Source: Anaerococcus vaginimassiliensis
GTDB taxonomy: Bacteria > Bacillota > Clostridia > Tissierellales > Peptoniphilaceae
DNA: 64,000 nucleotides
Assembly (NCBI RefSeq): GCF_900626155.1
Contig: NZ_LR130844.1
Location: forward strand, 1,143,109-1,207,108
Reading direction: 5' to 3'
The position numbers were made by a program, and so were the translations under genes. How positions within the stretch are numbered: position 1 is the stretch's first letter; each line of letters opens with the position of its first letter. Under the pieces are notes generated by a model that was given only the letters and a program-made list of their open reading frames with translations, did no database searches and was not told the DNA's origin. Shown here piece by piece: positions 1-64,000 of the stretch.

Positions 1-209
1 GATACAGACCACAATTCTTCTTCAGAACAACAGACGTAACAGGAGATATTGAACTAGAAGAAGGCGTAGAAATGGTAATGCCAGGAGACAACGCAACATT
101 CAAGATCAAACTACAAAAACCAATCGCTCTAGAAGAAGGACTAAGATTCGCTGTACGTGAGGGTGGTAGAACAGTAGCATCTGGAGTTGTTACAAAGATT
201 ATTGCTTAA
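1..209 (+). CDS. tuf: Elongation factor Tu, C-terminal part (truncated by window start)
   Basis: The window opens inside this gene, reading from base 3 for 68 codons to TAA at 207-209. The residues are the last beta-barrel domain of EF-Tu: they begin [14 protein letters not shown], continue through a VMPGDN turn and a [10 protein letters not shown] segment, and end [10 protein letters not shown]-Tu delivers aminoacyl-tRNA to the ribosome as a GTP complex; the GTPase domain lies outside the window. A strong terminator follows 25 bases after the stop, so this is the last gene of its transcript. Confidence 0.97.
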
Positions 210-233
210 TCTAAATAACAAAACATTTTTAAA

Positions 234-263
234 AACAAGCCTAATTTATAGGCTTGTTTTTTT
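234..263 (+). terminator. Rho-independent terminator of tuf
   Basis: Perfect 10-bp arms AACAAGCCTA and TAGGCTTGTT around a 5-base loop, followed by a T run. Confidence 0.9.
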
Positions 264-333
264 GTAGAAAAATTTAATAAATTCAACAATATACATATAA
301 TTTTTGAATAATATATGATTATATTCAATATTT

Positions 334-339
334 GGGTAT
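334..339 (+). promoter_or_regulatory. GGGTAT promoter-like motif upstream of pepT
   Basis: TTTGGGTAT lies 52 bases before the pepT start and is followed at once by the -10-like ATTATA. It is one of seven similarly placed copies in this window (see findings). Confidence 0.4.
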
Positions 340-391
340 ATTATAAGTGACGGTAAAAAGTCTGCTATCAATTATATCAAGGAGGAAAACG

Positions 392-1603
392 ATGCTAGAC
401 AAATTTTTAAGATATATAAGTGTAGATACACAAAGTGATGATACAAACACCAATTGCCCATCAAGTCCTGGACAGTTAGATCTTGCCAAAATCTTGGTAG
501 ACGAACTAAAAGAAATGGGTATAGATAATGCTCATATGGATGAAAATGGCTATGTATATGCATCTATAGAAGGAACTGTAAAGGATGCTCCAAAAGTAGG
601 TCTAATTTCACATATGGATACAGCTCTTGAAATAACAGGTGCAGGAGTCAATCCACAAATCGTAGAAAAATACGAGGGTGGAGATATTATCCTTAATGAT
701 AAGTACAAATTAACTGAAGAGGATTTCCCATTCTTAAAAGAATTAAAAGGACACAAGCTTGTAACAACAGATGGTACAACACTTTTAGGAGCAGATGATA
801 AGGCGGGCCTTGCTATAATAATGTCAATAGCAGAATTTTTCGTAAATAACAGAGATTTAGAATTTGGAGATATCAAGATTGGCTTCACTCCAGATGAAGA
901 AATTGGTAGAGGTGCTTCTCTATTTGATATTGAAAAATTTGGAGCAGATTTTGCATACACTATTGATGGTGGACCTGTGGCAGAGCTAGAATATGAAAAC
1001 TTTAACGCAGCTTCAGCTAAGATTCACATAGAAGGAAAACCAGTTCACCCAGGCTCAGCTAAAAACGTTCTAGTGAATGCTCTTCTAATTGCAAGCGAAC
1101 TTAATGAAATGCTTCCAGCAAACGAAAGACCAGAGCATACTGAAGGCTATGAAGGTTTCTATATGCTTCAATCTATCGATGGAACTGCAGCAGAGGCTGA
1201 CATGGAATATATTATCAGAGATTTCTTCAAAGAAGGATTCCAAGCTAAAAAAGATTTACTTACAAATGCAGTAGACTTTTTAAACAAAAAGTATGGTGAT
1301 AGGATAAAACTTGAAATTACAGACTCTTACTATAACATGAGAGAAAAAGTAGAACCTCACATAGAAATAGTAGATCTAGCTAAAAAAGCCATAGAAGAAG
1401 TTGGATTGACACCAATAGTTAAACCAATAAGAGGTGGTACAGATGGTGCAACCCTATCTCACATGGGTCTACCAACACCAAACCTATTTACAGGTGGCTA
1501 CAACTTCCACGGTAGATATGAGATTCTATCAGTAGATATCATGGAAAAATCATTTAACGTAATCAAAAATATCATTATAAATAACGCTAAGGATAATAAA
1601 TAG
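392..1603 (+). CDS. pepT: Peptidase T (tripeptide aminopeptidase)
   Basis: M20 zinc aminopeptidase of 403 residues that removes the N-terminal residue of tripeptides in the cytoplasm. Family landmarks are all present: SHMDTA (His74, Asp76), LLGADDKAG (Asp135), the catalytic pair in TPDEE (Glu169, Glu170), Asp192 in the TIDGG segment, and a late His in TGGYNFHG. The alignment with E. coli PepT is collinear from memory, including NPQIVE, NFNAAS and PIRGGTDGA. I chose the ATG at 392 because AGGAGG sits 7 bases upstream; a longer frame back to 347 has no ribosome site and would add 15 residues absent from the family. The gene is monocistronic, with a GGGTAT element upstream and a terminator downstream. 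Confidence 0.96.
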   Translation: MLDKFLRYISVDTQSDDTNTNCPSSPGQLDLAKILVDELKEMGIDNAHMDENGYVYASIEGTVKDAPKVGLISHMDTALEITGAGVNPQIVEKYEGGDIILNDKYKLTEEDFPFLKELKGHKLVTTDGTTLLGADDKAGLAIIMSIAEFFVNNRDLEFGDIKIGFTPDEEIGRGASLFDIEKFGADFAYTIDGGPVAELEYENFNAASAKIHIEGKPVHPGSAKNVLVNALLIASELNEMLPANERPEHTEGYEGFYMLQSIDGTAAEADMEYIIRDFFKEGFQAKKDLLTNAVDFLNKKYGDRIKLEITDSYYNMREKVEPHIEIVDLAKKAIEEVGLTPIVKPIRGGTDGATLSHMGLPTPNLFTGGYNFHGRYEILSVDIMEKSFNVIKNIIINNAKDNK

Positions 1604-1610
1604 CAAACAA

Positions 1611-1637
1611 AAAACAACTCCGCCGTGGAGTTGTTTT
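1611..1637. terminator. Bidirectional terminator between pepT and the DMT gene
   Basis: Arms AAAACAACTCC and GGAGTTGTTTT around GCCGT. A runs lie to the left and T runs to the right, so it can serve both convergent genes. Confidence 0.85.
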
Positions 1638-1656
1638 TCTTTGCTTAAATTTAGTT

Positions 1657-2634
1657 TTAATTATTATCTTTTGTATTGTTTGACTCTTCTGTTTCTTCTT
1701 TTGTATCTTCATTATTTTTAAAGATAAAGGATAGTTTAGTTTCTGATATTATAATAGCTGCAAATATCATTACAAAACCTATGATTGAATTAGTTGTTAG
1801 TTTTTCAATTCCAAGTAGAACTGGAATTAGAATACCAAATACTGATTCAAATCCTAAAATAATAGCAGCTGATGATTCATCGGTGTATTTTTGTCCGATG
1901 TTTTGTAGTAATAGTGCTATTGTTGTACAGAATATTGCTAGATATAATAATTCTGCAACTGGTTTATAAGATGTAATTGCTATCTGTGAATTATCTTCCA
2001 AAGTAAATGTTACAATTCCTGCTAGTACTGATGCAGAAGCAAATTGGAAGATAGTCATAAGTATTGGATCTTTACCTTTGGCTAATACGCTTACTGCTAC
2101 GATATGAGCTGCGAATAAGAAACCGCTTAGTAGTGCTAGTCCATCACCTAGAATCATTTCCTTGTCTGCATCAAAAATTGATGTTCCTGGCTCTACACCA
2201 GATTTAGAAATGAAATAAATACCAATAACTGCAATTATAGCTGCTATGATATTGAACTTATCTGGTCTTTCTTTTGTGACAGCCCATGCTAAAAATGGAA
2301 CAATAACACAATATGAAGCTGACAAGAATGCGCTTCTACCTGGATCTGCATGAGTTACACCCAGTGTTTGGGACGAATAAGCCATGAAAAGGAAAATACC
2401 AATTATTAATCCTACTTTTATATCTTTTTTACTAGCTTCTCTGATCTTCTTGTTAAAGATTATGGCAAGGATTATAGCAGATAGTCCGAACCTAACCATC
2501 AATATAAAGTTTGGTTCAAAGGTAGCTGATGATTGTTTAACAACTGTTAGGGAAGAACCCCACAAAATAGCTGTTATAAACAAACCAATCTTTGCCAGCA
2601 TATTTAATTTTTTCTTACTTAAATTTTTCTTCAT
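1657..2634 (-). CDS. EamA/DMT-family transporter
   Basis: Predicted 10-helix drug/metabolite transporter of 325 residues with two EamA repeats. The first opens with IGLFITAILWGSSLTVVK, typical of the family's helix 1, and an alanine/glycine-rich second repeat starts near residue 165. The C-terminal tail, about 25 residues of Lys/Glu/Asn/Asp, is cytoplasmic and low-complexity. The start at 2634 has TTGGAGAAAT just upstream on the minus strand. Family members export or import small metabolites or amino acids; the substrate cannot be read from the sequence. It converges on pepT and is divergent from the YkvI-like gene, with about 255 AT-rich bases between. Confidence 0.88.
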   Translation of the reverse strand: MKKNLSKKKLNMLAKIGLFITAILWGSSLTVVKQSSATFEPNFILMVRFGLSAIILAIIFNKKIREASKKDIKVGLIIGIFLFMAYSSQTLGVTHADPGRSAFLSASYCVIVPFLAWAVTKERPDKFNIIAAIIAVIGIYFISKSGVEPGTSIFDADKEMILGDGLALLSGFLFAAHIVAVSVLAKGKDPILMTIFQFASASVLAGIVTFTLEDNSQIAITSYKPVAELLYLAIFCTTIALLLQNIGQKYTDESSAAIILGFESVFGILIPVLLGIEKLTTNSIIGFVMIFAAIIISETKLSFIFKNNEDTKEETEESNNTKDNN

Positions 2635-2889
2635 TATTTCTCCAATTATTTTTCAAGTTACAATCAAACATAATACATTATACGGGAAATATAGATAATT
2701 CAACTAATAAATTACATTTCCCATATATTCAATATACAAAAGATATCCTAATCTATATTTACCCAAAAATAGTTGAGATTAACGAGAAATTGTATATGAA
2801 ATTATAATGTATTAAACATAATAGTATACATAAATTTAGTTATAATTGAATAATACTGTTAAAAAAGTATAATTAAATTTGGAGGAATT

Positions 2890-4134
2890 ATGAATAAAAA
2901 AACAATAACTATAATGCTCGCCTATGTAGGAGTTGTAACTGGAGCAGGTCTTGCATCTGGTCAAGAGCTCTTGCAATATTTTGTAGGCTTGGGCCTAAAG
3001 GGAATAGTGGGCATTAGTATGGTAGCTATCTTACATATGTTAATTGGAGGATTGTTGTTACAGCTTGGTAGTCACTACCTTGCAAATGATCACTCTGAGG
3101 TATTTGATGAGATAACAAACAAATTTATAAGCAAATTTATGGATTTATCTTTGATTTTTACTTGTTTTGTAATCGGCTTTGTAATGATTGCTGGTGCTGG
3201 TTCTAATCTTAATCAAGCATTTGGTACACCAAGTGTAATTGGATCTATAATTTGTACAGTACTTATTATCGGTGTAGGTATGCTTGATTTTGAAAAGGTG
3301 AGCAAGGTAATAGGATCTTTCACTCCTTTTATTATAGTTTTCACCTTGATAGGAAGTATTTACACCTTTACTCATTATAAACCAGATTGGCAAGCCATAA
3401 GTGAAATTGCACAAAATCTACCTAGTAACTTTGATAATTTAGGAGTGTCTGTATTTAATTATTTTGGTATGTGTTTAATGACTGCAGTGTCTATGGCTCT
3501 TGTCTTAGGAGGAGATGAATTAAATACAGGTGAAGCTGGAATAGGAGGTCTTCTGGGAGGTCTTCTAGTTGGTATACTTGGTATTTTAATAGTCCTTACT
3601 TTATTTATAAGAGTAGATGAAGTTAAGAGTCTTGATATACCAATGTTATATATTATAGAAGATATAAATCCGATTTTAGGAAAGGTTATGGCAGCTGTCA
3701 TATTTGGTATGATATTTAATACAGCTATTTCACTTTTCTATGCCCTAGCCAGGAGATTTTCCAATGGGGATGAGAAAAAGTTTAAGATACTTTTAGTTAC
3801 CTTGACCTTAGTTGGCTTTGCTCTAAGTTTTGGTGGATTTAAAAAGCTAGTTTCAGTATTTTACCCAATTATCGGTTATGCAGGAATAATCATGCTTGTA
3901 GTTTTAGTCTTTGCTTACTATAGAGAAAAATCTGCTATAAAATATGAAAACATCAGAAGATTTGCTATAAATCATTACATGAGAAAAAAGCTTGACGATG
4001 ATATGGATTATACCAAAGAGGATAAGAAAAAGCTTAAAAGACTTATAAATAGATCTCACATCGATAATGAAGATATGAAAGAAAAATCAAAAGAAACAGT
4101 AGAAGAAATACTAGAAAACGAAGATAACGAATAA
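2890..4134 (+). CDS. YkvI-like APC-superfamily membrane protein
   Basis: Polytopic membrane protein of 414 residues with about ten or eleven hydrophobic segments. The N-terminus reads MLAYVGVVTGAGLASGQE and then continues to ...LLQYFV; the GAGxASGQE turn is what I recognise from B. subtilis YkvI and relatives. The helical core ends near residue 345 and is followed by about 70 charged cytoplasmic residues rich in Lys, Asp and Glu. Family members are thought to be cation-coupled transporters; no substrate is known to me. The start is fixed by GGAGG eight bases before the ATG. The gene is monocistronic with its own terminator. Confidence 0.8.
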   Translation: MNKKTITIMLAYVGVVTGAGLASGQELLQYFVGLGLKGIVGISMVAILHMLIGGLLLQLGSHYLANDHSEVFDEITNKFISKFMDLSLIFTCFVIGFVMIAGAGSNLNQAFGTPSVIGSIICTVLIIGVGMLDFEKVSKVIGSFTPFIIVFTLIGSIYTFTHYKPDWQAISEIAQNLPSNFDNLGVSVFNYFGMCLMTAVSMALVLGGDELNTGEAGIGGLLGGLLVGILGILIVLTLFIRVDEVKSLDIPMLYIIEDINPILGKVMAAVIFGMIFNTAISLFYALARRFSNGDEKKFKILLVTLTLVGFALSFGGFKKLVSVFYPIIGYAGIIMLVVLVFAYYREKSAIKYENIRRFAINHYMRKKLDDDMDYTKEDKKKLKRLINRSHIDNEDMKEKSKETVEEILENEDNE

Positions 4135-4138
4135 GATT

Positions 4139-4170
4139 AACTACAAGTGGTTTACGCTTGTAGTTTTTTT
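4139..4170 (+). terminator. Terminator after the YkvI-like gene
   Basis: Perfect arms AACTACAAG and CTTGTAGTT, 9-base loop, seven T. Confidence 0.88.
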
Positions 4171-4234
4171 CTTCCTTAATTTTAATAAAAACATTGTTAA
4201 AAATATAAAAAGTATTTTAGTATGCTTTATATTT

Positions 4235-4240
4235 GGGTAT
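4235..4240 (+). promoter_or_regulatory. GGGTAT promoter-like motif upstream of treB
   Basis: TTTGGGTAT lies 31 bases before the treB ATG; TAATAT follows a few bases downstream. I found no catabolite-response element in the leader. Confidence 0.4.
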
Positions 4241-4271
4241 CTATCTAATATAAAAATAATAAGGAGGGAAT

Positions 4272-5717
4272 ATGGGAAAGTATTCTGAAGATGCAAGATT
4301 GTTGCATCAATATATAGGAGGAGATAGTAATATCTCATCAGTGACCCACTGCGTTACGAGGATGCGTTTTGTATTAAATGATCCAAAACTTGCAGATGTA
4401 GAAAAGATAGAAGATCTTCCTTCTGTAAAGGGATCTTTTACTCAAGCTGGGCAATTTCAAGTAATTATTGGTAATGATGTCGACCAGTTCTACAACGATT
4501 TTATGGAAATATCTCATGCTACTGAAAAGAGCAAGGATGAGGTAAAAAAAGATGCGGTCAAAAATCAAAATGCCCTACAAAGAATTTCTTCAGTTCTTGC
4601 AGAGATTTTTGCTCCACTAATTCCTGCGATTATCGTCGGTGGTTTGTTATTAGGATTTAGAAATATCTTAGGAGAGATGCCTTTTGATAGTCTCGGTGGC
4701 AAAACAATAATAGAGACATCTGTTTTTTGGAACGGTGTCAATGATTTTCTATGGTTAATCTGTGAGGCTATTTTCCATTATCTACCTGTTGGAATAACCT
4801 GGTCTATCACTAGAAAAATGGGTACAACTCAAATCCTCGGTATAGTCCTAGGTATTTGTTTGATATCGCCAAACTTACTTGCAAATGCATACTCAATTGC
4901 AGGTGGTGGAGAAGTTCCTGTGTGGGATTTTGGATTCTTTACAATAGATAGGATAGGATACCAAGCTCAAGTTATCCCAGCAATGCTTGCTGGTTTCTTA
5001 TTAGTATATCTTGAAAGATTTTTCAAAAAAGTTATCCCACAAGCAATATCAATGATTTTCGTACCACTATTTTCATTAATACCTGCTGTACTTTTGGCTC
5101 ACTTAGTTTTAGGTCCAATAGGCTGGAAGATAGGTGCTCTTATTTCACAAGGAGTTTATAGTGGACTTACATCTGGCCTAAACTGGTTATTTGCAGCTGT
5201 ATTTGGTTTCTTCTATGCACCACTTGTTATAACTGGTCTTCACCATATGACAAATGCAATCGACCTACAACTTGCAAATGATTTTGGTGGAACAATTCTT
5301 TGGCCAATGATCGCCCTATCCAATATAGCTCAAGCATCTGCAGTAGTTGCTATAATCTTCCTACATATGGGAGATAAGAAGGAAGAACAAATATCTGTTC
5401 CTGCAGCTATTTCTGCATATCTTGGAGTAACAGAGCCAGCACTATTTGGTATCAACATCAAATATGGATTCCCATTCATAGCTGGTATGATTGGTTCTGC
5501 CCTTGCAGCTGTATTTTCAGTATCAACATCTACAATGGCATACAATATAGGTATAGGTGGACTTCCTGGAATTCTTTCAATCATGGGAGGATCTAGGTTA
5601 AACTTTGCTATAGCAATGGTAATTGCGATAGTAGTTCCTGTTATATTGACAGTTATGTTTGAAAAGAAAAACTTATTCCACAACAAGATAGAATTTAAAA
5701 CACCAAGTTTTAGTTAG
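4272..5717 (+). CDS. treB: PTS trehalose transporter subunit IIBC
   Basis: Phosphotransferase permease of 481 residues that imports trehalose as trehalose-6-phosphate. The EIIB domain (about residues 1-90) carries the phosphorylated Cys27 in the motif SSVTHCVTRMRF. The EIIC domain follows from about residue 105, with the family turn GVTEPALFGINIKYG near residue 385. The order of motifs matches E. coli TreB closely from memory (KGSFTQAGQFQVIIG, FRNILGEMPF, LHHMTNAIDLQ). There is no EIIA domain, so a glucose-type EIIA must come from elsewhere. AAGGAGGG precedes the ATG. treC starts 7 bases after the stop, and no treR regulator is present in the window. Confidence 0.94.
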   Translation: MGKYSEDARLLHQYIGGDSNISSVTHCVTRMRFVLNDPKLADVEKIEDLPSVKGSFTQAGQFQVIIGNDVDQFYNDFMEISHATEKSKDEVKKDAVKNQNALQRISSVLAEIFAPLIPAIIVGGLLLGFRNILGEMPFDSLGGKTIIETSVFWNGVNDFLWLICEAIFHYLPVGITWSITRKMGTTQILGIVLGICLISPNLLANAYSIAGGGEVPVWDFGFFTIDRIGYQAQVIPAMLAGFLLVYLERFFKKVIPQAISMIFVPLFSLIPAVLLAHLVLGPIGWKIGALISQGVYSGLTSGLNWLFAAVFGFFYAPLVITGLHHMTNAIDLQLANDFGGTILWPMIALSNIAQASAVVAIIFLHMGDKKEEQISVPAAISAYLGVTEPALFGINIKYGFPFIAGMIGSALAAVFSVSTSTMAYNIGIGGLPGILSIMGGSRLNFAIAMVIAIVVPVILTVMFEKKNLFHNKIEFKTPSFS

Positions 5718-5724
5718 GAGTAAT

Positions 5725-7386
5725 ATGAACTTAGGAAAACAAGTAATCTACCAAGCTTATCCAAGGTCCTTCAAGGACACTAGTGGAAATGGCATTGGAG
5801 ATTTAAAAGGAATCAAAGAAAAAATACCCTATCTTAAAGGATTAGGAATTGACATGGTATGGCTAAATCCATTTTTCATATCGCCACAAAATGACAATGG
5901 ATATGATATAGCTGATTATTACCATGTAGATCCAGCCTTTGGTACAGACGAAGATCTTGATGATTTGATTAGTGAAATGGACAAGGCAGGTATTAAACTA
6001 ATGTTTGATATGGTGCTAAATCATACATCGACAGAGCATGAATGGTTTAAAAAAGCCTTGGATGGAGATGAAAAATATCAAAACTATTATTATATAAGAG
6101 AAGGTAAGGATGGAGGATATCCAACAAATTGGCAATCAAAGTTTGGCGGCCCTGCTTGGAATGAATTTGGAGATACTGGAAAATATTATCTATGCCTATT
6201 TGATAAAACACAAGCTGACCTAAATTGGCACAATCCTGATTTAAGGGATGAACTATATAAGATAGTAAACTACTGGATAGATAAGGGGATAGATGGATTT
6301 AGGTTTGACGTATTAAATGTAATAGGAAAAGATCAAATACTTGAAGATTCTTCGGGCATAGAGAGTGAAGAGAAAAAATTATACACAGATACACCAATAG
6401 TTCACAAATGTATTAGAGAGTTAAACAATCATACCTTTGGCAAAAATCCAGAAATAATAACAGTTGGGGAAATGAGCTCTACCAATATAGAAAATTCTAT
6501 AATGTATTCATCTGCTGAGGGAAACGAACTATCCATGGTCTTTAACTTCCACCATTTGAAGGTAGACTATGAAAATGGCGACAAGTGGACAGATGCCAGA
6601 TTTGATTTTTCTAAGCTAAAAGATACCTTAAACAAATGGCAAGTAGAAATGCAAGAAGGCGGCGGTTGGAATGCTCTATTTTGGAACAACCACGATCAAC
6701 CAAGAGCAAATAATAGGTTTGGAGATGTAGAAAACTTCCCTTATGAAACTGCTACCATGCTTGCTCAAACTATCCACATGATGAGGGGAACGCCTTACAT
6801 CTACCAAGGTGAAGAAATAGGAATGACTGATCCAGATTTTAAATCAATTGACGATTATAAGGATATAGAAAGTCATAACGCCTACAAGAAGCTTCTTGAA
6901 AGCGGTAAAAACGAAGCTGAAGCCTTTAATATAATAAATAAAAAATCTAGAGATAACTCCAGAACCCCTATGCAATGGGATGATACAGAAAATGCTGGTT
7001 TTACAAGTGGAAAACCATGGATTGCTGTAAGTGATAATTATAAAACTATCAACACCAAAAAGGCTATGGCAGACAGAAGCTCAATATATTTCTACTATAG
7101 AAAATTGATAGAACTTAGAAAAGATGAAAATATAATCTCAGATGGTTTGTATTTCCCAATTCTTAAAGATGATGATAAAATCTTTGCCTATATCAGAGAA
7201 TATGAAGGAGAAGTCCTTATAAATATGAACAACTTCTCTAAAGATTATGTAGAAGTAGATCTAGAAAATATCCTAGAAGATTATGACAAATTCACCTATC
7301 TTTTAGGTAACTATGGAGAAAAGAAAATAGAAAAAATAATAAAACTTGCTCCATATGAAAGTCTTGCTTTTATAAAGAGAGTATAA
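5725..7386 (+). CDS. treC: Alpha,alpha-phosphotrehalase (GH13)
   Basis: Cytoplasmic glycoside hydrolase of 553 residues that splits trehalose-6-phosphate into glucose and glucose-6-phosphate, completing the pathway begun by TreB. The (beta/alpha)8 signatures are complete: MVLNHTS near 96-102, GFRFDVLNV with nucleophile Asp195, VGEMSS with acid/base Glu249 and NNHDQPR with Asp324. A C-terminal beta domain closes with YLLGNYG and YESLAFI. Length is normal for the family. Oligo-1,6-glucosidases share this fold, but adjacency to treB decides the name. It is probably transcribed with treB and ends at a bidirectional terminator. Confidence 0.94.
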   Translation: MNLGKQVIYQAYPRSFKDTSGNGIGDLKGIKEKIPYLKGLGIDMVWLNPFFISPQNDNGYDIADYYHVDPAFGTDEDLDDLISEMDKAGIKLMFDMVLNHTSTEHEWFKKALDGDEKYQNYYYIREGKDGGYPTNWQSKFGGPAWNEFGDTGKYYLCLFDKTQADLNWHNPDLRDELYKIVNYWIDKGIDGFRFDVLNVIGKDQILEDSSGIESEEKKLYTDTPIVHKCIRELNNHTFGKNPEIITVGEMSSTNIENSIMYSSAEGNELSMVFNFHHLKVDYENGDKWTDARFDFSKLKDTLNKWQVEMQEGGGWNALFWNNHDQPRANNRFGDVENFPYETATMLAQTIHMMRGTPYIYQGEEIGMTDPDFKSIDDYKDIESHNAYKKLLESGKNEAEAFNIINKKSRDNSRTPMQWDDTENAGFTSGKPWIAVSDNYKTINTKKAMADRSSIYFYYRKLIELRKDENIISDGLYFPILKDDDKIFAYIREYEGEVLINMNNFSKDYVEVDLENILEDYDKFTYLLGNYGEKKIEKIIKLAPYESLAFIKRV

Positions 7387-7404
7387 GAAAATATAGGATA
7401 TAAA

Positions 7405-7437
7405 AAAGCTGGTAGATTGCTGCCAGCTTTTTTTTTT
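7405..7437. terminator. Bidirectional terminator between treC and the ABC gene
   Basis: AAAAGCTGG and CCAGCTTTT arms flanked by A and T runs; serves two convergent genes. Confidence 0.85.
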
Positions 7438-10153
7438 ATTCTTGAGCTAAGGCCTTTACTGGGTCTTTTTTTGCTGCTATTGATGATGGGATTATTCCTG
7501 CAATGAGGGTTAGACCTACTGATATTAATACTAATATCAATCCTGCCTTTGGTGGAAGTGATGAGTAAATATTATCTATCCCGCTCATCTTTTGGATTAG
7601 CTTTGATATTGGAATATTTACAAGGGCAGTTGTGCCGATTCCAATTAAGCCTGATAGGAGACCTATGATAAATGTTTCTGATAGGAAAACTTTTCTTATG
7701 TCTTTTTTGCTTGCACCGATTGATCTTAGGATACCAATTTCTTTTACTCTTTCTAGAACAGAAATATATGTTATAATCCCAATCATAATAGATGAAACTA
7801 CAAGGCTAACACCTACAAAGGCAATCAATAGATAGGAGATAGCTGATATTATCTGAGTGATTGATGATGAGATTAGACCAATATAGTCAGTATAGGCGAT
7901 TTTTTCGTTCTCAGCTTTGCCATCGTTATATTGATTTATGAAGTCTTTTATCTTATCCCTATTTTCAAAATTTTCTACATAAATAGATATATTTGATGGT
8001 GCATCTTTAGATACTAGACCAAATTTCTCTAAATTTTTCTTATAGGATAAATCGCTTAGAAACTCTCCATAGATATCTAAAAACAAGGTCTTATCATTTT
8101 TCTTTATGGCGTAATCTATAAGAGCATTGTCAGATGCTTGATTTGAGCTTGTATCCTTATTTGCAAGTGCCATAGGATTTTGAGCTTGGATTTTTCTACT
8201 TTCTTCTTGGAGTTCTTCCATTAGCTCTGGCTTATTTCTCATAAGATAGGTATTTACTTTTAGCTTTTCGTTTTCTGGAATATTTTCTAGGTATGATTTA
8301 GCCAAGTTAATCTTTTCATCATCATTATTTGCTTTAAAGGGAAGGTTATTGAGGATATTTTTATCCTTGTTTTGTATTTGAGCTTGGGCAATATCTGAAT
8401 CTCCTACATGTTTTATAAGAAGATCTGTCAGAGATTTTGAATATCCTAGAGGAGAATCTACGATTTGATTTTCATCGTTTGTCTTTTGCCTTGCAATACC
8501 AACAATCTTTCCAGTTATAGCATTTTTAATTAGGTCGTTTTTCTTAGCTTCATCATTTGAAATATCTATGAAGTTGTCTCCGTCTTTTTGATAATAATCT
8601 GAAGGAGTAAGAATTTTATATTCATGACCGATTATATCTTTAGGTTCGATATCCAAATCTTTTAAGTCAATTTTTTCGTTGTTATCTAATTTATTTAAGA
8701 TTTCTTTATAGTCTTTACTTGGAAGCAAACCTATTTCATATAATTTTGATGTTATAACCTCATTATTGTAATCGGTAAATAATACTAGGTCAGTGGCTTC
8801 TTTTGGCCATGTTCCTTCTATTAGTTCATAATCATCAGTAATCATTTTAGATACATTGCCATTTTCATCTGATATTATTTCAGAGAAGTTTTTATTAGAT
8901 CCTTGAGGTTTTAGGAGATTTTGCATGAAGTTATCTTGTTGCTCTTCAAAATCTGACCCATCTGTATTTATTAGCTGTCCATTAGGATCTTTAGTGAAAA
9001 TGTCAAAGTTAGTATCGTAGGAATAAGTTATGAAGTTTCCTCCGATTTCGTTTTCTAGCTTATCTTTATTATCTTCTATATATTTCTTAAAAGGTGTAAG
9101 GTTATTTTCACTATAGGAAGTTTGTAGTTCACTTCTTCTTTCAAGAATCATATTGTTTGTCATAACCTTGTTAGTATTGTTTGTTTTATCATCCTTATTT
9201 GGTGGAGTCATTAGATTTTCAAGGTTTAGTGATTCCTTCTGTATTTGGATAGGATATGATTTTAGGGCGTTTTTTTGCGATTCTTCTATGAAATCATTAG
9301 CACCGTTTGATATTGAAATAACTAAGGCAATACCTATAATTCCTATAGAGCCTGCAAAAGCAGTAAGAATAGTCCTTGCCTTTTTGGTTAAGAGATTATT
9401 AAAGGAAAGGTTCAAAGCTTGACTAAGCCCTAATGAAAGTTTCTTGGTTTTGAAATTTTCTACATTTTCATTGGCATCATAGGGATCAGAATCATCTAGA
9501 ATCTGTCCATCTCTAATCTTTACAATCCTAGTTGAATATTTTTCTGCAAGTTCTGGATTGTGAGTTACCATTATTACAAGTCTGTCTTTGGCGATTTCTT
9601 TTAAAAGCTCCATGATTTGCTTGGAAGTATTCGTATCAAGGGCACCTGTCGGCTCATCTGCAAGAACTATTTCTGGATTGTTGACGAGGGCACGAGCTAT
9701 AGCGACCCTTTGCATTTGTCCACCTGATAGTTCGGCTGGCTTTTTATAAATGTGATCTTTAAGTCCAACCTTATCCAAAGCATCTATTGCTCTTTTTTTT
9801 CTATCTTCTTTCTTAACACCTGAAAGAGTTAGGGCAAGTTCGACATTAGATAGGATAGTTTGGTGGCTGATTAGGTTGTAAGATTGGAAGATAAATCCAA
9901 CAGAAACATTTCTATAATAATCCCAATCAGAATCCCTAAAGTTTTTAGTAGACTTTCCATCTATAAGTAGGTCTCCTGATGTGTATTTATCAAGACCACC
10001 TATTATATTAAGTAGGGTTGTCTTGCCACCGCCAGATCTACCAAGGATTGAAACAAATTCATTTTCCCTAAAGGAAATATTCACCTTATCTAAAGCTTTT
10101 TGTTCAAAATCTCCAGTTTTATAAATTTTAGTAATATCTTTTAAAGTTAACAT
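7436..10153 (-). CDS. Fused ABC ATPase and FtsX/MacB-type permease
   Basis: Single 905-residue chain. Residues 1-225 are an ABC ATPase: Walker [10 protein letters not shown] (38-46), signature LSGGQ (143-147), Walker [12 protein letters not shown] near 165-173, and the switch His in [12 protein letters not shown] transmembrane helix near 262-282 is followed by about 470 mostly extracytoplasmic residues and three C-terminal helices with the FtsX-like segment [21 protein letters not shown]. This MacB-like layout belongs to type VII ABC systems, which mostly do mechanotransmission or export peptides, lipids or antimicrobials rather than import. The first Gly of the usual GPSGSGK loop context is altered to RSGGGK but the P-loop is intact. 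It is monocistronic, with a GGGTAT motif 30 bases upstream of the start. Confidence 0.9.
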
Positions 10154-10183
10154 AAAACCTCTTTTCTACAATAAATAATTTAT

Positions 10184-10189
10184 ACCCTA
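10184..10189 (-). promoter_or_regulatory. GGGTAT promoter-like motif upstream of the fused ABC gene
   Basis: On the minus strand ATAGGGTAT is followed by AAATTAT, 30 bases before the ATG at 10153. Confidence 0.35.
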
Positions 10190-10210
10190 TTTGCCAAGAC
10201 TTTCCATAAA

Positions 10211-11278
10211 ATGTACATTAGATTTATGAAGAAAATAGAGTCTTTACTTATTTATGAGGAAGATACAAAACAATTAAATAAAATTTGCGAGAAGATAGAT
10301 TTCTACAAGAAGATACCTATTGATACTGTAAAAATATGCTTATCAAATGACATAAATGAGAAATATCTAGAAGATTTATTGTATTTAAATAAAAAATTAT
10401 CTTGTGAAAATCTACTATTAATGATTAAAATTAATCTTTTAGAAATATCTTCAAATCTCTTAGGAGTAAGTTATAAAAATGAAAGTTTTGACAATCCCAA
10501 AATACAAAAAGCATCTTTTTCTTTTCTAAACTTTTTAGTAAAAAGAGGAATACGAGCCTTTGATTTTGGGGATGTCGAATATTTGGTGAAAAATAATCCT
10601 AGCGATAAGAAAATAATTGAGACAAGTAGACTTATAAATAAAAATTTAAGAAGTCTTAGTAATGATGTAATAAGTCTTTGCGATTTATCTTATAAGTACA
10701 TTGACTTTTATGATATCTTAACTGGTGATAGTGGTTTTGATTTTTCATATATTTGTAGACCAATAAATATATTTGATGAACAATCGAGGAAATTGCTAAA
10801 AGAAACTTACCAAAATGGTGGGAGAATTTCTTATAAGATAGGTTTTACTAAAAGTAGGTCAAAGAATCTCTCCTTTGTAAAAGAAAGTCTAATTTTAACA
10901 AGTCTTACCCTTTTAGATTCGCCTTTATATATGAAGGGTTCGGAATCGTATTTTGATGTAGTTGGACCAATTAAGTCCATCGAAGATTATTTGGAAGAAA
11001 TTTATACTATAAAAGAAAATTTTTCTGATTTACCTAGAAAAGAGTTTTTTGAGATAATAAAAAAAGATAAGGACATCTTTGCCTATAGCCTAAAAATAGG
11101 AGATAATAAGTTTTTATTTATTGGAAACTTAACTCAAAAAGAAATTTTAGTAAATATCTCTATGTATGTTTCAAATTATAGTGAGTACAAACTTCTCCTA
11201 GGAAATTATGGAAAGAGATCTATGGTTAAAAATTTATTATTAAGATCATTTGAAGGATTAATTTTTGTCAGAAAATAA
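10211..11278 (+). CDS. Degenerate GH13-like protein, probable pseudoenzyme related to TreC
   Basis: Uncharacterised 355-residue protein (350 if the ATG at 10226 is used; neither start has a clear ribosome site). By eye it aligns along its length with the phosphotrehalase at 5725-7386. The C-termini share KDIFAY, LLGNYG and an (Y/F)ExLxF(I/V) ending. ICEKIDFYKK matches IKEKIPYLKG, LVKRGIRAFDF matches WIDKGIDGFRF, and SPLYMKGSE matches TPYIYQGEE. The catalytic residues are not conserved: VGEMS reads SLCDLS near 155-160, NNHDQPR reads roughly GFTKSR near 211-216, and the nucleophile context is reshaped to FDFGDV. It is about 200 residues shorter, mainly lacking the NHTS region and the 330-480 insert. 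The frame is uninterrupted, so it is probably expressed. Its role is unknown; sugar sensing or a structural role are possible but unsupported. Confidence 0.7.
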   Translation: MYIRFMKKIESLLIYEEDTKQLNKICEKIDFYKKIPIDTVKICLSNDINEKYLEDLLYLNKKLSCENLLLMIKINLLEISSNLLGVSYKNESFDNPKIQKASFSFLNFLVKRGIRAFDFGDVEYLVKNNPSDKKIIETSRLINKNLRSLSNDVISLCDLSYKYIDFYDILTGDSGFDFSYICRPINIFDEQSRKLLKETYQNGGRISYKIGFTKSRSKNLSFVKESLILTSLTLLDSPLYMKGSESYFDVVGPIKSIEDYLEEIYTIKENFSDLPRKEFFEIIKKDKDIFAYSLKIGDNKFLFIGNLTQKEILVNISMYVSNYSEYKLLLGNYGKRSMVKNLLLRSFEGLIFVRK

Positions 11279-11373
11279 TTAGAAATATTGGGTAATTATA
11301 ATAAAAAGCAAAAATCGCCTTTTCTATTCCTATAAGAATAGTATGATATAGCTAATAAAATATAGGAGGGAAT

Positions 11374-12660
11374 ATGAAATTTGTTTCGTTATTAATAACA
11401 ATAGCCCTATATTATGTCCTCAAGAAAATGGCTGATAAAAAAGTTTCATTTGGTAGGAGGGTTATTTTTGCGGCTATTATAGGTCTAGTTTTAGGTTATT
11501 TCTTCGCTGGATCTACTGAATATGTAGCGGTATTTGGAAGTATCTATATCAGACTTCTTCAAACTATGGTAATCCCATTGTTATTTGCTACAATCATTAG
11601 AACTATGCTAAATACAGGATCTCTGGGTAAATTAAAATCAATCGGTCTAAAGACTGTTGGTATTTTAAGTTTACACAATGTATTGGGATCTACCATCGGT
11701 CTTATCCTTGCGGTTAGTTTTGGAATAGGTAAAGGTGCAAATATTCCTCTACCAAAGGCAAGCGATGTAAAGGAAGTGCCAACTGTTGCTGAAACTATAA
11801 CTAACTTCTTCCCATCAAACATAGTTGCTAACGCAGCTGATGGCATGGTAGTTCCAGTGATTATATTTTCAATATTTGTTGGTGTTGCAGCTTTAAAATT
11901 GATTGATAATGGAGAAGAAGGTAAAGTTGTTGCCTTTAAAGATTTTATAGATTCTTTTGCAGAAATTATCTATAAACTTACAAGCATGATTACAAGCTTT
12001 ACTCCATTTGCAGTTTTATCGTTAATGGCTAATGCTGTTTCAGAGATTGATGTAGAAGCTGTTAAGCCATTATTACTAATTCTTGTATTAAATTATGTAG
12101 CAAGTGCTTTCCACTCATTTATAACAACAGGAGCTTTAGTTTCAATATTTGCCAAGGTAAATCCTGTAAAATACTTCAAAAATGCTTGGCCTGTCCAAGT
12201 AGTTGGATTTACTACTCAATCATCTATGGGTTCACTTCCAGTAAATATTGACAATCTTGAAAATACCCAAGGTGTTTCAGAAGAAATTTCTTCATTCGTA
12301 GCTCCAGCAGGTGCTACTATGGGTATGCCTGGTTGTGCGGGATTCTGGCCAGTTATGAATGCTGTTCTTACAATAAATATTATGGGACTAGATTTTGCAG
12401 GTTTTGATTATGTAAAACTAGTTCTAATAGCTTTACTCGTTTCTCTAGGAACAGTTGGAGTGCCTGGTACAGCTACAATAGCTACAACTGCTGTATTTGC
12501 AGCTATGGGTCTACCACTTGAGATGGTTGTACTACTTGCACCAATCTCATCTCTTGCTGATATGGGACGTACATCTACAAACGTAGTTGCAGCAAACTCT
12601 TCAGCTGTAATTGTAGCAGCAAGTGAAGGAAAATTAAATAGAGAAGTATTCAACAGTTAA
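11374..12660 (+). CDS. Dicarboxylate/amino acid:cation symporter, TcyP (cystine)-like
   Basis: Sodium- or proton-coupled symporter of the DAACS family, 428 residues, eight helices plus two re-entrant hairpins. The N-terminal helix followed by KKVSFGRRVIFAAIIGLVLG, and the hairpin segment PAGATMGMPGCAGFWPVM, resemble the L-cystine transporter TcyP of bacilli more than glutamate carriers. The glutamate-type NMDGTA hairpin of the second DAACS in this window (40996-42273) is absent here. The last segment, ADMGRTSTNV, is the usual substrate-binding helix 8. AGGAGGGA precedes the ATG. It is monocistronic between two terminators. Confidence 0.85.
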   Translation: MKFVSLLITIALYYVLKKMADKKVSFGRRVIFAAIIGLVLGYFFAGSTEYVAVFGSIYIRLLQTMVIPLLFATIIRTMLNTGSLGKLKSIGLKTVGILSLHNVLGSTIGLILAVSFGIGKGANIPLPKASDVKEVPTVAETITNFFPSNIVANAADGMVVPVIIFSIFVGVAALKLIDNGEEGKVVAFKDFIDSFAEIIYKLTSMITSFTPFAVLSLMANAVSEIDVEAVKPLLLILVLNYVASAFHSFITTGALVSIFAKVNPVKYFKNAWPVQVVGFTTQSSMGSLPVNIDNLENTQGVSEEISSFVAPAGATMGMPGCAGFWPVMNAVLTINIMGLDFAGFDYVKLVLIALLVSLGTVGVPGTATIATTAVFAAMGLPLEMVVLLAPISSLADMGRTSTNVVAANSSAVIVAASEGKLNREVFNS

Positions 12661-12674
12661 GAATAAAGAAAACT

Positions 12675-12713
12675 AAAACCCTGATATTCATCTTTTGAAT
12701 TGACGGGTTTTTT
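12675..12713 (+). terminator. Terminator after the TcyP-like gene
   Basis: AAAACCC pairs with GGGTTTT; an inner ATTCA/TGAAT stem closes the hairpin, then a T run. The stem is interrupted. Confidence 0.65.
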
Positions 12714-12725
12714 ATTGTAAAAAAA

Positions 12726-12740
12726 TTTACAGCCTGTAAA
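12726..12740. promoter_or_regulatory. Perfect palindrome, candidate operator
   Basis: TTTACAGCCTGTAAA is a perfect 7-1-7 inverted repeat, 61 bases before the next gene and inside its probable promoter region. It looks like a dimeric repressor site; no regulator gene is adjacent. Confidence 0.4.
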
Positions 12741-12800
12741 ATATATGCTAGCAGTATGTTACCTACTTAAAATTATTAAAATACATAGTCGGAGGATAAA

Positions 12801-13481
12801 ATGACAGAGAAAAAGTATATTCCCCAAGTTTACTCCAAACTTAGAAAATCTTTTATAAAAGTTCCAGAAGAAATATACAAGGCAAGCGGGATAATGATTT
12901 TTGAAAAAAGAATCAAATCCTTGCTCTTTACTACAGATCTTGCAATTATAAGAAATTCTAATGCAGATTCTATAATGGCAGTCTACCCATACACCCCACA
13001 AAACACCATAGCTAGGTCAATCATGGATGTATCTAATGTTCCTTGTTTTATAGGTGTTGGCGGTGGAACAACCCAAGGAATAAGATCAAAATACATAGCC
13101 ATAGAAGCAGAGCTATCTGGTGCCTATGGAGTTGTAGTAAACTCCCCTATGCCTAACGAAGATATAAAGGCAATAGCTGATTTTGTTGATATTCCTGTAA
13201 TTGCATCAGTTGTAAGCTTTGAAAATGACTATAAAGGAAAAATCGAAGCTGGAGCTCAGATCTTAAATGTCTCAGGTGGAAAATACACAGCTGATTTGGT
13301 TAGGGAAATTAGGAAAAACATAGGAGATGAATTCCCAATAATTGCAACTGGTGGAAAAACTGGTGAGCAAATACTTGATACTATAAATGCTGGCGCCAAT
13401 GCAATTTCATATACACCACCATCAAGTGCAGAAGTTTTTGGATCTATGATGGATACTTATAGAAATGAGGATATACATTGA
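12801..13481 (+). CDS. Predicted TIM-barrel protein of unknown function
   Basis: Soluble protein of 226 residues without a signal peptide. Alternating strand/helix periodicity and late glycine-rich turns (VGGGTTQG near 94-101, NVSGGKYT near 159-166, IATGGKTGEQI near 184-194, followed by AGANAISY) look like a phosphate-binding (beta/alpha)8 barrel of the indole-glycerol-phosphate or FMN type. I cannot assign an enzyme. AGTCGGAGG precedes the ATG. The next gene starts inside this stop codon (TTGA overlap), so the two products are probably made in fixed ratio. A palindrome and terminator upstream mark it as the first gene of the operon. Confidence 0.7.
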   Translation: MTEKKYIPQVYSKLRKSFIKVPEEIYKASGIMIFEKRIKSLLFTTDLAIIRNSNADSIMAVYPYTPQNTIARSIMDVSNVPCFIGVGGGTTQGIRSKYIAIEAELSGAYGVVVNSPMPNEDIKAIADFVDIPVIASVVSFENDYKGKIEAGAQILNVSGGKYTADLVREIRKNIGDEFPIIATGGKTGEQILDTINAGANAISYTPPSSAEVFGSMMDTYRNEDIH

Positions 13482-14407
13482 TTTATCCGGGATATTTAAC
13501 AGATGTGTGTGGAATAAAGCTAGGTCATGCCTCTGATTTTGAAGGAGGAACTGGACTAAGTGTAATCATTCCTGATCCAAACAACACAGCAGCAGTTGAA
13601 GTTAGAGGATCTGCCCCAGGAACTAGGGAAACTGACCTACTAAATCCAATCAATCAAGTAAGTGAGGTAAATGGAATTATTCTATCTGGTGGGTCTGCCT
13701 ACGGACTAGATGCAGCAACTGGCCTTATGGAAGAGCTTGAAAAAGATGGGAGAGGTTTTGATGTTGGCTGCGGCATAGTTCCGATAGTAAGTCAGGCTGT
13801 TTTATTTGACCTTGCCTACAAAAATCCCAAGGCAAGACCAAATGCAAAAATGGCGAAACTAGCCTATAAAAATGCAAGCTATGATAACAAGGAATGTGGA
13901 ATAATAGGAGCTGGAACTGGAGCTACAGTTGGAAAAGCAATGGGCATGGATAATGCCTTTAAATCTGGTCTTGGTCAGGCTTCAATGACCCTTGGAGACC
14001 TAACAGTTTCAGCTATAGTTGCTGTAAATGCCTTTGGAGATATCTTCGATTATGAAAAAGGTAAACAGATTGCAGGACCCATGGTAAATGGCAAGATGCT
14101 TTCTACTATGGATAATATAGAAAATATTGCCAAAAGTTTTTCTGAAGTTGAAGGCAAAAATACAACTATAGGTCTTGTTGCAACCAATGCAAGTTTTAAT
14201 AAGACTGAGCTTACTAAAATTTGTCAGATGACTCATGACGGATATGCAAGATCAATTAATCCAGTCCATACTATGTTTGATGGGGATACTATATTTGCCC
14301 TAGCAACAAACAAGGTCAAGGCTGATGTTACAATAGTTGGGGCGTTAGCAAGTATGGTTATGTCAAGAGCCATAGCAAATGCTATTTACACTTCAAAAGA
14401 AAAGTAA
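13478..14407 (+). CDS. P1/S58-family peptidase (DmpA/NylC-like)
   Basis: N-terminal-nucleophile hydrolase of 309 residues, related to the aminopeptidase DmpA and 6-aminohexanoate oligomer hydrolase NylC. These proteins cut themselves between Asn and Thr, freeing the Thr nucleophile; the matching site here is Asn228-Thr229 in the motif NTTIGLVATN. Other family landmarks are GVRxGHA-like IKLGHAS at the start, EVRGSAPGTRETDLL, GGSAYGLDAATG, and GAGTGATVGK. The only start that fits the family N-terminus is TTG at 13478, which overlaps the previous stop by four bases and has GAGG eight bases upstream. Probable substrates are small peptides or beta-amino amides; not determinable here. Confidence 0.87.
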   Translation: MIYPGYLTDVCGIKLGHASDFEGGTGLSVIIPDPNNTAAVEVRGSAPGTRETDLLNPINQVSEVNGIILSGGSAYGLDAATGLMEELEKDGRGFDVGCGIVPIVSQAVLFDLAYKNPKARPNAKMAKLAYKNASYDNKECGIIGAGTGATVGKAMGMDNAFKSGLGQASMTLGDLTVSAIVAVNAFGDIFDYEKGKQIAGPMVNGKMLSTMDNIENIAKSFSEVEGKNTTIGLVATNASFNKTELTKICQMTHDGYARSINPVHTMFDGDTIFALATNKVKADVTIVGALASMVMSRAIANAIYTSKEK

Positions 14408-14433
14408 AATATTATAAAAGTCAAACAAAATCC

Positions 14434-14462
14434 TTGACATTGAATATGTCATATAGTATTAT
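14434..14462 (+). promoter_or_regulatory. Promoter of the rpsF operon
   Basis: TTGACA at 14434 and TATTAT at 14457 with a 17-base spacer. Confidence 0.8.
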
Positions 14463-14477
14463 ACATAGGTAAATAAT

Positions 14478-14520
14478 CTCTACTCCGTGAGGATTTAACG
14501 GGGTCAAAGACCATAGGGAG
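14478..14520 (+). ncRNA. Candidate S6:S18 ribosomal-protein leader
   Basis: The leader between promoter and rpsF contains CTCCGT pairing with ACGGGG, then a GGTC-AAA-GACC hairpin and the ribosome site. Firmicute rpsF leaders carry an S6:S18-binding structure with a CCG/ACC signature, and the position and CCG...ACC order fit. I identified it by eye only. Confidence 0.5.
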
Positions 14521-14528
14521 GTGAAAAA

Positions 14529-14813
14529 ATGAATAAGTACGAAGCAGTATTGATTTTCAAAGCTGATATGAACGATAGTGACAGAGAAAATCTTCTTGAT
14601 AGATTTAAAGAAATCATCGGTCAAGATGGTGAAGTAACTAACGTTGATGATTGGGGTAAAAGAAAACTAGCTTACGAAATTAATGACCTAAAAGATGGTT
14701 ATTACTACATCGTAGACTTCGATTCTAACCCAGACCATATCAAAGAATTTGAAAGAAGACTTAGACTTTCAGATTCTATAATCAGATACATGGTTATAAG
14801 AAAAGAGGACTAA
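14529..14813 (+). CDS. rpsF: 30S ribosomal protein S6
   Basis: Small-subunit protein of 94 residues that binds 16S rRNA together with S18. The fold signature is clear: MNKYEAVLIFKADM at the start, WGKRKLAYEI near 40-49, GYYYIVDFDS and a terminal strand IIRYMVIR. Length is standard. GGGAGGTG precedes the ATG. It is the first gene of the conserved rpsF-ssb-rpsR operon; the leader may be bound by the S6:S18 complex for feedback control. Confidence 0.97.
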   Translation: MNKYEAVLIFKADMNDSDRENLLDRFKEIIGQDGEVTNVDDWGKRKLAYEINDLKDGYYYIVDFDSNPDHIKEFERRLRLSDSIIRYMVIRKED

Positions 14814-14816
14814 TTA

Positions 14817-15347
14817 ATGAACAAAGTTACCCTTATCGGAAGATTGACTAGGGATCCAGAGTTAAGATACACTCAATCCCAACAACCAGTGTGTACATTT
14901 ACATTGGCAGTAGATAAGAGACTTAGCAGAGATAAAAGACAAGAAATGGAATCTCAAAATCGTCCAACAGCAGATTTCTTCAGAATTACCGTTTGGGGTA
15001 GACAAGGAGAAAATGCTAGTAGATATTTAAGAAAAGGAAGTCAATGTGCTATAGATGGTAGACTCCAATCAGGAAGCTACGTTGATAAAGAAACAGGTAA
15101 AACAATCTATACAACTGATGTTGTAGGTGATAGTGTAGAATTTTTAGGTGGAAAATCCGACAATATGGGCGGATCATCTTACAACAATTCTAATCCTTAC
15201 GACAATCAAGACATCTATAAAAACGACTATTCACAAGTTAACAATTACCCACAAAACAATCAAAACCAAGATGGTTTCGTTGGGGATGATGATTTCTTTG
15301 ATGATGACTTTACTGAAATAGAAGACGATGGAAGAATTCCATTCTAA
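14817..15347 (+). CDS. ssb: Single-stranded DNA-binding protein
   Basis: OB-fold protein of 176 residues that coats single-stranded DNA in replication and repair. Residues 1-110 form the OB domain ([46 protein letters not shown]). A disordered linker rich in Asn, Gln, Tyr and Asp follows, then the acidic partner-binding tip ending DDGRIPF. It starts three bases after the rpsF stop, with GAGG a few bases upstream. Confidence 0.97.
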
Positions 15348-15367
15348 AAATTGAGAAAGGAATTACA

Positions 15368-15595
15368 ATGGCAGGAAGAAGATTCAGACCAAGAAAAAAG
15401 GTAGATCCATTTGTAAAAGATCCATCAAAAGTTATCGATTATAAAGATATTGAAACTTTAAAAAGATTCGTTACAGATAGAGGTAAGATCTTACCTAGAA
15501 GAGTAACTGGTCTTAATGCAAAACACCAAAGAGAAGTAACACGTGCTATCAAACGTGCTCGTCAAGTTGCATTATTACCATATGAAGAAAACTAA
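15368..15595 (+). CDS. rpsR: 30S ribosomal protein S18
   Basis: Basic protein of 75 residues, the partner of S6 on the small subunit. It has the family core [35 protein letters not shown] split over residues 24-57, and ends in [12 protein letters not shown]. No zinc-binding Cys is present. GAAAGGA precedes the ATG. Last gene of the operon, followed by a terminator. Confidence 0.97.
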
Positions 15596-15639
15596 GATAA
15601 TAATAGATTAAATATAAATAATTTTCAATAAGCAATATT

Positions 15640-15668
15640 AAGGGATACTCACTTAAGTATCCTTTTTT
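15640..15668 (+). terminator. Terminator of the rpsF-ssb-rpsR operon
   Basis: AGGGATACT and AGTATCCTT arms, short loop, six T. Confidence 0.85.
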
Positions 15669-15717
15669 ATTATAAAATTTGAATTTTGTGCCAGTTTACA
15701 AATTTTGATCTAAAAAG

Positions 15718-15746
15718 TTGTCAAAAACACTTTTTTATAATAAGAT
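15718..15746 (+). promoter_or_regulatory. Probable hppA promoter
   Basis: TTGTCA at 15718 and TAAGAT at 15741, 17-base spacer; the ribosome site AAGGAGGA lies 17 bases further on. Confidence 0.55.
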
Positions 15747-15775
15747 AAATAGGTGAATAAATAAGGAGGAAATTT

Positions 15776-17740
15776 ATGTTCGTAGAAATTTTAGCTTTGA
15801 TTGTAGCAATCCTAGCATTACTTTTTATGGGTTTTACAATCAAATCAAAAATTATGCCAGTGTCATCTGGTAATAAAAGAATGACAGAAATTGCTGGACA
15901 TATTAAAGACGGCGCTATGACATTTATCAGCCGTGAATATAAGTACATTGCAATATTTGTCGTTGTTGTATCAATCCTAATAGCAATTTTTTTAAATGTT
16001 AAGGTTATGATTTGCTATATATTAGGATCAGTATTTTCAATGCTAGCAGGTTACATTGGAATGAGAGTTTCAACTGCAGCTAACGCAAGATGTGCTAACA
16101 TGGCCCTAGAAAAGGGTAGTGATGGTGCATTAAATGTAGCATTTTCTGGTGGATCAGTAATGGGATTTGCTGTAACAGGTCTTGGATTCTTAGGAATTAT
16201 GATAACTTACTTTATATTCAAAGATCCAGCAATCCTAATGGGATATTCTCTAGGTGCTTCTTCTGTAGCTCTATTTGCTAGAGTTGGTGGTGGTATCTAT
16301 ACAAAAGCTGCTGACCTTGGAGCTGACCTTGTTGGTAAGGTAGAAGCAGGTATTCCAGAAGACGATCCTAGAAACCCAGCAGTAATCGCTGATAACGTTG
16401 GTGATAACGTAGGTGACGTTGCAGGTATGGGTGCTGACTTATTTGAGTCATACTCAGGTGCTATTATCTCAGCTATTACACTTGGAATTATTGCAAGTGG
16501 TGAAGCAGGAATGAAATTTACATTCTTCTTAGTAGCTATCGGTATTCTTGCTAGTATCTTCTCAAGTATATTATTCCTAACAGGAAAACACAATAATCCA
16601 CAAAAATCACTAATGAATACAATTTATATTTCAGGTGGAATTGTACTTGTAGCAGCCCTAATCCTTTCATTTACTTACTTTGGTAACTTCAATGCAGCTC
16701 TTGCTATTATTGTTGGTATCGTAGTTGGTATTTTGATAGGACTTTTGACAGAATATTACACATCAGATAAGTATAAACACGTTAAGGCAATTGCAGATGA
16801 ATCTAAAACTGGAGTTGCTACAAATATTATCGCAGGACTATCAACAGGAATGCTTTCAACAGTTTTCCCTATTATCTTGATTGCTCTTGGTATTATGGTA
16901 GCTTACTGGGCTAATGGAGTATTCGGTATTGCTCTTTCTGCTGTAGGTATGCTTTCTACAACAGCAACAACAGTTACAGTTGACGCTTATGGTCCAATTA
17001 CAGATAATGCTGGTGGTATCGCAGAAATGAGTTATCTACCAAGCAACGTTAGAGATATCACAGATGAGCTAGACTCAATAGGTAATACTACAGCAGCTAT
17101 TGGTAAGGGTTTTGCTATTGGATCTGCAGCACTTACTGCACTTTCACTATTTGTAACTTATTCAGAAACACTAAACCTAGGAGCAATCTCAATTCTTGAT
17201 GCTAAGGTTGTAGCTGGTATGTTTATTGGAGCTATGCTTCCATTCCTATTTACTGCTCTTACAATGAATTCTGTAGGAAAAGCAGCAACAGAAATGATTG
17301 AAGAAGTTAGAAGACAATTTAAGTCAGATGAAAGAATCCTAAAGGGAGAAAAGGAACCAGATTACGCAAGATGTATTGATATTTCTACAACTGCATCACT
17401 AAAAGAAATGGTTCTTCCAGGTGTACTTGCAATTATTGTTCCAATTATAGTTGGTAAAGTATTTGGACCTTACTCACTAGGAGGTCTACTTGCAGGTGCT
17501 CTAGTTACAGGTGTACTAATGGCTATCTTTATGTCAAACTCAGGTGGAGCTTGGGATAATGCTAAAAAATATATCGAAACACTTCCAGGAGAAGATGGAA
17601 AAGGATCTGACGCTCACAAGGCTTCAGTTGTTGGAGATACAGTAGGAGATCCATTCAAGGATACTTCAGGTCCATCTCTAAACATTCTAATCAAACTTAT
17701 GACTGTTGTATCAGTTGTATGTGCAAGCCTATTTATGTAA
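15776..17740 (+). CDS. hppA: K+-dependent membrane pyrophosphatase (H+ or Na+ pump)
   Basis: Integral membrane pump of 654 residues that couples pyrophosphate hydrolysis to cation export. The substrate motif [20 protein letters not shown] lies near 203-222, and the second acidic cluster DNAKKYIE with [17 protein letters not shown] lies near the C-terminus. The site that separates the two subclasses reads [10 protein letters not shown], with Ala440 where K+-independent enzymes have Lys, so K+ dependence is expected. Whether it pumps H+ or Na+ cannot be decided by eye. In fermentative anaerobes such pumps recover energy from biosynthetic pyrophosphate. I see no terminator before the next promoter. 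Confidence 0.95.
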
Positions 17741-17756
17741 TAATTTATAAAAATAT

Positions 17757-17784
17757 TTGACAAACATATTCTAGCCTGTACAAT
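17757..17784 (+). promoter_or_regulatory. Promoter of the arginine T-box operon
   Basis: TTGACA at 17757 and TACAAT at 17779, 16-base spacer. Confidence 0.75.
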
Positions 17785-17814
17785 ATAACCAATCAATTAA
17801 TTCAGTTAGTAAAT

Positions 17815-18056
17815 GTGTTGAAGAGAAGAGTAGTTAACTAAAAGCTTCAAGCGAATCCTAGATGGTGTGAGAGGATAAGCGGATAGTTAGTGAAAAGAAC
17901 CTCAGAGCATATAGGTCGATACAAGGAGACCTATACGGGAACTCCCGTTATAGAGTTAGAGTATGGTTGTACTTGAAGAGGTTTATCTTGTGAGAGATAG
18001 ATGAATATGGGTGGTATCACGAGCTTTCGTCCCTTTAGGGATGAGAGCTCTTTTTT
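17815..18056 (+). ncRNA. T-box leader, predicted arginine-specific
   Basis: Stem I has the S-turn AGTA at 17829, the upper stem TTAACTA/TAGTTAG, the distal GGTGTGAG loop at 17864, and GTGAA at 17890 on the 3' side. In this layout the specifier triplet is AGA (17896-17898, arginine), fitting the downstream argG-argH. Two more hairpins follow (TATAGGTC/GACCTATA and ACGGGA/CCCGT). The T-box bulge is GGGTGGTATCACGAG at 18009-18023, and a terminator hairpin of GAGCT...GTCCC / GGGAT...GAGCTC with six T ends at 18056. Uncharged tRNA binding should favour the antiterminator. The T-box identity is firm; the specifier assignment is inference. Confidence 0.88.
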
Positions 18057-18120
18057 ATTATCAAAGTTCTTAAGGCACGTATAACATTAATTGATTAAAT
18101 ATTATAACAAGGAGAATATT

Positions 18121-19353
18121 ATGTTAAAGAATGAATATCAAATGTTAAAAGAAGCGAACAAAGTTATACTTGCCTATTCTGGTGGGCTAGATACATCAGT
18201 GTTAAGCTATTGGCTAAAGGAAAATGGGGCAAGCGAGGTTATTTGCGTATCAGTTGATTTAGGACAAGTAGAAAATCCTGACAAACTTAAAGAAAAGGCT
18301 CTAGCAGCTGGAGCAAGCAAATTTTACAATGTAAATGTAGAAGATGAATTCATAGATAATTTCGCTTACAAATCTCTACTTGCAGGTGCCAAGTACGAGA
18401 ATACCTATCTTTTAGGAACAGCTATTGCAAGGCCACTTATAGCCAAGGTCTTGGTAGATATTTACAAGAAAGAAGGAGCAGATCTCATAGTTCATGGCTG
18501 CACTGGAAAGGGAAATGATCAAATTAGGTTTGAGCTATCTATAGCTGCCCTAGATCCAGAAATAAAAGTTCTCGCTCCATGGAGGTTCTGGGATATAAAG
18601 GGTCGAAGCGAAGAAGAAGCTTATGCAAAAGAGCATGACATCAAGCTTGATTTTACCAAAGATGATGATTACTCAATGGATGAAAATATCTGGCATTTAT
18701 CTCACGAGGGACTTGATCTAGAAAATCCAGAAAATGAAGCTAACCTTGATAAAGTTTTAAAATGGGTAACTCCACCTGAAAAAGCAATAGATAAAGCAGA
18801 AATCATAGAACTTGGCTTTAAAAATGGAAAGCCTGTTTCTTTAAACGGAGAAAATCTAAAGGGAAGTAGCTTAGTTAAAAAATTAAACGAAATCGGTGGC
18901 AAACACGGTATAGGTATAGACGATATTGTAGAATCTAGGGTTGTCGGCATGAAATCTAGGGGTGTTTATGAAAATCCAGCTGCAAGTATTTTATACTTTG
19001 CCCTAGAAAAACTACAATCTGTAACTATTCACCCAAACGCTCTAGCCTACAAACAAAAAATGAGCCTAGATTATGCAAATCTTGTTTATCAGGGAAAATG
19101 GATGACACCTCTAAAGGAAGCCATGGATTTATTTATGGAAAAAATAAATGAGAACACAAATGGCATAGTAAAGGTTAAAATGTACAAAGGAAATATGTAC
19201 CCAGCTGGTATTTTTGCTGACAAACCTTTATTTGATGAAGAACTTGCAACTTTTGAAGAAGATTCTGTTTACACTCAAGCAGATGCTACTGGATTTATAA
19301 ATTTATTTGGCCTAAGTACAAAAACTTATGCAAAAGCTATCAAAAAAGATTAG
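18121..19353 (+). CDS. argG: Argininosuccinate synthase
   Basis: ATP-dependent ligase of 410 residues joining citrulline and aspartate. The PP-loop is AYSGGLDTSV (residues 18-27). Family motifs GTAIARPLIAK, HGCTGKGNDQIRFE, WDIKGRSEEEA and SRGVYENPA are all present. I chose the ATG at 18121 because AAGGAGAA lies 6-7 bases upstream and the ligase core begins at once; an open frame extends 30 bases further without a ribosome site. It is the first gene after the T-box, with argH nine bases downstream. Confidence 0.96.
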   Translation: MLKNEYQMLKEANKVILAYSGGLDTSVLSYWLKENGASEVICVSVDLGQVENPDKLKEKALAAGASKFYNVNVEDEFIDNFAYKSLLAGAKYENTYLLGTAIARPLIAKVLVDIYKKEGADLIVHGCTGKGNDQIRFELSIAALDPEIKVLAPWRFWDIKGRSEEEAYAKEHDIKLDFTKDDDYSMDENIWHLSHEGLDLENPENEANLDKVLKWVTPPEKAIDKAEIIELGFKNGKPVSLNGENLKGSSLVKKLNEIGGKHGIGIDDIVESRVVGMKSRGVYENPAASILYFALEKLQSVTIHPNALAYKQKMSLDYANLVYQGKWMTPLKEAMDLFMEKINENTNGIVKVKMYKGNMYPAGIFADKPLFDEELATFEEDSVYTQADATGFINLFGLSTKTYAKAIKKD

Positions 19354-19362
19354 GAGTTATAA

Positions 19363-20736
19363 ATGAAATTGTGGAGCGGAATGCTTACAGGAGATTTAAA
19401 TAAATTAGCAGAAGAGTTTAACGATTCTATATCTGTTGACAAGAGGCTGGTGTTTTGTGATATAGAAGGATCAATTGCCCATGTGAATATGCTTGGAGCT
19501 AAAAAGATCATATCAAAAGAGGAAAAAAACCAGATAATAAATGGACTAAAGCAAATTCAATCTAACTTAAAAGAAGAAAAAGAAGAAGTAGACCAATCTT
19601 ACGAGGATATTCACACCTTTATAGAAGCAAGACTCATAGAAGAGATTGGGCCAGTGGCTAAGAAAATGCACACAGCAAGATCTAGAAACGACCAAGTTAC
19701 TACAGATTTGAAACTTTATATAAGAAACGAAGTAGACAATATAAAAAAAGATCTAAAAGGCTATATTGAAAGTTTGGTAAATAAATCAGAATCTAATACA
19801 GACACAATAATGCCAGGATATACTCATCTGCAGGCAGCTCAGCCTATTACTTTTGCCCATCATTTAATGGCTTATGCCATGATGGGCCTAAGAGATATTA
19901 GAAGATTAGACTCTTATAAAGAATCCATAAATGAACTTCCCTTAGGAGCTTGTGCTCTGGCAGGAACAACTTACGATATAGATAGAGAAATGGTTGCAAA
20001 TGAGCTAAGATTTGATTCAATTATGGAAAATTCTTTGGATGCTGTAAGCGATAGAGACTATGTGATAGAACTTGCATCAATAATATCTATCATAGCTATT
20101 CACCTTTCAAGACTAGCTGAAGAACTTATAATATGGTCATCTCAGCCTTATTCTTTTGTGAAGATATCTGATGATTATTCAACGGGTTCATCTATTATGC
20201 CTCAAAAGAAAAATCCAGATATGGCAGAACTAATAAGAGCAAAAACTGCAAGGCTTATTGCTAATTGTAACCAAACAATGATAATGATGAAAGGCTTACC
20301 GCTTGCCTATAGTAAGGATATGCAAGAGGATAAAGAAGGGCTCTTTGAAAGTATTGATACAATAAAAATTTGCCTAAAGATAATGGCGGGTCAAATAGAA
20401 AGTTTAAGTGTAAATAAAGAACAAATGTATGAAGCATCTAAAAAAGGTTATCTAAATGCGACAGACCTAGCAGATTATCTTGTGAAAAAAGGAATGGCCT
20501 TTAGAGATGCCCATCATACATCTGCAAGACTTGTAAAATATGCCATAGCTAATAATATAAGTCTTGACGATATAGATTTGGATACTTACAAAAAAGAATC
20601 AGACTTATTTGATGAAGATGTATTTGAAGAAATTGACTTAAATAATTGTGTAAATAAGAGGACATCAAAAGGCGGACCAAGTAAAATAGAAGTTATGAGA
20701 CAAATTTCTTTAGTAAAAGATAAGTTAGAAAAATGA
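19363..20736 (+). CDS. argH: Argininosuccinate lyase
   Basis: Homotetrameric lyase of 457 residues that splits argininosuccinate into arginine and fumarate. The superfamily loop GSSIMPQKKNPD lies at 275-286 with the catalytic Ser, the N-terminal HTARSRNDQV at 103-112, and TGYTHLQ-like PGYTHLQAAQP near 151-161. No other arg genes are in the window, so the operon completes arginine from citrulline rather than making it from glutamate. The short spacings to argG and to the downstream transporter imply one transcript. Confidence 0.96.
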   Translation: MKLWSGMLTGDLNKLAEEFNDSISVDKRLVFCDIEGSIAHVNMLGAKKIISKEEKNQIINGLKQIQSNLKEEKEEVDQSYEDIHTFIEARLIEEIGPVAKKMHTARSRNDQVTTDLKLYIRNEVDNIKKDLKGYIESLVNKSESNTDTIMPGYTHLQAAQPITFAHHLMAYAMMGLRDIRRLDSYKESINELPLGACALAGTTYDIDREMVANELRFDSIMENSLDAVSDRDYVIELASIISIIAIHLSRLAEELIIWSSQPYSFVKISDDYSTGSSIMPQKKNPDMAELIRAKTARLIANCNQTMIMMKGLPLAYSKDMQEDKEGLFESIDTIKICLKIMAGQIESLSVNKEQMYEASKKGYLNATDLADYLVKKGMAFRDAHHTSARLVKYAIANNISLDDIDLDTYKKESDLFDEDVFEEIDLNNCVNKRTSKGGPSKIEVMRQISLVKDKLEK

Positions 20737-20746
20737 AGGAGGAGAT

Positions 20747-22222
20747 ATGAGAAAGAAATTTTATAGAATTTTATCTATTATATTTATATTGACGATGTTT
20801 TTACCTGTAAGAGCATTTGCCAGCGAAGATATAGTAGATGATGGAGTAATAGACCTTGGAACAAGTGCAGACTTTCCACCATATGAATATTATGAAGGAG
20901 ACGAAATCGTAGGAATCGATCCAGATATAATAAAAGCTATAGGAGATTATTTAGGTGTTGAGATAAAACTTCATGATATGGACTTTAACAATATCATAGC
21001 AAGTATTCAATCAGGAAAAATCGACGGTGGAGCTGCTGGTTTTACTGTAACAGAAGAGAGAAAAAAATCTGTTAACTTTACCGATTCTTTTACAAAAACA
21101 TCTCAAATAATCATTAAAAGAAAAGATTCAGATATCAATGATGTAGAAGATTTGAAGGATAAGAAAAAAATAGGAACTCAGCTTGGGACAATAGGAGATA
21201 CAATAGCTAAAGACGATTTTGGTGAGGAAAATGTAACTTCTTTTAATAAAGTACCTGATGCAATATTATCCCTTCAAAGTAAAAAGATCGACGCAGTAAT
21301 CCTTGATGAACAATCTGCCAAAAATTTTACCTCTTCAAATAAAGATTTAGAAATAGTTGACACACCATATCTTGAGGAAGAGTACGCCATTGCTATATCA
21401 AAGGATAATCCAGAACTACTAGAAAAAATGAACGAGGCAATAGCAGCTCTCAAGGAATCTGGTGAAATAGACAAGATAATGGCAAAGTATGAGGCAAGTG
21501 ATAATGATAATTCTGACCTTGGCTTGTTAGGGAGATTTAAGGCTAATATTTTAGATAATGGAGCTTACAAATATCTATTGGATGGTCTAAAAAAGACAGT
21601 AATAGTAACTCTAGCAGCACTTGTTATCTCCTTTACTTTAGGACTTATTATAGCTTTAGTAAGATCGGCTGCCCTAGATATGGGAAATGATGTAAGTGGA
21701 TTTTCTGGTGTATTAATCAAAGTTTTAGATAAAATATTCGGAATTTTTGTAACAATAATACGTGGAACACCTTCTACGATCCAACTTTTGATTATGTTTA
21801 ACGTAATTTTGGTAAATTTAGATAATATAATGCTCGTTGCGATAATTTCATTTGCTCTAAACTCTTCAGCTTATATGGCAGAGTTATTTAGAGGTGGAAT
21901 TAATTCTGTAAGTAAGGGTGAAAAAGAAGCTGCACGTAGTCTAGGTCTATCTAATCTTCAAACAATGAGAAAAGTTGTTATGCCACAAGCTATCAAAAAT
22001 TCTCTACCTGCCTTGGGAAATGAGATTATAACATTATTTAAAGAAACTTCCATAGCTGGATTTATAGGGCTTGCTGATTTAACAAGGGGAGCATCTATAG
22101 TAATCAGTCAAACTTTTGATGCAGCAACAGCTTATTTTTCAGCAGCCATAATCTATTTAGTGATAGTAATGATTATGGAAAAACTATTCAAAAAACTAGA
22201 GAAAGGATACCTATATGCTTAG
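20747..22222 (+). CDS. Amino-acid ABC transporter, substrate-binding protein fused to permease
   Basis: 491-residue fusion. Residues 1-27 are a signal/anchor segment; 35-248 are a family-3 solute-binding domain ([40 protein letters not shown]). From about 275 to 485 it is a polar-amino-acid permease with the ATPase-contact loop [20 protein letters not shown]. Such GlnP-like fusions occur in several Firmicutes. Its place behind argGH under an arginine T-box suggests uptake of arginine, citrulline or ornithine. Ligand specificity cannot be read directly. GGAGGAG precedes the ATG. Confidence 0.9.
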
Positions 22223-22940
22223 AGTAAGAAATGTAGAAAAGTCATTCGAAGACCTAAAGGTACTAAACGGAATAGATTTAGATGTAGAAAAAACAGATGT
22301 AATCACTATAATTGGTCCATCAGGTTCAGGTAAGTCAACATTCTTACGTTGTCTAAATCTACTAGAAAAACCAGATTCAGGTGAAATATATTTTGAAGAT
22401 AAAAAAATAAACGACAAAAATATAGATATTGATAGCTTAAGAGAAGAAATAGGGATGGTATTTCAAAACTTTAACCTATTTTCAAATATGTCTATTATAG
22501 ATAATCTAACTCTTGCTCCAGTAATGAGAGGCAAAATGGATAAAAGCGAGGCTTATAGTGAAGCTATGAAACTTCTAGAAAGAATTGGCCTAGCGAGTAA
22601 AAAAGACGTTTATCCAGTAAGCCTATCTGGCGGACAAAAGCAAAGAGTAGCCATAGCTAGAGCTTTGATGATGAAACCAAAGCTAATGCTTTTTGACGAA
22701 CCAACAAGTGCTCTTGATCCAGAAATGGTAGGAGAAGTTTTGGAGTTAATGAAAGAGCTTGCCCACGATGGAATGACCATGGTAGTTGTAACTCATGAAA
22801 TGGGATTTGCAAGAGAAGTTTCAAATAAAGTAATCCTTATGGATAAGGGCGAAATAGTAGAGAAATCTCACAATCCAGAAGAATTCTTCAAAAATCCTAA
22901 AGAAGAAAGAAGTAAGCAGTTCTTATCAATGGTCTTATAA
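22215..22940 (+). CDS. Polar-amino-acid ABC transporter ATPase
   Basis: GlnQ/ArtM-type ATPase of 241 residues that powers the fused importer just upstream. Walker A is GPSGSGKST (34-42), the Q-loop is MVFQNFNLF, the signature is [16 protein letters not shown] and Walker B is [13 protein letters not shown]; the switch His is in VVTHEMGFA. The start overlaps the fusion gene by eight bases, and AGAAAGGA upstream supports it. It is the last gene of the T-box operon; I see no dedicated terminator before the tRNA promoter. Confidence 0.95.
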
Positions 22941-22945
22941 AAATT

Positions 22946-22974
22946 TGACAAAGGTAAATCTTAAGTGTATTATA
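22946..22974 (+). promoter_or_regulatory. tRNA-Leu promoter
   Basis: TTGACA at 22946 and TATTAT at 22969, 17-base spacer, with TG directly before the -10 box. Confidence 0.8.
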
Positions 22975-22990
22975 TAAAGGTAATACACGA

Positions 22991-23081
22991 GCGGGATTGG
23001 CGGAATTGGCAGACGCGCAAGACTAAGGATCTTGTGACCGGTTTTAAGGTCGTGGAAGTTCAAGTCTTCTATCCCGCACCA
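22991..23081 (+). tRNA. tRNA-Leu, anticodon AAG
   Basis: 91 bases with encoded CCA. Acceptor GCGGGAT pairs with ATCCCGC; the anticodon stem is CAAGA/TCTTG with loop CTAAGGA, giving AAG at 23025-23027. The long variable arm (GACC/GGTC) makes it class II, fitting leucine. The T arm is GGAAG-TTCAAGT-CTTCT. AAG reads CUU directly and, if A34 is deaminated to inosine, other CUN codons. Most bacteria use GAG here. Confidence 0.93.
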
Positions 23082-23092
23082 ATAATTTATTA

Positions 23093-23123
23093 GAAGCGTT
23101 GAGAAATCAGCGTTTCTTTTTTT
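23093..23123 (+). terminator. Terminator of tRNA-Leu
   Basis: GAAGCGTTGA pairs over ten bases (two G-U pairs) with TCAGCGTTTC across a GAAA tetraloop, then seven T. Confidence 0.88.
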
Positions 23124-23229
23124 GTTTGTGGGAAAAATGTGGGAATTATATATTTTTTAAAATATATTTTGTTTATAGAATCACTTGAAAATAAAGCTTT
23201 GATTTAAAATAAAAATAATTAAACATTTA

Positions 23230-23238
23230 TGTTATAAT
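23230..23238 (+). promoter_or_regulatory. Extended -10 promoter of ispE
   Basis: TGTTATAAT, a perfect extended -10, 18 bases before the ispE ATG; no good -35 box. Confidence 0.55.
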
Positions 23239-23256
23239 ATCTTATGAGGTATACAT

Positions 23257-24093
23257 ATGGAAAGAAAATGTTATGCGAAGATTAATTTAACCCTAGATTC
23301 TCTAAAAAAAAGAGAAGACGGTTATCATGAGATTGATTCGATTATGACCAGAATTAATCTTTTTGATGAATTGATTATAAAAAGAAACGACGAGAATAGA
23401 TTTAACTATATAGCATCAAAAGACGATATTTGTGATATAAAAGATAATTTAATATACAAGGTGTGGGACATCCTAAAAGATAGAGTAGATAAGTGTGGAG
23501 TTGACGTAAAACTTATCAAAAATATCCCAGTTGCGGCAGGTCTTGCGGGTGGATCAACAGATGCCGCTGAGATGATCAAAGCCTTAAACGAACTTTGGGA
23601 TTTGAAAATGACTAGAGAAGAAATGATGGATATAGGCAAACAGCTAGGCGCTGATATTCCATTTTTCTTCCTAGAATCAAATGCTAGAGCAAGAGGCATA
23701 GGTGAGAAATTAACCAGTTTTTCAAACAAACTAAAGATGAAAATCCTCCTTATAAATGACGGTACAGCCATTTCTTCTGCCTTTGTTTATAAAAGATTAA
23801 AAGATTATGGAACTATTGATACTGAAAGAATAATAAAAGACCTAGAAGAAGGTAAGACTGAAGTTATCAAAGACTTTAGAAATGTAATGGAAGATGTAAT
23901 TTATGATAACTTCCCACATTTATTGGACATAAGAAATAGACTATTAGACTTAGGAGCTGAAAATGCTTTGGTAAGTGGGTCAGGTGCGAGTATTTTTGCA
24001 GTATTTTTAGAAGATAAAGCCTTAGAAAAGGCCTATCACACATTAAAATATGACTACCAAAGAGTATTAAAGGTAGGACTTGTCGATGACTAG
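23257..24093 (+). CDS. ispE: 4-diphosphocytidyl-2-C-methyl-D-erythritol kinase
   Basis: GHMP-family kinase of 278 residues, fourth step of the MEP route to isoprenoids. The N-terminal segment CYAKINLTLDSLKKREDGYH carries the substrate Lys and the GYH turn. The ATP loop is PVAAGLAGGSTDAA (91-104), and the third motif is LVSGSGASIFAVF near the C-terminus. Presence of this gene implies the MEP rather than mevalonate pathway. GAGG eight bases upstream supports the ATG. murI begins inside its last codons. Confidence 0.94.
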   Translation: MERKCYAKINLTLDSLKKREDGYHEIDSIMTRINLFDELIIKRNDENRFNYIASKDDICDIKDNLIYKVWDILKDRVDKCGVDVKLIKNIPVAAGLAGGSTDAAEMIKALNELWDLKMTREEMMDIGKQLGADIPFFFLESNARARGIGEKLTSFSNKLKMKILLINDGTAISSAFVYKRLKDYGTIDTERIIKDLEEGKTEVIKDFRNVMEDVIYDNFPHLLDIRNRLLDLGAENALVSGSGASIFAVFLEDKALEKAYHTLKYDYQRVLKVGLVDD

Positions 24094-24835
24094 GATAGGA
24101 ATTTTCGACTCAGGACTTGGGGGCCTAACTGTATTAAGTAAACTTATAAAAACTAATAAAGCATCATATTTTTACTTTGGTGATACACTTAGAGTTCCTT
24201 ATGGTGGTAGAGAAAAGGAAGAAATAATATCATTTGCAGAAGATATAGTAGACTACCTAGAAAATTATAACATTGATTATTACATCATTGCCTGCAACAC
24301 AATTTCGGTTCTTGCGACAGATATATTAAAGGAAAAATATAATAAAGATTTTATTCCAATAACAGATATGGGTCTTAGGGCGAGTCTTTCTTGTGAAGGT
24401 GATTTTTTAGTCCTTGGGACAAAAACAACTGTCAATAGTCATTTCTATAAAAACAAGATAGAAAAACTCAAAGATGCAAAGGTGTATGAAGTTGCAGCAA
24501 CTAAGCTAGTCGATTTGATAGAATCTGGAACTTTAGACGAAGAAAAATTGAAGTTTTACTTAGATGAATACTTAAAAATCGCAAATGAGAAAAAGATACC
24601 AAATATAATTTTGGCTTGTACTCATTATCCAATCATAAGAGATAGCATAGAAAAAAGGTTGACCTACAAGGCAAATATTATAGATCCCGCAAGTTATGCC
24701 AGCAAATTTCTAAAAAGTGACGATGAAAATTTGGATATCAATATTTTTATGTCTAAAAAGACAGTAGCAACAGAAAATCTATTAGGAAAAATTCTCGATA
24801 GTCCATATAAATTAACCTATACTGAAGAAGTATAG
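24086..24835 (+). CDS. murI: Glutamate racemase
   Basis: Cofactor-independent racemase of 249 residues that supplies D-glutamate for peptidoglycan. Both catalytic Cys are present: Cys70 in IIACNTIS and Cys178 in ILACTHYP. The N-terminal IGIFDSGLGGLTVL and the GDTLRVPYGGR segment are diagnostic. I chose the ATG at 24086, which overlaps ispE by eight bases and has AGGTAGGA upstream. A TTG two codons earlier is less likely. Confidence 0.95.
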   Translation: MTRIGIFDSGLGGLTVLSKLIKTNKASYFYFGDTLRVPYGGREKEEIISFAEDIVDYLENYNIDYYIIACNTISVLATDILKEKYNKDFIPITDMGLRASLSCEGDFLVLGTKTTVNSHFYKNKIEKLKDAKVYEVAATKLVDLIESGTLDEEKLKFYLDEYLKIANEKKIPNIILACTHYPIIRDSIEKRLTYKANIIDPASYASKFLKSDDENLDINIFMSKKTVATENLLGKILDSPYKLTYTEEV

Positions 24836-24838
24836 AAG

Positions 24839-24866
24839 GCAGTCAATAGATTGGCTGCTTTTTTTT
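24839..24866 (+). terminator. Terminator of ispE-murI
   Basis: GCAGTCAAT and ATTGGCTGC arms around a two-base centre, followed by eight T; the stem has one G-T pair. Confidence 0.82.
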
Positions 24867-25016
24867 ATTAAAACTTTTCTAATCATTATTTTTCTATTAA
24901 AAACTTACAGAAAATAAAAAAGTTTAAAAATCTATATATTTTTATAAAAATATGATAAAAATACCTCAAATTCTTTGAATTTAGACAAATTTACCCTATG
25001 TTTTTTTCATGATTCA

Positions 25017-25025
25017 TGTTATAAT
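25017..25025 (+). promoter_or_regulatory. Extended -10 promoter of the M15 peptidase gene
   Basis: TGTTATAAT, the same extended -10 as for ispE. The preceding 150 bases (24867-25016) are AT-rich and show nothing else. Confidence 0.55.
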
Positions 25026-25031
25026 TAAAGT

Positions 25032-25146
25032 AAGAATTTAGCAATCTAAAGCAGACAAAGGAAATTGAAATATATTATCCTAATTTGAAAAGGGTTGCTT
25101 ATCCCAAAAGATTTGACTAAAATATTGAAATAAATAGAGGAAGGTT
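25032..25146 (+). other. Long leader with a possible long-range stem
   Basis: About 115 untranslated bases precede the M15 gene. AGCAATC (25040-25046) can pair with GGTTGCT (25093-25099), enclosing AAATT/AATTT. This could be a regulatory RNA, but I recognise no riboswitch class. Confidence 0.3.
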
Positions 25147-26145
25147 ATGTCTAACAGAGGTATCAGAGAACTAAAGAGAAAAAAGAGAAGACAGAAAGCT
25201 AGAAGAAGAAAGAAAATCTTGTTATCATCAGGACTTGCCCTAACTTTGTTTTTAGGTGCAAAGTTTATTTCTAATAATCAGGATGATTTTGAGATTCAAA
25301 GGCCCTATGAATATAGGCAAGCCCAAGCAATAGAAGAAAAAGAAGAAGAGATTGAAGAAAGTCCATATAGAGACATTGTTCATGTTGCTACAGAGGCGGG
25401 CTTTGAAAATCTTAATATAAACGAAGATAAGAAAATAGAAGATGACAAGTATCAAAAAAGTTTGCAAAGATACGTTAGATGTGCAAAAACTCAATATGCC
25501 TACCAATATCCAAATGATTACTCTAAGACTGAGAAGTTTATTGAAGAAGGTGATTATTTAGCTTATTATGGCACTGAAAATGGTTTTTCTAAAATTAAAT
25601 TAGATGACTCCTTTTACTATGTCAATAAATATGGACTAGAAGAGCTTGACTCTGACAAACAAGTAAAGGTTATAAGCGGTATAGCTTATGTTAGTGAGTC
25701 TTATCCGCTTCCAAGTGACTTTAGCCCAGGAGTAGATAAGACCGCCAAGAGAGCCTATGAAACTATGAGACAAGATATGCAAAGACAAGGGCTAGATATC
25801 AAAATTGCCTCTGACTTTAGAGACTACTCTTTGGAAGAGAAGATGAATAAAGCAGGCGATATAGATAGCGAACTAGCAGGTTTAAGTGAACACCAACTAG
25901 GACAAGCATTTGACTTTTTTACTGAAGCTGACAAATATTCAGAGAAATTTGCTACAACAAAAGAGTACAAGTGGCTTAGTGAAAATGCTTACAAGTATGG
26001 ATTTATAGAAAGATATCCAAAGGGGAAGGAAGATTCCACAAACCACAAAGCTATGCCATGGCACTTTAGATTTGTTGGTGTGGAAAATGCCAAAGAAATC
26101 TATGAAAATGATTTAACATTAGAGGATTATTTGAAGGTTAATTAA
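25147..26145 (+). CDS. Membrane-anchored M15 D,D-carboxypeptidase-like protein, catalytic Glu replaced
   Basis: 332 residues: a very basic cytoplasmic stub (1-22), one membrane helix (23-41), an acidic spacer, a beta-rich SH3-like stretch (about 105-178), then a VanY/LdcB-type M15 domain (about 185-332). Zinc ligands are intact: His249 and Asp256 in SEHQLGQAFD, and His306 in PWHFRFVG. The substrate Arg is present in SDFRDY. Family members read EPWH, where the Glu is the catalytic base; this protein has Met303 (AMPWH). It may be inactive, may use another base, or may only bind peptidoglycan. AGAGGAAGG precedes the ATG. Confidence 0.83.
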   Translation: MSNRGIRELKRKKRRQKARRRKKILLSSGLALTLFLGAKFISNNQDDFEIQRPYEYRQAQAIEEKEEEIEESPYRDIVHVATEAGFENLNINEDKKIEDDKYQKSLQRYVRCAKTQYAYQYPNDYSKTEKFIEEGDYLAYYGTENGFSKIKLDDSFYYVNKYGLEELDSDKQVKVISGIAYVSESYPLPSDFSPGVDKTAKRAYETMRQDMQRQGLDIKIASDFRDYSLEEKMNKAGDIDSELAGLSEHQLGQAFDFFTEADKYSEKFATTKEYKWLSENAYKYGFIERYPKGKEDSTNHKAMPWHFRFVGVENAKEIYENDLTLEDYLKVN

Positions 26146-26173
26146 TTGTATTTTTTCTAAGATTAGATATAAT
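26146..26173 (+). promoter_or_regulatory. ridA promoter
   Basis: TTGTAT at 26146 and TATAAT at 26168, 16-base spacer. Confidence 0.6.
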
Positions 26174-26215
26174 ATAAAGTGTAATGTAGTTACATTTTAG
26201 ATTAAGGAGTTTTTT

Positions 26216-26587
26216 ATGAAATCAATTAATACAAATGACGCACCAAAAGCAGTAGGTGCATACGTTCAAGGAATCGCAACAGATAATTTAGTTTTCACAT
26301 CAGGTCAACTTCCACTTGATCCAAAAACTGGTGAACTAGTAACAGAAATTAAGGCAGCTACTAAACAAGCTCTATCAAATGTTGAAGCTATCCTTAAAGA
26401 AGCTGGTTCAGGAAAAGATAAGGTTATCAAATGTGTTGTTTATCTAAACGATATTAACAACTTCAAGGCATTTGATGAAGTATATGCTGAATTCTTTGCA
26501 GATCACAAACCAGCTAGATCAGCATTCGAAGTAGCAAATCTTCCAAAAGACGGTCTACTAGAAATCGAAGCTATAGCTAGCTTATAA
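26216..26587 (+). CDS. ridA: Reactive intermediate deaminase RidA
   Basis: Trimeric imine deaminase of 123 residues that hydrolyses toxic enamine/imine intermediates from PLP enzymes. Family markers are present: the N-terminal NDAPKAVGAYVQG, FTSGQLPLDPKTGEL, KCVVYLNDINNF, and the C-terminal PARSAFEVANLPKDGLLEIE with the substrate-binding Arg. AAGGAG precedes the ATG. Monocistronic, with its own promoter and terminator. Confidence 0.95.
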   Translation: MKSINTNDAPKAVGAYVQGIATDNLVFTSGQLPLDPKTGELVTEIKAATKQALSNVEAILKEAGSGKDKVIKCVVYLNDINNFKAFDEVYAEFFADHKPARSAFEVANLPKDGLLEIEAIASL

Positions 26588-26597
26588 AGAGAAATTT

Positions 26598-26625
26598 AAA
26601 CGGCAGTTTTTACTGTCGTTTTTTT
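26598..26625 (+). terminator. Terminator of ridA
   Basis: AACGGCAGT and ACTGTCGTT arms around a T-rich loop, then seven T. Confidence 0.87.
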
Positions 26626-26644
26626 ATACCTAAAGGAATATAGT

Positions 26645-27826
26645 ATGAAAGGTAAGTATATACTAGAAGAAATCAGTAAAGATAAAAATAAATTAATTAA
26701 TCAAAGAAGAAAACTCCACACTCTAGCCGAAGTATCATCTAAGGAATATAAAACATCAGCCTACTTAAAGGATGAAGTTAGAAAGTTAGGCCTACCTATA
26801 GTTGAAGTAGAAGGCACAGGTTTTTATGCAATCCTCGATAGCAAAAAAGAAGGAAAAACAATTGGTCTAAGAACAGATATAGATGCCCTTCCAATATATG
26901 AATCAGAAACTAACCTATATCAAAAAAGAATTGTTGTATCAGATGATAAGGAAGTCTTTCATGCTTGCGGCCATGACGGTCACATGGCAATTCTACTATC
27001 AACTATGAGGATCCTAAAGAAAAATATAGATAAATTGAAAGGTAAGATTATCTTTATATTTGAAGAGGGCGAAGAAACTGGAATTGGTGTATTTAAAATG
27101 ATAGATAAATTAAAGGATGAAAACATAGATTTTTTCTATGGAAATCACCTAGCATCATTTTTAAAAACAGGAGAGATTGCCCTAGATCCTGGAGCTGTTA
27201 TGGCAGGCTTTGCCATGGTAGATTTTACTATAAAGGGAGTCGGAGGTCATAGCTCAAGACCAGATAGAGCTATTAGTCCAATATTTGCCCAAGCAGCTGT
27301 AATCCAATCTCTGGCATCAGCTTTTGTCAATAGATTAGATCCAAACCAAACTGTAACCCTAGGCCTATCAACTATCCATGGGGGCAAAGCTCACAATGTA
27401 ATAGCAGAAGAAGTGAGAATTGATGGAACTATGAGATATTTTGATAGAGAAGAAGTAGATAAAGCATTAGAGCTTATAGAAAATGTTGGAAGTCAAGTGG
27501 CAAATGCTCATGGTTGTAAGTTTATAGTAAATACCTTAGAGGCAGAATACGATCCAGTTATAAATGATAGCGATTTAAGTAGGATAATGAAGGAAGAACT
27601 AATAGATTATTTTGGAGAAAATCTCAAAGAAGGTATAAAATGGTACGCATCAGAATCCTTTGAACTTTACGGTAAGCTTGCACCAGCTTTATTTTCTTTG
27701 GTAGGAACCGCAAATGATGATAAGGGAAGTGGAGCAGAACACCATACTCCACTCTTTGACATAGATGAAGATGCCTTGGAAAATGCAGTTTTTGCCATGG
27801 TGAAATTTGCTATAAGATTTCTTTAA
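26645..27826 (+). CDS. M20-family amidohydrolase
   Basis: Zinc amidohydrolase of 393 residues in the aminoacylase/IAA-amino-acid hydrolase group. HACGHDGH (106-113) carries the metal-binding Cys and His, the catalytic base lies in FEEGEETG near 140-147, and dimer-domain motifs are GGHSSRPD and GGKAHNVIAEE. The usual start motif RRxxHxxPE reads RRKLHTLAEVSSKEY, so the Pro is missing but the His is kept. Likely substrates are N-acylated amino acids or small peptides. It follows ridA by 57 bases across a terminator; AAAGGAA precedes the ATG. Confidence 0.88.
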   Translation: MKGKYILEEISKDKNKLINQRRKLHTLAEVSSKEYKTSAYLKDEVRKLGLPIVEVEGTGFYAILDSKKEGKTIGLRTDIDALPIYESETNLYQKRIVVSDDKEVFHACGHDGHMAILLSTMRILKKNIDKLKGKIIFIFEEGEETGIGVFKMIDKLKDENIDFFYGNHLASFLKTGEIALDPGAVMAGFAMVDFTIKGVGGHSSRPDRAISPIFAQAAVIQSLASAFVNRLDPNQTVTLGLSTIHGGKAHNVIAEEVRIDGTMRYFDREEVDKALELIENVGSQVANAHGCKFIVNTLEAEYDPVINDSDLSRIMKEELIDYFGENLKEGIKWYASESFELYGKLAPALFSLVGTANDDKGSGAEHHTPLFDIDEDALENAVFAMVKFAIRFL

Positions 27827-27856
27827 AATATATTTTATGAAATTTCTGATATAGTT

Positions 27857-27862
27857 GGGTAT
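27857..27862 (+). promoter_or_regulatory. GGGTAT promoter-like motif upstream of the peroxiredoxin gene
   Basis: GTTGGGTAT lies 32 bases before the ATG and is followed by TATACT. Confidence 0.4.
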
Positions 27863-27894
27863 ATATACTATGTAGAGATAACTAGGAGGTAATA

Positions 27895-28347
27895 ATGACA
27901 ATTCAAGTTAATCAAGAAGCAATAGATTTTACACTAAAAGATCAAAACAAAGAAGAAATTAAACTTAGCGAATTAAAAGGAAAAAAGGTAATTCTTTCTT
28001 GGCACCCATTGGCCTACACACCAGTTTGTACTGATCAAATGAGATCTCTAGAAAGAAACTATGACAGAATCCAAGAAAAGGGAGATACTGTAGTTATAGG
28101 AATTTCTGTAGATCCTTTCCCAGCTAAAGCAAAATGGGCTGATATTCTTGATCTAAAAGACATAAAAATAGTATCAGACTTCTTCCCATATGCAGAAGTA
28201 ACTAAGGCATACGGATTATTCAACGAAGAAAATGGTGCAAGTAAACGTGCTAATGTAATAATCGATGAAGAAGGAAAAGTACAATGGGTTAAGGTCTATG
28301 GAGGAAGCGAACTTCCTGATGTAGAAGAAGTTATAGACAATCTATAG
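27895..28347 (+). CDS. 1-Cys peroxiredoxin (AhpE/BCP type)
   Basis: Thiol peroxidase of 150 residues reducing peroxides. The peroxidatic Cys45 sits in TPVCTDQM, within the family's PxxxTxxC context. No second Cys exists in the chain, so reduction must use an external thiol. Thioredoxin-fold segments FTLKDQNKEEIKLSELKGK and VIGISVDPFPAKAKWA are clear. Start supported by AGGAGG. Together with the flavodiiron protein and YaaA it forms the visible oxidative-stress set. Confidence 0.93.
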   Translation: MTIQVNQEAIDFTLKDQNKEEIKLSELKGKKVILSWHPLAYTPVCTDQMRSLERNYDRIQEKGDTVVIGISVDPFPAKAKWADILDLKDIKIVSDFFPYAEVTKAYGLFNEENGASKRANVIIDEEGKVQWVKVYGGSELPDVEEVIDNL

Positions 28348-28364
28348 ATAAGTATAAAGAATTT

Positions 28365-28392
28365 AAATCTCGCCGAGGGGCGGGATTTTTTC
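28365..28392 (+). terminator. Terminator of the peroxiredoxin gene
   Basis: AAATCTCGCC and GGCGGGATTT arms (one T-G pair), GAGG loop, T run. Confidence 0.9.
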
Positions 28393-28426
28393 TTTGTTCA
28401 AATATGTTAAAAAAATAATAATTTAT

Positions 28427-28442
28427 GATAATGCAAATCATT
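28427..28442. promoter_or_regulatory. Fur-family (probably Zur) operator
   Basis: GATAATGCAAATCATT lies just upstream of the zinT -35 box and resembles a Fur-type box. Its core AATGCAAATCATT matches 11 of 13 bases of AATGCAAACAATT in front of the second zinc operon. Confidence 0.55.
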
Positions 28443-28443
28443 C

Positions 28444-28472
28444 TTGACAAATTATTAAAATAGTGCTATTAT
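28444..28472 (+). promoter_or_regulatory. Promoter of zinc block 1
   Basis: TTGACA at 28444 and TATTAT at 28467, 17-base spacer, TG one base before the -10 box. Confidence 0.8.
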
Positions 28473-28546
28473 AAATTTATCAAGGAAAGTCATAAGAATA
28501 AAATAATGATTTACCTACATAAAAATAATAAATTAAGGAGATAAAT

Positions 28547-29251
28547 ATGAAAAAGAAAAATACTATTGCCCTAACAGCGATCCTATCATTTGGTTTAATC
28601 CTGGCAGCTTGTGGTAATGACCAAGCTCACGATAATGAGGTTAATAACAAAACCCAAGTAGAGGAGAGTAAAGAATCTAATGCTTCTCAAAGTGAAAATA
28701 CAGAAAGTAAAGAAGAAGTAATAGAAGAATCTAAAAAAGAAGAAGCAAATGAAAAAGTAAGCCTAAGCGATTGGGAAGGAAATTGGAATTCCATGGAAGG
28801 ATATCTGGATAAAGAAGAGGTCCAAGATGCATTCAAAACATTAGCAGAAAAAGAAAACACTGACCAAGAAACAGCAAAAAAAGCTTATTTAGAAAAAAGA
28901 AAATGTGACTTCAAAGGCTTAGAAATAGAAGGAGAAAAGGTAAAATTCTACCAAGAATTTCCAGAAGATTCTAGCAAAGAAAGTTCGGAAGTTGAGTATA
29001 AATTTATAGACAAAAAAGAAGTTAAACACGGTTCTCACATGCTAGAATGGGATATCTTTGAAGCAGTAAGCCCAGATGCTGAATATAAATATCTACTAAT
29101 GATGCCAATACACGGTGAAGAAAGTCTAACACATTTTCACATGAGATATGGAAATGATGTAGACGAATTATTAGAAAAAGATGGTTGGTTCCCTACATTT
29201 GTTAAACCAAACACAACAGATTCACAAATTATTGATGAGATTACAGAATAA
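28547..29251 (+). CDS. ZinT-like zinc-binding lipoprotein
   Basis: Secreted lipoprotein of 234 residues: signal peptide with lipobox LAACG (Cys22), a Ser/Glu/Lys linker to about residue 75, then a ZinT domain. Matches to E. coli ZinT from memory are LSDWEGNWNSMEGYL at the domain start and the metal-site segment LTHFHMRYGND followed by WFPTF. ZinT binds zinc outside the membrane and hands it to ZnuA; the next gene is a znuA. AAGGAG precedes the ATG. A partial terminator between this gene and znuA may give more ZinT than transporter. Confidence 0.87.
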   Translation: MKKKNTIALTAILSFGLILAACGNDQAHDNEVNNKTQVEESKESNASQSENTESKEEVIEESKKEEANEKVSLSDWEGNWNSMEGYLDKEEVQDAFKTLAEKENTDQETAKKAYLEKRKCDFKGLEIEGEKVKFYQEFPEDSSKESSEVEYKFIDKKEVKHGSHMLEWDIFEAVSPDAEYKYLLMMPIHGEESLTHFHMRYGNDVDELLEKDGWFPTFVKPNTTDSQIIDEITE

Positions 29252-29258
29252 GTTTACT

Positions 29259-29285
29259 GGGGGATGGGTTAGCTCATCCCTTTTT
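29259..29285 (+). terminator. Weak terminator or attenuator between zinT and znuA
   Basis: GGGATG and CATCCC arms with an 8-base loop and five T. The short stem suggests partial readthrough into znuA. Confidence 0.6.
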
Positions 29286-29302
29286 GTTATTAAGGAGGAC
29301 TC

Positions 29303-30625
29303 ATGAAAAGACTCAAAAAAATAAGTCTTATTATTTTTGCCCTGATATTTTTCGTAGCCTGTGGCAAGAATGAAAAAGAGGATAAGAGACCCTTAGTTTA
29401 CACTTCTTTTTATCCTATAAACGACTTAACTAAAAAAATTGCTGGAGATAGCTTAAATGTCCAATCATTTATGCCAGAAGAAAAAGAAGCCCACCTCTGG
29501 GAGCCTTCTGCAAAGGATATGAAAAAGCTTGCCAAGGCGGATCTTTTGGTTGTAAATGGAGCCAATATGGAACCATGGCTTGACAGTGTTAAGGAAAATC
29601 TTCCTAACCTTGATATTTTAAAACTCTCAGATTCAGTGGACCTTATTACCTACAAGGGCCAAGCTGCTATTGGAGATTTTCAATATATGGCAAGGATAGA
29701 TGTGACAGATAAGGTTCAAAAGTTTGACTTTGCCCATACTCACGAAGATATGATGAGGGTTGCCTTTATCAAAGACGAGGGCCTAAGTCAGGAAGAACTA
29801 GTCAAAAAGGCCAAAGAGGTCATGAGCCAAAAGGGAGAACTAGTTTCTCAAAAATCAACCATCAATGTTGAGGAAGGAAAGGTATATGGCCTAGAAATGG
29901 GACATGAATCTGGTGAAATATTTTATAAAATGCCTAAGGCTGGCAAATGGATTTTTGTCTCAGATAGGATAAGCGAAGACCTCCTTCCTTATTATCTGAT
30001 GGATGAAAATGGTGACCTTCTAAAGGATACCAACAGAGAAGAATCCCTAATGGAAGGCTCTTCATCTGGCTTTGATAAGATAAGTTACGATCCACATTCT
30101 TGGCTTTCTATAACAAACGGCAAAAAATACCTAAATGCTATCCAAGATAAGTTGATAGAGAAATATCCAGAAAATGAGAAAATTTATAAGAAAAATAAAT
30201 TGAAATACGTTGACCAATTGACAGATATAGATGCAGAATATAAGGAGAAATTTAAGAAATTAGACCAAAGAGAATTCCTTACAATCCACTATGCCTACGC
30301 ATATATAGCAAGGGATTTTGATCTGATTCAATACCCTCTGCAAGGTCTAACTAGCCTTGAAAGTCCGAGCCTTAAAACAATTAAAAAGGCCGTAAACTTT
30401 GCCAAGGATAAAAATATAGACACAATCTTTTATGAATTTGGGAAAAATCCAAAGGAAGCCAAGGCCTTGGCTGAAGAACTAGGTGGTAAAATTAGTCCCC
30501 TTGCTTCCATGGAGTTTATGACAAGTGAGCAAGAAAAAAAGAAAATGGATTATATAGACCTTATGAGGATGAACCTGGATAACCTATACGAGTCAATGAA
30601 AGGAGATGAAAGTGAAAGCAATTGA
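29303..30625 (+). CDS. znuA: Zinc ABC transporter binding lipoprotein with an inserted domain
   Basis: Cluster A-1 binding protein of 440 residues with lipobox FVAC (Cys20). The two lobes are normal: VYTSFYPINDLTKKIAGD near 32-49, the metal His64 in EAHLWEP, His265 in DPHSWL, a His in LTIHYAYAY and a final FYEFGKNP. Where related proteins have a short His-rich loop, this one carries about 145 extra residues (117-260). The insert contains FAHTHEDMM, EMGHESGEIFY, and a KWIFVSDRISEDLLPYYL stretch that looks beta-rich. I do not recognise the insert; a ZinT-like or other metal-capturing role is possible. The start has AAGGAGG upstream. Confidence 0.9.
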   Translation: MKRLKKISLIIFALIFFVACGKNEKEDKRPLVYTSFYPINDLTKKIAGDSLNVQSFMPEEKEAHLWEPSAKDMKKLAKADLLVVNGANMEPWLDSVKENLPNLDILKLSDSVDLITYKGQAAIGDFQYMARIDVTDKVQKFDFAHTHEDMMRVAFIKDEGLSQEELVKKAKEVMSQKGELVSQKSTINVEEGKVYGLEMGHESGEIFYKMPKAGKWIFVSDRISEDLLPYYLMDENGDLLKDTNREESLMEGSSSGFDKISYDPHSWLSITNGKKYLNAIQDKLIEKYPENEKIYKKNKLKYVDQLTDIDAEYKEKFKKLDQREFLTIHYAYAYIARDFDLIQYPLQGLTSLESPSLKTIKKAVNFAKDKNIDTIFYEFGKNPKEAKALAEELGGKISPLASMEFMTSEQEKKKMDYIDLMRMNLDNLYESMKGDESESN

Positions 30626-31283
30626 AATTAGCGACCTATCCTTTGCCTACAAGGATATACCAGTTATAAAAAACTGCAATCTTGATGTAGCTTGTGGAGA
30701 AATGGTATTGATAGTTGGGGGCAATGGATCAGGTAAATCGACCCTAGTTAAGCTTATGCTAGGTGAGCTTAAGCCTGATGAAGGAGAAATTAAAATATTG
30801 GGCAAGGATATATCTTCTTACAAATCATATAAAAAAATAGGGTATGTGCCCCAGATAAATATTGTAAATAAAATATCCTTTCCTATAACTTGTAAGGAAC
30901 TTGTAGTATTAAATCTTTATGAAGACTTTAGCTTTATAAAGATAGCGAAAAAAAGCCACTACCAAAAAGCCTGCCAAGTTCTAAGGGATATGGGCATGGA
31001 AGAATATATAAATACCCCAGTCAACGAACTTTCCGGAGGTCTTGCCCAAAGAGCGATGATAGCAAGGGCTATGATAAATAATCCTGACCTTCTTATCCTA
31101 GATGAGCCGACAGCAGGAGTGGATAAGGAAAATAAGGAAAGATTTTATGAAACTATAAAAAGCCTACAAAAAAATCTGGGAATAACAATAGTTTTGATTA
31201 CCCACGAACTTAAAGAAATTGAAGAGCTTGATATAGATAAAACGGAGTACAGGATGAATGAAGGGAGCTTAGAATTATGTTAG
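30612..31283 (+). CDS. znuC: Zinc ABC transporter ATPase
   Basis: ATPase of 223 residues for zinc import. Walker A is GGNGSGKST near 36-44, signature ELSGGLAQRAMIARAM, Walker B LLILDEPTAGVD, and the switch His is in LITHELKE. I prefer GTG at 30612, six bases after AGGAG; the in-frame ATG at 30606 abuts the AGGAG and is less likely. The gene starts inside the end of znuA, so translation is coupled. The signature Gln of LSGGQ is Leu, a mild deviation. Confidence 0.92.
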   Translation: MKAIEISDLSFAYKDIPVIKNCNLDVACGEMVLIVGGNGSGKSTLVKLMLGELKPDEGEIKILGKDISSYKSYKKIGYVPQINIVNKISFPITCKELVVLNLYEDFSFIKIAKKSHYQKACQVLRDMGMEEYINTPVNELSGGLAQRAMIARAMINNPDLLILDEPTAGVDKENKERFYETIKSLQKNLGITIVLITHELKEIEELDIDKTEYRMNEGSLELC

Positions 31284-32071
31284 AATTTGCCTTTATGAGA
31301 AAGGCTCTTATGGTAGGTTTCCTCCTATCCATTATGATTCCTATCATTGGAATTGTAATGGTTAATAGAAAAACATCTATGATAGGAGATGCCCTATCTC
31401 ATACAGCCCTTACTGGTGTAGGTTTGGGACTTATCCTTGGTTTTGATCCTCTTTTAGGATCAGCCATAGTATGTGTAATAGCAGCCTTTATGATTGAAAT
31501 TATAAGGAAAAAATTTCCCCAATATGGAGATATGGCCACAGCAGTTATCATGAGTACTGGACTTGGTCTAGCAGCTATACTTTCAGATTTTGCCCCTGGG
31601 GGAAACTCCTTTGAATCGTATTTGTTTGGGTCAATTTCTTCTGTAACAAGTTTTGACCTAATAAATACCAGCATTATTTTTGTTCTGGTACTAATACTTT
31701 CAATAAGTAGGTATTCGGCTCTTTTAGCCATATCAATCGATACAAATACAGCTAGGCTATCAGGGGTGAGGGTTAACCTTATAGAGGCAATCTTTACATT
31801 TCTAGCAGCAGTAACCATTGCCCTAGCAGTAAAGATTATAGGAGCCTTGATGGTAACAAGCCTAATAGTTTTACCAGTTGCAACGAGTCTAATAGTATCA
31901 AGAAGTTACAAGCAGACATTTTTTATAACAATCATTTTAGGAATTGTATATATGATGGCAGGTATTATTCTCTCCTTCCAATTTGATATAAAACCAGGTG
32001 GAGCAATTGTAGTAAATGCAGTAGTTGGTATGTTGGTATTTACCCTTTATAAAAAACTAATCAAAAAATAA
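31277..32071 (+). CDS. znuB: Zinc ABC transporter permease
   Basis: ABC-3 family permease of 264 residues, about eight membrane helices. Landmarks are MIGDALSHTALTGVGLG near 36-52, PQYGDMATAVIMSTGLGLAA and the GGNSFESYLFGSI region. It overlaps the znuC stop by seven bases. Its paralogue at 44716-45525 shares the same motif order and many identical residues, so the two zinc blocks come from a duplication or from two related sources. Confidence 0.94.
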   Translation: MLEFAFMRKALMVGFLLSIMIPIIGIVMVNRKTSMIGDALSHTALTGVGLGLILGFDPLLGSAIVCVIAAFMIEIIRKKFPQYGDMATAVIMSTGLGLAAILSDFAPGGNSFESYLFGSISSVTSFDLINTSIIFVLVLILSISRYSALLAISIDTNTARLSGVRVNLIEAIFTFLAAVTIALAVKIIGALMVTSLIVLPVATSLIVSRSYKQTFFITIILGIVYMMAGIILSFQFDIKPGGAIVVNAVVGMLVFTLYKKLIKK

Positions 32072-32082
32072 ATTATCCTAAG

Positions 32083-32117
32083 CTAGCAGCATCCTCCCTA
32101 AAAGCTGCTAGTTTTTT
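32083..32117 (+). terminator. Terminator of zinc block 1
   Basis: Perfect CTAGCAGC/GCTGCTAG stem, 13-base loop, six T. Confidence 0.88.
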
Positions 32118-32128
32118 ATATTTAAATT

Positions 32129-32134
32129 GGGTAT
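32129..32134 (+). promoter_or_regulatory. GGGTAT promoter-like motif upstream of aldehyde dehydrogenase
   Basis: ATTGGGTATAAATA, 42 bases before the ATG. GTTTTT lies 12 bases upstream of GGGTAT. Confidence 0.4.
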
Positions 32135-32176
32135 AAATATAGAAATAGACCTAAGATATGAAAATAGGAGGAAATA

Positions 32177-33547
32177 ATGAGCAATTTGTACTCTATAATA
32201 GATAGACAAAGAGAGTTTTTCTACTCTGGTTATACTAAAACTGAGACTTTTAGAAAAGAAAACCTAGAAAAATTAAGAGATTTAGTGGATCTTTATGAAG
32301 ATGAGATCTTAGCCTGTTTAAAGGTGGACCTTGGCAAGTCAAACTTTGAGGCTTATGTTAGTGAAATATCTTTTCTTAAGGAAGAGATAAAGTTTGCCTT
32401 AGATAATTTATCTGACTGGATGAAGGCAATAAGGGAAAAGACTCCTATCCAGGCTATGCCTGCAAAATCATATACCTTGTATGAACCTTTGGGAGTGAAC
32501 TTGATAATAGCCCCTTGGAATTATCCTTTTCTTTTAGCTCTTGATCCTGTAGTTTCTGCTATAGCTTCAGGAAATACTGTAATCCTTAAAACTTCTTCTA
32601 AGACATTGGCTACAACAGAAGTTATTACAACGATGATTAACAATCATTTCCCAGAAGAATATATCTATGTAGTAGATAATGACAAAGTAAGTCACGAAGA
32701 GCTTTTAGCAGGTACTTACGATCATATTTTCTATACTGGAGGAAAGTCAGTCGGTAAACACATAATGAAAAAAGCAAGCGAAAATTTAACTAAGGTTACA
32801 TTAGAACTTGGCGGAAAAAGTCCTTGTATAGTAGATAGGACAGCTGATCTTGATAATGCTGCTAAGTCAATCGCTTGGGGAAAAACATTAAACGCAGGTC
32901 AAACTTGTGTAGCTCCTGATTATATTCTTGTTGATTTTGCTATCAAAGAAAAATTTATAGAAAAACTTAAAAAATATCTAGTGGAGTTTTATGGACTCAA
33001 TCCGCTTTTATCAAAAGATTATGTATCTATCATAAACACAAGTCACCTCGAGGGACTTGTAGATCTTTTAGATGGTCAAGATATTATTTTTGGTGGTAAT
33101 TATGATAAGGATACTCTAAAACTTGAACCAACCATAGTCGATGGTGTTGATTTTGATAATAAACTTATGGAAGATGAAATATTTGGACCAATTATTCCAA
33201 TCATTACCTACGAAAATATCAATTCTATTTTATATAAAATAAAAAGACTTCCAAAGCCACTAGCTTTTTATCTATTTGCAGACGATAAGAGACTGATAGA
33301 TAAGGTTATGTATAATATGGAATATGGTAATGGTTGTGTAAATGATTGTATCATGCAAATTGCAAGTCCATACTTAGAGTTTGGAGGAGTAGGAGCAAGT
33401 GGCATGGGCGGATACCATGGCTACAATGGATTCGTTAATTTCTCCAACAAAAAATCCATCATGCATACACCTAAGAATCTAAAAGTTAATATAAAATATC
33501 CTCCTTATGAAGATGGGAAATTGAATCTAGTTAAGAAAATTATGTAA
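32177..33547 (+). CDS. Aldehyde dehydrogenase, class 3-like
   Basis: NAD(P)-dependent aldehyde oxidising enzyme of 456 residues, the short ALDH3 form. The cofactor segment IAPWNYPFLLALDPVVSAIA is near 111-130, the Rossmann-turn segment FYTGGKSVG near 185-193, the general base Glu210 in TLELGGKSP, and the nucleophile Cys244 in NAGQTCVAPDY. The C-terminal SGMGGYHGYNGF and the hydrophobic tail are typical of ALDH3. The physiological aldehyde is unknown; fermentation products or lipid aldehydes are plausible. AGGAGG precedes the ATG. Confidence 0.92.
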   Translation: MSNLYSIIDRQREFFYSGYTKTETFRKENLEKLRDLVDLYEDEILACLKVDLGKSNFEAYVSEISFLKEEIKFALDNLSDWMKAIREKTPIQAMPAKSYTLYEPLGVNLIIAPWNYPFLLALDPVVSAIASGNTVILKTSSKTLATTEVITTMINNHFPEEYIYVVDNDKVSHEELLAGTYDHIFYTGGKSVGKHIMKKASENLTKVTLELGGKSPCIVDRTADLDNAAKSIAWGKTLNAGQTCVAPDYILVDFAIKEKFIEKLKKYLVEFYGLNPLLSKDYVSIINTSHLEGLVDLLDGQDIIFGGNYDKDTLKLEPTIVDGVDFDNKLMEDEIFGPIIPIITYENINSILYKIKRLPKPLAFYLFADDKRLIDKVMYNMEYGNGCVNDCIMQIASPYLEFGGVGASGMGGYHGYNGFVNFSNKKSIMHTPKNLKVNIKYPPYEDGKLNLVKKIM

Positions 33548-33550
33548 AGA

Positions 33551-33584
33551 AAAACCAAGGCTTATTTTGTAGCCTTGGTTTTTA
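33551..33584. terminator. Bidirectional terminator, aldehyde dehydrogenase / flavodiiron
   Basis: AAAACCAAGGCT and AGCCTTGGTTTT arms, 8-base loop, A and T runs both sides. Confidence 0.88.
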
Positions 33585-33586
33585 AA

Positions 33587-34804
33587 TTAGTTATTTTTGC
33601 TATCCATGTCAGCTTTGATTGCTTTAGCTAATTCTTTTATTAGTTCTACTTGTTCCATTTTTACACCAGAGTTGATTTTTACATCTTCTCCAACGTAGTC
33701 AAGCTTAGCAGAAGATAAAATTTCTTTAGATATTTCTAGACTTCTACCACCCCAAGACCAGTTGTTTAAGAATGAAACACTTCTGTTTGTATATCCTGTT
33801 CCAACTAATTCTCTTAGGAAAGCATCCATCTTGTAGTATAGACCTGAGTTGTAGTTGATTGGTGCAAATACTGAGTGAGAGAATCTGTGACAATCGCTAA
33901 TTGGATATGATACGTCCCAGTCAGCAACGTCATAAGTTTTGATATTTTCTACTCCAAGTTGGGCAAGGTTTGTAGCAAGGATATCAGCAGCTTCTTCTGT
34001 ATCACCATACATTGATGCGTAAACTATAACTACACCATCTTCTTCTGGAGTAAATGTTGACCATTTGTTATATTTATCCATGATAAACTCAATTGATTCT
34101 TGGTCAGTATAAACTGGTCCATGAAGAGGAAGGATAGCATTTATTGGAAGACCGTCGATCTTCTTGAAGGCATTTTGAACCATCTTTCCAAACTTACCTA
34201 CGATATTGATGTAATATCTTCTAGCTTGATCTAGCCAATCACCCTTGTGCATTACATCTTTGGCGTGAATGTGACCTTCGATTACATTGAAAGATCCGAA
34301 AGCGTCAGCAGAAAATAGGATGCCCTCGTTTGTTTCATAGGTCATCATTACTTCTGGCCAGTGAACCATTGGTGTAAATACAAACTTAAGATTTCTCTTT
34401 CCTATATTTAATTCGTCACCATCTTTAACTTCGTAGTATCTATCTTTGAAATCATCATTGTAGAATTGTTCATAGAATTTAAAAGTTTTTGCATTTCCAA
34501 CGAACTTAGCATTTGGCCATTCTTTCATACAAAAATCAATGTTTCTACAGTGGTCTGGTTCCATGTGTTCTATTACAATGTAGTCAAGTTCTTCTCCGTC
34601 TAGGGCAGCTTTGATATTTTCAAGATATCTTCTAGTAAAGGCAGCTTCTACTGAATCCATTAGGACATTTTTTTCGTCTTTTATGACATATGAACTGTAT
34701 GAAACTCCATTAGTTAATTCGAACATGTTTTCGAATCTATCAATTCTTCTGTCGTTAACTCCGACCCAATAAATATTATCTAAAACTTCTATTATATTGT
34801 GCAT
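33587..34804 (-). CDS. Flavodiiron protein (oxygen/NO reductase)
   Basis: Cytoplasmic enzyme of 405 residues that reduces O2 to water, or NO to N2O. The beta-lactamase-like domain (1-250) carries the diiron ligands His80, Glu82 and Asp84 in HMEPDH, His148 in MVHWPE, Asp167 in FSADAFG and His228 in LPLHGPV. A flavodoxin domain (255-400) starts with the FMN loop YASMYGDTEEAA. No rubredoxin domain is attached, so electrons come from a separate rubredoxin or similar carrier. AAAGGAGA precedes the ATG; TGGTATAGT upstream looks like an extended -10. It probably protects this anaerobe from oxygen. Confidence 0.94.
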   Translation of the reverse strand: MHNIIEVLDNIYWVGVNDRRIDRFENMFELTNGVSYSSYVIKDEKNVLMDSVEAAFTRRYLENIKAALDGEELDYIVIEHMEPDHCRNIDFCMKEWPNAKFVGNAKTFKFYEQFYNDDFKDRYYEVKDGDELNIGKRNLKFVFTPMVHWPEVMMTYETNEGILFSADAFGSFNVIEGHIHAKDVMHKGDWLDQARRYYINIVGKFGKMVQNAFKKIDGLPINAILPLHGPVYTDQESIEFIMDKYNKWSTFTPEEDGVVIVYASMYGDTEEAADILATNLAQLGVENIKTYDVADWDVSYPISDCHRFSHSVFAPINYNSGLYYKMDAFLRELVGTGYTNRSVSFLNNWSWGGRSLEISKEILSSAKLDYVGEDVKINSGVKMEQVELIKELAKAIKADMDSKNN

Positions 34805-34881
34805 TATTTCTCCTTTGAAAACTATTTTTTTAACTATATCTACTATACCAGTAAATCAGGAAAAATAAATTATATATAAAT

Positions 34882-34904
34882 GATTATTATTATCGACAAT
34901 AATC
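34882..34904. promoter_or_regulatory. Inverted repeat between flavodiiron and acyl-CoA dehydrogenase genes
   Basis: GATTATT and AATAATC, 7-bp arms separated by nine bases, midway between two divergent starts. Possible Fur/PerR-type or other shared operator; low certainty in AT-rich DNA. Confidence 0.3.
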
Positions 34905-34960
34905 TAAAATAAATTAAATTTTAATATTAATTAAAAAAGTATGTTAGAAATAATTTATTT

Positions 34961-34966
34961 GGGTAT
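34961..34966 (+). promoter_or_regulatory. GGGTAT promoter-like motif upstream of acyl-CoA dehydrogenase
   Basis: TTTGGGTATATAATATATG: the motif runs straight into a TATAAT box. GTTAGA lies 12 bases upstream. It is 63 bases before the ATG. Confidence 0.45.
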
Positions 34967-35029
34967 ATAATATATGAAAACAATTACAATGAATAATTTA
35001 AATGATATTAATATAAGGAGTAATTAAAA

Positions 35030-36715
35030 ATGGGATACAATCTACCAGAAGATTTAGAAGAATTTAGAAAAGTTGTTAGAAGTTTTGCAGAAGAAAAAAT
35101 CAAACCTATTGCTTTTCACTTAGACCAAAGCAAAGAATTTCCAAAAGAAATTGTTAAAGAAATGGGTGAGATGGGACTTATGGGAATTCCTTTCCCAAAA
35201 GAATACGGTGGAGCTGGACTTACTAACCAACATTACGCTATAGCTGTCGAAGAGCTATCAAGAGTGGATGGTGGTGTAGGTGTAATTTGTTCAGCACATA
35301 CATCTCTAGGAACATGGGGACTAAATGAGTTTGGTAATGAAGAACAAAAGGAAAAATATCTAAGACCACTTCTTACAGGTGAATCAATTGGTGGCTTCGG
35401 TCTTACAGAAGAAAATGCAGGATCTGACTCAGCAGGAACAGAAACTACAGCTGTTCTAAAGGGAGATCATTATGTATTAAATGGTAAGAAGATTTTCATT
35501 ACTAACGCACCAGAAGCTCAAACTTATCTAGTAACAGCGGTTACAACACCTGGTAAAGGAAACCATGGTATTTCAATGTTTATAGTTGATAAAGACTTTG
35601 AAGGATTTACTTTCTCAGAACCATATGACAAACTAGGTATAAGATCATCAGTTACAGCTGAGCTTCACTTTAAGGACGTAAAAGTTCCAAAAGAAAATCT
35701 ACTTGGTGAAGAAGGTAAGGGTTTCAAATATGCTATGATGATTCTAGACGGTGGTAGAATCGGAATTGCATCACAAGCTCTTGGTATTGCTCAAGGAGCT
35801 TATGAATCAGCTAAGGAATATGGACTTGCTCGTGAACAATTTGGTGAAGCTGTAGCAAGAATGCAACACAACGCATTTATTCTTGCAGATATGGCAACAG
35901 AACTAAAGGCAGCAAGACTATTGATATATGATGCAGCTAAGAAAAAAGATGCTCACGTTCCTTACGGTATGGATGCAGCTATGGCAAAGCTATACGCATC
36001 TGATATGGCAGAAAAACTAACTTCTAAGGCCCTTCAATTATATGGTGGATCTGGATTTATCAAGGGTGTAGATGTAGAACGATACTACAGAGACTCTAAG
36101 ATTACACAAATCTACGAAGGAACAAATGAAATCATGAGGCTCGTAATCTCAGGATATATTTTCCCAAGAATAGCTAAAAAAGAAGCTAAGAAAGATGCTC
36201 CAAAGAAAAAACAATCTCAAGTAGGAGATAGGAAACTTGAAATCTTTAAAGGCGATGAAAAAGAAGCCGCTAAAAAACTAGTAGAAGCATTAAAGGCAGA
36301 AGGATTTACCTTTGATAAGAAAGATGTTGATCTAGAAGGTGAGATTGAAAGTGCTGACTCTGTTGTAGCAGCAGGTATGGGAATTGGAGAAGAACAAAAC
36401 TTAGAATTGATCAAAGAACTAGCTAAAGAAACTGGATCTGTTCTTTCATCTTCAAGACCAGCTGCCCAAGTTAGAGGATATGTCCCAACAAACAGATTTA
36501 TCGGTCTATCAGGTAAGAAATTCTCTGGTAAACTATATATAGGTGTTGGTATATCAGGAGCTATGCAACACTTAAGAGGAATTCCAGATGCTGGAACAAT
36601 TGTTGTAATCAACAATGACGAAAGCGCAGCATTCTTTGATAACTGTGACTACGGTATAGTAGGAGACTTCCACAAAGTAGTACCAGCTTTAATAGAAGAA
36701 ATTAAAAATGCATAA
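35030..36715 (+). CDS. Acyl-CoA dehydrogenase fused to an EtfA C-terminal FAD domain
   Basis: 561-residue fusion. Residues 1-388 are a complete short-chain acyl-CoA dehydrogenase: GFGLTEENAGSDSAG (122-136), IFITNAPEA, the FAD contacts in LDGGRIGIASQALG, and the catalytic base Glu363 in YEGTNEI. After a Lys-rich linker, residues about 402-561 match domain II of the electron-transfer flavoprotein alpha subunit: ADSVVAAGMGIG, SSRPAAQVRGYVP (474-486), GVGISGAMQHLRG (505-517) and the closing DYGIVGDFHKVVPAL. EtfA domain I is absent. The fusion should tether the mobile ETF flavin to its dehydrogenase. Butyryl-CoA formation is a likely but unproven role. Confidence 0.9.
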   Translation: MGYNLPEDLEEFRKVVRSFAEEKIKPIAFHLDQSKEFPKEIVKEMGEMGLMGIPFPKEYGGAGLTNQHYAIAVEELSRVDGGVGVICSAHTSLGTWGLNEFGNEEQKEKYLRPLLTGESIGGFGLTEENAGSDSAGTETTAVLKGDHYVLNGKKIFITNAPEAQTYLVTAVTTPGKGNHGISMFIVDKDFEGFTFSEPYDKLGIRSSVTAELHFKDVKVPKENLLGEEGKGFKYAMMILDGGRIGIASQALGIAQGAYESAKEYGLAREQFGEAVARMQHNAFILADMATELKAARLLIYDAAKKKDAHVPYGMDAAMAKLYASDMAEKLTSKALQLYGGSGFIKGVDVERYYRDSKITQIYEGTNEIMRLVISGYIFPRIAKKEAKKDAPKKKQSQVGDRKLEIFKGDEKEAAKKLVEALKAEGFTFDKKDVDLEGEIESADSVVAAGMGIGEEQNLELIKELAKETGSVLSSSRPAAQVRGYVPTNRFIGLSGKKFSGKLYIGVGISGAMQHLRGIPDAGTIVVINNDESAAFFDNCDYGIVGDFHKVVPALIEEIKNA

Positions 36716-36725
36716 TTGATAAAAT

Positions 36726-36751
36726 AAAGAGACCTTAATTGGTCTCTTTTA
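36726..36751. terminator. Bidirectional terminator after the ACAD/EtfA fusion
   Basis: AAAGAGACC and GGTCTCTTT arms around TTAATT. Confidence 0.85.
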
Positions 36752-36753
36752 TC

Positions 36754-37266
36754 TTACAGATTTTCTCTTATAAATTCTTTAAGTGCTTCTATCAAATCGT
36801 CAGATTTTTTATATATTCTTGGTTTGTCGAAATAATTTCCATTTTTATCTACATAAGATAAGCCAGTTATAAGTTTATTTATATACATAAAGTCATTTTG
36901 GAAGACATCTTTTTTTATTTCAGCTAGTTTATCATCTCTGTCATTTCCAGTTAGTCTTATATCTGTATATAGTTGAAATATAGGGATTCCTCTTTCAAAA
37001 GCGATTCCCATTTCACCTGCAAGGCCCAAATCAGTTGTATCCATCAAGGCTATTAGTAGATTTGAGCTTTTTAGCCTATCATAATCAGCTAAGAGTATAT
37101 CAGCACCACTCGCAAAACCAGCAGATTTATCATTGATTTCCAAGTTATCAGCTGGATTGTAGAGGTCAATCTTATCACCAAATTCATTTTCCAAGGCATC
37201 TTGTACTTTTTTAGCTTGGAGTCTTTGACCTTCTATAAATAAATCACATCCTAAATATATTTTCAT
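36754..37266 (-). CDS. Nucleoside 2-deoxyribosyltransferase-like protein
   Basis: Rossmann-like protein of 170 residues. It starts KIYLGCDLFIEGQRL and has DILLADYDRLKSSNLLIALMD split near 53-73, then GLAGEMGIAFERGIP (about 80-95) with the Glu that acts as nucleophile in this superfamily. Such enzymes swap bases on deoxyribonucleosides or cleave nucleotides. Of two adjacent ATG codons I prefer the second (37266), about seven bases from AGAGGTG; the first at 37269 would add one Met. Monocistronic. Confidence 0.82.
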   Translation of the reverse strand: MKIYLGCDLFIEGQRLQAKKVQDALENEFGDKIDLYNPADNLEINDKSAGFASGADILLADYDRLKSSNLLIALMDTTDLGLAGEMGIAFERGIPIFQLYTDIRLTGNDRDDKLAEIKKDVFQNDFMYINKLITGLSYVDKNGNYFDKPRIYKKSDDLIEALKEFIRENL

Positions 37267-37347
37267 CATATCACCTCTAGATAATTATATCAGATTAGAT
37301 TATTTACTAAAACTCCTTTATCCAATATAATAGGTAGAGAGGTAATT

Positions 37348-39153
37348 ATGAAAAAAAATATAAAAATTTTATCTACGAATTTTGATATAGCCCTAGGTGA
37401 TGTTAGAAAAAACCTAGAGACAATTAAAAATATAATAAGTAAAGCAGAAAGTGATGGCGTAAATATCTTATCCCTTCCTGAACTTTCATTAACAGGAGCA
37501 TCCCTCTATGATTTGTATAAGGAAGATTCACTTATAAAAGCTGTGGAAGAAGCTATAGTAAAATTAAAAAACTATAGTAAAGATTTTGATCTATTAATTT
37601 CCGTGGGAGCACCACTTAGATCATCTGGTTTGGTCTATAACACAAGTTTTTTAATAAAAAAAGGAGAAATCCTAAATATATATGTCAAGACCAATCTAAA
37701 AGATTATGAGAAGACTGTATTTAGCGATATGATTCCTGAAAGTTTTTTAATTGGTGGAGAAAATATAGAAATAAATCCATTTTATCCAGAAAATATCGGT
37801 GGTCTAAAGATAGGAGTAAGCATAGGTGAGGATGAAAAAAGTATTATCCCTCAAAGTTTAACTTTTAAAGAACTGGGAGCTGATATAATTCTAAATCCTA
37901 ATGCCTTTGAAAAAACAGTCCTATCAACTGAAAAAACAATAAATGATATTAAGTTTTTATCTAAAGATGTAGTTTATATTTCAACTGGTACAGGTATTGG
38001 CGAATCATCTACAGACTTTGTATATCAAGGATTAAACGCAATTATCGATGACGGTAAGATACAAGAAGTTTCAAATAATGATAGTGTAGTTTTTAATAAA
38101 TTATTTGAAATAGATATAGACTCCCAAATAACTTTTACAAACTTTTCTGATAAAAATATAAAGCTTGACAAGTTTCCTTATATACCAAGAAAAGAAAAGG
38201 AAGATCTCTTTGTAAAAGATGTATTTGATATTGCATCAGCTGGACTTTTAACAAGGATGGGAAAGATTGGAGTAAAGGATGTATTTATAGGTGTGTCTGG
38301 TGGACTTGACTCTACAATGGCACTTTTATTCATTGACTATGCCTTCAAAAAAGTAGGCTTTGAGAGAGAGAACATTCACGCCTACACAATACCAGCCTTT
38401 GCAACGAGTAAAAGAACAAAGTCAAATGCAAACTTACTTTGTGAGGTTCTAGATATTAAGCTAAACGAGATAAATATATCTGAAGCTGTCAAAGTTCATC
38501 TAAGGGATATTGGTCATGATGGGATAAAACAAGATGTGGCATATGAAAATGCTCAAGCAAGAGAAAGAACTCAGGTTTTATTTGATTTAGCCAACATGCA
38601 TGGAGGAATCGTAATAGGAACAGGAGATTTGTCTGAGATAATGCAAGGCTTTGCAACATTTAATGGAGATCACATGAGTAACTATTCCTTAAATGCAAGC
38701 CTAACTAAAACTCACCTTAGATTTATTGTAGGAAATGTTTCTAAAAATACAGAAAATGATAAATTAAAATCCGTCCTAGAAGATATATTAGCTACTCCAA
38801 TATCACCTGAGCTTAAAAATGAGAGTGAAGAAACTATAAGCCAAAAAACAGAAGACATAATAGGACCTTATGAATTAATAGACTTCTTTATTTATTACCA
38901 TCTAGCCTACAAGTTAAGTCCAGAGGATATTTATAAGAAGGCCATCCTTGCCTTTGAAGGTGATTATTCAAAAGATACTATCAAAAAATGGCTTAAATCA
39001 TATTATAAGAGATATGCAAGTAGTCAGTTTAAAAGAGCAACTGCAGTAGATGGTCCAAGTATTACAGGACTATCAACATCACCTAGACTAGGTTACAAGA
39101 TACCTTCTGATATGTCATCTAACATTTATTTAGGTGAAATAGATGAAGATTAG
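37348..39153 (+). CDS. nadE: NAD synthase with a glutaminase domain lacking its catalytic Cys
   Basis: 601 residues in the two-domain architecture of glutamine-dependent NAD synthase. The N-terminal nitrilase-fold domain (about 5-260) keeps Glu45 in LPELSLTG and Lys114 in YVKTNLKDY, but the third catalytic position is Gly160 (VSIGED; families read ICED), codon GGT at 37825. Glutamine hydrolysis should therefore be lost. The synthetase domain (about 290-601) is intact: PP-loop GVSGGLDST, GTGDLSEIMQG, and FNGDHMSNYSLNASLTKT. It probably uses free ammonia, as the single-domain NadE does. AGAGAGG precedes the ATG. A phosphoesterase gene starts 11 bases before its end. Confidence 0.92.
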   Translation: MKKNIKILSTNFDIALGDVRKNLETIKNIISKAESDGVNILSLPELSLTGASLYDLYKEDSLIKAVEEAIVKLKNYSKDFDLLISVGAPLRSSGLVYNTSFLIKKGEILNIYVKTNLKDYEKTVFSDMIPESFLIGGENIEINPFYPENIGGLKIGVSIGEDEKSIIPQSLTFKELGADIILNPNAFEKTVLSTEKTINDIKFLSKDVVYISTGTGIGESSTDFVYQGLNAIIDDGKIQEVSNNDSVVFNKLFEIDIDSQITFTNFSDKNIKLDKFPYIPRKEKEDLFVKDVFDIASAGLLTRMGKIGVKDVFIGVSGGLDSTMALLFIDYAFKKVGFERENIHAYTIPAFATSKRTKSNANLLCEVLDIKLNEINISEAVKVHLRDIGHDGIKQDVAYENAQARERTQVLFDLANMHGGIVIGTGDLSEIMQGFATFNGDHMSNYSLNASLTKTHLRFIVGNVSKNTENDKLKSVLEDILATPISPELKNESEETISQKTEDIIGPYELIDFFIYYHLAYKLSPEDIYKKAILAFEGDYSKDTIKKWLKSYYKRYASSQFKRATAVDGPSITGLSTSPRLGYKIPSDMSSNIYLGEIDED

Positions 39154-39946
39154 TAAGAAAAAGCTTGCTCTTGGCTTGGGGCTTAGTGCCCTAGGCCTAG
39201 GCTTTTATATTAATAGGCAATGTTTTCATGCTAAGGAAAAAAAGATCACTTTATACTCCCCAAAGATAGATAGTCCTATAAGGATCACGCAAATTACAGA
39301 TTTTCATTCAAATGTCATATCGAATCTAGGAGAAGTTATAGAAAACATAAGACAATTTGCCCCTGACTTTATTATACTTACTGGAGATATCCTAGATTAT
39401 GGAACAGATAGAAAGATTGAAAGAAGTCTGTTTTTTCTAAAAAACTTAAGTGCTTTAGGAATAGAAACTTTTTATATAACTGGCAACCACGAAGAAAGAG
39501 GTCCAAAGCTTGATTATTTCCTAGAAGAACTTGAAAAGCTTGGCATCAAATATTTAAAAAATGAATCAGTTCTTGTCAAAGATAATAAAATTAACTTGTA
39601 TGGAAATACATTTTATACAAGGTCCTTTGACAATTATAAAAAAGATGATAATAAATTAAATATTATATTAAGCCATTATTCAAAACACGTAAGAGACAGA
39701 GATAATGTAGATTTTGATTTTGTGTTTTCAGGCCATACCCATGGTGGGCAAGTGAGATTTCCTATCTTAGGTGCACTCGTAAGTCCAGGCGAGGGATTTT
39801 TCCCAAGTTTTGACAAAGGGGTGTATCATTATAGAAATGGTATAATATATGTTGATAGTGGGCTGGGAAATACATTCTTGCCACTTAGGTTTCTAAACAA
39901 AATAGGATATTCTAATATAGAAATAAAAAATGGGTCTGTAGTTTAG
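39143..39946 (+). CDS. Membrane-anchored metallophosphoesterase (YkuE-like)
   Basis: 267 residues: an N-terminal membrane helix (about 7-22), then a calcineurin-like phosphoesterase with the full metal motif series DFHS, GDILDY, GNHEE, SHY and GHTHGGQVRFP. YkuE-like proteins are thought to act at the cell surface on lipids or cyclic nucleotides; the substrate is not known here. The ATG overlaps nadE by 11 bases. The last five residues and the TAG stop fall inside the following tRNA gene (15-base overlap). Confidence 0.9.
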   Translation: MKISKKKLALGLGLSALGLGFYINRQCFHAKEKKITLYSPKIDSPIRITQITDFHSNVISNLGEVIENIRQFAPDFIILTGDILDYGTDRKIERSLFFLKNLSALGIETFYITGNHEERGPKLDYFLEELEKLGIKYLKNESVLVKDNKINLYGNTFYTRSFDNYKKDDNKLNIILSHYSKHVRDRDNVDFDFVFSGHTHGGQVRFPILGALVSPGEGFFPSFDKGVYHYRNGIIYVDSGLGNTFLPLRFLNKIGYSNIEIKNGSVV

Positions 39947-40005
39947 TGGCAAAACAAGGGTGTCCGAAGCCAAAGATGGGGGTTCGATTCCCTCCAGACC
40001 TGCCA
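39932..40005 (+). tRNA. tRNA, anticodon CCG (Arg) most likely
   Basis: 74 bases with encoded CCA. Acceptor GGGTCTG pairs with CAGACCT (G1-U72 wobble), the D arm is GTTT/AAAC, and the T arm is GGGGG-TTCGATT-CCCTC. The loop GTCCGAA keeps U33 and gives CCG (arginine). The anticodon stem is weak: only T31-G39, G30-C40 and G29-C41 pair, with A27/A43 and G28/A42 mismatched, and position 32 is G. It may be functional but odd, or decaying. It starts inside the previous gene. Confidence 0.7.
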
Positions 40006-40009
40006 ATTT

Positions 40010-40034
40010 AAGTTCGATTCGTCGAACTTTTTTT
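40010..40034 (+). terminator. Terminator after the tRNA
   Basis: Perfect AAGTTCGA/TCGAACTT stem with a TTCG tetraloop and a run of seven T. It ends the nadE-phosphoesterase-tRNA unit. Confidence 0.92.
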
Positions 40035-40085
40035 ATTTGAAGAAATTATATAACAATATTCACTTTGATGAATTAATGCAAAATA

Positions 40086-40113
40086 TTGATAAAATTTCGC
40101 AAAAGTATATAAT
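40086..40113 (+). promoter_or_regulatory. Promoter of the rmlD-like gene
   Basis: TTGATA at 40086 and TATAAT at 40108, 16-base spacer. Confidence 0.65.
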
Positions 40114-40145
40114 AATACAATAAACGAAATAGAAAAGAGGTACTT

Positions 40146-41009
40146 ATGATACTTGGAGTTAGAGATAAAATCTGGATAACAGGATCTCATGGTAGACTAG
40201 GATCTACTATATACAGATACCTGGATCCAATTGATGCTGAAATAGTAGCAACAGATAAAAATGAAGTTGATATAACTAATCAAAAGGAAGTGTCTACATT
40301 TATAGAAAGACTTAGACCAACCATTATTGTAAATGCGTCAGGTTTAACTAAGAAAAATGAATGTGAGAAAAACCCAGACGAGGCTTACTTATTAAACGCT
40401 ATTGGAGCTAAAAACATAGCTATAGCTGCTAATCGTCACAAGGCAAAAATTGTCCAACTATCTACTGGAGATGTATTCGACGGCAATACCATAAATCCTT
40501 ACAAGGAAATAGATACACCAAGACCTACAACAGTATATGGGAAAAGTAAGTTCTTGGGAGAAGAATTCGTAAGGAATTTCTCAAACTATTATTATATTAT
40601 AAGAGTATCAAGACTATATTCTAGGGAAAATTCTTTTGTTGAAAATATAATTGACCAAGCAAAAAAAGGTAAAGTTGTGATGCCTAAAGACAGGATATCA
40701 TCACCAACACCTGCCTTTGAGCTTAGTAAATTCTTGATAGAACTAATCAAAACAAATAACTACGGAACTTATCATGCCTCATGTGAGGGCTACTGTTCTC
40801 ACAAAGACTTTGCCCAAGAAGTCATAGATTATCTTGGTCTTGATGCCGAAATAGAAGAAATTATTGATGAAAGTAGGGTAGATATGGTCCCAAGCTTTAG
40901 AGGAATAAGCAACTATTATCTAAACATAACTGATGGATATAAGTTTAACGATTGGAGATCTGCCCTTCATGAATATATAGAAAAGGAGGGACTGAATGGT
41001 AAAAAATAA
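40146..41009 (+). CDS. RmlD-like NAD(P)-dependent sugar reductase
   Basis: Extended SDR of 287 residues resembling dTDP-4-dehydrorhamnose reductase. The cofactor loop is WITGSHGRLGS (10-20), VNASGLTKKNECEKNPDEAY resembles the family's VNAAAYTxVDxAE segment, then STGDVFDG and the catalytic pair in YGKSK. No rmlA, rmlB or rmlC genes are adjacent, so the substrate may differ from rhamnose intermediates. GAGG lies upstream of the ATG. The symporter gene starts inside its end, and the symporter's AAGGAGGG lies within this coding sequence. Confidence 0.85.
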   Translation: MILGVRDKIWITGSHGRLGSTIYRYLDPIDAEIVATDKNEVDITNQKEVSTFIERLRPTIIVNASGLTKKNECEKNPDEAYLLNAIGAKNIAIAANRHKAKIVQLSTGDVFDGNTINPYKEIDTPRPTTVYGKSKFLGEEFVRNFSNYYYIIRVSRLYSRENSFVENIIDQAKKGKVVMPKDRISSPTPAFELSKFLIELIKTNNYGTYHASCEGYCSHKDFAQEVIDYLGLDAEIEEIIDESRVDMVPSFRGISNYYLNITDGYKFNDWRSALHEYIEKEGLNGKK

Positions 41010-42273
41010 GAAAAAGAAATTTGGACTCTCCCAACAAATATTTATATCGTTAATCATAGGAATAGTAGTTGGTATTCTCATACATTATTTCATGCCAGAA
41101 GGCCATTTCCGTGATGATATTTTGATAGAAGGAATATTTTACACAATAGGACAAGTTTTTATTAGACTCATGCAAATGCTAGTAGTTCCACTAGTGTTTT
41201 TCTCTATAGCAGATGGCTGTAGAAACCTAGGGGATACAGAAACATTGGGTAAGGTCGGAGTTAGAATTGTGGCGTTTTATATATGTACAACGGCCCTTGC
41301 AATATTTCTTTCCCTAATGCTTGCAAGAGTTATAAATCCAGGAAAAGGAATGAATTTAAGTCTTGGAGCTAATGAATTTGAAGTAGATAGCGGAGAGGAA
41401 TTTTCAATATCTAAAACAATTCTAAACTTCGTTCCAACCAATCCAATTGGAGCACTAGCCAATGGAGAAATGATTCAAATTATAATATTTGCAGTTATTG
41501 TGGGTCTATTAATAGCATCTATGGAATATAGACTTATGACCCTAGGAAATGTCGTAACAGAAATGAACGATCTTATGATGGGAATGACAATGTGGGTTAT
41601 GAAACTTGCTCCAATTGGTGTATTTTTCCTAATAACTAGAACCTTCGCATCATTAGGTTATGATGTAATCATATCTATGTTATCATATATGGCTACAGTT
41701 TTGGGAGGACTTGCTGTTCAACTAATTCTTGTTTACATGCTATTATTGGCAGCATTTACTAGAGTAAATCCAATAAACTTCTTAAAGAAATTTGCTCCAG
41801 TAATGACTTTTGCTTTTTCAACTGCCTCAAGTAATGCCACAGTTCCGGTAAATATCAAAACTCTAGAAGAAATGGGAGTGGATAGAAAAATATCATCCTT
41901 TACAATTCCTCTAGGAGCGACCATAAATATGGACGGAACTGCAATCATGCAGGGAGTTGCAGTAGTATTTATAGCAAATGCCTATAATATTGACTTAACA
42001 GCAGCAGACTTTGCGACAGTTATACTAACTGCGACAATTGCATCAGTAGGTACAGCAGGTATTCCGTCAGTAGGACTAATAACTCTATCCATGGTACTAC
42101 AATCAGTAGGACTTCCGGTAGAAGGAATCGCTATGATTATGGGTATAGACAGAATTCTAGACATGGCAAGATCTGCCGTAAATATATCAGGAGATGCTTC
42201 AGGGACAATAATAGTAGCAAATTCTGTAGGTGCCTTTGATAAAGAAAAATTTGTAAGAAAAATAGAAAAATAA
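40996..42273 (+). CDS. Dicarboxylate/amino acid:cation symporter (GltP/DctA-like)
   Basis: DAACS-family carrier of 425 residues for glutamate, aspartate or C4-dicarboxylates. Helix 1 is [20 protein letters not shown]; the serine-rich hairpin is FSTASSNATVPV; the sodium-site helix 7 reads NMDGTAIMQGVAVVFIA; helix 8 reads RILDMARSAVNISGD. These are the classical glutamate-carrier motifs, unlike the cystine-type paralogue at 11374. It overlaps the rmlD-like gene by 14 bases with a perfect ribosome site, so the pair is coupled although functionally unrelated at first sight. Confidence 0.92.
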   Translation: MVKNKKKKFGLSQQIFISLIIGIVVGILIHYFMPEGHFRDDILIEGIFYTIGQVFIRLMQMLVVPLVFFSIADGCRNLGDTETLGKVGVRIVAFYICTTALAIFLSLMLARVINPGKGMNLSLGANEFEVDSGEEFSISKTILNFVPTNPIGALANGEMIQIIIFAVIVGLLIASMEYRLMTLGNVVTEMNDLMMGMTMWVMKLAPIGVFFLITRTFASLGYDVIISMLSYMATVLGGLAVQLILVYMLLLAAFTRVNPINFLKKFAPVMTFAFSTASSNATVPVNIKTLEEMGVDRKISSFTIPLGATINMDGTAIMQGVAVVFIANAYNIDLTAADFATVILTATIASVGTAGIPSVGLITLSMVLQSVGLPVEGIAMIMGIDRILDMARSAVNISGDASGTIIVANSVGAFDKEKFVRKIEK

Positions 42274-42275
42274 GA

Positions 42276-42316
42276 AAAAATCGGCAAAAGCTTATAAAAA
42301 GCTTGCCGATTTTTTT
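42276..42316 (+). terminator. Terminator after the symporter
   Basis: AATCGGC...AAGCTT and AAGCTTGCCGATT arms with a two-base bulge and six T. Confidence 0.87.
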
Positions 42317-42433
42317 GAATTTGAAACAATTTCAGAATAAGGTTTTGAAAAAAGGAAATTATAAAAGAGGCATTAATCCTCATAAGTTAAAACTAAATGT
42401 GGGTCAAGATAGTAGAATTTATCATGATTCGCC

Positions 42434-42850
42434 TTATTTTATTTTCTTCTGACAATCAGGGCAAATACCTGTAAATTCGAAATTGTGGCCGTTTATTATA
42501 AAGCCAGTGTCTTCTTGTATTTTTTCTTCTATGGGATGGATTGGGCAATTATCCAGGATAAACTTTTTGTTGCAAATAGTACAAGTTATAAAATGTTTAT
42601 GGTTTTCATTGTTTACTTGATAGTAGCTTATTCCGTCGACATTTGTTGTTTTTAATAAAATTTCATTTTCTTCTAGGGTATTTAAATTTCTATAAACGGT
42701 AGATAGATCTATATTAATTTTATCTTTTATTAAATCAAAAATCTCTTCTGCAGAAATAGGATGACCTTCATTTACCAAGGTTTCTGCTAACATCTTTCTT
42801 TGTCTAGTTAATCTCATTCCCTTATCTTTTATGAGTTTTTCTATATCCAC
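42434..42850 (-). CDS. zur: Fur-family repressor, probably Zur
   Basis: DNA-binding metal sensor of 138 residues. The winged-helix domain has RLTRQRKMLAETL and the recognition segment DLSTVYRNLNTLEE (48-61). The C-terminal domain has the two structural zinc pairs, Cys90/Cys93 (CTIC) and Cys130/Cys133 (CPDC), and a regulatory His-rich segment NENHKHF. It starts with GTG at 42850, five bases after AGAGGTGAG. Its divergent position to znuA and the matching operators near both zinc blocks favour Zur over Fur or PerR. No adjacent terminator is evident in 42317-42433, where I see no gene. Confidence 0.88.
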   Translation of the reverse strand: MDIEKLIKDKGMRLTRQRKMLAETLVNEGHPISAEEIFDLIKDKINIDLSTVYRNLNTLEENEILLKTTNVDGISYYQVNNENHKHFITCTICNKKFILDNCPIHPIEEKIQEDTGFIINGHNFEFTGICPDCQKKIK

Positions 42851-42880
42851 GTTCTCACCTCTATAATATTATACTTTTAT

Positions 42881-42908
42881 TTGACAGATAAAAAAATGAG
42901 CATATAAT
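42881..42908 (+). promoter_or_regulatory. Promoter of zinc block 2
   Basis: TTGACA at 42881 and TATAAT at 42903, 16-base spacer, divergent from zur. Confidence 0.75.
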
Positions 42909-42914
42909 CTTAAA

Positions 42915-42929
42915 TGCAAACAATTTGCA
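42915..42929. promoter_or_regulatory. Palindromic operator, probably for Zur
   Basis: TGCAAACAATTTGCA is a perfect 6-3-6 palindrome lying just after the -10 box, where bound repressor would block transcription. Confidence 0.55.
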
Positions 42930-42944
42930 AGTAAAGGAGAAATT

Positions 42945-44039
42945 ATGAAAGCAAAAAATTTATTTACGGTTCTTGCTCTAGTTGTTACACTTACAGCTTG
43001 TGGAGCAAACACAGATAAAAAGGAAAATGAAAATGTTGATGATTCTAAAAAAATAGAATCTAAAGTAGAAGAGGGAAATGAAAAAAATCAAGAGAATGAA
43101 AAAAGTGTAATTTACACATCATTTTTCCCTATATATAACCTTGCTAAACAAATCGCAGGTGACAAGTTTGAGGTAAGATCATTTACCAATCTAAAGACAG
43201 AAAGTCACGGCTTTGAACCATCTGCTAAAGAAATTGCAGAATTATCCAATGCAAAATTGATGTTTACAAACGGTGCCGGCATGGAAGAATGGGAAGAAAA
43301 GGTAAAAGAATCTACTGATGTTGAATTTGTAAATACAAGCGAGAGTATTGATTTAATAAAGGCAACAGAAGAAGACCACGAAGATCACGATCACGCTCAC
43401 GAAGAAGACCATGAAGATGCGGATCACGACCATGAAGATGCGGATCATGACCATGAAGATGCGGATCATGATCATGAAGATCATGATCATGAAGAAGGTC
43501 ATCATCACCACCATGGAGAATATGATCCACATACATGGTTAGATCCAGCTAATGGAAAGGCTCAGGCAAAAGTTATAGCAGATAAATTATCTGAAATAGA
43601 TCCAGCCAATAAAGATTATTACATGGCAAATTATGAAAAGATTGCGACTGAACTTGATGAAATTACAAGTGAATACAAAGATAAGTTCGCTAATGTAGAA
43701 AACAATAAGTTCATTGTTCCTCACCAAGCTTTCGGATATGTAGCTCGTGAATTTAACTTAGAACAAATCCCACTAAATAGCTTGACTTCAACTGGTGAAG
43801 CAGGTAGCAAAGTTTTAAAAGAAGTTTCAGATATGGCAAAAGATGAAAAGATCAAAACTGTATTTTATGAAATGGGCGGATCAGATAAGGCAGCTAAAAC
43901 CCTAGCAGATGAAATAGGTGCTGAGGCAAAACCAATCAGTACTCTAGAGTTTGTAACTGATGAAGAGCTAGACTCAAACAAAACTTACCAAGAAATGATT
44001 AAAGAAAATCTCGAAGCTATATACCAATCTTTGTCATAA
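42945..44039 (+). CDS. znuA: Zinc ABC transporter binding lipoprotein, His-rich
   Basis: Second ZnuA, 364 residues, with lipobox LTACG (Cys19). After a charged linker, the lobes contain IYTSFFPIYNLAKQIAGD near 56-73, His88 in ESHGFEP, and DPHTWLDP near 194-201; the C-lobe His is in VPHQAFGY and the acidic ligand in FYEMGGSDK. The flexible loop 142-190 is a run of His, Asp and Glu ending in five His, encoded partly by tandem 21-base repeats. Such loops trap zinc and hand it to the central site. AAAGGAGA precedes the ATG. Confidence 0.95.
   Translation: MKAKNLFTVLALVVTLTACGANTDKKENENVDDSKKIESKVEEGNEKNQENEKSVIYTSFFPIYNLAKQIAGDKFEVRSFTNLKTESHGFEPSAKEIAELSNAKLMFTNGAGMEEWEEKVKESTDVEFVNTSESIDLIKATEEDHEDHDHAHEEDHEDADHDHEDADHDHEDADHDHEDHDHEEGHHHHHGEYDPHTWLDPANGKAQAKVIADKLSEIDPANKDYYMANYEKIATELDEITSEYKDKFANVENNKFIVPHQAFGYVAREFNLEQIPLNSLTSTGEAGSKVLKEVSDMAKDEKIKTVFYEMGGSDKAAKTLADEIGAEAKPISTLEFVTDEELDSNKTYQEMIKENLEAIYQSLS
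43407..43490 (+). repeat. 21-bp tandem repeats in the znuA His-rich loop
   Basis: Three nearly identical 21-base units (starts 43407, 43428, 43449), differing only at the last base, and a fourth diverged unit from 43470. Each adds a seven-residue DHEDADH-type metal-binding unit, so copy-number change would keep the frame. Confidence 0.9.
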
Positions 44040-44057
44040 TATAGTATATTATAGTAT

Positions 44058-44723
44058 ATGAGATTACTAGAAATTAAAAACCTTAAATTTGGATATGAAG
44101 AAAATTTAATATTAAACGACATAAATTTAAATCTTGATGAGGGAAATTTCGTAGCCATCAGCGGAGAAAACGGATCAGGCAAGTCCACCCTAATCAAATT
44201 AATACTAAAAGCAATCAAAAAAGACTCTGGAGATATAAAGATTTTAGGAGAAAATATAGAGGACTTTAACAACTATGAAAAAATAGGCTATGTTCCTCAG
44301 GTAAACGACTCTTCAAAGATTTCCTTCCCTGTAACTTGCGAAGAGTACGTTAGCCTAGGTCTTTATAAGGAGTTTAACTTTTTCAATATGCCAACTAAAA
44401 AAACTAAACAAAAAGTAAAAAATGTATTTTCCTCCCTGGCTATTGAAAATCTTATGAAAAAACCCTTCAAAAATTTATCCGGTGGTCAACAACAAAGAGT
44501 TATGATTGCAAGAGCTTTGGTATCTGCCCCACGAATATTAATATTAGATGAACCAACGGTAGGAATTGATGCCAAACACAAGAAAGATTTTTTAGATTTA
44601 CTTTATGATTTGAATAAAAATCATAAGATTAGTATTCTAATAATCAGCCATGAAATGGAACTTATCAAAGATTACGTTACAAAAACTGTATACCTAAAAG
44701 AAGGGAGACTTGTATATGCTTAG
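44058..44723 (+). CDS. znuC: Zinc ABC transporter ATPase
   Basis: ATPase of 221 residues, partner of the His-rich ZnuA. Walker A SGENGSGKST near 34-43, signature NLSGGQQQRVMIARAL, Walker B ILILDEPTVGID, switch His in IISHEMELI. It keeps the canonical Gln in LSGGQ, unlike the block 1 copy. The ATG at 44058 has no recognisable ribosome site: the 18 bases before it are tandem ATAGTATAT-like sequence, so translation may depend on coupling to znuA. Confidence 0.94.
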   Translation: MRLLEIKNLKFGYEENLILNDINLNLDEGNFVAISGENGSGKSTLIKLILKAIKKDSGDIKILGENIEDFNNYEKIGYVPQVNDSSKISFPVTCEEYVSLGLYKEFNFFNMPTKKTKQKVKNVFSSLAIENLMKKPFKNLSGGQQQRVMIARALVSAPRILILDEPTVGIDAKHKKDFLDLLYDLNKNHKISILIISHEMELIKDYVTKTVYLKEGRLVYA

Positions 44724-45525
44724 TTATGATTTTATGCAAAGAGCCCTTCTTGTAGGGCTTATGTTATCTATAATTATTCCAATGATAGGAATAGTTATGA
44801 TAAATAGGAAAACATCTATGATAGGCGATGCGCTTAGCCATTCGTCCCTTTCTGGTATAGCTATTGGTTTGATATTCGGGATAAATCCCTTGTGGACGTC
44901 GCTTATAATATGTATCATTGCGAGCTTTGCAATAGAGATTATTAGGAGAAGATTTGACCAGTATGGCGATATGGCAACTGCAATTGTAATGTCAACTGGT
45001 ATTGGTCTTGCGGCAGTACTATCAGATTTCACACCTGGTGGAACAAGTTTTGAATCCTTCATGTTTGGATCAATTACGACTGTTAGCGTAGATGATCTAA
45101 TCCTTGTTGGTGTAATATTTGTTCTAGTTGTTGCAGTTTCTTTATATTTTTACAATGCTTTATTGTATAACTCTATAAATCCAATGATGTCTAGGCTATC
45201 AGGAGTAAAAACTGACCTTGTAGATTCAATTTTTACTCTAATGACAGCTATAACAGTTGCGATTTCTGCAAAGACAGTAGGAGCTTTGATGATAACATCA
45301 CTTATGGTTATACCAGTTGCAACCTCACTACTTGTAACAAAATCATACAAATCGTCTTATATACTAGCGATAATATTATCCATATTATTTATGATTAGTG
45401 GTATAACGGCAAGCTTCTATCTAGGAGTAAAACCAGGTGGCTCAATAGTTTTAGTTGCTATAATAGTTTTAATAATAGTAAGTTTATTTACAATGATTAA
45501 AAGAAAAATGTTAGTTAGAAAATAA
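44716..45525 (+). CDS. znuB: Zinc ABC transporter permease
   Basis: ABC-3 permease of 269 residues, about eight helices. MIGDALSHSSLSGIAIG, DQYGDMATAIVMSTGIGLAA and GGTSFESFMFGSI match the block 1 permease closely. I chose the ATG at 44716 with GGGAG eight bases upstream; an in-frame TTG two codons earlier is less likely. It overlaps the znuC stop by eight bases, completing the operon, and is followed by a terminator. Confidence 0.94.
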   Translation: MLSYDFMQRALLVGLMLSIIIPMIGIVMINRKTSMIGDALSHSSLSGIAIGLIFGINPLWTSLIICIIASFAIEIIRRRFDQYGDMATAIVMSTGIGLAAVLSDFTPGGTSFESFMFGSITTVSVDDLILVGVIFVLVVAVSLYFYNALLYNSINPMMSRLSGVKTDLVDSIFTLMTAITVAISAKTVGALMITSLMVIPVATSLLVTKSYKSSYILAIILSILFMISGITASFYLGVKPGGSIVLVAIIVLIIVSLFTMIKRKMLVRK

Positions 45526-45543
45526 AATGAATATACGAGAAAG

Positions 45544-45566
45544 AGTAGGCTTAGGCCTACTTTTTT
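45544..45566 (+). terminator. Terminator of zinc block 2
   Basis: AGTAGGC and GCCTACT arms, four-base loop, T run. Confidence 0.85.
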
Positions 45567-45600
45567 AGTGTAGTATAATAGATATATAAGGAAGGTAAAT

Positions 45601-46323
45601 ATGAAAATTATTATATCACCAGCAAAAAGATTCAAACATTTTGATAACATAGAAACAAGTTCTATATTATTTCCAGAAAAAACAGAACAATTAGTTAAGA
45701 AAATTAGAAAACTATCTATGAATGAGATAGGAAATTTAAATAAAACAAATGATAAGTTGACTGAAAAGGCGTATTTTGATTATCAAGAATTCGATTTTAA
45801 TGATATGCCTAATCCAGCACTTTTTTCCTATGATGGACTCGTATTTAAACAATTTGACATGGGAGATTTTGAGGATAAAGATTATCTAAACAATCACGTT
45901 TATATTATCTCTGCTTTATATGGCGCACTAAAACCATTTACAGGAATAAGGGACTATAGACTTTATTTTGACAATGACATGATAGATTTATACAAGTTCT
46001 GGGCAGATGATATTTATAAAGAAGTTTTTAGGGATAATGATTTGGTAATAAATCTTGCTAGTAAAGAATATGCCAAAACTATAAAACCTTATCTTAAAGA
46101 AAATGATAAATTCATCACAATAGACTTTAAGGATGAGAAAAATGGCAAACTAAGGTCAGTTGTCGCTTGGACCAAACAGATGCGAGGAAAAATGCTTAGA
46201 GAAATAATTATAAATAAAATTACTGATTTAGAAGAAATTAAGAAAATTGAAATAGATGGATACAAATTCGAACCTTTTAACTCAACTGAAGATAATTTGG
46301 TATTTGTTAGGAGAGAAATTTGA
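45601..46323 (+). CDS. yaaA: Peroxide-stress protein YaaA
   Basis: Soluble protein of 240 residues in the YaaA/DUF328 family, which binds DNA and limits damage from peroxide and free iron in E. coli. Matching motifs are KIIISPAKRF at the start, PALFSYDGLVFKQFD near 71-85, ISALYGALKPFTGIRDYRL near 103-121, and RGKMLREIIINK near 199-210. AGGAAGG precedes the ATG. It starts the run of DNA-repair genes and overlaps sbcD by four bases. Confidence 0.88.
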   Translation: MKIIISPAKRFKHFDNIETSSILFPEKTEQLVKKIRKLSMNEIGNLNKTNDKLTEKAYFDYQEFDFNDMPNPALFSYDGLVFKQFDMGDFEDKDYLNNHVYIISALYGALKPFTGIRDYRLYFDNDMIDLYKFWADDIYKEVFRDNDLVINLASKEYAKTIKPYLKENDKFITIDFKDEKNGKLRSVVAWTKQMRGKMLREIIINKITDLEEIKKIEIDGYKFEPFNSTEDNLVFVRREI

Positions 46324-47438
46324 GATTATTACACTTATCAGACCTTCATATAGGAAAAAGTATTGGTAACTATTCTCTAATTGAAGATCAAAGATATGCC
46401 TTAGAAGATATAGTTAAAATAGTAGAAAAGAAAGATATAGATGTAGTTCTCATAGCTGGGGATATTTTTGATACAAGTATCCCTAGTTCAGATGCCTTGA
46501 GTTTATATTCGGATTTTTTGGATGAGCTTATTTTTAGGCTAGATAAAAAAGTTCTAGCAATTGCTGGCAACCACGATTCTTCCAAGAGACTTGATATTAA
46601 CAAGAACTTCTACAGGTCTAATAATTATTTTCTAGTAAGTGAGCTTGAAAGAGAACCAATCGTTCTTGAAGATGAATATGGAAAGATTAACTTTTATCTG
46701 ATACCTTTTATTTCCCTTGCAAAAGCTAAGGCAGAAATTGATAGCGAGATAGAGAATTTTACAGATCTTTACAGACATATACTAAATGATATTTCCTATG
46801 AAGATAGAAATGTATTAGTTAGTCATTGTTACGCATCTAATATGGGAATTTACGATGAGGAAATTTATGATGATGGGCAAAAGCCACTTACAATTGGTGG
46901 AAGTGATGCAATGGATGCAAATTTATTTATGGAATTTGACTATGTAGCTTTGGGACACCTCCATAGATCACATTTCGTGATCGATCCAAAGATTAGATAT
47001 TCTGGAACCTTTATGAAATATTCCTTTGATGAAGTATTAGGAGAAAAAAGCGTAACTATAATTGATTTGACTAAGGATATTGACATAGAAAAAATTCCTA
47101 TAAAAAACTTGAGAGACTTTGAAGTTAGAAGAGGAAAATTTGAAGATATTCTAAAAAGTGAGGCAAGCGATAATTATATCAAGTTTATCTTAGAGGATGA
47201 TTACACGATTGAAAATGCTATGGCAAAATTAAAGTCTAAATTTCCCCTAGCGGTTTCTATTAGCTATGCTAATAAGGCAGTCTTTAGTAGGGAAGATACC
47301 TTAGATATTGATATAGAAAATAAAGATGCTGTTGAACTTTTTACAGATTTTTACAAATTTAAAATGGATGAAGATATGACAAATGACGAAATTGAAACCC
47401 TAAAGAGGATAATTGTATGCGACCAAAAAGACTTATAA
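46320..47438 (+). CDS. sbcD: Exonuclease subunit SbcD
   Basis: Mre11-type nuclease of 372 residues that opens hairpins and removes protein-blocked ends with SbcC. Metal motifs are LSDLHIGKS, AGDIFDTSIP, AGNHDSSKR, SHCY and LGHLHRSH. The family start RLLHLSDLH requires the TTG at 46320, which overlaps the yaaA stop as TTGA and has AGGAGAG about seven bases upstream. sbcC begins inside its end. Confidence 0.94.
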   Translation: MRLLHLSDLHIGKSIGNYSLIEDQRYALEDIVKIVEKKDIDVVLIAGDIFDTSIPSSDALSLYSDFLDELIFRLDKKVLAIAGNHDSSKRLDINKNFYRSNNYFLVSELEREPIVLEDEYGKINFYLIPFISLAKAKAEIDSEIENFTDLYRHILNDISYEDRNVLVSHCYASNMGIYDEEIYDDGQKPLTIGGSDAMDANLFMEFDYVALGHLHRSHFVIDPKIRYSGTFMKYSFDEVLGEKSVTIIDLTKDIDIEKIPIKNLRDFEVRRGKFEDILKSEASDNYIKFILEDDYTIENAMAKLKSKFPLAVSISYANKAVFSREDTLDIDIENKDAVELFTDFYKFKMDEDMTNDEIETLKRIIVCDQKDL

Positions 47439-50400
47439 TGAGGGGATTTATCACCTACAAGGACAAGGTTGATATAGACTTTTCAAAATTATATGACAAA
47501 AAAATATTCTTAGTCTCTGGAGATACGGGATCAGGCAAAACAAGTATATTTGATGCTATAAGTTTCGCTCTTTATGGGAAAGTAGCAAGAAATATCACAA
47601 GCGATAGGTTAAGGTGTGATTTCTTGTCAGAAGATGATCCTTATACTTTTGTAAGCTTAGAATTTGAGGTTAAGGATAAAACTTATCTGATAGAAAGAAT
47701 ACCAAGACAAGTAGCTAAGAAAACTAAAAAAGCTCAAAATATTGGAAATTCAGTGAGCTTTTTTGAAATAATTGATGGAGAGAAGAAATTTATATCTGAC
47801 AAGCAAGGAGAAACTGATCTTGCTGTAAAAAAAATAATAGGATTAGATGACAAACAATTTTCAAAAGTTATGCTCTTAGCCCAAGGACAATTTCAAGAGT
47901 TTCTCTCAGCAAAATCATCTGATAAAGCTGCTCTTTTGGGAGATATATTTAAAACATACGAATATAAAGATATTCAAGATAGATTAAAGGAAGCATCTAG
48001 AGATTATTTAACTAAGATGGACTACATAGATAGGGAGCTTTCTAATACCATAGATTATAGTGATGAGGTTAAAAAACTTGTAGATAAAGACAATATCTTA
48101 ACTCATGAATTCGATTTGATTATAGAAGATATAGACCAAGGGAAAAATAAGCTCGACAACAATTATGAAAAAATTCTATCTAGTGAAGAAAAATTAGATA
48201 ATAGTCTAAAAGAACTATATCAAAACCTAGAGGAGACTAGAAGCTTCAATGAAGGAGTTAAAAAATACAAAAATCTAGAAAAAGAATTAAACTTATATAT
48301 TAATGAAGAAGATAAAAATAAAAAGCTACTAAGAGAAATAAGAAAAGGAGAGCTTGCCCAAAATATTCTTGTATATGAGAAAAGGTATAAGCAGGCAGTT
48401 TTAGATAAAAATAACTTATTAGAGAGCTTAGAACAAGATGAGATTCGCAAAAGTAAAGAGAAAAATAGGCTAGCTGATTTAGAAAAATCATATAATAATC
48501 TTGATACGGACAAGAAGATCCTTGATGAGGTCAAAATTTCTTATGAAAATACAAAAAAGACCTTGATTGAGTTAGAAACTTTTGAGTCCTACAAGAATTC
48601 GTATCAAAGTTTAGATACAGATAGAAAAACTCTAGAAGGCTTACTAAATAAAAAAGAAATTTTAGAAGATAAACAGAAAAATAATAGAAAAATCTTTGAT
48701 TTAGCTAATGAAATGTTAAGAGAAATCAGCGAAAAAGGAACTCTAATTAGTAAAAATCTCGAAATTCTCTTAGAAAACACTAGAAAATTAGAAAACGATT
48801 ATAAAAAAATATCAGAAATAGATGAATTTAATAAAGAAATTAATAATCTAGAAGAGGATAAAAAGCAAGAAGAAGCTATAGAGAAAAAAGCCTTAGAAAA
48901 TGACGAGCTTAATACTATTAACAAAATGATAGATAAATTAAATGAAGATAAAGTTTGTCCTGTTTGTAAAACTATCCACAAAAATCCATTGGAAAAATAC
49001 GATGTAGATTCTTATGACCTAGGAGAAATTAGAAAAAAACTTGCAAATATTAACCAAGCTCTAGCCTTGAGAAAATCTCAAATTGAAAAGATAAGAAAAG
49101 AGATATCATCAGATGAGAAACTTGCTGATATTAAAATTCTCCTAGATAAAAACTATGCAAATAAAAAAGACCTTGAGGAAAAATTAATAGACTTAAGAGA
49201 AAAATACAAATCCAAGGCTAAAGATATAAAATCATACAAGAAGATAATAGAAGAAACAAACATAGAAATAGAAGAAAATACACTTAAAATCAAAAATATA
49301 GAAGAAAAACTAGAAGATTCCAAGGAAAATGAAATCAAATATTTAAGCCTAAAGGATAAAATGGAAGGTTTAAATAAAGATGATTTAGAATATAGTAAAC
49401 AAAAACTAAAAGAAAAAATAGACAAATTAAGTAAAAACATTGATTCAATAACCAAGTCCTACCAAGACCTAGAACTAAAACTAAGAGAGCTTGATTCAAA
49501 TATTAAAAATAAAAAGTTATCTATAAAAGATCTTGACCAAAAATCAGAACTTTATCTAAAAGAATTTGAAGAAATTCTCTATAAAAACTTTGAAGATAGA
49601 AAAACTTACGAGATTTTATTAATATCTTATGAGGAAAATAAAGAGGAAAAAGATGGACTTGAGGAATTCTTTAGAAAAATGGATAGGTTAAAAACAAGTT
49701 TAGAAAATTATGCTAGCTATAAAAATGAAGATGAGAAAGATCTTTTATTAGTAAATAAAAAGATCGAAGAAAAAGCCAACGACAAAGCTATCCTATCAGA
49801 TAAAAAAGCAGAAGTTTTCTCGGAAATTACCATATTTACTAAAGTTTTGGGAAAAATAACGAATCTTAAAGATGAATATGATAGAAGTTTAAAATCAGCA
49901 GAAACTTTAGCAAAACTCTCAAAGCTAGCCGACGGAAGCTTTGGCAAAGTTTCTGGCAGAGAAAAAATTGATTTTGAGACCTTTGTACTAACATTTTATT
50001 TCGACAAGGTTCTAAGACTTGCCAACATCAGATTATTAGATATGACCGATAACCAATTTTCTATGGTAAGAAATTCAGATGCGACAGATCTAAGGAGTAA
50101 GGCAGGCCTTGACATAGAAATCCTAGATGCAAATACAGGTAAGCTTAGGCCAGTTGCAACTTTGTCTGGAGGAGAAAGCTTTTTGGCAAGTTTATCTCTT
50201 GCCTTGGGCCTTTCAGATGAGATTAGTATGGAAAATGGTGGCATAAAGATTGACACTTTGTTTATAGATGAAGGATTTGGAACTTTATCTAAAGATTATT
50301 TGACTAATGCAATCACCGCAATAGAAAAACTTGCCTACGAAGATAAATTTATAGGATTAATTTCTCATGTGGATGAGTTAAAAGAGGCTATAGATTCAAA

Positions 50401-50455
50401 GATTAAGGTAACATATGAGCCAAACCTTGGATCTTATGTGGAGGTAATCTCATGA
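47417..50455 (+). CDS. sbcC: Exonuclease subunit SbcC
   Basis: Rad50-type ATPase of 1012 residues. Walker A is SGDTGSGKTSIFD near 34-46, and the Q-loop region LLAQGQFQEFL follows near 153-163. Two long coiled-coil arms rich in Lys, Glu and Leu flank the zinc hook CPVC at 514-517. The C-terminal half has the signature TLSGGESFLASLSLALGLSD and Walker B TLFIDEGFGTLS. It forms the SbcCD complex with the upstream gene, whose end it overlaps by 22 bases. addB starts on its stop codon (ATGA). Confidence 0.95.
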   Translation: MRPKRLIMRGFITYKDKVDIDFSKLYDKKIFLVSGDTGSGKTSIFDAISFALYGKVARNITSDRLRCDFLSEDDPYTFVSLEFEVKDKTYLIERIPRQVAKKTKKAQNIGNSVSFFEIIDGEKKFISDKQGETDLAVKKIIGLDDKQFSKVMLLAQGQFQEFLSAKSSDKAALLGDIFKTYEYKDIQDRLKEASRDYLTKMDYIDRELSNTIDYSDEVKKLVDKDNILTHEFDLIIEDIDQGKNKLDNNYEKILSSEEKLDNSLKELYQNLEETRSFNEGVKKYKNLEKELNLYINEEDKNKKLLREIRKGELAQNILVYEKRYKQAVLDKNNLLESLEQDEIRKSKEKNRLADLEKSYNNLDTDKKILDEVKISYENTKKTLIELETFESYKNSYQSLDTDRKTLEGLLNKKEILEDKQKNNRKIFDLANEMLREISEKGTLISKNLEILLENTRKLENDYKKISEIDEFNKEINNLEEDKKQEEAIEKKALENDELNTINKMIDKLNEDKVCPVCKTIHKNPLEKYDVDSYDLGEIRKKLANINQALALRKSQIEKIRKEISSDEKLADIKILLDKNYANKKDLEEKLIDLREKYKSKAKDIKSYKKIIEETNIEIEENTLKIKNIEEKLEDSKENEIKYLSLKDKMEGLNKDDLEYSKQKLKEKIDKLSKNIDSITKSYQDLELKLRELDSNIKNKKLSIKDLDQKSELYLKEFEEILYKNFEDRKTYEILLISYEENKEEKDGLEEFFRKMDRLKTSLENYASYKNEDEKDLLLVNKKIEEKANDKAILSDKKAEVFSEITIFTKVLGKITNLKDEYDRSLKSAETLAKLSKLADGSFGKVSGREKIDFETFVLTFYFDKVLRLANIRLLDMTDNQFSMVRNSDATDLRSKAGLDIEILDANTGKLRPVATLSGGESFLASLSLALGLSDEISMENGGIKIDTLFIDEGFGTLSKDYLTNAITAIEKLAYEDKFIGLISHVDELKEAIDSKIKVTYEPNLGSYVEVIS

Positions 50456-53400
50456 TAAATACAATTATTTCGAAATTTCCCAAGGATAGTTCGATTTATA
50501 TTTACAAAAAGATAGAAGAAGATTTAAAGCAAGGGAAAAAAGCTATACTTTTGGTACCCGAACAGTATACCCTAGAGACAGATATCAATTTTATGAAAAA
50601 TATATCATATAAATCTGTAATGGATGCCAAAATTTTAAGTTTTTCATCCCTAAAAAGCTTTATCACAGATAAAATCGGAGAAAGTGACAAGCAATTTTTG
50701 AGCAAAAGTGCCAAACTACTTTTGATTACGAATATCCTCCAGGATAAAAATGATGATTTGACTTTATTTAAAAATAATTACAACAATATTGATTTTGTAA
50801 ATAATATTTCTGCCCTCATATCAAGCATAAAAGATAATAATTTCGATGAAGATTTCTTTAAAGATGTTGAAGGATCTGATGATCCTGTCACCAAAATCAA
50901 GTTTAAAGAGATAAAGATGATCTATGATGAGTATGAGAAAGAAATATCTGATAAATTCATTGATTCTGAGGATAATTTGTCATATATAATTGAAAAACTT
51001 CCTGAGTGTGATTTTTTAGATGGGGTCAATTTTTATTTTGATAAATTTGATAGCTTGTCAGAACTAAAGCTTTCCTTTGTCGATGCTCTCCTAAAGAGGG
51101 GAAATCAAGTGAGTATTTCGTTAAATATGGACAAGACATATCTGTATGATAGGAGGCTAAATGATTTAGAAATATTTGATTCTTCTATAAGTCTTTATCA
51201 TAAATTAAGAGAGCTTGACCAAACGAAAGATCTTGTTTTAAACGATACGAAAAATCTCGATGACTTATCCCATCTTGTAGATAACTTTGAAAGATATAAT
51301 TATAAAAAATATAATAAAGCACCAGCTCATATTCGTTTTATAGAAAATACTTCTACTAAAACTGAGGTAGAAACATGTGCTCAGCTAATTAATTATATGG
51401 TAAAAAAAGAAGGATATAGGTATAGGGATATAGGAATTTATATATCAGATGAAGATGAGTATAAAAATGAAATAGAAAAAGTCTTTAATAGATATGACCT
51501 TCCTATTTTTATGGATTCAGGTAGGAAACTATCTGACAATCACATAGTTAAAACTTTTTTAGCTATTTTAAGATTAGCAATATATAATTTTTCCCAAGAC
51601 GATTTAAACTATTTTCTAAGGTCTGGTCTTTTTAGCTTTGCGGAAGATTTTGATAAAAAAATAATAGTTTTCCAAAACTTTATCAGAAATAGGAAGATTA
51701 AGGGAAAGATGTTTATAGATGATAAATACTTTATTCTTGACAAGGAATTTTACGAAAATCTCTACGAAAATGATCCCAAAAGAGAAGAAAAACTTACTGA
51801 AAAGATATTAGAGTATGAAATAGTTAATGAATTAAGAGAAAGAATATTAAAATTAATTAGTCCAATTCTAAGTTTAAATGACGAGAAAACTATAACAATC
51901 GCAAAAGCAATATTTGATGTGCTAAATGACGAAGACATAAGAATTGGTATAAATAAATACCAACAAATATTAAAATCTACAGGAAAACTTGATGATTTTA
52001 AGGAAAATGATCAGGTTTGGGATAAATTTGTTGAAATCCTCGAAGATTTGGTAGCTCTTATGGGAGAAAGAAAATCCAGTTTTAAAAAAATATATGGTTT
52101 AATCGAGGCTACCTGTAGAGATATAAATGTAGGCATTATTCCGCCAAGCAAAGACCACATTATAGTTACAAGTTTTTCTAGGGCAAGGATTTCTGATAGA
52201 GGAATAAACTTTGCTCTCGGTTTAAACGATGTATTTTTCCCAAGTGGATTTTCTGCTGATATGATTGTAGGGAAAAATGAGAAGGATAAGCTAAAAGATT
52301 TGAACCTAGACTTGAAAGCGCTGGACGAAGACTTGGATGAGAGAGAGAAACTAAATCTTTATAGGCTAATAACAATCTCAGATAGGATATTCTTCTCATA
52401 TTCTCTTTCTAATAGAAAATCAGAAGCCATCAACAAGTCTGTAGTTTTAAATTCTATCATGAATATATTTAGAGACGAAGAAGGAAAGTTATTCCAAGAA
52501 TCAATGATATATGGAAATGATCTAAATCTTTCTATAGAAAAATATTCCTTTGAAAAAATTGGAAAATATGCTCTGGAAAATATAAGAAAGATAAAGAAAA
52601 ACGAAAAGATAGATCCTGATGCTTATGATATTTCTAAAGCTTTTATTAAATATTTAAAAGATAATGATGATTTTGTCCTCATAAAAAAGGGCTTAACTTA
52701 TACTAATGACAAGGAAAATCTATCCAAAGATTTAAGCAGTAAACTTTACAAGAAGAATCATTTTAATGTAAGCGAGATAGAAAGATATTCTAGGTGTCCT
52801 TACCAATATTTTGTAAACTACGGACTAAGACCAAATATCGAGGATTCATACGATGTAGACCACCTAGAAGTAGGAAATATCGTCCACAAATTATTGGAAG
52901 ATATATCGAAAGTATTAAAAGATACAGATATAGAAACAATAGACCCAAAAAACTTAGAGGAAATATTGATAAAAAACTTTAGGCTCGCTAATGAGAAAAA
53001 CCTAGATCAAACACGAAGGGTCGATCCACGAAATAAATTTATCTTAAATAACATCTTGAAATCTGGAAAGAGAAATACTGATAAACTTATAGATCAGGTG
53101 AAAAAGGGTGACTTTGAAGTATACGCAGTAGAAAAAGACTTTGGATATAAAAGTGAGGAAAGCCTACCGAAAGTTTATATAGACGGAGAAAATTACCTAA
53201 GAGGAAGGATAGATAGGATTGATAAATCAGATGATTTTGTAAGAATCATAGATTATAAAACTGGGAATAAAGAATTTAAAATAGTCAATCTCTTAAATGG
53301 ATTAGACCTTCAGTTACTGGTTTATATGATGGCAGCATCCTTAAATGACAAGGAAATCATGGTTCCAATTGGATCTTTCTATATGCCTTTGGCAGATGAG

Positions 53401-53820
53401 ATTACTACCTTAAAAGAAGGATATTCAAAAGAGGCAATAGAATCATCTAATCTTGATAAGTTTAGGATAAACGGGCTGATCATAAAAATAAATGAAGAAA
53501 TCTTTAAATTAATAGATAAAGATAGTGATAGCCTAAAAGATTCATCTATTATAGATATGAAAAAATCTGACATCCTAGATCCAAACCAAGCAGAAAAATT
53601 GCAAGAATTTGCCAAAAATCTCGTAGCAAAATATATAAGAAATATCAAAGATGGAGATATAAGACTGAATCCTTTAAGCTACAGCAAAGATAAGAATGAA
53701 TGCCAGTGGTGTGATTACAAGGGAATATGCAAGTTCGATCCAACAATTGACCAGCTGAGATTTAGACAGTTCGATGATAACTTGAGTCTAAAAGATTTGG
53801 GAGGTGAAAGAGATGTCTAA
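50452..53820 (+). CDS. addB: ATP-dependent nuclease subunit AddB/RexB
   Basis: 1122-residue subunit of the AddAB helicase-nuclease that processes double-strand breaks for RecA. The iron-sulfur cluster cysteines are in place: Cys782 (YSRCPYQYF), Cys1084, Cys1087 and Cys1093 (CQWCDYKGIC). The nuclease motif is RIIDYKTGNK. The N-terminus, where B. subtilis AddB has a GRSGSGKT loop, reads FPKDSSIYIYKKI, so no Walker A is visible; this is closer to the RexB type. It overlaps sbcC by four bases. Confidence 0.92.
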   Translation: MINTIISKFPKDSSIYIYKKIEEDLKQGKKAILLVPEQYTLETDINFMKNISYKSVMDAKILSFSSLKSFITDKIGESDKQFLSKSAKLLLITNILQDKNDDLTLFKNNYNNIDFVNNISALISSIKDNNFDEDFFKDVEGSDDPVTKIKFKEIKMIYDEYEKEISDKFIDSEDNLSYIIEKLPECDFLDGVNFYFDKFDSLSELKLSFVDALLKRGNQVSISLNMDKTYLYDRRLNDLEIFDSSISLYHKLRELDQTKDLVLNDTKNLDDLSHLVDNFERYNYKKYNKAPAHIRFIENTSTKTEVETCAQLINYMVKKEGYRYRDIGIYISDEDEYKNEIEKVFNRYDLPIFMDSGRKLSDNHIVKTFLAILRLAIYNFSQDDLNYFLRSGLFSFAEDFDKKIIVFQNFIRNRKIKGKMFIDDKYFILDKEFYENLYENDPKREEKLTEKILEYEIVNELRERILKLISPILSLNDEKTITIAKAIFDVLNDEDIRIGINKYQQILKSTGKLDDFKENDQVWDKFVEILEDLVALMGERKSSFKKIYGLIEATCRDINVGIIPPSKDHIIVTSFSRARISDRGINFALGLNDVFFPSGFSADMIVGKNEKDKLKDLNLDLKALDEDLDEREKLNLYRLITISDRIFFSYSLSNRKSEAINKSVVLNSIMNIFRDEEGKLFQESMIYGNDLNLSIEKYSFEKIGKYALENIRKIKKNEKIDPDAYDISKAFIKYLKDNDDFVLIKKGLTYTNDKENLSKDLSSKLYKKNHFNVSEIERYSRCPYQYFVNYGLRPNIEDSYDVDHLEVGNIVHKLLEDISKVLKDTDIETIDPKNLEEILIKNFRLANEKNLDQTRRVDPRNKFILNNILKSGKRNTDKLIDQVKKGDFEVYAVEKDFGYKSEESLPKVYIDGENYLRGRIDRIDKSDDFVRIIDYKTGNKEFKIVNLLNGLDLQLLVYMMAASLNDKEIMVPIGSFYMPLADEITTLKEGYSKEAIESSNLDKFRINGLIIKINEEIFKLIDKDSDSLKDSSIIDMKKSDILDPNQAEKLQEFAKNLVAKYIRNIKDGDIRLNPLSYSKDKNECQWCDYKGICKFDPTIDQLRFRQFDDNLSLKDLGGERDV

Positions 53821-56800
53821 GATGGAATTTACTGATAAACAGAAAGAAGCCATAGCTACTAGAAACAAAAATATAATAGTATCAGCTGCTGCAGGATCAG
53901 GTAAGACAAGCGTCTTGGTTACAAGAATTATTAGACTTGTTATAGATGATAAAAAAGACATATCCAAATTTATCATTGTAACCTTTACCAACAAGGCGTC
54001 AGTAGAAATGAAAGATAGGATTAGGGCAGCTCTTGAGGAAGAACTAGGAAAAGATGGAGCAGATTATAGCTTCATAAAAGAGCAGATTAAAAACTTAAAA
54101 TACGCACAGATTAAGACCCTCCATTCTTTTTGTGCAGATATGCTTAGGGAAAATTTCTATTATTTCGATAATCTCTCACCAAGTTTTAAGGTTATATCAG
54201 ACAATACATCTACAATTCTTATGGCAGAGGCCATGGACGATGTATTTAGTAGAGCTTATGAAAAAATGGATACTAGCTTTGAGAATTTCCTTAAAAACTT
54301 CTCAGAAAATAAAAATGATGACAAGGCTAAGGATATCATATATAAGACCTATGATAAAATAATGTCTCAAGTTAGACCTATCATATGGCTAGACAAAATG
54401 TGTGAGGATCAATTTAGTTTAGATGATTTCAAAAAAGAAGTGAAAAAAACTCTAAGTGAGATTTTAAAGGTTGCTATATACAATTACCAATATACTTTGG
54501 ATATGGACATGAGAGATAAACATCAAGAATTAATTTTTGATGACTTCTCTAAAATTAATGATTTGGACCTATTAATAGATAAAGATTGGGACAGATTTAT
54601 AAAAAACATCCAAAAAATATCCTTTGGCGCGATTAGAAAAAGCAAAAAAGATAATGTCGATGATTATGACTTTATAAAAAATACCAGAGATAATTACAAA
54701 AATAGCCTCAAAGAGATGAGTAAGTTCGTGAAAAATACTGATAGTGAAACTATTGAGATTTTTGTCAAAAAAGAAATTGAGATTCTATCAGAAATAAACA
54801 CACTGGTAAAAGATTTTATGACTAGCTACCAAGTCTTAAAGGAAGAAAAGTCTTACCTAGATTTTTCAGATATGGAGCATAAATTTATTGATCTGATCGA
54901 TATAGACGAAGCACGTGAGAAACTAAGATCTAGCTTTGATTATATATTTTTTGATGAGTATCAAGATTCTAACGAGATACAAAACTATATAATTGAGGCT
55001 ATCAAAGGCGAAGATAACCTATTTTTTGTAGGAGATGTGAAACAATCCATATATGGATTTAGAAGGGCAGAACCAAGGCTTTTCTTAGAAAAGTTAGAAA
55101 CTTATGATGAAAGCAATAATTCTCTAAGAATCAATTTAAACAAAAATTTCAGGTCTGAAAAGGACATACTAGATTTTGATAACTTTATTTTTGATAGACT
55201 GATGACTAAGGAAAGTTCAGACATAGATTATAAAAATGGAGGTCACAGGCTAAATCCTGCCAAAGATACTAAGACAGAAAATAAAAAAGTCCATGTAAAT
55301 GTAATTGATCAAGATATAGCAGAGGAAGACTACCTAGTAGAGCTTATAGAAGAGATTGTAAGTGATGGATATGATTACAAGGATATAGCTATTTTATTAA
55401 GGTCAGGAACAAAATCATATCTCTATGAAGAAGCCTTCAAGAAAGCTGAAATTCCATTTTTTAATGATATAAGCAAGGTTTCATTTGGAGCTGTTGAAGT
55501 TAGCTTTTTTATTAATATGCTAAAATATCTGGTAAATCCCAAGGACGATTTGACTCTACTTTCAATCCTAAGATCTGAGATTTTTAACTTTAGTGAAGAA
55601 GATTTGGTTAAGATAAGACTTGCTAGTGATAGTTATTCTTTTGTAAAGGCCTTTGAAAGTTATGATAATGATGATGAGCTAGTAGCTAAGATTAATGATT
55701 TCAATACCATATTTACAGATCTTTCCTATATTTCATCTTTAGTTAATCTATATGAATTTGGTAATTACTTATTTGAAAAAACTGGATTTTACAAGTTTCT
55801 TCTGGCAAGAGACAGGGCAGAAGAGAGAATAGCAAATGTTGAAGGATTTATAGACTTGATGGATGATTACGATAGGTCTAACGACAACGGTCTTTATGGA
55901 TTTATATCATATGTCGATAAGCTAAGTAAGTACAGGTCTGATGATATGAAGACAAGTAGAGATTTATCAGAAAATGAAAATCTAGTTAGGATAATGACAA
56001 TCCATAAGTCAAAGGGTCTAGAATTTCCTGTAGTTATCCTTGCCGAAGCAAGCAAGAGATTTAGTAATCAAGACTTAAAACAAGCTATAGTTTTTGATGA
56101 TGAATTAGGTATTGGTATCAACTTATCTGACTATGATAACAAATTGAGATTTCCATCAATCAAGAAAAATCTTATTCTCGATAGGATTACGGAAAATAAC
56201 AAAAAGGAAGAGATGAGAGTCCTCTATGTTGCAATGACAAGAGCTGAGGAGAGATTGTATATAACAGGTAATAGAAATCTAAAAACAATTAATAAGCTTG
56301 ACCTAAGAAGAGATTTTCTAAAAATGAGCAATTATCTAGATTGGATTTTGGCAATATTATCAACTGATAAAGTGAGTGAAGACCTATTCGACAATTATGA
56401 AACTGACTTGTTGGGAGATTTTGCTGAAATAAATATAATTACAGAAGCAAGTCCAATAGATAAGTACGAAAATACAGATATTAACGAGTTTTTAGAAGAT
56501 GATTATGTAAACTTTGAAGTATATATAAAATTTAAGGAGATTTTTGATAAAACCTACCCTTATACGGAAGATACAAATGAATCTATCAAAAAATCTGTCA
56601 CTGAAATAAGCAAGGACTTTGACCCATCCGTGGACGGATATAGCCTACCTACTTATGAGAGTGACTTGATAGCAACAGATTTTAAAAAGCCTAATTTTAT
56701 TGAAGATGTCAAAGTCTATAAGCCAGTGGATAAGGGAACTATAATTCATAAAGCCTTTCAGGCCTTGGAATTTAAAGATTACGATGAAAATGAAATATCA

Positions 56801-57178
56801 AAGTCCTTAGATAAACTCATGGAAGAAAGAAAAATTGATAAAGATACTAAAAATATAGTAGAAATAGATAAGCTCTTAGCATTTTTCAACGATCCTTATA
56901 TAAAGAAAATAAGTAAAGAAGCCAAAAACATCAGAAAAGAAGAGTCCTTCCTCATGGAAATTGATGATTATTATGTAAATGGGCAAATAGACTTGTTATT
57001 TGAGATGGATAATGATCTTGTTCTTATAGATTTTAAGACGGATAGGAAGAAGCGAGATGGACTGTATGATAGACAAATTGCTATATATAAAGAAGCAATC
57101 GAGAAAGCTTTAGGAAAAAAGGTTAAAAAATCTATGATTTACTGGTACAACATCAAGGAATTTTCTGAAATTAAATAA
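53813..57178 (+). CDS. addA: ATP-dependent helicase/nuclease subunit AddA
   Basis: 1121-residue UvrD-like helicase with a C-terminal nuclease. Motif Ia/Walker A is SAAAGSGKTS (24-33); later motifs are TLHSFCADML, FFDEYQDSNEIQ, VGDVKQSIYGFRRAEP, MTIHKSKGLEFPVV and VAMTRAEERLYITG. The RecB-type nuclease motif is VLIDFKTDRKK near the C-terminus. I chose the ATG at 53813 with GGAGG eight bases upstream; an earlier in-frame GTG lies inside that ribosome site. It overlaps addB by eight bases and ends the repair block at a terminator. Confidence 0.95.
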   Translation: MSKMEFTDKQKEAIATRNKNIIVSAAAGSGKTSVLVTRIIRLVIDDKKDISKFIIVTFTNKASVEMKDRIRAALEEELGKDGADYSFIKEQIKNLKYAQIKTLHSFCADMLRENFYYFDNLSPSFKVISDNTSTILMAEAMDDVFSRAYEKMDTSFENFLKNFSENKNDDKAKDIIYKTYDKIMSQVRPIIWLDKMCEDQFSLDDFKKEVKKTLSEILKVAIYNYQYTLDMDMRDKHQELIFDDFSKINDLDLLIDKDWDRFIKNIQKISFGAIRKSKKDNVDDYDFIKNTRDNYKNSLKEMSKFVKNTDSETIEIFVKKEIEILSEINTLVKDFMTSYQVLKEEKSYLDFSDMEHKFIDLIDIDEAREKLRSSFDYIFFDEYQDSNEIQNYIIEAIKGEDNLFFVGDVKQSIYGFRRAEPRLFLEKLETYDESNNSLRINLNKNFRSEKDILDFDNFIFDRLMTKESSDIDYKNGGHRLNPAKDTKTENKKVHVNVIDQDIAEEDYLVELIEEIVSDGYDYKDIAILLRSGTKSYLYEEAFKKAEIPFFNDISKVSFGAVEVSFFINMLKYLVNPKDDLTLLSILRSEIFNFSEEDLVKIRLASDSYSFVKAFESYDNDDELVAKINDFNTIFTDLSYISSLVNLYEFGNYLFEKTGFYKFLLARDRAEERIANVEGFIDLMDDYDRSNDNGLYGFISYVDKLSKYRSDDMKTSRDLSENENLVRIMTIHKSKGLEFPVVILAEASKRFSNQDLKQAIVFDDELGIGINLSDYDNKLRFPSIKKNLILDRITENNKKEEMRVLYVAMTRAEERLYITGNRNLKTINKLDLRRDFLKMSNYLDWILAILSTDKVSEDLFDNYETDLLGDFAEINIITEASPIDKYENTDINEFLEDDYVNFEVYIKFKEIFDKTYPYTEDTNESIKKSVTEISKDFDPSVDGYSLPTYESDLIATDFKKPNFIEDVKVYKPVDKGTIIHKAFQALEFKDYDENEISKSLDKLMEERKIDKDTKNIVEIDKLLAFFNDPYIKKISKEAKNIRKEESFLMEIDDYYVNGQIDLLFEMDNDLVLIDFKTDRKKRDGLYDRQIAIYKEAIEKALGKKVKKSMIYWYNIKEFSEIK

Positions 57179-57185
57179 TAAATAC

Positions 57186-57220
57186 AAAAGTCTGGAATTA
57201 TTAATAAACTCCAGACTTTT
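57186..57220. terminator. Bidirectional terminator addA / SDR
   Basis: AAAAGTCTGGA and TCCAGACTTTT arms, 13-base loop. Confidence 0.87.
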
Positions 57221-57224
57221 TATT

Positions 57225-57953
57225 TTAGGAAAATGATCCGTTTATATTTACAATCTCTCCTGTTATATAACTTGCCTCATCTGAAATCAAATAATGGATA
57301 AGACCTGCAATTTCATCTGCACTTGCAAAACGACCTAGTCCAACTTCACCTTTTAGTAACTCAAGTTCTTTGCTAGAGAAATCATTTCTCATCATGTCTG
57401 TATCTACTATTCCTGGAGCAACTGCATTTACTCTTATACCACTTGGAGCAAGCTCTTTTGCTAATGATTTAGTAAAAGAATTGATTGCACCCTTTGATGC
57501 AGAATAAGATGCCTCCATACTAGATCCAAGCTCACCCCAAATAGATGACATGTTGATAATAACACCGTCTTTTTTACTTATCATATTTGGAATTGCTCTT
57601 TTACTAGTTAGAAAAACAGAATCAAGGTTAGTTGATAATATCTTCCTCCATTCATCAAAGTTTGTATCTTGGATGAGAGAAAATGAAGAAATACCAGCGT
57701 TATTTATAAGGACATCGACAGATCCAAAATTATTCTCAGCAATTTCAAACATTTCATTTACTTCATCTTCCTTAGATACATCTGCCTTTATAGCAAGGAC
57801 ATAAGGATTTGTTTTTCTAAGCTCATCCAAGAGATCTAGGGCTTCTTTCTTACTATTATTATAATTTATAACTATTTTGTATTCTTTATTTAATCTTCTC
57901 GCGATAGCTGCCCCAATACCACGCGAAGATCCTGTAATTAAAACTGTTTTCAT
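57225..57953 (-). CDS. Short-chain dehydrogenase/reductase (FabG-like)
   Basis: Classical SDR of 242 residues: cofactor loop TGSSRGIG (7-14), NNAGIS near 84-89, and the catalytic Ser137, Tyr150 and Lys154 in the YSASKG context. The C-terminal RVNAVAPGIVDTDM and ITGEIVNINGS are FabG-like, but nothing here ties it to fatty-acid synthesis. I chose the ATG at 57953, where the family begins; a longer frame to 58004 has no support. No ribosome site precedes it, and a -10 box sits six bases upstream, so the message may be leaderless. Confidence 0.88.
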   Translation of the reverse strand: MKTVLITGSSRGIGAAIARRLNKEYKIVINYNNSKKEALDLLDELRKTNPYVLAIKADVSKEDEVNEMFEIAENNFGSVDVLINNAGISSFSLIQDTNFDEWRKILSTNLDSVFLTSKRAIPNMISKKDGVIINMSSIWGELGSSMEASYSASKGAINSFTKSLAKELAPSGIRVNAVAPGIVDTDMMRNDFSSKELELLKGEVGLGRFASADEIAGLIHYLISDEASYITGEIVNINGSFS

Positions 57954-57959
57954 AAGATG

Positions 57960-57965
57960 ATTGTA
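57960..57965 (-). promoter_or_regulatory. -10 box suggesting a leaderless SDR transcript
   Basis: On the minus strand TGGTACAAT is an extended -10; transcription would start at or next to the ATG at 57953. Confidence 0.4.
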
Positions 57966-57995
57966 CCATAAAAGACTTTTGAGAAAAATGTTTGT

Positions 57996-58001
57996 GGGTA
58001 T
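57996..58001 (+). promoter_or_regulatory. GGGTAT promoter-like motif upstream of the aldo/keto reductase
   Basis: TTGTGGGTAT lies 38 bases before the ATG; GTATAAG follows. Confidence 0.4.
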
Positions 58002-58039
58002 CAATAGTATAAGAAGATACTATTTGGAAAGGAGTTTAC

Positions 58040-58876
58040 ATGAAGTATATAACATTAAATGACGGAATCAAAGTTCCAGCTATGGGACTTGGAACATACA
58101 AGATAGAAGGTGAAAAAACAATGGATGAAGTTATAAATGCAGCCCTAGACTTCGGTTATGAATATATTGATACAGCAAAATTTTATAATAATGAAGAATT
58201 TATCGGAAAAGCACTCAAGAATTCTTCCAAGAAAAGAAGTGACTATATGCTGGCAACAAAAGTTTGGCCATCAGACTTTGGAGCTGACAAGACAAAAAGA
58301 TCAATAGATGAATCACTTAAAAAACTTGATACTGACTATATAGACGTAATCCACCTTCACTGGTTTGGAGAAGACTTTGATAAAGCATGGAAAGTTTTCA
58401 TGGACTACAAAGATCAAGGTATTGTAAAATCAATTGCAGTATGTAACTTTATGCCAGAGCAACTAGTAAAACTTTTTGAAGTTGGCGAAAAACCATCTAT
58501 GGACCAACTAGAAAGTCATTTGTACTTGCAAGATCCAGAGACAATTAACTTTCTAAATGAAAATAAAATAACCCACCAAGCTTGGAGTCCGCTAGCTAGA
58601 ACCCAAGGAGGAATATTAGAAGAAGAAATCCTAAACAAACTAGCAGATAAATATAATAAAACTCCAGCACAGATTGCCCTAAGGTGGCACATAGATAGAG
58701 GAACAATGATTATACCAAAATCAGTCCATAAGGAAAGATTGAAAGAAAACATAGACATTTTCGATATTGAATTAGACGAATCTGATTTAAACTCTCTTGC
58801 AAGTTTAGATAAGAAAAAGAGATTTTCAGGTGATCCATTAGATCAAGAATGGTTAGAAAAAGCAAGAAATATGTAA
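58040..58876 (+). CDS. Aldo/keto reductase
   Basis: NADPH-type aldo/keto reductase of 278 residues, close to the 2,5-diketo-D-gluconate reductase group. The catalytic tetrad is visible: Asp44 and Tyr49 in YIDTAKFYNNE, Lys74 in ATKVWP and His107 in IHLHWF. Later markers are AWSPLARTQGG and the cofactor-binding IIPKSVHKERLKEN. AAAGGAG precedes the ATG. It is divergent from the SDR gene, and the two reductases may share metabolic conditions. Its substrate is not predictable. Confidence 0.92.
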   Translation: MKYITLNDGIKVPAMGLGTYKIEGEKTMDEVINAALDFGYEYIDTAKFYNNEEFIGKALKNSSKKRSDYMLATKVWPSDFGADKTKRSIDESLKKLDTDYIDVIHLHWFGEDFDKAWKVFMDYKDQGIVKSIAVCNFMPEQLVKLFEVGEKPSMDQLESHLYLQDPETINFLNENKITHQAWSPLARTQGGILEEEILNKLADKYNKTPAQIALRWHIDRGTMIIPKSVHKERLKENIDIFDIELDESDLNSLASLDKKKRFSGDPLDQEWLEKARNM

Positions 58877-58914
58877 TAAAAAAGAGATTTGAGTAAGGCT
58901 CAAGTCTCTTTTTA
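58877..58914 (+). terminator. Terminator of the aldo/keto reductase
   Basis: AAAAAGAGA...TTGAG pairs with CTCAA...TCTCTTTTT, with one internal mismatch. Confidence 0.85.
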
Positions 58915-58952
58915 CTTGCCTAAATTTCTAAAAAATAGATAAAAATTAATAT

Positions 58953-58980
58953 TTGATATATAGAAAAATGGCTATATAAT
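58953..58980 (+). promoter_or_regulatory. Promoter of the murJ region
   Basis: TTGATA at 58953 and TATAAT at 58975, 16-base spacer. About 115 AT-rich untranslated bases follow, with no recognised element. Confidence 0.55.
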
Positions 58981-59106
58981 AACAGTTAGTGCATAATATA
59001 TGGAAAAATAATGATGATATTTATAAATTTAAGAATTTACATATAATAATTAAAGTTTATTTAAAGATAAATAAATTTAGCAAAGATAAATTACTAAAGG
59101 AAAATT

Positions 59107-60605
59107 ATGGGGCGTACTACAATAATCTTGATGATAATTACGATTCTCTCGAAAGTCTTGGGTTTCGTTAGAGAATCAGCTATGGCTGCTTTCGTTGGAG
59201 CAGGTGAGCTAAAATCTGTATACACAACAGCAATTACAGTTCCAACATTTTTAAGTGGAATTGTTATTAGTGGAATAGTTTCTGGATACATACCTATTTT
59301 TAACAAGGTAAAAAATGAAGAAGGGGAAGAAAAGGCACAAGTATTCACTAACAATTTGTTAAATATACTGATGATATTTGGTTTTGTTGCCTTTACTATT
59401 TCTTTTATTTTTGCAAGACCTATTTCCAAAGCTTTTTCACCAGGATTAAGAGGAGATGCTCTAAGTCTTGCAGCAAATTTTACGAGGATAATGGGACTTA
59501 CCATATTTACATTTTTGTATTCATCTGTCATAAGAGGATACCTAAATATCAAGGGAAACTTTGTTGTTCCCATAGCATCGGGAGTTATTTTAAATATAAT
59601 AGTAATCATAACTCTTATGTTTTGATAGTAGGATCGTTAATAGGTTATGCTTTTCAATATATAAGATTTCCATTCGTTGCTAAAAAACTAGGATTTAGAT
59701 ATAAGAAGATAATAGACTTTAAAGATAAATATATAAAAGAGCTCTTGATTTTGATAGTTCCAATTATTATTTCAGGTGCTGCGGACCAATTGTTTATTAT
59801 AGTAGATAATTCTATGGGGTCGGCTTACTTTGGTCAGGATAGTGTATCGCAAATATACTATGCTAAAACTATGCTAAGCTTTATAACAGGCGTTGCGACT
59901 CCTACTATTACAACTGTAACATTTCCAATGATTGCAAGGCTTGCCCAAGGAGGAAAGATAGAGGAGATGAAAAAAGAAGTAGCTTCCTCCAATGTCCTAG
60001 CAATGTTAATTGTAATACCAGCAACTCTTGGAATGATGGTTTTCGCAAGTCCAATTATTAAACTTGCCTTTGAAAGAAATGCTTTTACTAGCAGTGACAC
60101 TATGATAGTTTCATCCCTTATGGCAGCATATGCTCCATATATAATATTTGTCTCTGTCATAAAAGTATTCTCTAATGCCTTTTATTCAATAGGTGAATCA
60201 AAAATACCAGTTTTAGTAGTTTTAATCCAACAAACTATCAACTTTATCCTAAATTTTGTTATGATTAAATTTAGTGGAATAAATGGTCTCGCATATGCAA
60301 CATCTATATCGAATGCTTTAGGAAGTTTTATGATAATATTTGCTTTTTACAGTAGATTTGGTAAATTAACTACCGAGGATAATTTTAAGGCAATACTAAA
60401 AGTTGCAGTTGCTTCAATGGTAATGTCATTTGCAGCTTATTTTATTTTTAATAAATTGGTATCACATTTGGGATCAAATATAAGTTTATTAATAGCAATT
60501 ATTTTATCAGGCCTTATATATATAGTACTTGTAAGCATTTCTAAGATTAAAGAAGTAGAATATCTAAAGGAAGGTTTTCTAAAAAAGATAAAAAACAATA
60601 ATTGA
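59107..60605 (+). pseudogene. murJ: Lipid II flippase MurJ, split by a frameshift at about 59620
   Basis: Two frames together make a full-length MurJ (about 500 residues). The first (59107-59625, 172 residues) has the family start TILSKVLGFVRESAMAAFVG and the VTRGYL-like VIRGYLNIKGNFVVPIASG, then stops at TGA 59623. The second (59622-60605) begins LIVGSLIGYAFQYIRFP in the adjacent frame and runs to the normal C-terminus. At the junction the DNA reads ATGTTTTGATAG; one extra T would give a continuous LMFLIVGS reading. A sequencing or assembly error, or a real inactivating slip, are both possible. MurJ flips lipid II for cell-wall synthesis and is essential in many bacteria. TTAAAGGAAAA-like sequence precedes the first ATG. 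Confidence 0.85.
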
Positions 60606-60619
60606 GGAGTAACTAGTCA

Positions 60620-62578
60620 ATGGAACTACCAAAGAAAATAACAAATAAAAGAATAACACTCGTCGTTTTAGACGTTCTAATTATAAACTTAGCATATTTT
60701 TTAGCCTTGTATTTTAGGTTTGATCTTAACTTTACACAAATACCTATTTTTTATCTAGATGCTTTCAAAAAATACGCACTAATAAATACAGCAATAAGTA
60801 TTTTGATATACACTCAACTAAAACTATACAACATGGTATTAGAATATGTATCATATAATGAACTTGTAAGTATAACTAAAGCAGTATTGCTATCACTTCT
60901 AAGTCATATACTAATAATAAATATCTTCTTTAATAGAATGCCTATATCTTATTTTGTATTTGGATTTTTAATCCAATATACATTAACAGTAGCAGTAAGA
61001 TTTGCAGAAAAGATGCTACTAGAAAGAAAGTATAAATCACTAAGGAGAAATCCGTCATTCAAAAACGCCCTAATAATAGGGGCAGGATCTGCAGGTCAAA
61101 CACTAAAAGAAGACATCAACAAATCCAACAGACAAGGACAAACCGAAATTAGAGTAATAGGATTCATAGACGATGACCCATCTAAAAAAGACCTATACAT
61201 AGATGATGCAATCATATTTGGTGGTAGGGATAAGATAAAAGAAGTAGTCAACAAATATAACGTAGACCAAATATTAGTAGCTCTTCCATCTGTAGAAGAT
61301 AATAAAAAGAGAGAAATACTAAAAATTTGTAATGACACATCTTGTGAAATAAAAGTCTTACCAGGAATATATCAACTTGTTTCAGGTAATATTTCTATGT
61401 CAACAATGAAAGACGTTCAAATAGAAGATCTACTAGGCCGTGATCCAGTCAAGATATTTTCAAATGAAACATTTGAATACCTAAACGATCAAGTAGTACT
61501 CGTTACAGGAGGTGGCGGATCAATAGGATCTGAGTTATGTAGACAAATTTCCCAATACGGTCCGAAACTTCTAATAATATTTGATATTTACGAAAACAAT
61601 GCCTACGAGATAGAACAAGAGCTAAAAAGAAATAACAAAGACTTAAACTTCATCACCCTAATAGGATCAGTAAGAGACTACAACAGGGTAAAGATGATAT
61701 TTGAAAAATATAGACCAGACATAGTATTCCATGCGGCAGCTCATAAACATGTTCCTTTAATGGAAGTAAGCCCAGTAGAGGCAATCAAAAACAACGTAAG
61801 AGGAACATACCTAGTAGCACTATTATCACTAATATACAATGCTAAAAGATTTGTACTAATATCAACAGACAAAGCAGTAAACCCAACATCAATCATGGGA
61901 GCTACCAAAAGAGTATGCGAGAAGATTATCCAAGCTCTAAATGATATAAGAGAAAACAAAGAATACGATAAACTAGCCAAGGTAAACGTCCATGATGGAG
62001 ATAGAAACATAACAATAAACCCTAAAGATCTTCTAGAAGGAAAGAATCAAAGGACAGAATTTGTTGCAGTTAGATTTGGTAATGTGCTAGGATCAAATGG
62101 ATCTGTAATTCCATTATTTAAAGAGCAAATCGCATCAGGCGGGCCAGTAACAGTAACGCACCCTGAGATAATTAGATACTTCATGACAATCAAAGAAGCA
62201 GTAAAACTTGTATTACAAGCAGGATCTATGGCAAAGGGTGGAGAAATATTTGTACTAGACATGGGAGATCCAGTAAAAATCGATGATTTAGCTAGACAAC
62301 TAATAAAACTATCAGGGTTTAAACCAGATATAGATATGCCGATAGTTTATACAGGACTAAGACCTGGAGAAAAACTATACGAAGAAAGGTTGATGGATGA
62401 AGAAGAACTAAAAGATACCGAGATTGATGGAATATCAGTTGGTAGACCATTAGAATTTTCTAGAGAGGATTTCTTTACAGATCTTGATCATGCAATAAAC
62501 AAAGAAGATATAGAAGAAATAGATATAATTTCAATAATTACAAGTTTAATAGATACCTATATTGGAAAAGAAAAATAA
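60620..62578 (+). CDS. Membrane-bound nucleotide-sugar 4,6-dehydratase (PglF/CapD-like)
   Basis: 652 residues: four membrane helices (about 12-110), a first Rossmann domain with IIGAGSAGQTL near 152-162, then the catalytic SDR domain with VTGGGGSIGSELC near 294-306. The active site reads STDKAVNPTSIMGATKR, with Met in place of the usual Tyr, as in PglF-type dehydratases. VAVRFGNVLGSNGSVIP and GLRPGEKLYEE are diagnostic. About 35 extra residues (VNVHDGDRNITINPKD region) sit between the active-site helix and VAVRFGN. The reaction is probably UDP-GlcNAc to its 4-keto-6-deoxy form. GAGGAG precedes the ATG. Confidence 0.92.
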   Translation: MELPKKITNKRITLVVLDVLIINLAYFLALYFRFDLNFTQIPIFYLDAFKKYALINTAISILIYTQLKLYNMVLEYVSYNELVSITKAVLLSLLSHILIINIFFNRMPISYFVFGFLIQYTLTVAVRFAEKMLLERKYKSLRRNPSFKNALIIGAGSAGQTLKEDINKSNRQGQTEIRVIGFIDDDPSKKDLYIDDAIIFGGRDKIKEVVNKYNVDQILVALPSVEDNKKREILKICNDTSCEIKVLPGIYQLVSGNISMSTMKDVQIEDLLGRDPVKIFSNETFEYLNDQVVLVTGGGGSIGSELCRQISQYGPKLLIIFDIYENNAYEIEQELKRNNKDLNFITLIGSVRDYNRVKMIFEKYRPDIVFHAAAHKHVPLMEVSPVEAIKNNVRGTYLVALLSLIYNAKRFVLISTDKAVNPTSIMGATKRVCEKIIQALNDIRENKEYDKLAKVNVHDGDRNITINPKDLLEGKNQRTEFVAVRFGNVLGSNGSVIPLFKEQIASGGPVTVTHPEIIRYFMTIKEAVKLVLQAGSMAKGGEIFVLDMGDPVKIDDLARQLIKLSGFKPDIDMPIVYTGLRPGEKLYEERLMDEEELKDTEIDGISVGRPLEFSREDFFTDLDHAINKEDIEEIDIISIITSLIDTYIGKEK

Positions 62579-62590
62579 AAGGAGAGAAAT

Positions 62591-63793
62591 ATGAACATAC
62601 CATTTTCACCACCAGACATCAGCGAGGAAGAAATTGAAGAAGTAGTTGACGCTTTAAAATCAGGCTGGATAACCACAGGACCAAAAACTAAAAGACTTGA
62701 AAAAGAACTTTTGAAATTTACTGGAACAAATATTGGAGTTTGTTTAAACTCTCAAACTGCTGCAGCTGAAATGACTCTTAGAGTGTTAGGTATTGGAGAA
62801 GGTGATGAAGTAATCACTACATCATACACCTATACAGCAACAGCATCTGTCATAGACCATGTAGGCGCAAAAATTGTGATGGTTGACGCTCAAGAAGATT
62901 CTCTAGAAATGGACTATGACAAACTTGATTCTTTAATTAACGAAAAAACTAAGGCAATAATTCCAGTTGATCTAGCAGGTATTCCTTGTGATTATGATAG
63001 GATATTTGAAATAGTTGAAGCTAAAAAGAACTTGTTTAAAGCAAACAATGATATTCAAAAAGTCTTTGATAGAGTGATAGTAATTGCAGATACAGCTCAC
63101 GCATTAGGTGCAGAATACAAGGGTAAAAAGGTTGGATCTGTAGCAGACTTTTCAAACTTCTCTTTTCATGCTGTAAAAAACTTCACCACAGCAGAAGGTG
63201 GTTATGCAACATGGAGAGATAGAGAGGGTATTGACAATGAAAAACTTTACAAACAATATCAACTTCTATCCTTGCACGGTCAATCAAAAGATGCTCTAAA
63301 TAAGACAAAACTAGGATCTTGGGAATATGATGTTATAGGTCCTTGGCATAAGTGCAATATGACAGATGTTTTGGCATCAATTGGTCTTGCCCAAGTTAGA
63401 AGATATCCTGACCTACTTAAAAGAAGAAAAGATATCATAGAAAGATATGATGAAGCATTTAGAGCTATAGGTGTAGAAACTTTAGATCATTTTACAGACG
63501 ATTATTCTTCATCAGGACACTTGTATATAACAAGAGTGCCAGGTATTGGCGAAGAAGAGAGAAATAAAATCATAGAAGAGATGGCGAAAGCAGGGGTTGC
63601 ATGCAACGTTCACTACAAGCCATTGCCACTACTTACTGCATACAAAAACTTAGGATTTGATATTAACAATTATCCAAATGCATACAAACACTATCAAAAC
63701 GCAATAACTCTACCACTTCATACAAAATTAACGGATGAAGAAATAGACTATGTAATAGAGAATTATTGTAAAATCGTGGAGAAATATATTTAA
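62591..63793 (+). CDS. DegT/DnrJ-family sugar aminotransferase
   Basis: PLP enzyme of 400 residues that aminates 4-keto sugars. Markers are SGWITTGPKTKRLEKEL near 24-40, NSQTAAAEMTLR, DTAHALGAEYKGKKVG with Asp167, and the PLP lysine Lys196 in SFHAVKNFTTAEGG. It lies 12 bases after the dehydratase gene, so the two probably make a 4-amino-4,6-dideoxy sugar of the bacillosamine type. An acetyltransferase and glycosyltransferases would be expected beyond the window. AAGGAGAG precedes the ATG. Confidence 0.93.
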   Translation: MNIPFSPPDISEEEIEEVVDALKSGWITTGPKTKRLEKELLKFTGTNIGVCLNSQTAAAEMTLRVLGIGEGDEVITTSYTYTATASVIDHVGAKIVMVDAQEDSLEMDYDKLDSLINEKTKAIIPVDLAGIPCDYDRIFEIVEAKKNLFKANNDIQKVFDRVIVIADTAHALGAEYKGKKVGSVADFSNFSFHAVKNFTTAEGGYATWRDREGIDNEKLYKQYQLLSLHGQSKDALNKTKLGSWEYDVIGPWHKCNMTDVLASIGLAQVRRYPDLLKRRKDIIERYDEAFRAIGVETLDHFTDDYSSSGHLYITRVPGIGEEERNKIIEEMAKAGVACNVHYKPLPLLTAYKNLGFDINNYPNAYKHYQNAITLPLHTKLTDEEIDYVIENYCKIVEKYI

Positions 63794-63805
63794 TAGAAGG
63801 TTTAT

Positions 63806-64000
63806 ATGGAAAAATTAATGATTTTAGGGGCAAGTGTATTACAAATACCTGCTATTCTTCAAGCGAAAAAAATGGGCATATATGTAATAGCAGTGGACAT
63901 GAATCCTAATGCAGAAGGTTTTTCATATGCTGATAAGAAAATAGTTGTAAGTACAACTGATATTGATGGGGTCTTAAAAGAAGCTCGAAATAATCATATC
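63806..64000 (+). CDS. ATP-grasp-type protein, N-terminal fragment (cut by window end)
   Basis: Only the first 65 codons are in the window. The start MEKLMILGASVLQIPAILQA, then VIAVDMNPNAEGFSYADK and VVSTTDIDGVLKEA, is the pre-ATP-grasp Rossmann fold of carbamoyl-phosphate-synthase-like or PurK-like ligases that often occur in polysaccharide loci. AGAAGG precedes the ATG, 12 bases after the aminotransferase stop. Function beyond the superfamily cannot be told. Confidence 0.7.
   Translation, partial: MEKLMILGASVLQIPAILQAKKMGIYVIAVDMNPNAEGFSYADKKIVVSTTDIDGVLKEARNNHI

Follow-up and report, generated by a model that had tools for sequence, protein, structure and literature searches.

A TreC-lineage GH13-fold pseudoenzyme kept at one syntenic site in Anaerococcus

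Background

Those GH13 pseudoenzymes encountered here for which a role is known, the SLC3 heavy chains and plant ISA2, are eukaryotic. The SLC3 protein 4F2hc (SLC3A2) is an animal protein, membrane-anchored and extracellular, with an SLC7 transporter as its partner. In passages of one source, its ectodomain is described as consisting of domains A and C and carrying none of the three catalytic residues (PMC8537225). Plant ISA2 is presented, in passages of another, as a non-catalytic GH13 paralogue that works in a complex and is kept by selection (PMC12510319). A third source reports that the alpha-amylase BmaN1 retains activity although His takes the place of its stabiliser Asp, and already notes a small group of bacterial GH13 homologues with substitutions over the whole triad (PMC5347038).

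Here we describe a gene in a 64,000-nucleotide stretch of Anaerococcus vaginimassiliensis DNA (the window) whose product is a real GH13-fold pseudoenzyme of the TreC (trehalose-6-phosphate hydrolase) lineage. TreC (TIGR02403) forms the neighbouring clade and has the same order of barrel and beta-sandwich and an LLGNYG-type C-terminus; unlike TreC, the pseudoenzyme is without the triad, domain B and the MQWD region, and is mostly basic rather than acidic. Like the 4F2hc ectodomain (GH13_34), it joins a non-enzymatic GH13 barrel to a domain C, and a profile of the family matches 4F2hc (E = 3e-7, profile positions 21-306). In contrast to 4F2hc, it is bacterial, has no anchor and groups with TreC, and it would have had an origin separate from SLC3, no sequence of which was in our tree. 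With ISA2 it shares the state of a non-catalytic GH13 paralogue under selection; ISA2, however, belongs to another GH13 branch (compared with GH13_11) and has a known partner, ISA1, and a place in starch metabolism (passages of PMC12510319). It resembles the BmaN1 group as a GH13 member short of canonical triad residues, whereas BmaN1 itself is active with an altered stabiliser (parts of PMC5347038). The titles and abstract openings of the literature on GH13 pseudoenzymes that we covered, which included few subscription journals, held no description of this Anaerococcus family, and among the listed publications on Anaerococcus with trehalose, GH13, glycoside hydrolases or pseudoenzymes none concerned this gene by its title.

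Results

An earlier reading of the letters alone, which we call the original prediction, had described an intact frame encoding a catalytically dead relative of the neighbouring phosphotrehalase. The frame in the ORF list is indeed uninterrupted over 355 amino acids (Table 1), and 350 open codons would arise by chance with a probability of about 7e-14 at the base composition of the window (GC 0.33). Given these odds, the dN/dS values and the distribution across genomes, we rejected both a chance ORF and a relic. Translation probably begins at Met6 rather than at the annotated start, because the sister clade (L031-L033) begins at the equivalent place and -10-like bases surround 10211. The promoter scan returned 24 sites against 20.8 expected by chance, and the -10-element argument against the 10211 start is therefore weak. 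We found no clear ribosome-binding site for the window gene.

Table 1. Features of the window and loci of a second GH13 lineage, with coordinates
Feature	Coordinates	Strand	Remarks
TreB, trehalose PTS EIIBC	4272..5717	+	TIGR01992, 667 bits
TreC phosphotrehalase, intact triad	5725..7386	+	TIGR02403, 807.6 bits; cut-off 799.05
MacB/FtsX-type ABC transporter, 905 aa	7436..10153	-	Pfam ABC_tran and FtsX; divergent neighbour, candidate functional partner
Possible promoter TTGCCA-17-TACATT	10191..10219	+	Consensus scan only; overlaps annotated start 10211
TreC-derived GH13 pseudoenzyme	10211..11278	+	355 aa from the annotated start; 350 aa from 10226, the likely true start
Sodium:dicarboxylate (SDF) symporter	11374..12660	+	PF00375, E = 6.4e-96; next gene downstream of the pseudoenzyme
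H226, unnamed TIM-type protein	12801..13481	+	Constant neighbour, 26/26 loci
S58 (P1/DmpA-type) peptidase	13478..14407	+	PF03576, E = 5e-39; constant neighbour, 26/26 loci
Second dead GH13 lineage, L060	1294-2628	-	
Second dead GH13 lineage, L061	1368-2693	+	
Second dead GH13 lineage, L062	1233-2564	-	
Second dead GH13 lineage, L104, L105, L106			

Searched as a single sequence, the protein gave nothing above cut-off in Pfam or in NCBIfam, where the TreC model scored best, through its C-terminus (residues 278-352, E = 1e-4); its score against TIGR02403 was 21.1 bits, below the cut-off that the neighbouring TreC passes. The original prediction had the two proteins aligning along their length, a claim that BLASTP narrows to the last 77 residues (E = 8e-9) plus one segment in the centre (E = 0.002), the remaining segments being noise; the LLGNYG that it pointed out near both C-termini is there. 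We then used a profile of 25 copies, for which the PDB held 117 different matching sequences within E = 0.01; first among the best 60 was the oligo-1,6-glucosidase 1uok (E = 2e-31), matched in three collinear stretches across barrel and C-domain, the first of them weak. AlphaFold (AF2) models of moderate confidence (pLDDT 68.7 for the window protein, 77.9 for a relative) have a (beta/alpha)-barrel followed by a C-terminal beta-sandwich, as the GH13 fold does, and Foldseek against the PDB gave GH13 proteins as the best matches of both (E = 4.0e-15 and 1.1e-18), TreA included. All 25 copies group together (100/100) in a tree built from 58 GH13-type proteins, where they fall on the same side as the TreC sequences of the genus (98/94); this tree joins long branches, and the exact joint is uncertain. 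The window TreC, with D-E-H-D present, is among the nearest active relatives. Profile, fold and alignments thus agree with a GH13-like relative of TreC without catalytic residues, and no other family with an active site of its own appeared in the Pfam, NCBIfam or PDB-profile searches.

The pseudoenzyme is 198 residues shorter than TreC (355 vs 553 aa), a difference due to the missing domain B, beta1-alpha1 loop and segment around the TreC “MQWD” (411-420); none of the 25 copies has the MQWD region or domain B, whose place is between strand 3 and helix 3. The whole triad of Asp195, Glu249 and Asp324 was found in no copy in any of three alignments. Nine copies, including that of the window, keep none of its residues, one keeps the nucleophile alone, six keep nucleophile and stabiliser, and nine keep the acid/base; for one of these nine, a single alignment of the three also places an Asp at 324 (Asp at 324 in 6/25 copies in two alignments and 7/25 in the third). 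Arg193 and His323 are lost from all 25. All 26 active-type sequences of the same set have D-E-H-D, a count and a conservation comparison from which one odd row, parG016, was left out. The replacements that the original prediction had read by eye hold for the window copy, with Asp at Glu249, a gap at Asp324, and a nucleophile region altered by Asp195 to Gly and the conserved Arg193 to Asp. The claim of inactivity is strongest for the nine triad-less copies, because activity can survive the loss of a single residue, as BmaN1 illustrates.

We next assessed selection on the gene. Omega was 0.12-0.37 in 11 close pairs and 0.12-0.22 in ten of them, with an upper bootstrap bound of at most 0.31 in ten, the eleventh (dS 0.04) reaching 1.13. 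In a four-taxon codon model, the window branch, which is long and saturated, had an omega of 0.075 (0.154 with one omega), and omega = 1 was rejected (p = 9e-14). The frame is thus kept by purifying selection, as had been supposed, and a chance frame or a decaying relic is unlikely. Neighbouring genes had omega values of 0.03-0.14, save one low-dS symporter pair at 0.29, and in 38 within-pair comparisons the dN/dS of the pseudoenzyme was usually above that of its neighbours (by 1.0- to 7.3-fold, with a median of 3), a pattern compatible with either weak or specialised constraint.

Intact copies of 330-360 aa were found in 25 of 31 Anaerococcus genomes, all at one syntenic site. A protein query against 101 genomes matched 31, and 26 of these, counting that of the window, are of the genus; the match in one of the 26 (G026) is its TreC alone, and the five matches outside the genus are full-size GH13-type frames of 554-580 aa. 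We scanned one genome for each of 84,980 species and found that 74 stretches matched the pattern and eight were confirmed, all eight in Anaerococcus (e.g., A. marasmi, A. octavius, A. nagyae and A. provencensis). The 25-copy profile found full-length copies in Anaerococcus only among 130 genomes of the host family, and a search of 199 genomes of the order (E up to 1e-25) gave matches in 19, all Anaerococcus, and the remaining frames matched there were TreC, 471-564 aa long and from these 19 genomes; in the family and order searches, the candidates scored were a subset of the first-look candidates. The profile also touched short frames in other genera, which were rejected as members of the family: that of G120 is a fused treB/treC remnant keeping NHD, that of G042 an amylase-type gene split over two frames, and those of G041 are TreC frames at contig ends. 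The G120 frame (L111:1389-2291, 300 aa), from another genus of the host family, has a TreB-like start followed by the C-terminal half of TreC with NHD and QGEE, and resembles what a deletion would leave of a treBC locus.

In three of the remaining Anaerococcus genomes (G002, G005 and G018), the same locus was seen and the pseudoenzyme was absent; in G017, where the contig begins beside H226, all 15 candidates were scored and none matched. The original prediction had named broken, neutrally evolving relatives as evidence against it: frames are broken in two of the 31 genomes, and the intact copies tested are under purifying selection. One of the two, in G026, is a remnant (L054:6997-7482) beside an intact treC; the other is in G003, whose assembly is doubtful because other genes around the broken copy are also broken. 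Being missing or broken in six of 31 genomes, the pseudoenzyme is dispensable. Its presence on the tree takes six changes, at least five of them on well-supported branches, and its own tree has 16 of 22 splits in common with a tree of H226 and the S58 peptidase over the species they share. G026 also represents a natural loss of the pseudoenzyme with TreC retained.

At all 25 loci, the pseudoenzyme lies upstream of H226 and the S58 peptidase on the same strand. The gene directly downstream is the symporter in nine, a UDP-glucose-dehydrogenase-like gene in ten and H226 in six, and in these six the gap between pseudoenzyme and H226 is -11 to 20 bp. In the window, the gene sits between the divergent ABC transporter and the symporter. 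H226 was found in 99 of the 130 genomes of the host family and is therefore probably older than the newcomer pseudoenzyme gene; the S58 peptidase was found in 30 of the 31 genus genomes. H226 itself is a conserved TIM-type protein with weak aldolase/FMN-oxidase similarity only, paired with the peptidase in 26 of 26 loci but present without it in G003.

A role tied to the tre locus, on which the original prediction had speculated, did not hold up across the genus, where the constant neighbours are H226 and the peptidase and not treBC. A TreC match of at least 686 bits was present in 12 of 25 carriers, counting a shortened TreC frame (G027) and a divergent TreC (G020), vs 1 of 6 non-carriers (Fisher p = 0.36); frames matching the TreC model, most of them only weakly, were found in every one of the 31 genus genomes. 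The missing TreR that had been remarked on was also missing from our search, in which no TIGR02404 match above cut-off was found genome-wide, the best (115.7 bits) being at another locus. This sub-cut-off result neither supports nor excludes sensing by the pseudoenzyme.

Finally, we characterized the protein itself. Only N306, R345 and E348 are invariant over the 25 copies, and all three are in the C-domain. Eight positions are conserved in at least 20 of 25 copies and not in active relatives (F260, D288, Q309, K310, L313, D322, R336 and N341), and seven of them fall in the C-terminal beta-sandwich, F260 being the exception; the window copy has Y260 and N322 where the family has F260 and D322. 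The mean pI is 8.4 (range 5.3-9.9, above 7 in 21/25) and that of TreC 5.0, and the mean net charge is +5.4 vs -25.6 for TreC, with copies ranging from -7 to +27.5. A basic surface is not universal, because charge varies, 4 of 25 copies have a pI below 7, and the C-domain was neutral in one of the four copies checked. We found no transmembrane stretch by Kyte-Doolittle hydropathy, the top 19-residue mean being 1.57 in the window copy and 1.91 in any copy. To judge from these features, the protein is probably soluble, and the C-domain would be its binding interface.

Discussion

The tree, the synteny and the alignments strongly indicate that a TreC-type gene underwent duplication in the Anaerococcus ancestor or earlier, that one copy came to lie upstream of the H226/S58-peptidase pair, and that this copy lost domain B and the catalytic machinery and retained a GH13-type barrel and a C-terminal beta-sandwich. 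Mostly vertical inheritance under purifying selection, with about six separate losses, appears to have followed. The gene has stayed intact in most Anaerococcus examined despite the lost catalytic machinery, and the pseudoenzyme therefore probably has a non-enzymatic job; a non-enzymatic protein is also what we infer from the sequence itself. It may now be a cytosolic, non-catalytic binding subunit or adaptor whose mostly basic C-terminal beta-sandwich docks on an acidic protein or another polyanion, and docking could alter the stability or activity of the partner, much as the inactive GH13 paralogues 4F2hc and plant ISA2 act through binding. Candidate partners are the divergently encoded ABC transporter and another GH13 enzyme. 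A dead GH13 copy derived from TreC and serving now as a cytosolic binding subunit is the best explanation as a whole, in which we place moderate confidence.

Among the neighbours, the MacB-like ABC transporter is the best-placed candidate, and the pseudoenzyme may, somewhat doubtfully, be its dedicated cytosolic partner or regulator, the two genes sharing an intergenic control region. An ABC match (E up to 1e-150) is present in 18 of 31 genomes, counting G015, where the ABC gene is in pieces, and not G014, which has ABC fragments; all 18 have the pseudoenzyme (Fisher p = 0.0023). In 17 of 25 loci the transporter lies next door in divergent orientation, 57-98 bp away, and of six independent tree pairs an average of 3.6 had both genes going the same way, with none in which they went opposite ways. 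Both are broken in G003, though that region has further broken frames and its assembly is the doubtful one. On the other hand, 7 of the 13 genomes without an intact ABC match retain the pseudoenzyme, which is intact in G014 and G015 beside the fragmented transporter, and physical linkage alone could explain joint loss. Since the Fisher test takes related genomes as independent and the tree-based test was not significant (median p = 0.25), the transporter stays a candidate partner, and linkage accounts for the co-occurrence as well. An ISA2-like regulatory role, in mixed oligomers with TreC or another active GH13 of the cell, is rather unlikely: non-catalytic ISA2 binds ISA1 (passages of PMC12510319), the pseudoenzyme is on the TreC side of the tree, and frames matching the TreC model occur, mostly weakly, throughout the genus, but 13 of 25 carriers lack a TreC match of at least 686 bits, and the data tie the pseudoenzyme to no particular GH13 by co-occurrence.

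The same 13 carriers led us to reject the trehalose or trehalose-6-phosphate sensor for treBC that had first been speculated on. Such a sensor would suit a window in which treBC lies 2.8 kb upstream and a genome with no TreR above cut-off, yet the protein has no DNA-binding domain above cut-off in Pfam or NCBIfam, and we consider a sensor very improbable. Catalysis kept or gained through a remodelled site is improbable to a lesser degree. Six copies keep nucleophile and stabiliser, nine keep the acid/base, and BmaN1 is active despite its Asp-to-His change (parts of PMC5347038); against this, the full triad occurs in no copy, the window copy has none of it, and the barrel has no residue invariant over the 25 copies, unlike a typical enzyme family. 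That the gene is a slowly decaying, functionless relic would be in keeping with its loss or breakage in six genomes and its evolving faster than its neighbours in most comparisons; with omega at 0.12-0.22 in ten of 11 close pairs, neutrality rejected on the window branch and intact copies in 25 genomes, we give this scant credence. The match to 4F2hc, whose ectodomain likewise consists of domains A and C without the triad (passages of PMC8537225), and a symporter adjoining the pseudoenzyme in nine loci raise the prospect of an SLC3-like helper of an amino-acid transporter, here the SDF symporter. We rejected this reading as unproven and highly improbable, given that the symporter is not adjacent in 16 of 25 loci, that no membrane anchor was found, and that 4F2hc ectodomains are extracellular and partner SLC7 rather than SDF transporters.

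The binding subunit that we favour has wider bearing. The family is genus-wide, with copies that keep two, one or none of the triad residues and an intact TreC in several of the same genomes, and the path from enzyme to binding protein is therefore testable residue by residue. Such genes should not be annotated as alpha-glucosidases. Should the partner be the neighbouring exporter, this would be a new bacterial use of the GH13 fold. It is conceivable, as a tentative proposal, that Anaerococcus holds a bacterial counterpart of SLC3 and ISA2 in the form of a soluble, basic GH13 pseudoenzyme without domain B, acting as a cytosolic regulator or adaptor of an ABC exporter or another cell-envelope system, together with an independent second dead GH13 of 441-444 aa in the same genus.

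This second dead lineage was seen in six Anaerococcus genomes (G028, G016, G023, G020, G002 and G011) and forms a separate clade (100/100). Domain B is absent in all three members aligned with TreC. In six of six, the nucleophile is replaced by Lys, Asn or Leu and His323-Asp324 is replaced, while “QG.E” is retained; dN/dS was 0.15 and 0.08 in the two computable pairs, the second with saturated dS. An additional TreC-like GH13 frame, at G029:C7:425995-427637, is interrupted by stops.

We also observed that the copies of A. nagyae (G012, L038) and A. octavius (G015, L041) differ by a dS of only 0.04, and their symporters by 0.03, whereas dS for the same pair is 1.4 in H226 and 1.2 in the S58 peptidase. 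Near-identical pseudoenzyme and symporter genes next to a diverged H226/S58 pair suggest a recent exchange of this segment between the two species.
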